Of a stretch of 21,920 nt of DNA, positions 1 through 21,920 are shown piece after piece. A program made the translations under genes and the position numbers. Positions within the stretch are counted from its first letter, which is position 1. Every line of letters begins with the position of its first letter. Origin of the DNA: Paracoccaceae bacterium (GTDB lineage: Bacteria; Pseudomonadota; Alphaproteobacteria; Rhodobacterales; Rhodobacteraceae); the NCBI GenBank assembly GCA_002683355.1, contig NYTF01000022.1, positions 21,850-43,769 on the forward strand, read 5' to 3'. A model generated the notes under the pieces. That model did no database searches. It saw nothing but the letters and a program-made list of their open reading frames with translations, and was not told where the DNA came from.

Positions 1-663
1 CTTGATGAATCTGAATATTTTAATACTGATTGGAATCATGCTGCACGACGAGTGATGTCGCCACCTTTTAGATCAAAAGACCATCAAGATAGCTTGTGGG
101 CTGGTTTGCAATCGGGATCTTTGCAGGTTGTTGCTACTGATCATGCTGCATTTAGTACTGAGCAAAAAAGAGCTGGGCTAAATGACTTTCGAATTATTCC
201 AAATGGTTCAAATGGATTAGAGGAGCGTTTGGCAGTTTTATGGACCGAAGGCGTTGAAACAGGAAGATTAACCCCAAATGAGTTTGTTGCGACAACCTCT
301 ACTAATATTGCAAAAATATTAAATATATATCCAAAAAAAGGAGCAATTGTGGAGGGTGCTGATGCGGATATAGTAGTCTGGGATCCAAAAATCTCAAAAA
401 CTATCTCCCCAACAAATCACCACTCTATACTTGATTATAATGTTTTTGAGGGCTTTGAGGTCCAAGCACAAGCTAGATATACGCTTAATCGTGGTGACGT
501 AATTTGGGCTTGGGGACAAAATAGTCAGCCGCAACCAGGAAGAGGACGCTTTGTCCCAAGACCTGCATTTCCGTCCGCGCATACGGCTCTCAGTAAATGG
601 AAAGCACTTAATTCTCCACGTCGGATTGAGCGTGATCCCTTAAATATTCCAGCTGGTATATAA
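1..663 (+). CDS. hydA: Dihydropyrimidinase / D-hydantoinase, C-terminal part (5' end outside window)
   Basis: The frame is open from base 1, so the gene begins before the window; about 220 residues are visible, roughly the C-terminal half of a family usually 450-500 residues long. Cyclic amidohydrolases of this family open dihydrouracil, dihydrothymine or hydantoin rings in the cytoplasm. Seen here are the ATDHAAF motif, with the conserved metal/catalytic Asp (the usual form is TDHCPF), PNGSNGLEERL (usually PNG.xGIEER), and the C-terminal GADADIVVWDP strand typical of amidohydrolases. The methionine at base 52 lies inside the conserved fold and is not the start. An ABC importer follows 18 bp downstream on the same strand, which suggests that the importer brings in the ring substrate. 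The exact substrate (dihydropyrimidine, hydantoin or another cyclic imide) cannot be read from this fragment. Confidence 0.88.
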   Translation, partial: LDESEYFNTDWNHAARRVMSPPFRSKDHQDSLWAGLQSGSLQVVATDHAAFSTEQKRAGLNDFRIIPNGSNGLEERLAVLWTEGVETGRLTPNEFVATTSTNIAKILNIYPKKGAIVEGADADIVVWDPKISKTISPTNHHSILDYNVFEGFEVQAQARYTLNRGDVIWAWGQNSQPQPGRGRFVPRPAFPSAHTALSKWKALNSPRRIERDPLNIPAGI

Positions 664-681
664 ATTTAAGAAAGGTTTTTT

Positions 682-1464
682 GTGGTGCAATCTAAAGTAA
701 TAGAGGTATCTAACCTTGATCTTACATTTGAAACAAATGATGGGCCTGTTCACGCATTAAAAGATGTGGATTTAACAATTAATAAAGGAGACTTTGTTTC
801 TTTCATCGGGCCATCGGGTTGTGGCAAAACAACCTTACTAAGGGTTTTAGCTGATCTGGATGAGCCAACAGGTGGTAATGTAAGTGTAAATGGCGTTTCA
901 CCAAGAGAGGCGAGAGAATCGAGAGCTTATGGGTATGTATTTCAGGCTGCTGGCTTATATCCATGGCGGACAATTGCTGCTAACGTAAAATTACCATTAG
1001 AAATTATGGGTTACTCAAAAGAAGAACAATTAAAAAGAGTAACCAGAGTGCTCGATTTAGTTGAGCTTTCTGGCTTTGAAAAAAAATTCCCTTGGCAGTT
1101 ATCTGGTGGGATGCAGCAACGTGCCAGTATTGCTAGAGCTTTAGCGTTTGATGCGGATATACTATTGATGGATGAACCATTTGGAGCTCTAGATGAAATA
1201 GTCCGTGATCATTTAAACGAGCAACTTTTGAAATTATGGAAATCTACGAATAAAACAATTTGCTTTGTCACTCATTCCATTCCGGAAGCCGTATACCTAT
1301 CGACCAAGATAGTTGTGATGTCGCCTAGGCCTGGACGTATTATAGACGTAATCGATAGTAGTTTACCAGTAGAAAGACCTCTTGAAATAAGAGACTCAAA
1401 GGAGTTCATCGAAATATCTCAAAGAGTTCGAGAGGGATTGCGTGCGGGACATAGTGATGAATAA
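682..1464 (+). CDS. ABC importer ATPase, nitrate/taurine/pyrimidine-precursor type
   Basis: This is a 260-residue cytoplasmic ATPase that powers the importer made with the two downstream permeases. Visible motifs are Walker A GPSGCGKTT (residues 43-51), the Q-loop in YVFQAAGLYPWRT, the signature LSGGMQQR (140-147), Walker B ILLMDEPFGALD (160-171) and the switch His in CFVTHS. The pattern with GLYPWRT and the late MSPRPGRI segment is that of the SsuB/TauB/ThiZ group. The start is GTG at 682, with GTG at 685 as alternative; an AAGAAAGG stretch at 668-675 is the likely ribosome site. The gene overlaps the next one by 8 bp if that gene starts at ATG 1457, so translation is probably coupled. Confidence 0.92.
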   Translation: MVQSKVIEVSNLDLTFETNDGPVHALKDVDLTINKGDFVSFIGPSGCGKTTLLRVLADLDEPTGGNVSVNGVSPREARESRAYGYVFQAAGLYPWRTIAANVKLPLEIMGYSKEEQLKRVTRVLDLVELSGFEKKFPWQLSGGMQQRASIARALAFDADILLMDEPFGALDEIVRDHLNEQLLKLWKSTNKTICFVTHSIPEAVYLSTKIVVMSPRPGRIIDVIDSSLPVERPLEIRDSKEFIEISQRVREGLRAGHSDE

Positions 1465-2347
1465 AACTTATTGGACAAACCCTGATAGCAAGCTACTGCC
1501 GATAGTGTGCATAGTCACTTTTATTGTTATTATGTGGTATGGGTTTTCAGTAATTTTAAATGCTCCTTGGGAATATGATAAAGCAAAACGAGCCTCAATC
1601 TCATTATCTACTACCGATTTAATTAGTCAAACATGGTCACAAAAGCGGCCAAAGCTACCAACCCCACATCAAGTTGTAAAAGAAATTTGGGATACAACAG
1701 TAAATAAAAAAGTGACATCTAAAAGGTCACTCATATATCACGGTATTATTACATTTTATGAGACTATTTATGGCTTCGCTTTAGGCACTGGTCTTGGGAT
1801 CTTACTAGCTATAGGTATTGTTTATAATAGAGCTACTGCAATGAGCGTTATGCCTTGGATCATTACCAGTCAGACCATTCCAATATTAGCATTAGCTCCA
1901 ATGATTATTGTTGCACTGGGTTCTGCTGGATTTAATGGGTTGGTACCAATTGCTATTATATCAATGTATCTGTCTTTTTTCCCAGTTGTAGTAGGCATGG
2001 TAAAAGGTCTTAAAAGTCCAGAGCAATTAGAAATTGATCAAATGAAGACGTGGTCTGCGTCTAAAACCCAAGTTTTATTCAAGCTCAGAGCACCAAAATC
2101 GACACCCTATCTTTTCACATCATTAAAACTTGGTATGGCAGCCTCATTAGTGGGTGCAATTGTTGGTGAATTACCATCTGGTGGTGGTGGCGGGCTTGGG
2201 TTTAGGATGTTGTCAGGTAGTACCTTTGGTAATACATTGCACATTTGGAGTGGACTGTTTTCCGCGGCAATACTTGCCGGTACTCTAATTGCAATTATTA
2301 GTATAATCCAAAGAATTGTTTTGAAAAAGATGGCATTGGAATTATAA
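1457..2347 (+). CDS. ABC importer permease 1 (SsuC/TauC-like)
   Basis: This inner-membrane permease subunit starts with one N-terminal membrane segment, then a polar stretch of about 60 residues, then the usual BPD-transporter core. The EAA-like cytoplasmic loop contacting the ATPase is seen around EQLEIDQMKTWSASKTQVLF, followed by KLRAPKSTPYLFTSLKLG. The open frame can start at GTG 1442, GTG 1454 or ATG 1457; I choose ATG 1457 because it gives an ordinary ATG start with the short ATGAATAA overlap on the upstream gene, and the extra residues of the earlier start are not membrane-like. It ends in TAATG, sharing one base with the next permease, so the two permeases are probably made in equal amounts as a heterodimer. 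Substrate inferred from context only. Confidence 0.87.
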   Translation: MNKTYWTNPDSKLLPIVCIVTFIVIMWYGFSVILNAPWEYDKAKRASISLSTTDLISQTWSQKRPKLPTPHQVVKEIWDTTVNKKVTSKRSLIYHGIITFYETIYGFALGTGLGILLAIGIVYNRATAMSVMPWIITSQTIPILALAPMIIVALGSAGFNGLVPIAIISMYLSFFPVVVGMVKGLKSPEQLEIDQMKTWSASKTQVLFKLRAPKSTPYLFTSLKLGMAASLVGAIVGELPSGGGGGLGFRMLSGSTFGNTLHIWSGLFSAAILAGTLIAIISIIQRIVLKKMALEL

Positions 2348-3192
2348 TGGTAAATTTTTGGGGAGCAATTGTATTTTGGATTTTGGCGTGGATGGTAAAT
2401 ATATTTATTGCGCGTCAAAATGAGAGCCGCTTACTGAATTTGTTGCCACCGCTTCTATTTGGTGCAAGCGTTATATTAATTTGGGAAGCCAGTATTTTAA
2501 AATTTGATGTCAGTCCAGTAATTTTACCGCCACCATCAGCTATTTATTATAAATTTTTCTCTAGTTTGCACATTCTATGGGAAGATTTCGTTCAAACAGC
2601 TATTAAAGGAGCGTTATCTGGATATTTGATAGGTTGTGTATTAGCTTTCATGGTCAGTTTGATCGCAGACAAATTTAAGTTTCTTGAACGAGGTTTGCTA
2701 CCGCTTGGTAACTTTTTAGCAGCAATGCCAATTATTGGTATCGCACCAATTCTTGTGATGTGGTACGGGTATGGCTGGCACTCGAAAGCAGCGGTCGTCG
2801 CTGTGATGGTATTTTTTCCAATTTTAGTTAATACTGTTCAAGGAATGAAAATGTCAGATAGGATTCATAGAGATCTTATGCAAACTTATAATGCAAGTTA
2901 TTTTCAAACTTTAATTAAATTAAGGCTTTTAACAGCAATGCCTTTTATTTTTAATGGACTTAAGATCTGTACAACGCTAGCCTTAATAGGAGCGATTGTC
3001 GCTGAGTTTTTTGGATCTCCAATAAGGGGCATGGGATTCAGAATATCGACGGAAGCGCCCCGTTTTGCTCTTGATATGGTTTGGGCAGAAATAACAGTAG
3101 CAGCGATTGCAGGATCGTTGTTTTATGGGGGTGTTGTTTTGTTGGAAAAGTGGATAACTTTCTGGCACCCGTCACAAAGAGGAAGAGTATAA
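2347..3192 (+). CDS. ABC importer permease 2 (SsuC/TauC-like)
   Basis: This is the second inner-membrane permease of the importer, 281 residues long. The first 45 residues form two hydrophobic segments, and the BPD core follows from about residue 85. The EAA loop is represented by DRIHRDLMQTYNASYFQTLI and KLRLLTAMPFIFNGLKI, then LIGAIVAEFFGS. It begins at the ATG of the TAATG junction with permease 1. Two dissimilar permeases in one importer are common in this ABC group when the substrate is a pyrimidine or hydroxymethylpyrimidine-type ring, but that is family knowledge rather than something visible here. The binding-protein gene follows after 40 bp. Confidence 0.88.
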   Translation: MVNFWGAIVFWILAWMVNIFIARQNESRLLNLLPPLLFGASVILIWEASILKFDVSPVILPPPSAIYYKFFSSLHILWEDFVQTAIKGALSGYLIGCVLAFMVSLIADKFKFLERGLLPLGNFLAAMPIIGIAPILVMWYGYGWHSKAAVVAVMVFFPILVNTVQGMKMSDRIHRDLMQTYNASYFQTLIKLRLLTAMPFIFNGLKICTTLALIGAIVAEFFGSPIRGMGFRISTEAPRFALDMVWAEITVAAIAGSLFYGGVVLLEKWITFWHPSQRGRV

Positions 3193-3232
3193 ATTTAAAT
3201 TAAAATGTTAATTAGTTAAATAGGAGTGAAAA

Positions 3233-4222
3233 ATGAAGAAATATATGATTTTTGCTGTCGGTGCTATTGTAGCTATTACAGCTTCAATAGTTAATGCGGC
3301 GGATAACGTTACAGTTCAGCTGAAATGGGTGACCCAAACTCAGTTTGCTGGATATTATGTTGCGCAAGACAAAGGTTTTTATGAAGCTGAAGGCTTGAAT
3401 GTGACCATAAAAGCAGGTGGACCAGATATTGGCCCAATGAGTGTCCTTGCTGGTGGAGGCGCAGACGTCGCGGTAGATTGGATGCCTTCTGCATTAGCCG
3501 CTCGCGAACAAGGGTTTGCTAATGTAAATATTGCGCAACCTTTTGCGGGTTCTGGAATGATGTTAGTGTGCCGCAAAGATAGAGGTGTTAACTCTGTGGC
3601 TGACTTAAAAGGAAAAAACCTTTATGTATGGTATTATGGAAACGAATGGCCATTCTTAAGCTGGATGAATAAATTAGGTCTTGCGACAGATGGAAGTGAC
3701 GGCGGCGTATCAGTTTTCAGACAAGGTTGGGATATCTTGCCTTTAACTCAAGGTGACGCAAACTGTGTTTCAGCAATGGCATACAATGAATATTGGCAAG
3801 TTTTAGCTGAAGGTTTAACTCCAGAAGAGTTGACAGTGTTCAAGTATGAAGATGAAGGTGTTGCTACACTGGAAGATGGTCTCTATGTGAAAGAAGAGAA
3901 TTTATCCGATCCAGCATTTGTTGATAGAATGGTTCGTTTTGTACGTGCTTCTATGAAAGGTTGGAAATATGCGGAAGCGAACCAAGCTGAAGCTGCTCAA
4001 ATAGTCGTAGACAACGATGATTCTGGTGCACAAACAGTTGAGCACAATACTATTCAAATGGGTGAGATAGCTAAACTCACTGCTGGTAGTAATGGGGCTC
4101 TTTCTGAGGCAGATTTTAACCGTACAGTTTCAAGTCTTATGACTGGTGGTTCTGATCCTGTTATCACTAAGATGCCTTCTGGCGCGTGGTCACATGTTAT
4201 TACTGATCAGGCTTTAAAGTAA
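3233..4222 (+). CDS. Periplasmic substrate-binding protein, NMT1/THI5-like
   Basis: This 329-residue protein has a clear Sec signal peptide (MKKYMIFAVGAIVAITASIV, cleavage probably after Ala22 or Ala23). The mature N-terminus carries KWVTQTQFAGYYVAQDKGFY, the hallmark of the NMT1/THI5-like binding-protein family (ThiY and relatives). It delivers the ligand to the importer encoded immediately upstream. The family includes carriers for thiamine pyrimidine precursors and for pyrimidines or hydantoins. The dihydropyrimidinase gene at the front of this run favours a catabolic ring substrate over thiamine salvage, and no thiamine genes are present. TAGGAG at 3221-3226 lies 6 bp before the ATG. As last gene with its own strong ribosome site it is likely made in excess over the membrane parts, as is usual for binding proteins. 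Confidence 0.9.
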   Translation: MKKYMIFAVGAIVAITASIVNAADNVTVQLKWVTQTQFAGYYVAQDKGFYEAEGLNVTIKAGGPDIGPMSVLAGGGADVAVDWMPSALAAREQGFANVNIAQPFAGSGMMLVCRKDRGVNSVADLKGKNLYVWYYGNEWPFLSWMNKLGLATDGSDGGVSVFRQGWDILPLTQGDANCVSAMAYNEYWQVLAEGLTPEELTVFKYEDEGVATLEDGLYVKEENLSDPAFVDRMVRFVRASMKGWKYAEANQAEAAQIVVDNDDSGAQTVEHNTIQMGEIAKLTAGSNGALSEADFNRTVSSLMTGGSDPVITKMPSGAWSHVITDQALK

Positions 4223-4232
4223 ATGAATTAGA

Positions 4233-4261
4233 GATGAGCCCAAATGCCTTTTGGGCTCATC
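4233..4261. terminator. Hairpin between convergent operons (likely bidirectional terminator)
   Basis: Perfect 12-bp inverted repeat: GATGAGCCCAAA (4233-4244), five-base loop, TTTGGGCTCATC (4250-4261). It lies 10 bp after the binding-protein stop and 26 bp beyond the paaE stop on the other strand. Neither side has a clean run of T, only AT-rich sequence, so it may act as a terminator with help or as a 3' end stabiliser for both messages. Confidence 0.72.
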
Positions 4262-4287
4262 CAATATTAATAAATAAATTTAATATT

Positions 4288-5343
4288 TTAGGATGCGTCG
4301 AAGTCTAAAACTATATCTTCAGTTTGTGGGACAGCTTGACAGGCTAATACAAAACCCGCCTCTATTTCCCAGTCTTCTAACGAAAAGTTAGCCTTCATTG
4401 TTACATCACCTTTAGTTATTTTACATCTACAGGTGCAACACATACCACCCTTGCATGAGAAGGGCACATCTATCCCATGTGCTTGCGCGGCATCAATTAT
4501 ATTATCGTTATGTTTGTCAAAGACAAATGTCCGGTGAGTCCCATCTAAAATTATTTCTATATTTGATTTAATTTCAGCTGTTACCTCAGTTCTTTCTGAC
4601 TTCTTTAATTTTGGCTTCCGACCTAGATAGAATCTTTCGGTGTTAATTTTTGATTCATTTAATCCATTTTCTATTAGAGTGTCACTGACATTATTGATCA
4701 TAGAGTCTGGACCACAAATAAAAACACCATCTACTTCAAGATCGATCATTTTTTTTAAAATCAATTGATTCACTTTGTGTTGGTCAATCCGGCCGTTCAA
4801 TAATTCTACATCTTGGCCTTGTTTGCTTAGAATATGAATAACGTTGAGCCGCCCAAGAAAAATGTCTTTTAAATTATCCAACTCTTTATGAAACATAATG
4901 CTTTCTATTGTTTTGTTTCCATATAGTAGAGTAATTTCAGCAGATGTATTATTTTTTAAAGTACTTGAAATTATAGAAATAATAGGAGTAATTCCAGATC
5001 CTGCAGCTACCATTAAAAGCTTTGCTTCATTTTTTTTTATAAATCTTCCATTAGGACCCATAACCTCTAGGGTCATTCCGGGCTTTAGTTCATTAAAAAT
5101 ATAGTTTGAGAACAGACCATCGTGTACACGTTTTACCCCAATAGCTAAGGGTTCATTCTCTGAGCTGCATATGGAATAGGATCTTCGTTCTTCGATATTA
5201 TTAAAATTACGTCTAACTGTAATATATTGACCTGATTGAAAGGAAAACTTTAATTTTGGCGGAACATCAAACTCAACTCTTTTTGAATTATAAGTTAAAG
5301 GTTGAACCTCATTTACTTTTAATTTTGAAAAAATATTCACCAT
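4288..5343 (-). CDS. paaE: Phenylacetyl-CoA epoxidase reductase subunit PaaE
   Basis: PaaE passes electrons from NAD(P)H through FAD and a [2Fe-2S] centre to the PaaAC oxygenase that epoxidises phenylacetyl-CoA. The protein is 351 residues, close to the roughly 356 of the E. coli enzyme. The N-terminal two thirds is a ferredoxin-NADP reductase module: RRSYSICS at about 53-60 for flavin binding, and AAGSGITP at 113-120 plus FICGPDSM near 208-215 for nucleotide binding. The C-terminal plant-type ferredoxin domain keeps all four cluster cysteines at 297, 302, 305 and 335 (C-x4-C-x2-C...C). It starts at ATG 5343, three bases after the paaD stop, and is the last gene of paaABCDE. Confidence 0.95.
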   Translation of the reverse strand: MVNIFSKLKVNEVQPLTYNSKRVEFDVPPKLKFSFQSGQYITVRRNFNNIEERRSYSICSSENEPLAIGVKRVHDGLFSNYIFNELKPGMTLEVMGPNGRFIKKNEAKLLMVAAGSGITPIISIISSTLKNNTSAEITLLYGNKTIESIMFHKELDNLKDIFLGRLNVIHILSKQGQDVELLNGRIDQHKVNQLILKKMIDLEVDGVFICGPDSMINNVSDTLIENGLNESKINTERFYLGRKPKLKKSERTEVTAEIKSNIEIILDGTHRTFVFDKHNDNIIDAAQAHGIDVPFSCKGGMCCTCRCKITKGDVTMKANFSLEDWEIEAGFVLACQAVPQTEDIVLDFDAS

Positions 5344-5346
5344 TGT

Positions 5347-5868
5347 TCAAATACATTTGAAATAGTCAAAGGGCTCATAGCAACTATTGCATCGGTATTG
5401 TGCTTTGCATGCGGTTGACCCAAATTCGGATAATTTTTCTGTATCCTGTGAGGAGCATCTAGGACATTTAACCTCTACATTACCAAATAATGCCATTTTT
5501 GAAGATGCCTTCACAGGTGGCGCAATTCCGTAGTCTTTAAGTTTATTTCTGCCGTCCTCACTTATCCAATCTGTTGTCCAAGGTGGAGAAAGGACACGAT
5601 TAATTGAAGTTTTAAAACCTGCTTTTAAAAGCGCAGCTTCAATAGCTAGCTCAATGGCTAAAACTGCAGGACAGCCTGAATATGTTGGTGAAACAGACAC
5701 TATAGCTTTTCCATCTTGTAATTCTAAGTCTCTTAATATTCCTAACTCTCCAATTGTCACACATGGAATTTCTGGATCTAAAACGTTCGAAGCAACTGAC
5801 CATGCGATTTCTTGATCATTTACAGAACCATTTTTATGTTGGTTTTCTTTCATCAGGCTTTTTACCAT
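5347..5868 (-). CDS. paaD: Phenylacetate pathway protein PaaD (MIP18/DUF59 family with zinc finger)
   Basis: PaaD is a MIP18-family protein thought to help mature the metal centres of the PaaABCE complex; it is not part of the purified catalytic complex. The 173 residues contain the DUF59 core DPEIPCVTIGELGILRD, then VSPTYSGCPA, and the diagnostic C-terminal cysteine cluster with CPRC, FGSTACKAQYRCNSC and EPFDYFKC, as in E. coli PaaD. The ATG at 5868 overlaps the end of paaC by 7 bp; the in-frame ATG at 5853, MKEN..., is a possible later start. The nearest functional relative outside the pathway would be SufT, but the C-terminal finger and the position in the operon settle the call. Confidence 0.93.
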   Translation of the reverse strand: MVKSLMKENQHKNGSVNDQEIAWSVASNVLDPEIPCVTIGELGILRDLELQDGKAIVSVSPTYSGCPAVLAIELAIEAALLKAGFKTSINRVLSPPWTTDWISEDGRNKLKDYGIAPPVKASSKMALFGNVEVKCPRCSSQDTEKLSEFGSTACKAQYRCNSCYEPFDYFKCI

Positions 5869-6614
5869 TTAGCACCTGGATGAGCTCTGTGCACAGATTG
5901 CATTGAGGCTAGAAGGTGACCTAACTCTTCTCCATGCAAACCAAGCCGACCACCTGAGAGCTCCCCTTCAAATTCGGGATAAGGAACAAAGGCCATTTTA
6001 AAAATAGAATTAATTTCTTTTTCCCATTTAGATTTTAGAGCTTTTCTGCTGGGTAAAATATCTTTTTTTATAAAATAAATATTGTTTGGTGTATCAAAAA
6101 ATAATTCATTTGTATAAATGTGCAAAGCATCAACGGCTTCTAGAAGCTTTTTATTACTTTCAGTTGTGCCATCTCCTAGTCTAATAACCCATTCCCCAGA
6201 ATGTCGAATATGATAGGACATTTCTTTTTTCGCTTTTCCTGCTACACCTACGATTATTTCATCTTTAGAATTTAATGCTTCATTCCAATACAATTTCATA
6301 AAAGTTGAAAAGTATAATTGCTTTAAAACCGTGTGAGCAAAATTAACATTTGGCCTTTCAACAAGTAAACAATTTAAAAACTCACGCTCGTCTCTGAGGA
6401 AAGCTAAATCATCTTCAGATTTATTATTACTTTCAATTGTGCCAGCATAACTATATAAAGTTCTTGCAGTCCCTATCAAATCAAGGCCCATATTTGGTAG
6501 AGCTAAGTCTTCCTCTAGCATAGGAGCATGGCCACACCACTCTGATAATCTATGACCTAATATCAAGTTATCATCTGCCAATTCTAATAATGCTTGAGTT
6601 AAATTGGAAGACAT
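5862..6614 (-). CDS. paaC: Phenylacetyl-CoA epoxidase structural subunit PaaC
   Basis: PaaC is the ferritin-like partner of PaaA in the phenylacetyl-CoA 1,2-epoxidase; in studied enzymes it has lost the metal site and acts as a scaffold. The 250 residues carry LADDNLILGHRLSEWCGHAP near the start, AHTVLKQLYFSTFMKLYW in the middle, MSYHIRHSGEWVIRLGDGT, and end with LGHLLASMQSVHRAHPGAKW, all characteristic of PaaC. It starts at an ATG that shares one base with the paaB stop (TAATG on the minus strand), so translation is coupled. Confidence 0.95.
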   Translation of the reverse strand: MSSNLTQALLELADDNLILGHRLSEWCGHAPMLEEDLALPNMGLDLIGTARTLYSYAGTIESNNKSEDDLAFLRDEREFLNCLLVERPNVNFAHTVLKQLYFSTFMKLYWNEALNSKDEIIVGVAGKAKKEMSYHIRHSGEWVIRLGDGTTESNKKLLEAVDALHIYTNELFFDTPNNIYFIKKDILPSRKALKSKWEKEINSIFKMAFVPYPEFEGELSGGRLGLHGEELGHLLASMQSVHRAHPGAKW

Positions 6615-6898
6615 TACATATGGCCTATATCTTCTGGAATATCATAAAAAGTTGGATGTCTGTAGATTTTATCTTCAGATGGCTCAAAGTTTTCATCTGC
6701 TTTATCCGGGTCGGAAGCGGTAATTGATATCGATGGAACGACCCATATTGAAGTGCCTTCATTTCGTCTTGTATAAACATCTCGTGCAGCATTTATCGCC
6801 ATAGTTTTGTCACTCGCATGAAGACTGCCAACGTGCTTGTGACTTAAGCCATTCCTTGGCCTGATGAATACTTCCCACAAAGGTGTTGTTTTGGTCAT
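6614..6898 (-). CDS. paaB: Phenylacetyl-CoA epoxidase bridging subunit PaaB
   Basis: This 94-residue small subunit joins the PaaAC heterodimers in the epoxidase complex. The sequence reads WEVFIRPRNGLSHKHVGSLH, then DKTMAINAARDVYTRRNEG and SIWVVPS, which is the conserved PaaB pattern, and length agrees with the family (about 95). It lies 29 bp after paaA and shares its stop with the paaC start. Confidence 0.95.
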   Translation of the reverse strand: MTKTTPLWEVFIRPRNGLSHKHVGSLHASDKTMAINAARDVYTRRNEGTSIWVVPSISITASDPDKADENFEPSEDKIYRHPTFYDIPEDIGHM

Positions 6899-6927
6899 TT
6901 TAAATCCGGCATAAATTCTGGTTTAAC

Positions 6928-7911
6928 TTATTCCGCAGCAATTTTTTCTGCTCTACGTTTTTCAGCATACGCGTGAGCAGCGTCTCGAACCCATTCACCT
7001 TCGTCCCAGGCTTTTTTGCGAGCTGTTATCCTATCACGAGCCATTGGTCCATTACCTTTAACTACATTCCAAAATTCTGCCCAATCAATTGGTCCATGAT
7101 CATACCCTTCCTTATCGTCATTCCACCTGAGATCTTTATCAGGAATTTTTAAATCAATAAAAGTTGCTTGTGGAACTGTGGCATTAATAAATTTTTGCCT
7201 AAGGTCGTCGTTAGTGAATCGTTTTATTTTCCAACGCATTGATTGATCCGAATGAGTGCTTTCTGCATCGTGAGGCCCAAACATCATTACGCTTGGCCAC
7301 CACCACCGATTTAAAGCATCTTGAGCCATCTGCTTTTGCTTTTCTGTACCTTGTGCTAAAGACATCATTAACTCGTATCCCTGGCGTTGGTGAAAACTTT
7401 CTTCTTTGCAGACTCTTATCATTGCGCGAGCATATGGACCGTAAGAACACCTGCACAATGGGATTTGGTTCATTATAGCTGCGCCATCAACCAACCAGCC
7501 TATAGCACCAATATCTGCCCATGATAATGTTGGATAATTAAAAATTGATGAAAATTTTGCTTTCCCGGTGACTAATTGTTCGGTTAGTTCTTCACGTGAT
7601 ACGCCTAAAGTTTCTGCGGCAGAATATAAATACAGTCCGTGCCCACCTTCGTCCTGAACTTTGGCTAAAAGCGCTGCTTTTCGCCGTAATGAGGGAGCTC
7701 TGGTAACCCAGTTTCCTTCGGGCAACATACCTACGATCTCAGAATGTGCATGTTGCGCAATTTGCCTAACTAGCATTTTCTTATATGCTTGAGGCATAAC
7801 ATCATTGGGTTCGATTTTTTCTTCTGCATCGATCCGAGCCTGAAAAGCGTCAAGAAACTCTTGAGACTCTTCGATTTGCGTGTCTGAATTTATTAAACCT
7901 TGCGAATACAT
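6928..7911 (-). CDS. paaA: Phenylacetyl-CoA epoxidase catalytic subunit PaaA
   Basis: PaaA is the di-iron oxygenase subunit that inserts one oxygen atom across C1-C2 of the phenylacetyl-CoA ring, the step committing phenylacetate to degradation. The 327-residue protein retains likely iron ligands: a Glu near 58 (HAHSE), Glu88 and His91 in QDEGGH, and Glu171 and His174 in [24 protein letters not shown] and the [16 protein letters not shown] region are typical of PaaA. It is first in paaABCDE, 86 bp from the divergent thioesterase gene, behind a TTGAAA-N17-TATAAT promoter that overlaps the proposed PaaX operator. Confidence 0.96.
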
Positions 7912-7937
7912 AGTGACATTCCATTCTAATTTTGTTT

Positions 7938-7966
7938 ATTATACGTTACGAAAATAAAAATTTCAA
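7938..7966 (-). promoter_or_regulatory. Promoter of paaABCDE (sigma-70 type)
   Basis: Read on the minus strand: -35 TTGAAA (7966-7961), a 17-bp spacer, and a consensus -10 TATAAT (7943-7938), 26 bp before the paaA ATG. The spacer contains TTCGTAAC, one half of the proposed operator, ending one base before the -10, so a bound repressor would block polymerase. Confidence 0.65.
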
Positions 7967-7980
7967 ACTATTTTTGTAAC
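7945..7980. promoter_or_regulatory. Candidate PaaX operator, copy 1 (paaA / thioesterase promoter region)
   Basis: Imperfect inverted repeat GTTACGAA (7945-7952), 20 bp, TTTGTAAC (7973-7980). An element with the same half-sites and the same 20-bp spacing lies at 12453-12488 in the other divergent paa promoter region. PaaX is the only transcription regulator encoded among these genes and is known in E. coli to bind long bipartite sites at paa promoters. Assignment to PaaX is inference; the repeat itself is seen. Confidence 0.68.
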
Positions 7981-7997
7981 AAAATTGGGAAAAAGAT

Positions 7998-8426
7998 ATG
8001 AATTCGTTCAACAAGTCAGATATTATGGCTCTTTTAAAGAGCGTCTTTGCACCGTGGGTTCAAGATTTAAAACTTCAGGTGACAGAAATTAATAATAAAG
8101 ATGTCCAATTTTATCTCCCAGAAAATGACAACTTAGTCAGAAGTGGTGGTGATGGGCCTCCTGTAATTTGTGGTCAGGCAATTGCCTCTGCTGCGGATAC
8201 GTGCTGTGTTCTCGCACTGACTGCCATTAATAAGAAATTCCGAAACTGCACTACAGTTGATATGACTAATCATTTTATGAGACCGTTGAGTAATACAGGA
8301 ATTGAAATAAACGTTGAGATATTGTCTAACGGCAGGAAGATGGCGGTACTTCGAGCAAATTTTAAAAATAAATCGGGTAAATTAGCGGCTACAGCTATTT
8401 GCTCATTTGCGTACCTAGACACGTAA
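7998..8426 (+). CDS. PaaI-like hotdog-fold acyl-CoA thioesterase, atypical
   Basis: This 142-residue protein resembles the PaaI/hotdog thioesterase superfamily. GQAIASAADTCCVLAL matches the central helix with its catalytic-type Asp, followed by TTVDMTNHFMRPL, equivalent to the family strand ending in LRP, and a C-terminal AATAICSFAYL strand. The usual HGG turn before the helix is CGQ here, so its activity may differ. It sits alone, divergent from paaABCDE behind the shared operator, and converges on paaX. A role in removing acyl groups from CoA among phenylacetate intermediates is likely but not shown. It differs clearly from the second, canonical PaaI at 12521. The start ATG 7998 follows TTGGGAAAAAGAT, a weak ribosome site. 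Confidence 0.78.
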   Translation: MNSFNKSDIMALLKSVFAPWVQDLKLQVTEINNKDVQFYLPENDNLVRSGGDGPPVICGQAIASAADTCCVLALTAINKKFRNCTTVDMTNHFMRPLSNTGIEINVEILSNGRKMAVLRANFKNKSGKLAATAICSFAYLDT

Positions 8427-8446
8427 TGCACTTGATAATTCTTAGC

Positions 8447-9247
8447 TTAGAATCGTTTTGGGGTCTTAAAATTTCCAAAGTTTATCACTGACTTTTCAGT
8501 TGGTAAATTTAACCAGGTGTCAGCCTGCGGTGTTAATCCATCATATATATTTTTTACCATAAATCTGATATTATAACCTTTCCAGCTTTTTGGCGTAAAT
8601 TCGTTTGGAACTTCGGGAAATTTCAAGACTATCTTCCGCCAATTATGTATCACCAAAGTTCTCGCTATCATTGCTTCCAATGGGTTTAAGTTAACAAATT
8701 TTATTGGTGATAACAGGTCAATTAATTGGTTAATTTCTTCTAAGTAGCCTTTTGGTAGTAACTTATAACATGTCGTTTCAGATAACATATTTATTTTCCC
8801 TTCAAAAATTAGGGAACCCTTAGGAACATCGTGAGATATTGGTACGATTGAAACACCTGGTTGGAGGTTAAAACCATAAGGCTCAGTATCAAAGTCTGGA
8901 GTAATTATTAATTTCCATTTTTTTTCAGATGTTATTTTTGGTGGTGAATAAATTATTTTTGAAGCTGGACCAAACTCTTTTAAACCACGATCACCCAGAC
9001 GATAAATGGTATTTTTGCCAATTTTATATCTCTCTATCCAATTATCATTGGTAAGCCGTGATAGTGCTGTTCTCAAAGTTCCAGCCTCTATACCCATGGC
9101 TTGCATTAAAACTTTAAGGCGAGAGGCTTCCACCTCACCACCTTTTTCTATGATGCTATCACCAAAAAAAGTAATAATTAACGACCATACCCTCAATCTA
9201 CTTTGATTATGTAGATGCTTTAAAAGTGGCTCTGTACTAGTGCTCAT
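8447..9247 (-). CDS. paaX: Phenylacetate-responsive repressor PaaX
   Basis: PaaX is a GntR-like winged-helix repressor that releases DNA when it binds phenylacetyl-CoA. The 266 residues begin with the PaaX pattern RLRVWSLIITFFGDSI, continue with AGTLRTALSRLTNDNWIER as recognition helix and wing region, and have the long PaaX effector domain including EEINQLIDLLSPIKFVNLNP and ARTLVIHNWRKIVLKFPEVP. Length is near the family norm of about 300, slightly short at the C-terminus. Its ATG lies inside the end of paaZ (11-bp overlap), so it is the last gene of P450-paaZ-paaX and would repress its own synthesis if it binds the operator at 12453-12488. Confidence 0.9.
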   Translation of the reverse strand: MSTSTEPLLKHLHNQSRLRVWSLIITFFGDSIIEKGGEVEASRLKVLMQAMGIEAGTLRTALSRLTNDNWIERYKIGKNTIYRLGDRGLKEFGPASKIIYSPPKITSEKKWKLIITPDFDTEPYGFNLQPGVSIVPISHDVPKGSLIFEGKINMLSETTCYKLLPKGYLEEINQLIDLLSPIKFVNLNPLEAMIARTLVIHNWRKIVLKFPEVPNEFTPKSWKGYNIRFMVKNIYDGLTPQADTWLNLPTEKSVINFGNFKTPKRF

Positions 9248-11237
9248 ATTTCACCATTGTTAGTAAGCCATACTCCGCCACTTGCTCATCGTTCTGATTA
9301 AAAATAATTACATCCCATTTTATTTCACCGTAGGTATCGGTGCGCCGAGTTTTTCGCCCAACTGTTAGGCTAACCTTGATTTCATCATTTGGGGTGACAG
9401 GTTTTTGAAAACTTAAATATTCAATGCCTGTATTAGCTAAAACTGGCCCTTCATCTGCCAAAACAAATAGACCAGCAGCGAAGCTTAACAATAAATAACC
9501 GTGTGCCACTCTGCCAGGAAAAAATGGATTAGCTTTTGCAGCTTTCTCATCCATATGTGCATAAAATGTATCTCCAGTAAACTTGGCAAAATGTTCAATA
9601 TCATCTAAAGATATCTTCCTTGTTTCTGTCCATAAAGTTTCACCAATTGAAAGATCATTAAAGGTTTTTGAGAATGGGTGTGGTTCTTGTGTATTTGTCT
9701 TAGCTCCTTTTACCCATTGCTTGTTGATGCCTGATAAAATCTCAGGAGTCCCTTGTACTGAGGTTCTTTGCATATAATGTTTTATGCCCCTTATACCTCC
9801 TTGTTCTTCACCGCCACCAGCTCTACCAGGTCCTCCGTGTGTTAGATGTGGAAGAGGTGAGCCATGTCCAGTAGACTCTTCACCACTTTCTCTGTTGTTG
9901 ATATAAATCCTGCCGTTCCAAGCGGCAATGTCAGTAACAACTTCATTAGCAAATTGTGCATCAAAGGTAAAAATTGACGAAACTAAACTACCACCACCCA
10001 ATTTTATAAGTTTGCAGGCTTCATTTGGATTGTCATAAGTCATAATTGTTGTTACTGGCCCAAATGCTTCTGTTTCATGAGCTATTCCACCTTTCAAGGC
10101 ATTTTGACTATAATATAAGTGTGGGCTAACAAACGCTCCCTTTTTTGGAGCTATTCCGTTAAAAATTAGTGTATTTTCGTTAGACATTTTTGATATAATT
10201 TTCAAAACTTCTTGTTTTTGGCCTTCTGATACAAGCGCACCCATTTGTGTTTCAATATTTTTGGGGTTGCCAATTTTTACTTTTGAAAGCTCTTCGACTA
10301 AAGCTTCACTGACGTCGTTTAAAGAGTCATGTGGAATGATTAAACGTCTCATTGCCGTGCATTTTTGACCAGCTTTGGTTGTAATTTCTGCCAAAGCCTC
10401 TTTAATAAATAGATCAAACTCTGGTGAGCCTGCTTTTGCATCTATTCCTAGTATTGCAGCGTTTAAACTATCCTGTTCTGATATAAATTTTACTGAATTT
10501 TCGATCAGGTTTTTACTAGATTTTAAGTATTCAGCTGTTTTTTTAGACCCAGTAAACGAAATTACATCTTGAGGTCCTAAATGATTTAGTAATGAACCGA
10601 CTCCTCCTGCAATGAATTGAATAGAACCTTTCGGAAATAGATTGCTTTCGATTATCATCCTAAAACATGCTTCAGCAAGGTAAGCTGTGTCACTGGCTGG
10701 TTTTATGATAGTTGGCATGCCAGCTAAAAAACTTTGGCTCAGTTTCTCGAGCATTCCCCAGATTGGAAAGTTAAAAGCGTTTATCTGTACAGCAACACCT
10801 TGTTTAGGCACCTGTATGTGCTGCCCTAGAAAAGTGCCATTGCGTGATAGTTGCTCAACTGGTCCATCTAAATAAATTTTACCATCCGGCATTTCTTTAC
10901 GGCCTTTGGAAGCATAAACTCTTAAAGTTCCAATGCCACCATCAATATCAATCCAACCATCTTTCCGTGTTGCGCCCGTTAGAGGGTTTAATTCATAAAG
11001 CTCTTCTTTTCTATCTGATAAATAATTTGCAAGCGCTTTTAATATCTTTGCTCTTTCGTGGAAGCCCATTTGGCGTAAATTTTTACCACCTACAAAATTA
11101 GCATGATAAATCATTTTCTGTGAATCCAATGATGTGCCAATCATGCCTATTTCTAATCCAGTAGCAGCTTCATAAAGTTTTTTGGTTTTCCCATTAGGAA
11201 TATGCCAATTTCCGTACGCATAACTTTCAATTCTCAT
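9237..11237 (-). CDS. paaZ: Bifunctional ring-opening enzyme PaaZ (aldehyde dehydrogenase + oxepin-CoA hydrolase)
   Basis: PaaZ hydrolyses oxepin-CoA with its C-terminal MaoC-like hydratase domain and oxidises the resulting semialdehyde with its N-terminal NADP-dependent aldehyde dehydrogenase domain. At 666 residues it is near the 681 of E. coli PaaZ. The dehydrogenase domain (about 1-510) shows [13 protein letters not shown], Glu254 in FISEQDS and the catalytic Cys293 in [12 protein letters not shown]. The hydratase domain (about 530-666) has the paired Asp556 and His561 in [12 protein letters not shown] and [11 protein letters not shown]. Both active sites therefore look intact. The ATG directly abuts the P450 stop (TAA then ATG, zero spacing), so the gene is translationally coupled to it; paaX overlaps its 3' end. 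Confidence 0.95.
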
Positions 11238-12440
11238 TTAACTTTCCAATCTAGCATATAAGTGTGTTAATCCCCTAAACCGAATTCTTTCGCTCCAAAG
11301 TGGTTTTGAACTTAAATTATAATTAGGATATTTATTTAAAAATTTACTAATTGCTATGCGAGCTTCCATTTTGGCAAGAGAGAAACCTACACAGTGATGA
11401 GCACCACCTGCAAATGCCAAGTGTCGGTTTGGAGTTCTGTCGATTATTAATTCATCAGGTTGAGTAAATTGGAGTGGGTCTCGGTTTGCTGCTCCAATAC
11501 AAAGGTGTAAATTAGTATTTGAGGGTATTGTTTTACCAGAGAGAGTCACTTCACAAGCAGTTTCTCTATTTCCAAATTGATTAGGAGATAAAAACCTTAG
11601 AAATTCATCAATAGCCGAATTTAACATTTCTGGATTATTAATTAACTTTTCTTTTGCTTTTGGGTAAAAGCTTAAGGCCCAAAGAGCATTCCCAATAAGA
11701 TTTGTTGTTGTTTCATGTCCGGCGTTAAGTATGAAAATGCAATTTTGTAATAGTTCAGTCTCACTAAGGTTGCTTTCTTCAGCCATTATCATTCGAGTAA
11801 GAACATCGGTATCGGGATTGCCTGGTTTTCTGCGCCTTTCATCGGTTATAAGCTTTAAAAATGCTTTAAATTCTGAAACTGCTGTGTTGCCTTCAGAAAG
11901 CTGTTTTTCAGTTGGAGATGGTTCCAACGCGCCAAGAATAGATAATGACCAATTCCTTAAAGGACCTCTCAAAGAATGAGGAATATTAAATAGATTACCA
12001 ATAACCTCCACAGGTATTTTCATCGCGAATTTTTCTATCAAATTTACTTCGTCCTCTATGGTGTTTAATAATTCGTCAATTAATACTTCTAATCCTGGTT
12101 CCATTAATGCTACTGCTTTTGGGTTCATTGCGGCAGTCATGATTTTACGAACTCGAGGATGTAATGGAGGATCATTAAATACCAAAGATGTTGTGTGATG
12201 TTCAAATAGGGGAGTATTACCAAATTTTTCACCAAAACTTAATTTTTTATCAGATTTGAAATTTTTCGTATCTCGATAAATCATATTTAAATCTGCCCAG
12301 GAGCTGATTAAAACTGAATTGTCTGGTAGAGTTTTAACAGGCTCAGTTTGTCTTAAACTTGAGTAATATACGAATGGATCCTCGTGAAATCCCTCGGGCA
12401 AATTGTTTAAATCAAAGTGGCTGGTATCAACGATACTCAT
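11238..12440 (-). CDS. Cytochrome P450, soluble bacterial type, leading the paaZ-paaX operon
   Basis: This is a complete 400-residue P450. The C-helix region DPPLHPRVRKIM is at about 90-101, the I-helix oxygen-activation motif AGHETT at 240-245, the K-helix ExxR is Glu279-Arg282, and the heme loop FAGGAHHC is at 343-350 with the thiolate ligand Cys350 followed by VGFSLAKMEARI. There is no membrane anchor and no fused reductase, so it needs external electrons; no dedicated ferredoxin or ferredoxin reductase gene is in the window, and PaaE is the only nearby flavin/iron-sulfur reductase. Substrate unknown. Being first gene of an operon with paaZ and paaX, and under the shared operator, ties it to aromatic catabolism. 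P450 is not a part of the standard phenylacetate pathway. Confidence 0.93.
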   Translation of the reverse strand: MSIVDTSHFDLNNLPEGFHEDPFVYYSSLRQTEPVKTLPDNSVLISSWADLNMIYRDTKNFKSDKKLSFGEKFGNTPLFEHHTTSLVFNDPPLHPRVRKIMTAAMNPKAVALMEPGLEVLIDELLNTIEDEVNLIEKFAMKIPVEVIGNLFNIPHSLRGPLRNWSLSILGALEPSPTEKQLSEGNTAVSEFKAFLKLITDERRRKPGNPDTDVLTRMIMAEESNLSETELLQNCIFILNAGHETTTNLIGNALWALSFYPKAKEKLINNPEMLNSAIDEFLRFLSPNQFGNRETACEVTLSGKTIPSNTNLHLCIGAANRDPLQFTQPDELIIDRTPNRHLAFAGGAHHCVGFSLAKMEARIAISKFLNKYPNYNLSSKPLWSERIRFRGLTHLYARLES

Positions 12441-12452
12441 AAAATTACCAAT

Positions 12453-12488
12453 GTTACGAACTTTTTTAAATATTGACTACTTTGTAAC
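12453..12488. promoter_or_regulatory. Candidate PaaX operator, copy 2 (P450-paaZ-paaX / paaI-paaK promoter region)
   Basis: GTTACGAA (12453-12460), 20 bp, TTTGTAAC (12481-12488): the same half-sites and spacing as at 7945-7980, with an unrelated 20-bp centre. A further TTTGTAAA at 12490-12497 extends the right side as a 9-bp direct repeat. It lies across both divergent promoters. Confidence 0.7.
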
Positions 12489-12497
12489 ATTTGTAAA
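12469..12497 (-). promoter_or_regulatory. Predicted promoter of P450-paaZ-paaX
   Basis: Minus strand: -35 TTTACA (12497-12492), 17-bp spacer, -10 AATATT (12474-12469), leaving a leader of about 20 bases before the ATG at 12440. Four or five of six consensus bases match in each box. The GTTACAAA half-site sits in the spacer. No convincing ribosome site precedes the P450 start. Confidence 0.42.
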
Positions 12498-12501
12498 TAC
12501 T
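12473..12501 (+). promoter_or_regulatory. Predicted promoter of paaI-paaK
   Basis: Plus strand: -35 TTGACT (12473-12478), 17-bp spacer holding the operator half TTTGTAAC, -10 AATACT (12496-12501). It overlaps the opposing P450 promoter almost completely, so the two may compete and both would be covered by one repressor. Confidence 0.48.
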
Positions 12502-12520
12502 TTTGGGAAAAATTGGATAA

Positions 12521-12955
12521 ATGATGAAAGCTCAAGAGCGCGCCGAAAAATGTGCAAGAATAATGTTAAAGAGTGATAGTGCAACTAAGCATGTTGGAGT
12601 AAAACTTGAAAAAATTCGACCAGGGTATGCGGAGATGTCTATGAAAGTGGAAGCGTATCATTTAAATGGTCACGCCATTTGTCACGGTGGGTTTATATTT
12701 ACACTAGCTGATAGTGCGTTTGCTTTTGCTTGTAATAGTTATAACGAACTAACTGTAGCTCAATTTAACACAATTAATTTTTTGGAAACAGTTGGAGTTG
12801 GAGAGGTTTTAATTGCTACTGCTGAAGAAACTAATAAACGACGCCGGACAGGCATTTACGATGTTCGTGTCGTTGGTTTTGAAAATCGAGTAATCGCAGA
12901 AATGCGCGGATGCTCAAGAACGCTGAATGGCAAACATTTTGAAGAGGAGGAGTAA
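12521..12955 (+). CDS. paaI: Hydroxyphenylacetyl-CoA-type thioesterase PaaI
   Basis: PaaI is a hotdog thioesterase that hydrolyses ring-hydroxylated phenylacetyl-CoA and similar dead-end esters to free trapped CoA. The 144 residues match E. coli PaaI well: NGHAICHGGFIFTLADSAFA contains the HGG turn and the Asp of the active site, then FACNSYN, INFLETVGVGEVLIATAEE and the TGIYDVRV strand. Start at ATG 12521 (or 12524); the upstream TTGGGAAAAATTGGATAA is a weak ribosome site. Its stop shares a base with the paaK start (TAATG). Confidence 0.92.
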   Translation: MMKAQERAEKCARIMLKSDSATKHVGVKLEKIRPGYAEMSMKVEAYHLNGHAICHGGFIFTLADSAFAFACNSYNELTVAQFNTINFLETVGVGEVLIATAEETNKRRRTGIYDVRVVGFENRVIAEMRGCSRTLNGKHFEEEE

Positions 12956-14256
12956 TGAAAAATTTGACTCCGGATAAGAAAAGCTTGGATCCTATTGAAA
13001 TTGCAAGCCTTGATGAAATATCAGATTTACAATTTAAACGCATGCGATGGTCACTGGAGCATGCGTATAAGAATGTTAAGTTCTACAAGAAAAAGTTTGA
13101 TGCTATTGGTGTTCACCCATCTGATTTGAAAACTATATCAGACATTTCATTATTTCCGTTTACTGAAAAAAAAGATTTGCGGGAAAATTACCCTTTTAAT
13201 ATGTTTGCTGTTCCAAAAAGTCAGATCTCTAGAATTCATGCATCCTCGGGTACTACAGGAAAACCAACAGTTGTTGGTTATACCAAAGGTGATATTGATA
13301 ATTGGGCAAGCTTAGTAGCAAGATCAATGCGAGCAAGTGGTACAAAATCTGGCGATACTGTGCATATTTCGTATGGATACGGTTTATTTACTGGAGGACT
13401 GGGTGCTCATTATGGAGCTGAAAAACTGGGGTGTACGATAGTACCTATTTCTGGGGGGATGACCCAAAGACAGGTAACATTAATTGAGGATTTTAAAGCT
13501 ACTACAATTATGGTTACGCCTTCCTATATGTTGTCGATATTAGACGAGTACAAAGCACAGGGCCGAGATCCTCGTGATAGTTGCCTTGAGATTGGTATAT
13601 TTGGAGCTGAGCCATGGACAAATTCGATGCGAAAAGAAGTAGAAAACGCATTTGATATGCATGCTGTAGATATTTACGGTTTATCAGAAGTTATGGGACC
13701 GGGTATCGCAAATGAATGTGTGGAAACAAAGGATGGTTTGCATATCTGGGAGGATCATTTTTACCCTGAAATTATCGATCCTCAATCGCAAAAACCAAGT
13801 GCAGATGGTTCGATGGGTGAATTAGTTTTCACAACTTTAACTAAGGAGGGAATGCCTGTTATTCGTTACAGAACTCGAGATTTAACTAGATTATTACCAG
13901 GCACAGCTCGCTCTATGCGTCGGATGGAAAAGGTTACAGGCCGTTCAGATGATATGATAATTTTAAGAGGAGTTAATATTTTTCCAACCCAAATCGAAGA
14001 ACAATTATTAACTATAAAAGAACTATCACCACATTTTCAAATAGAGTTAACTAAAGATAATCGCTTAGATAAAATGTTAGTTCATACAGAATGCTCAATT
14101 GGTAATGAGAATTACGATAAGAGATTAAAATCTAGTATGTTACTTGAGCAAAAGATCAAAGGTAATATTGGGATATCGGTTGAGGTTATTGTACATGATC
14201 CAGATGGTGTTCCTAGATCTCAGGGTAAAGCAGTAAGGGTGGTAGATAATAGGTAA
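12955..14256 (+). CDS. paaK: Phenylacetate-CoA ligase PaaK
   Basis: PaaK activates phenylacetate with ATP and CoA to phenylacetyl-CoA, the entry step and the maker of the PaaX inducer. The 433 residues (family about 430-440) carry the AMP-binding loop SSGTTGKPTVVGYT at 97-110, IFGAEPW near 215, YGLSEVMGPG at 241-250, YRTRDLTRLLPG near 305 and the C-terminal GRSDDMIILRGVNIFPTQIE hinge. The ATG follows GAGGAGGAG, a strong ribosome site, and overlaps the paaI stop. It ends 13 bp from the convergent kinase gene with no hairpin between. Confidence 0.95.
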   Translation: MKNLTPDKKSLDPIEIASLDEISDLQFKRMRWSLEHAYKNVKFYKKKFDAIGVHPSDLKTISDISLFPFTEKKDLRENYPFNMFAVPKSQISRIHASSGTTGKPTVVGYTKGDIDNWASLVARSMRASGTKSGDTVHISYGYGLFTGGLGAHYGAEKLGCTIVPISGGMTQRQVTLIEDFKATTIMVTPSYMLSILDEYKAQGRDPRDSCLEIGIFGAEPWTNSMRKEVENAFDMHAVDIYGLSEVMGPGIANECVETKDGLHIWEDHFYPEIIDPQSQKPSADGSMGELVFTTLTKEGMPVIRYRTRDLTRLLPGTARSMRRMEKVTGRSDDMIILRGVNIFPTQIEEQLLTIKELSPHFQIELTKDNRLDKMLVHTECSIGNENYDKRLKSSMLLEQKIKGNIGISVEVIVHDPDGVPRSQGKAVRVVDNR

Positions 14257-14269
14257 GGTAAATCACTAA

Positions 14270-15265
14270 TTAAAGGATGTTGTTTTCTTTAAATAAGGTT
14301 TTTAGATCTTTCTCGGCTCTAGCACCAAGGTGACTAATTATTTCTGATGCGGCGAGACAGCCCATTTTTCCACAGATTTCTAGATTATAACCGGCTGTCA
14401 GGCCCCAAAGGAAACCGCCAGCAAACATGTCACCCGCTCCAGTGGCGTCGACAATTTGTGTTGGATTAGCTTTTATATGAGTTTTCACACCTTTGTTCAT
14501 TATATATGCACCTTTTTCCGCTGCAGTGCACGCCAGTATTTCAACCTCGTTAGAACAAAGTTCAAGAGCCTGGTTTAAATCATTCGTTTGATACATAGCT
14601 TTTAATTCGAACTCATTACAGAATAGTAAATCAATGTCTGATTTTATCATTTTGTGAAAAGAATCGTGATGCCGCTCTACACAAAAAGGATCAGAAAGAG
14701 TTAAGGAAACTTTTCCATTTGCACTTTTGCATGCTTTTATAGCTTTATTAAATGCTTCATGGCTTTCAGGACCATCAAATCGATAGCCTTCTAAATATAT
14801 CCACTCTGAGTCTTTGATTTTTTGCTCATCAATATCTGAAGGCTGAAGGTACTCAGTTACACCAAGGTAGGTATTCATTGATCGCTCGCCATCTGGTGTC
14901 ACAATGATTGTACATCGGCCTGTTTCATCTACACTCTTATCATCTGCAAATGGCGTGCTATAAATCACATTTTGGTTTCTTAAATCTTGTGCAAATATGT
15001 TTCCTAGCTGATCATCTTTGACCTTACCAATATAAGCTGTATTTCCGCCTAGTTGTGCAATTCCGGCAATTGTATTTGCAGCAGAACCACCACTCATTGA
15101 CTTGGAAACTTTAATTAATTTATGTAATTTCTTTGCACGTGTTTGATCGATTAATTGCATAACTCCTTTGCTAATTTCATTTAAATTTAAAAAATTCTCA
15201 TCCTCGTAGCACAGTATGTCAACCATTGCATTCCCAATGCCAACCACATGATATGTTTTAGTCAC
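14270..15265 (-). CDS. PfkB-family kinase, likely adenosine kinase type
   Basis: This 331-residue carbohydrate/nucleoside kinase carries the PfkB signature near the C-terminus, VDATGAGDMFAGGFLWGL (272-289), with Asp279 as catalytic base, and the N-terminal GGSAANTIAGIAQLGG (59-74) substrate motif. The start MTKTYHVVGIGNAMVDILCY and overall pattern match the alphaproteobacterial proteins generally annotated as adenosine kinase, but ribokinase-like sugar specificity cannot be excluded. The start is GTG at 15265 with AAAGGA upstream; there is no ATG alternative near it. It diverges from the Ada-like gene (116 bp) and converges on paaK. Confidence 0.85.
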   Translation of the reverse strand: MTKTYHVVGIGNAMVDILCYEDENFLNLNEISKGVMQLIDQTRAKKLHKLIKVSKSMSGGSAANTIAGIAQLGGNTAYIGKVKDDQLGNIFAQDLRNQNVIYSTPFADDKSVDETGRCTIIVTPDGERSMNTYLGVTEYLQPSDIDEQKIKDSEWIYLEGYRFDGPESHEAFNKAIKACKSANGKVSLTLSDPFCVERHHDSFHKMIKSDIDLLFCNEFELKAMYQTNDLNQALELCSNEVEILACTAAEKGAYIMNKGVKTHIKANPTQIVDATGAGDMFAGGFLWGLTAGYNLEICGKMGCLAASEIISHLGARAEKDLKTLFKENNIL

Positions 15266-15381
15266 TTTGTTTATCCTTTTATTCCATTAATTCTGGATTG
15301 ATTAATTTTTAATTTAAATTACGCAAGTTTCGGGTTTATTAATCTCGTTTATTTATGATTACTTCTACCTAAGGGGGAATC

Positions 15382-16227
15382 ATGTCTCAAACATATCACT
15401 ATCAAACAATTAATCGTGCTATTACCTTTATAAGGTCGACCCTGATACAGCAACCTAAACTTGAGCAAATTGCTGGCTCTGTTGGTATGTCGCCATATCA
15501 TTTCCAAAGAGTATTTACTGAATGGGTTGGTATGTCGCCAAAACGTTATCAAGAATATTTAACATTAGGCTTTTCAAAGGAACTGCTACAAAAAAGACAT
15601 ACCTTATTAGACGTAACTTTAAATATGGGTCTATCGGGAACTAGCAGATTACATGATTTGTTTATTAAATGGGAAGCAATGACCCCTGGAGAATATGCGT
15701 TAAATGGTGCAGGTGTAGAAATCAACTGGGGTTTTTTTGATAGTCCATTTGGACAAATGCTAGCAATGGCCACAAAACGCGGCTTGTGTGGTATAGGTTT
15801 TGTTGGAGAAAGTAGTAAGACTGTTATTTTTGATGACTTTAAAAGTCGTTGGCCTAATGCCGTTTATATTGAAAATAAAGTTATATTAAAGAGCCTGATT
15901 GAAACGCTGGTTATTGGTAAAGGAACGATTAATATTCATTTGATTGGAGCACCTTTTCAAATTAAAGTTTGGGAAGCTTTAATGAATATCCCAACGGGAT
16001 TCGTCACAACTTATTCTGATATTGCAAAAGCAATTGATAATAAAGCGGCGGTTAGAGCTGTAGGAACTGCTGTAGGAAAAAATCCGATTAGTTGGTTAAT
16101 TCCTTGTCATAGAGTATTGCGAAAAAATGGCGAGTTAGGAGGTTATCATTGGGGAATTGATCTTAAGACCGCCCTATTAGCGAGGGAAAGTGCTCAATTT
16201 GAAGGAGATGACTTGTCTCTAATATAA
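15382..16227 (+). CDS. AraC-type HTH / O6-methylguanine-DNA methyltransferase fusion (Ada-like, no N-terminal zinc domain)
   Basis: The protein (281 residues) has an AraC-type DNA-binding domain at about 8-105 (AGSVGMSPYHFQRVFTEWVG and MGLSGTSRLHDLF are the two helix-turn-helix units) and a DNA-methyltransferase domain at about 115-275. The latter has GAPFQIKVWEALMNIPTG, TTYSDIA, AVGTAVGKNP and the suicide site PCHR at 241-244 with acceptor Cys242. It repairs O6-alkylguanine by moving the alkyl group to itself. The N-terminal phosphotriester zinc domain that activates E. coli Ada is absent, so any alkylation-sensing role is unclear. The ribosome site AAGGGGGAA (15371-15379) is strong. Ends 12 bp before the atpF stop on the other strand. 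Confidence 0.9.
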   Translation: MSQTYHYQTINRAITFIRSTLIQQPKLEQIAGSVGMSPYHFQRVFTEWVGMSPKRYQEYLTLGFSKELLQKRHTLLDVTLNMGLSGTSRLHDLFIKWEAMTPGEYALNGAGVEINWGFFDSPFGQMLAMATKRGLCGIGFVGESSKTVIFDDFKSRWPNAVYIENKVILKSLIETLVIGKGTINIHLIGAPFQIKVWEALMNIPTGFVTTYSDIAKAIDNKAAVRAVGTAVGKNPISWLIPCHRVLRKNGELGGYHWGIDLKTALLARESAQFEGDDLSLI

Positions 16228-16239
16228 GAACTTTAAATG

Positions 16240-16797
16240 TTAATGAAGTTTATCTGCAACTTCTGATATTGCTGAATCAATGAGCTTGTTGCTTTCATCT
16301 GCTTGAATATTGGAAGAGATAACCTCTTCTACAGCTGATATTGCAACTGAAATGGCTGTATTGCGCACTTCTCGGATTGCAGCTGCTTGTGCAGAACTAA
16401 TTTGATCATTTGCAGCTGCCATACGCCTCTCAATCGAAACAGTTAAATCTTTTTGAGCTTGTACTGCTGCATTTGCGGCTTCTTCTTTGGCATTCTTAAT
16501 TATACGTTCAGATTGCTCTGCTATTTCCTTTTGTTTTCTTTCATAGGACGCTAATAGTGATTGAGCTTCCTCCATCAATGACCTAGCTTCATCAAGCTCT
16601 GATTGAATTCCTTGAGAGCGCTCATCAAGCATTTTTGTTACCATTGCTGGCACTCTTAAATAAAGGAGTACAGCTACGAACAGAATAAATGAAATTGTAA
16701 CAACAAAGTCTGTATTATTTAAAGAAAAGAATGGTCCACTAGCCGCAAACAATGGTGCTGGTATTAGAGCTGATAAAACAAATATTAATTTTTTCAT
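16240..16797 (-). CDS. atpF: F0 ATP synthase subunit b
   Basis: Subunit b is half of the peripheral stalk that holds F1 to the membrane a subunit. The 185 residues begin with a hydrophobic, signal-like stretch (1-19, possibly cleaved), then the membrane anchor at about 30-50 (FVVTISFILFVAVLLYLRVP), then a long charged alanine-rich coiled coil from about 55 to the end, as in alphaproteobacterial b subunits. It starts three bases after the b' stop and is the last gene of the F0 operon in the window. No F1 genes follow, fitting the separate F0 and F1 operons of alphaproteobacteria. Confidence 0.9.
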   Translation of the reverse strand: MKKLIFVLSALIPAPLFAASGPFFSLNNTDFVVTISFILFVAVLLYLRVPAMVTKMLDERSQGIQSELDEARSLMEEAQSLLASYERKQKEIAEQSERIIKNAKEEAANAAVQAQKDLTVSIERRMAAANDQISSAQAAAIREVRNTAISVAISAVEEVISSNIQADESNKLIDSAISEVADKLH

Positions 16798-16800
16798 ATC

Positions 16801-17331
16801 TTAATCTTTCATCCTATCCGAAACTGCTTTTTTAATAGTTGCTTCATTACTGAGGCTTGGCATAACTTTCCCCAGAATTGCTTGCGCTGTATCGTTAGCA
16901 ACTTCTTCAACCGCTTTGATTGCTCCTTTGCGTATTTCTGAAATAGCTTTCTCTGATTCTGCTGCTTTTTTTGATATTTCAACATCAGCTTTCTCTGTTG
17001 CCACTAGTAACTCTTGTTTAATCTCAGCTTTTGCTTCCTCTATAATGGTCTGTGCTTCAGCTCTGGCTTCGGAAAGTGCTAAATTATAAGCACGTTCTGC
17101 ATCGATAGCTGCCTGCTTGAGGTCTTCAGCTTTGGCAAGGTCGTTACTAATTGCCATTTGTCGGTCTGAAAGTACCGATGCTATTCTTGGTAACGCAATT
17201 TTGCTTAATACGAGATAAATAATAACTAACGTTATAACCAGCCAAAAGATTTGATTGGAAAAAGTACTAATGTCTAATTGAGGCATTCCTACAGCGTGTT
17301 CAGAAGCGCCTGTCGTTGTTTCAGATGCCAT
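16801..17331 (-). CDS. atpF': F0 ATP synthase subunit b'
   Basis: This is the second stalk subunit (b', also called AtpG or AtpX), which pairs with b in alphaproteobacteria and phototrophs. A membrane segment QIFWLVITLVIIYLVLSKIA is followed by ALPRIASVLSDRQMAISNDL and a long coiled coil. The frame can start at 17343, but I choose ATG 17331 (MASETTTG..., 176 residues) because GGAGG lies five bases before it, whereas the earlier ATG has no ribosome site and is itself part of that GGAGG context. It is separated from atpE by 78-90 bp holding two hairpins. Confidence 0.9.
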   Translation of the reverse strand: MASETTTGASEHAVGMPQLDISTFSNQIFWLVITLVIIYLVLSKIALPRIASVLSDRQMAISNDLAKAEDLKQAAIDAERAYNLALSEARAEAQTIIEEAKAEIKQELLVATEKADVEISKKAAESEKAISEIRKGAIKAVEEVANDTAQAILGKVMPSLSNEATIKKAVSDRMKD

Positions 17332-17355
17332 AGCACCCTCCATTTACCATATGAT

Positions 17356-17377
17356 GCTCAGATAAATATATCTGAGC
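17356..17377 (-). repeat. Hairpin 2 in the atpE-atpF' intercistronic region
   Basis: Perfect 9-bp inverted repeat GCTCAGATA (17356-17364), four-base AATA loop, TATCTGAGC (17369-17377). In the message it lies after hairpin 1 and about 24 bases before the preferred b' start, near the ribosome entry region. Confidence 0.65.
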
Positions 17378-17382
17378 CTTTG

Positions 17383-17408
17383 CAGGCACAACCTTTTTGG
17401 CGTGCCTG
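17383..17408 (-). repeat. Hairpin 1 in the atpE-atpF' intercistronic region
   Basis: Inverted repeat CAGGCAC (17383-17389) and GTGCCTG (17402-17408); the 12-base loop can add CC:GG inner pairs. On the message it forms 13 bases after the atpE stop. No T run follows, so it is more likely a 3' stabiliser or processing site than a full terminator. Confidence 0.6.
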
Positions 17409-17421
17409 TAACTTACCAAAG

Positions 17422-17673
17422 CTATACAGCGAACATCAACAGAAGCGCTACAAGAAATGAGAATATTCCTAGTGCTTCTGAGAAAGCGATCCCGATAAAC
17501 ATTGTAGCAGTTTGACCGGCTGCGGCTGAAGGGTTGCGTAATGCACCTGATAAATAGTTGCCCACAACATGGCCAACACCGATTGCGGCTCCACCCATTC
17601 CAGTACAGGCAAGGCCTGCGCCAATATAAGCTCCCATTTGTATAAGGTCTGGACCCATTGATACGTCTGCCAT
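17422..17673 (-). CDS. atpE: F0 ATP synthase subunit c
   Basis: This is the 83-residue c-ring proteolipid. Two membrane helices are joined by the polar loop ALRNP (44-48). Helix 1 has the glycine-rich packing pattern [21 protein letters not shown], and helix 2 carries the proton-binding Glu66 in [10 protein letters not shown]. No Gln/Thr arrangement typical of sodium-driven rings is seen, so proton coupling is expected. The start has a strong AAAGGAG ribosome site seven to eight bases upstream, and the gene is flanked by a 43-bp gap from atpB and a hairpin pair before b', consistent with the need for many more c than other subunits. Confidence 0.95.
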
Positions 17674-17716
17674 TTTTTTCTCCTTTATTTTAGAATGGCT
17701 TAAAAATTATTCAAAG

Positions 17717-18463
17717 CTAATGTGCAGGATGCAAAGCATCATTTAAATAAACACATGTTAGAATTGTGAAAACATAGGCCTGAATGACCGTTACGAGCAT
17801 TTCTAACCCGTAAACTGCCATTATTCCTACTATTGGAAAAACTGCTCCAAATCCCATTGCACCGGCAAAACCGGCGAAAACTTTAATTACAGCGTGACCC
17901 GCCATCATATTACCTGCTAAACGTATTGAGTGACTGATTGGACGCACAAAATATGAAATTATTTCGATTAGTGCCAGAATAGGTCTCAGAGGGAGTGGCG
18001 CTGACGATATCCAAAAAAGACTTAAAAATTTAGTTCCATTTTTTACGAAACCAAGTAAGGTGACGAAAACAAATACTGCTAAAGCCATCGTGGCTGTCAC
18101 AGCGATGTGGCTGGTAGTGGTAAAAGATTTTGGTAAAAGACCAAGTAAGTTGGCAAGTACGATAAACATAAACAAAGTCATTATATAAGGGAAATATCTT
18201 AACCCTTCTTTTCCAGCAATATCTTCCACCATTTTGTGTACAAAGCCATAAATAATTTCTGCGATTGATTGACTTCTACTTGGAACTACCGCCCTACCTC
18301 TAGTTCCAATCACCAACAGAGCGATTACTGCAACTACAGAAATACCCATCCATAGAGTCACATTGGTTACACTGTACCATGCCAATTCTCCCCCAAAAAG
18401 TGGCTTTACAACAAACTGATCCATTGGATGAATATTAAATGCGCTTTCAGTTTCTGCGGACAC
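17717..18463 (-). CDS. atpB: F0 ATP synthase subunit a
   Basis: Subunit a forms the proton half-channels next to the c-ring. The essential Arg is in [14 protein letters not shown], and the last helices [20 protein letters not shown] hold the conserved Glu and Gln. The open frame extends up to ATG 18499, which would overlap atpI by 32 bp. I prefer the GTG at 18463, four bases after the atpI stop with AAGGGA upstream, giving 248 residues and about 11 residues before the conserved [14 protein letters not shown], as in related proteins. Confidence 0.92.
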
Positions 18464-18467
18464 TGCT

Positions 18468-18806
18468 TTATTCCCTTTTCTCGTTAGTGACTGAGTCACT
18501 ATATTTTTCCATGTTTACTCTCTGTAGTTCTTTCGCTGTTTGCATCATAATTCGCACGCCAGCAGCAAAACCTAGTAGTGTAAAGCTCACTAAAAATATT
18601 GGCAAAGTATCAAAAAAATAATCCAGTCCATATCCAATGCCAAAACCGACTAACATGCCAGTAACAAGTTCGATCACCATTCGCCAAGCAGATTGCACTT
18701 CTGCTTCATGATGCTGTCCTTTTGAAGGCTTTTCTGCTGCTTTTTTTGCAACAGCAATTCTCTCGCTTAATAGGTCCAGACTATTTTTGTCAGGTCCATT
18801 AGACAT
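18468..18806 (-). CDS. atpI: F0 ATP synthase-associated protein AtpI
   Basis: AtpI is a small membrane protein at the head of F0 operons thought to help c-ring assembly or magnesium/calcium handling; it is not part of the mature enzyme. The 112 residues have a charged N-terminal third, then two membrane helices: [20 protein letters not shown] and [21 protein letters not shown] strong AAGGAGG ribosome site precedes ATG 18806. Confidence 0.9.
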
Positions 18807-18835
18807 CGAATTTGCCTCCTTGAGACGTTGATGGG

Positions 18836-18864
18836 AAAATAGGTATCATGAACAAAAGAGTCAA
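18836..18864 (-). promoter_or_regulatory. Predicted promoter of the atpIBEF'F operon
   Basis: Minus strand: -35 TTGACT (18864-18859), 17-bp spacer, -10 TATTTT (18841-18836), about 30 bp before the atpI start. Five and four of six consensus bases match. Confidence 0.5.
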
Positions 18865-18918
18865 TTGAAATTGTAATGATTTTTAAAATTTAAGTCATTG
18901 TTTTGTATGATTTATTTT

Positions 18919-18936
18919 AATTATTCCCGAATAATT
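18919..18936. repeat. 18-bp palindrome of unknown role
   Basis: AATTATTC (18919-18926), CC, GAATAATT (18929-18936): perfect 8-bp arms with a two-base centre, roughly mid-way between atpI and the ArsR gene. It could be a protein-binding site; its half ATTC is shared with the nearby ArsR-type palindrome but the spacing differs. Confidence 0.4.
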
Positions 18937-18981
18937 TAATTTTCCCTTTAATTACATTTTGCATTTTTATCAGAAGCATAT

Positions 18982-19003
18982 TATTCAACCATTTAGTTGA
19001 ATA
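18982..19003. promoter_or_regulatory. ArsR-type operator upstream of the ArsR-family gene
   Basis: TATTCAAC (18982-18989), six bases, GTTGAATA (18996-19003); the arms extend to 10 bp with one mismatch. ATTCAA...TTGAAT palindromes are typical targets of ArsR-family dimers. The right arm supplies a possible -35 TTGAAT (18998-19003), with TTTAAT (19022-19027) as -10 at 18-bp spacing, so the regulator would repress itself. Confidence 0.65.
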
Positions 19004-19080
19004 TTTAAACTGATGTTAGTTTTTAATAATTTAATGACGAGCTGTATCCAGCTTTTTGATTTAAAAATGGATGGGATATT

Positions 19081-19401
19081 TTGGATAAAGACTTAAACTT
19101 AATCTTTCAGGCGCTGGGCGATGGAACTCGGCGAGAAATCTTAATGATGTTATTGGAGGATGATATGGCAGTAACAGATGTTGCTGAGCCATTTGAAATT
19201 TCGCTTGCAGCAATTTCCAAACATTTAATTATTCTCTCTAAAGCTGGGTTAATAAAGCAAGAGAAGCGTGGAAGAGTTAAGTGGTGTCAGCTTGATCCAA
19301 ATGCAATGAAAGTGGCTAGCATTTGGATGGAGGGATTTGGACAGTTTGAAAATGTAGATTTAGATGCCCTGGAGCTTTTTTTAAAAAAAGAATTAAGTTG
19401 A
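19081..19401 (+). CDS. ArsR-family winged-helix transcription regulator
   Basis: This 106-residue ArsR/SmtB-type regulator has the core ALGDGTRREILMML, then VTDVAEPFEISLAAISKHLIILSKAGLI as helix-turn-helix and KRGRVKWCQL as wing. Only one cysteine (in KWCQL) is visible and there is no CxC metal motif, so metal sensing of the classical ArsR or SmtB kind is unlikely; the ligand is unknown. The start is TTG at 19081, the only in-frame start before the conserved domain, with GGGA seven to ten bases upstream. The two ATG triplets at 19067 and 19071 are out of frame. It has no obvious partner gene, as these regulators often have an SRPBCC or transport gene beside them. Confidence 0.85.
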   Translation: MDKDLNLIFQALGDGTRREILMMLLEDDMAVTDVAEPFEISLAAISKHLIILSKAGLIKQEKRGRVKWCQLDPNAMKVASIWMEGFGQFENVDLDALELFLKKELS

Positions 19402-19668
19402 TTGAGAAGTGCATTCGTTCATCAAAAGATATGTCTGTAACTACTAAAATAAGATTTTGGAAATTTTCTACGTTAGGAAGTTACTCTCCTTGACTAATTA
19501 AGAGTGAGCTGATACCTCGCGTCCAATCATGGAAGCAAATTGACTTCCGGTCTACAGCATAGCTAGAGATCGACATCCGTCAGCGAGTATCGCCCACGGG
19601 TGTATTTGTCGTTTTGTAAAACAAAGTTTAGTATGGTCTAGAGAATTTAATTAGGAGGGCCGCGCGAA
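19402..19668. other. 267-bp intergenic region before ffh
   Basis: No open frame of note. Bases 19501-19600 contain 53 G+C, against 24 of 80 in 19401-19480 and 13 of 50 in 19601-19650, a sharp local GC rise. That island holds the structured-RNA candidate. Two TTGACT boxes occur exactly 50 bp apart (19490 and 19540), but neither has a good -10. Confidence 0.75.
19481..19603 (+). ncRNA. Candidate structured RNA upstream of ffh (pseudoknot)
   Basis: Pairings found by eye: a 7-bp hairpin TTACTCT (19481-19487) with AGAGTGA (19501-19507, one G-U); stem A, GATAC-C-TCGC (19511-19520) with GCGAGTATC (19583-19591), nine pairs and one bulge; a 5-bp hairpin GGAAG/CTTCC (19531-19548) within its loop; and stem B, ACATCCGT (19573-19580) with ACGGGTGT (19596-19603), eight pairs with one G-U. 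The order A5'-B5'-A3'-B3' is an H-type pseudoknot with short joins of two and four bases. It coincides with the GC island. It could be an ffh leader element or a separate small RNA. It is not recognisable as 4.5S, 6S, tmRNA or tRNA. Strand is assumed from ffh. Confidence 0.45.
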
Positions 19669-21180
19669 ATGTTTGAAAATCTATCTCAACGCCTATCGGG
19701 TGTATTTGAAAAGCTGACGAAACAAGGTGCCTTATCTGAGGATAATGTGAAAACAGCCCTTAGAGAAGTCCGTGTTGCTTTACTCGAAGCTGATGTCTCT
19801 CTGAATGTCGTTCGCGATTTTGTGAAGGCAGTTCAAGATAAGGCTACGGGTCAAGAAGTTACAAAGTCTGTTACACCAGGTCAGCAAGTTATTAAAATAG
19901 TTCATGATGAACTGGTTCATGTATTAGCGGGGGATAATTCGGAACCTGGTCAATTAAAGGTTGATAACCCTCCAGCACCCATTCTGATGGTAGGTTTGCA
20001 AGGATCGGGCAAGACTACGACATCTGCAAAATTAGCAAAACGCTTGAAAGAAAAAAATGGGAAGAGGGTTCTGATGGCGTCGCTTGATGTTAATCGGCCT
20101 GCTGCGATGGAACAATTAGCAATACTGGGAATGCAGGTTGGCGTTGACACGTTGCCAATAGTTAATGGTCAAAAACCCATAGAAATTGCAAAGCGAGCAA
20201 AGCAACAAGCCACCTTGGGTGGATACGATGTTTATATTTTAGATACGGCTGGCCGTTTACATATTGACGAATTATTGATGAACGAAGTGCAAACTGTAAG
20301 AGACGTTTCCACCCCTCGAGAAACAATTTTAGTTGTAGACGGTTTGACTGGTCAAGATGCAGTCAACGTTGCCGAAGAGTTTAATGGTAAGATTGGTATT
20401 TCAGGAGTTGTTTTAACCAGAATGGATGGAGATGGGCGTGGTGGTGCTGCTTTATCTATGAGAGCTGTTACTGGTAAGCCTATAAAGTTTGTTGGCCTTG
20501 GTGAAAAAATGGAAGCATTGGAGGAATTCCATCCAGATCGTGTTGCTGGAAGAATTTTGGGAATGGGAGATATTGTTTCCTTAGTTGAGAAAGCTCAAGA
20601 CACTATAGAAACAGAGCAACAAGAAAGAATGCTAAAGCGTTTTCAAAAAGGTCAATTTTCAATGAATGATTTGAGAACACAACTTGAGCAAATGATGAAA
20701 ATGGGTGGCATGGAAGGCGTTATGGGTATGATGCCTGGTATGGGCAAAATGGCAAAGAAAGTTGAAGAGGCAGGCTTTGATGATAAAATGATAAAGCGGC
20801 AGGTAGCCCTGATTCAATCTATGACAAAGCGAGAGCGTGCAGTTCCCCAAATCTTACAAGCCAGTCGTAAGAAGAGAATAGCGGCTGGAGCAGGTCAAGA
20901 AGTATCTGAACTAAATAAACTTATAAAAATGCACCGACAAATGGCTGATATGATGAAGAAGATGGGCAAGATGGGTAAAGGTGGAATGTTGAAACAAGCC
21001 ATGCGCGGAATGTTTGGCAAGGGTGGACAACCGGCGATCCCAGATGGAATGGACATTGGCAACATGGATCCAAAAGCAATGGAAGCGGCTGCAAAACAAT
21101 TAACGAGTGGTAAGGGTGGCTTTCCTGGACTAGGTGGTGGATTACCTCCCGGTCTCTCTGGATTTGGAAAGAAAAAGTGA
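19669..21180 (+). CDS. ffh: Signal recognition particle protein Ffh
   Basis: Ffh is the SRP GTPase that, with 4.5S RNA, delivers inner-membrane proteins to FtsY. The 503-residue protein has the N domain (1-about 90), the G domain with P-loop GLQGSGKTTT (about 108-117), DVNRPAAMEQL, DTAGRLHID, TRMDGDGRGGAALS and GLGEKMEALEEFHPDR, and the M domain from about 300 with methionine-rich MMKMGGMEGVMGMMPGMGKM and the RNA-binding SMTKRERAVPQILQASRKKR. The C-terminus ends in a Gly/Lys-rich tail, FGKKK. AGGAGG (19653-19658) lies 10 bp before the ATG, within a short GC-rich stretch GGGCCGCGCG. Followed after 27 bp by a chorismate mutase gene. Confidence 0.97.
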   Translation: MFENLSQRLSGVFEKLTKQGALSEDNVKTALREVRVALLEADVSLNVVRDFVKAVQDKATGQEVTKSVTPGQQVIKIVHDELVHVLAGDNSEPGQLKVDNPPAPILMVGLQGSGKTTTSAKLAKRLKEKNGKRVLMASLDVNRPAAMEQLAILGMQVGVDTLPIVNGQKPIEIAKRAKQQATLGGYDVYILDTAGRLHIDELLMNEVQTVRDVSTPRETILVVDGLTGQDAVNVAEEFNGKIGISGVVLTRMDGDGRGGAALSMRAVTGKPIKFVGLGEKMEALEEFHPDRVAGRILGMGDIVSLVEKAQDTIETEQQERMLKRFQKGQFSMNDLRTQLEQMMKMGGMEGVMGMMPGMGKMAKKVEEAGFDDKMIKRQVALIQSMTKRERAVPQILQASRKKRIAAGAGQEVSELNKLIKMHRQMADMMKKMGKMGKGGMLKQAMRGMFGKGGQPAIPDGMDIGNMDPKAMEAAAKQLTSGKGGFPGLGGGLPPGLSGFGKKK

Positions 21181-21207
21181 TAGTTTTAACGGTTAATAGG
21201 ATATGAA

Positions 21208-21507
21208 ATGATGAATACATCAAAGCGCGCAGCAGAATTATTGAAAACACATCGGGAAAGTATTGATCGTTTGGATGCGATTTTATTTAACACTTTAGGT
21301 GAGAGGTTTTCTCACACGCGAGCTGTTGGACGGCTCAAGGCGGAGAATGATTTACCTGCATCTGATCCTTTGAGAGAGCAAGAGCAGATGCGCAGATTAG
21401 AGACAATGTCCCAAAGTTCTGGTTTGGATCCAGATTTTGCGAAGAAAATTTTAAACTTCATAATTTCCGAAGTGGTTAGTCAACATAAAAGTCTAAAACA
21501 TAATTAA
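21208..21507 (+). CDS. Chorismate mutase, AroQ class, single-domain
   Basis: This is a short all-helical chorismate mutase of 99 residues, converting chorismate to prephenate for Phe/Tyr synthesis. ESIDRLDAILFNTLGERFSH is the N-terminal helix with its active-site-type Arg/Glu pattern, followed by RAVGRLKAENDLPASDPLRE and the C-terminal helix DPDFAKKILNFIISEVV. Start ATG 21208 or the adjacent ATG 21211, with AGGATA upstream. Its place between ffh and rpsP is a known alphaproteobacterial arrangement and suggests co-transcription. Confidence 0.88.
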   Translation: MMNTSKRAAELLKTHRESIDRLDAILFNTLGERFSHTRAVGRLKAENDLPASDPLREQEQMRRLETMSQSSGLDPDFAKKILNFIISEVVSQHKSLKHN

Positions 21508-21521
21508 TAATTGTAACAGAA

Positions 21522-21527
21522 TATAAT
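21522..21527 (+). promoter_or_regulatory. Possible -10 element for rpsP
   Basis: A perfect TATAAT sits 29 bp before the rpsP ATG, in the 48-bp gap after the chorismate mutase gene. The -35 at 17-bp spacing (CATAAT) is poor, so this may be an AT-rich coincidence or a weak internal promoter. Confidence 0.25.
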
Positions 21528-21555
21528 ATTTAATGTCATTTAAAGGAGAAATGAA

Positions 21556-21920
21556 ATGGCCATGAAAATTCGCTTAGCCCGTGGTGGGTCAAAGAAAAGA
21601 CCTTTTTACAGAATTGTTGCTGCTGATAGCCGCATGCCACGTGATGGCCGATTTATTGAAAAATTAGGCACTTATAACCCACTCTTACCAAAAGATAGTG
21701 AAGATCGAGTAAAGATGAATATGGATCGTATTAATTATTGGTTAGGAGAAGGAGCTCAACCAACAGATAGAATATCACGCATGCTTGAGGCGGCGGGTGT
21801 GCTTGATAAGAAAGAAAGAAATAATCCTAAAAAAGCAGAACCTGGTCAAAAGGCAAAAGATAGGATCCAAGAGAAAGCAGATAAATTAGCTGCTGCAGAA
21901 GAAGCACCTGCTGAAGAAGC
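21556..21920 (+). CDS. rpsP: 30S ribosomal protein S16, N-terminal part plus extension (3' end outside window)
   Basis: The frame from ATG 21556 is open to the window end (121 residues). The S16 core is clear: [61 protein letters not shown]. After about residue 80 it continues in a charged Lys/Glu/Ala-rich tail, the kind of C-terminal extension common in alphaproteobacterial S16. AAGGAGAA (21543-21550) fits ATG 21556 better than ATG 21551, which would read only four codons before a stop. rimM and trmD would be expected next. Confidence 0.95.

What the first reader, a model, noticed from the sequence alone, without database searches (positions are those of the whole stretch)
7945..12488. Identical long bipartite element in both divergent paa promoter regions
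GTTACGAA-N20-TTTGTAAC occurs at 7945-7980 and 12453-12488 with the same orientation and exactly 20 bp between half-sites, while the 20-bp centres are unrelated. In each case the half-sites fall in the spacer of a predicted promoter, and both regions divide a minus-strand operon from a plus-strand thioesterase gene. The only regulator encoded among these genes is PaaX. E. coli PaaX binds long bipartite sites, but I do not recall this sequence as its described site, so it may be a lineage-specific PaaX operator controlling all four transcription units.
Basis: partly seen in the sequence, partly recalled or inferred. Interest (0 to 1): 0.72.

Follow-up and report, generated by a model that had tools for sequence, protein, structure and literature searches.

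The report
PaaX operator for phenylacetate-breakdown genes
The paired DNA signal is very probably the landing site of PaaX, a repressor of phenylacetate-degradation genes; many relatives carry it in front of one gene cluster, and in this marine genus it has also taken the place of a different repressor's site in front of a second cluster.

Summary
In detail: GTTACGAA-N20-TTTGTAAC lies at 7945-7980 and 12453-12488, the only exact matches in the (incomplete) genome.

The paaA copy is not lineage-specific. The same 36-bp element stands before paaA in 42 of 44 promoters from other genera of the family. A scan of one genome each for 84,980 species found 67 places, 60 at paa genes. The core RTTAC-N25..27-GTAAY lies before paaA or paaJ-paaA in 54 of 57 family genomes with PaaX and 0 of 4 without. 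Two genomes with a very different PaaX have changed half-sites. Layout matches the E. coli PaaX site GATTC-N27-GAATC. A PaaX operator over the -35 box is the best reading; binding is untested, and some PaaX-bearing relatives lack the element.

The second copy is what is new in this genus. In relatives the promoter facing paaI carries a PaaR (TetR-type) box: 30 of 31 junctions, the exception being a congener. No PaaR orthologue was found in the three congener genomes. So PaaX seems to have taken over PaaR's target and, through paaZ-paaX, its own gene; elsewhere the two seem to divide the pathway.

The parts
7945..7980 (.). Bipartite element, copy 1: half-sites 7945-7952 and 7973-7980; between paaA (minus) and a thioesterase gene (plus); the copy shared with many genera
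12453..12488 (.). Bipartite element, copy 2: half-sites 12453-12460 and 12481-12488; between P450-paaZ-paaX (minus) and paaI-paaK (plus); genus-specific, where relatives have a PaaR box
7938..7966 (-). Predicted paaA promoter TTGAAA-N17-TATAAT; -35 centred on copy 1, one base between half-site and -10
   Evidence: similar layout in relatives
12473..12501 (+). Predicted paaI promoter TTGACT-N17-AATACT (9 of 12); half-site in the spacer
12469..12497 (-). Predicted P450-paaZ-paaX promoter TTTACA-N17-AATATT (9 of 12)
8447..9247 (-). PaaX-like repressor, last gene of P450-paaZ-paaX
   Evidence: Pfam PaaX and PaaX_C over cut-off; NCBIfam TIGR02277 matched below its cut-off
6928..7911 (-). paaA, first gene of paaABCDE
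   Evidence: Pfam; TIGR02156 over cut-off
4288..6898 (-). paaB (6614-6898), paaC (5862-6614), paaD (5347-5868), paaE (4288-5343)
   Evidence: NCBIfam: paaB, paaC, paaD over cut-off, paaE best match below cut-off (376 against 421 bits); Pfam for paaD and paaE
7998..8426 (+). 4HBT thioesterase gene divergent from paaA
   Evidence: Pfam; no NCBIfam model over cut-off
9237..11237 (-). paaZ
   Evidence: TIGR02278 over cut-off
11238..12440 (-). cytochrome P450, first gene of P450-paaZ-paaX
12521..12955 (+). paaI thioesterase
   Evidence: TIGR02286 over cut-off
12955..14256 (+). paaK phenylacetate-CoA ligase
   Evidence: TIGR02155 over cut-off

Best explanation
The element is the operator of PaaX. 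A PaaX dimer reads two outward-facing GTTACRAA half-sites about three helical turns apart (5-mer centres 30-32 bp apart), lies across the -35 box and the spacer, and keeps RNA polymerase off. Phenylacetyl-CoA, made by PaaK, releases it. In relatives PaaX guards the paaABCDE unit, and the TetR-type PaaR guards the divergent paaZ(-paaX) and paaI(-paaJ)-paaK units. In this genus PaaR and its box are gone, a PaaX operator stands in the P450|paaI promoter, and PaaX controls both unit pairs and its own gene. Shown here: the sequence, its position, its distribution, its link with PaaX in the family sample, and the pattern of PaaR boxes and genes. Inferred: binding, repression, the inducer (from E. 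coli PaaX) and the order of the evolutionary steps.
For: Strict pattern in 394 family genomes: 40 have it, reversed control 3. 36 of the 40 have it before paaA (33; 29-90 bp) or before paaJ-paaA (3; about 1.3 kb before paaA) (paaJ between them); the other 4 have no PaaX over the Pfam cut-off. 42 of 44 paaA promoters score at least 14 of 16; TTAC and the A at position 8 are invariant in those 84 half-sites. Core RTTAC-N25..27-GTAAY: 54 of 57 with PaaX, 0 of 4 without; each other spacing triplet tested gives 0-2 of 61. 60 of 67 scan hits at paa genes. G109 and G265, on a PaaX branch of length 3.5, have RTCAC-N26-GTGAC at the corresponding place. E. coli paaA has TGATTC-N27-GAATC, the published PaaX site (PMC9493321 passage). 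PaaR box at 30 of 31 junctions facing paaI, absent in the congener; 0 of 44 paaA promoters have it. PaaR: 63-67% identical proteins in three relatives besides the query's own genome; in the 3 congeners matches are 21-35% identical, mostly partial, E no better than 1.2e-6.
Against: No binding data. PaaX also occurs without the element: of 12 named plasmid paaA loci fetched (of 158 records with a match) only Dinoroseobacter shibae has it, and it is very likely the same genome as G035. Paracoccus denitrificans (same order), Mesorhizobium AR07, Pannonibacter and Pseudomonas VLB120 carry an annotated PaaX-type gene without it. 3 of 57 PaaX+ family genomes lack the core (G278, G109, G265), though all three have a degenerate or altered form; 4 of 13 further loci of untested PaaX status lack it. 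Upstream DNA was examined for 74 of the 192 other paaA-bearing family genomes; the rest were covered only by the strict pattern, which did not hit them. Only 4 PaaX-lacking genomes could be tested, and genomes are not independent. The window PaaX is below the NCBIfam equivalog cut-off (135 against 264.55 bits). In E. coli the paaZ side and the paaX promoter show only a single half-site each. G084 has 20 matches, four of the five listed not at paa genes. The congener genomes are 76-91% complete, so PaaR absence is not absolute.
Confidence: 0.86

Rival explanations
1. Another regulator, not PaaX, binds the element at paaA promoters of the family.
For: Several PaaX-bearing loci lack the element, one of them in the same order; no direct binding data.
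Against: The core is missing in 4 of 4 tested paaA genomes without PaaX and present in 54 of 57 with it; half-sites differ in the two genomes with a very different PaaX; the geometry equals the E. coli PaaX site; paaX lies beside the element in several loci.
Confidence: 0.1
2. It is a PaaR (TetR-type) operator variant.
For: In this genus it occupies the PaaR box position at paaI.
Against: PaaR has its own box at 30 of 31 junctions, none of which scores above 11 of 16 for this element; 0 of 44 paaA promoters has a PaaR-like box; no PaaR orthologue was found in the congeners.
Confidence: 0.02
3. It is a repeat or RNA hairpin without an operator role.
For: G084 has 20 matches; the four inspected away from paaA sit in a longer palindrome, one exactly between two gene ends; the arms could pair.
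Against: 37 of the 40 genomes have a single match; at paaA there is most often one base between it and the -10 box, with the -35 at its centre, so most of it would lie upstream of the transcript; the centres differ in sequence.
Confidence: 0.02

Closest known systems
E. coli PaaX operator (TGATTC-N27-GAATCA)
   Same: Two outward inverted half-sites of the form G.T.C about three helical turns apart, before paaA, with a PaaX-family repressor encoded in the paa locus
   Different: Half-site GTTACRAA instead of TGATTC; N26 (25-27) between 5-mers instead of N27; here centred on the predicted -35 box of paaA, and paaX sits in a paaZ operon
PaaR (TetR) box of Burkholderia cenocepacia (ACCGACCGGTCGGTT)
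   Same: Controls the same pathway; a like sequence, TTGACCNNNNGGTC, sits at the paaI -35 box of relatives
   Different: Compact 15-bp palindrome for a different protein family; not found in this genus's paa promoters
PaaX/PaaR co-occurrence reported in 2026 (PMC13186573)
   Same: Reports both regulators in one paa context in several groups, alphaproteobacteria included
   Different: Passages seen give no operator sequences (0 occurrences of 'binding site' in the main text); here the DNA sites suggest which regulator controls which unit

Membership tests
PaaX operator | Bound by PaaX and released by phenylacetyl-CoA | not testable with these tools
   needs gel shift or footprint
PaaX operator | Long bipartite inverted repeat in paa promoters | tested here: met
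PaaX operator | E. coli half-site TGATTC | tested here: not met
   half-site is GTTACRAA; only the G.T.C frame and the spacing agree
PaaX operator | Occurs with PaaX, absent without it | tested here: inconclusive
   54 of 57 against 0 of 4 in the family sample, but at least four named plasmid loci have an annotated PaaX-type gene and no element
PaaX protein family (regulator 8447-9247) | Pfam PaaX and PaaX_C over cut-off | tested here: met
   64.1 and 45.6 bits against 24.8 and 22; matches solved chains 8a39 and 3l09
PaaX protein family (regulator 8447-9247) | NCBIfam equivalog TIGR02277 cut-off | tested here: not met
   135.3 bits against 264.55
PaaR operator | Compact GACCNNNNGGTC palindrome and a PaaR gene | tested here: not met

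The most novel reading that the evidence does not exclude
A division of labour seen in relatives, PaaX on paaABCDE and PaaR on paaZ/paaI-J-K, collapsed in this genus into one self-controlled PaaX circuit: PaaR was lost and a PaaX operator arose where the PaaR box had been, with the paaI -35 box kept. This would be a natural case of operator replacement with the ancestral state still visible in the relatives.
Probability: 0.68. Interest if true: 0.62.

Novelty: new variant of a known kind. Interest (0 to 1): 0.56.

Why it matters
It gives a testable operator for PaaX in a large group of mostly marine bacteria, and an explanation in DNA sites of why PaaX and PaaR can occur together in one pathway (a co-occurrence reported as new in 2026). 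It also offers a comparative system for how one repressor takes over another's target. Cultured relatives with the paaA site (for example Pelagimonas phthalicica, Thalassovita litoralis and Albibacillus kandeliae) make the tests practical.

Tried and rejected
PaaR as owner of the element: rejected. A genus-only operator: rejected for the paaA copy. A third copy at a distant paaJ-like thiolase of the three congeners: no GTTAC-type core near it in the stretches scanned; one core-like match lies some 8.8 kb away in L166. The search for related loci with PaaX in genome contigs found nothing. 11 of 12 named plasmid paaA loci lack the element, so it is not the operator of every alphaproteobacterial PaaX. 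In 13 further paaA loci whose PaaX status was not tested, 9 have the core. Papers: PMC9493321, PMC2770484, PMC4424350, PMC13186573, PMC11387232 and PMC10878099 were seen as passages only; all others as search listings. Ten paper searches: no listing or passage seen describes this element; most subscription papers and the RegPrecise database were not searchable here.
Full report
OBSERVATION. Both copies are exact: GTTACGAA-N20-TTTGTAAC at 7945-7980 and 12453-12488. In the whole genome only these two places match exactly; five more match with 2 mismatches. The two congeners held, G100 and G101, keep them: G100 has both; G101 has the paaA copy, and its contig ends inside the second. In the three genomes the pattern with N18-22 gives 2, 2 and 1 places and no match to the reversed control. 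The paaA copy of both congeners has 19 bp between half-sites. Their contigs have the same lengths as records titled Rhodobacteraceae bacterium SAT2 and Paracoccaceae bacterium cluster2_bin.19, and contigs of other members match named Rhodobacterales in length (Rhodosalinus, Albibacillus, Dinoroseobacter). The family is therefore taken to be Rhodobacteraceae in the wide sense, and the genus to be uncultured.

GENES. Minus strand: paaABCDE (4288-7911) and P450-paaZ-paaX (8447-12440; neighbours abut or overlap). Plus strand: a 4HBT thioesterase (7998-8426) and paaI-paaK (12521-14256). G100 has the same order; G101 has it up to the end of its contig.

THE ELEMENT AT paaA IS SHARED BY MANY GENERA. 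Across 394 family genomes (393 genera) the strict pattern GTTACRAA-N18..21-TTYGTAAC is found in 40; the reversed control in 3. 194 of the 394 have paaA at E 1e-60. Of the 40, 33 have the element 29-90 bp before paaA and three (G274, G178, G318) about 1.3 kb before it, with paaJ between. The other four are G006, G013, G157 (not among the paaA matches) and G029 (paaA on another contig); none of these has PaaX over the Pfam cut-off. With a scoring search I examined 44 promoters of the 48 genomes whose paaA is at least 73% identical: 42 score at least 14 of 16, with spacer 20 in 38, 19 in 3 and 21 in 1; TTAC and the A at position 8 never vary in those 84 half-sites; G072 and G278 have weaker forms in place. 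Left out were the two of this genus, G033 (contig ends at paaA) and G014 (no PaaX, no element). Allowing a -10 box only next to the element, one with a fitting -35 was found for 33 of 42 elements: one base lies between element and -10 in 30, and the -35 centre lies within 1 bp of the element centre in 29.

SCAN OF ALL SPECIES. One pattern (GTTACRAA-N19..20-TTYGTAACRTAT) was scanned against one genome each for 84,980 species: 67 stretches. Its last four bases come from paaA promoters and so favour them, and some records are the same genomes as above. In 58 the element is within 400 bp upstream of a paa gene. Two more belong there: L332 lies before paaJ-paaA, and L320 has the same element letters and contig length as G062, where it stands before paaA. 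Of the remaining 7, six are in unrelated bacteria (Runella, Cyclobacteriaceae, two Bacteroidetes records, Erysipelotrichaceae, Patescibacteria) and one in a Rhodobacteraceae stretch without a paa gene. A few true hits are outside Rhodobacterales by record title (Pseudovibrio, Hyphomicrobiales, Rhizobiaceae group, Granulosicoccaceae).

LINK WITH PaaX. Of 61 paaA genomes outside this genus with upstream DNA and a PaaX test, the core [AG]TTAC-N25..27-GTAA[CT] is present in 54 of 57 with PaaX and 0 of 4 without (Fisher p 6.7e-5, genomes taken as independent). The 18 other spacing triplets tested hold 0-2 of 61 each. The three PaaX+ exceptions are G278 (degenerate form) and G109 and G265, which have ATCAC-N26-GTGAC and GTCAC-N26-GTGAC about 1.3 kb before paaA. 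G109 and G265 carry a PaaX on a branch of length 3.5 with a different recognition-helix region. The window PaaX groups with a clade most of whose members carry RTALSRL (support 96/77), on a branch of 1.49. Identity of the window PaaX to PaaX of other genera is at most 39% for the matches that cover most of the protein.

KNOWN SITE. E. coli PaaX is reported to bind TGATTC(N27)GAATCA (PMC9493321, passage); K-12 has TGATTC-N27-GAATC before paaA, and only single half-sites on the paaZ side and before paaX. GATTC-N27-GAATC and GTTAC-N26-GTAAC share the frame G.T.C and the span within 1 bp; this alignment is my inference.

THE SECOND COPY REPLACES A PaaR BOX. Among the fetched loci, 31 have a divergent paaZ, P450 or paaX | paaI junction. 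30 carry TTGACC-N4-GGTC or a close form, and none of these scores above 11 of 16 for the PaaX-type element; the one without the box is congener L041, with 16 of 16. The window is a further case of the latter. One junction with a box (L055) has no paaR gene in its stretch. The box resembles the tested B. cenocepacia PaaR operator (passages), and a TetR-type gene follows paaK in most of these loci. In the three congeners the matches to that TetR protein are 21-35% identical, mostly partial, E no better than 1.2e-6; three relatives have 63-67% identical proteins. None of 44 paaA promoters has a PaaR-like box. In the other type of cluster, paaJ-paaA promoters can carry both kinds of site, as in Dinoroseobacter shibae.

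MECHANISM. PaaX would cover the -35 box and spacer and be released by phenylacetyl-CoA (inferred from E. coli). Because paaX is the last gene of P450-paaZ-paaX, the second copy would make PaaX control itself. Relatives appear to split the pathway between two repressors that, by published work on other species, sense the same molecule; the genus appears to have merged this into one.

LIMITS. No binding data. The element is not general to PaaX: 11 of 12 named plasmid paaA loci lack it, among them four with an annotated PaaX-type gene, one of these (Paracoccus denitrificans) in the same order. Upstream DNA was examined for 74 of 192 other paaA-bearing family genomes; the rest only by the strict pattern. 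The window PaaX falls below the NCBIfam equivalog cut-off. Congener genomes are 76-91% complete. The PaaX search covered 80 of the 111 genomes first listed.

Noticed in passing
window 11238-12440; L085-L104: A cytochrome P450 heads the paaZ-paaX operon; in 10 of 20 fetched loci with a 56-61% identical P450 it directly precedes paaZ. Its role in phenylacetate breakdown is unexplained.
   Followed up: partly
G084: L270-L273: This genome has 20 matches to the element pattern; the four inspected away from paaA sit in a longer palindrome (ATAGGTTAC...GTAACCTAT), one of them exactly between two gene ends. Looks like a repeat family related to the operator.
   Followed up: partly
L274 1245-1280: G247 has a second element copy about 124 bp before a gene of the fluoroacetyl-CoA thioesterase (FlK) family.
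   Followed up: partly
L276, L277: G265 and G109 have RTCAC-type half-sites and a very different PaaX; a natural pair for specificity tests.
   Followed up: partly
L165 12580-13779: The best paaJ-like thiolase of this genome lies on another contig beside unrelated genes, without an element in that stretch; paaF, paaG and paaH were not searched for.
   Followed up: partly
L351, L354: Pannonibacter and Rhizobium AB2/73 have a PaaR-like box shortly before paaA itself, the reverse of the pattern in the family sample.
   Followed up: no
L308, L211: Two other lineages share the divergent thioesterase|paaA layout with the element between them.
   Followed up: no
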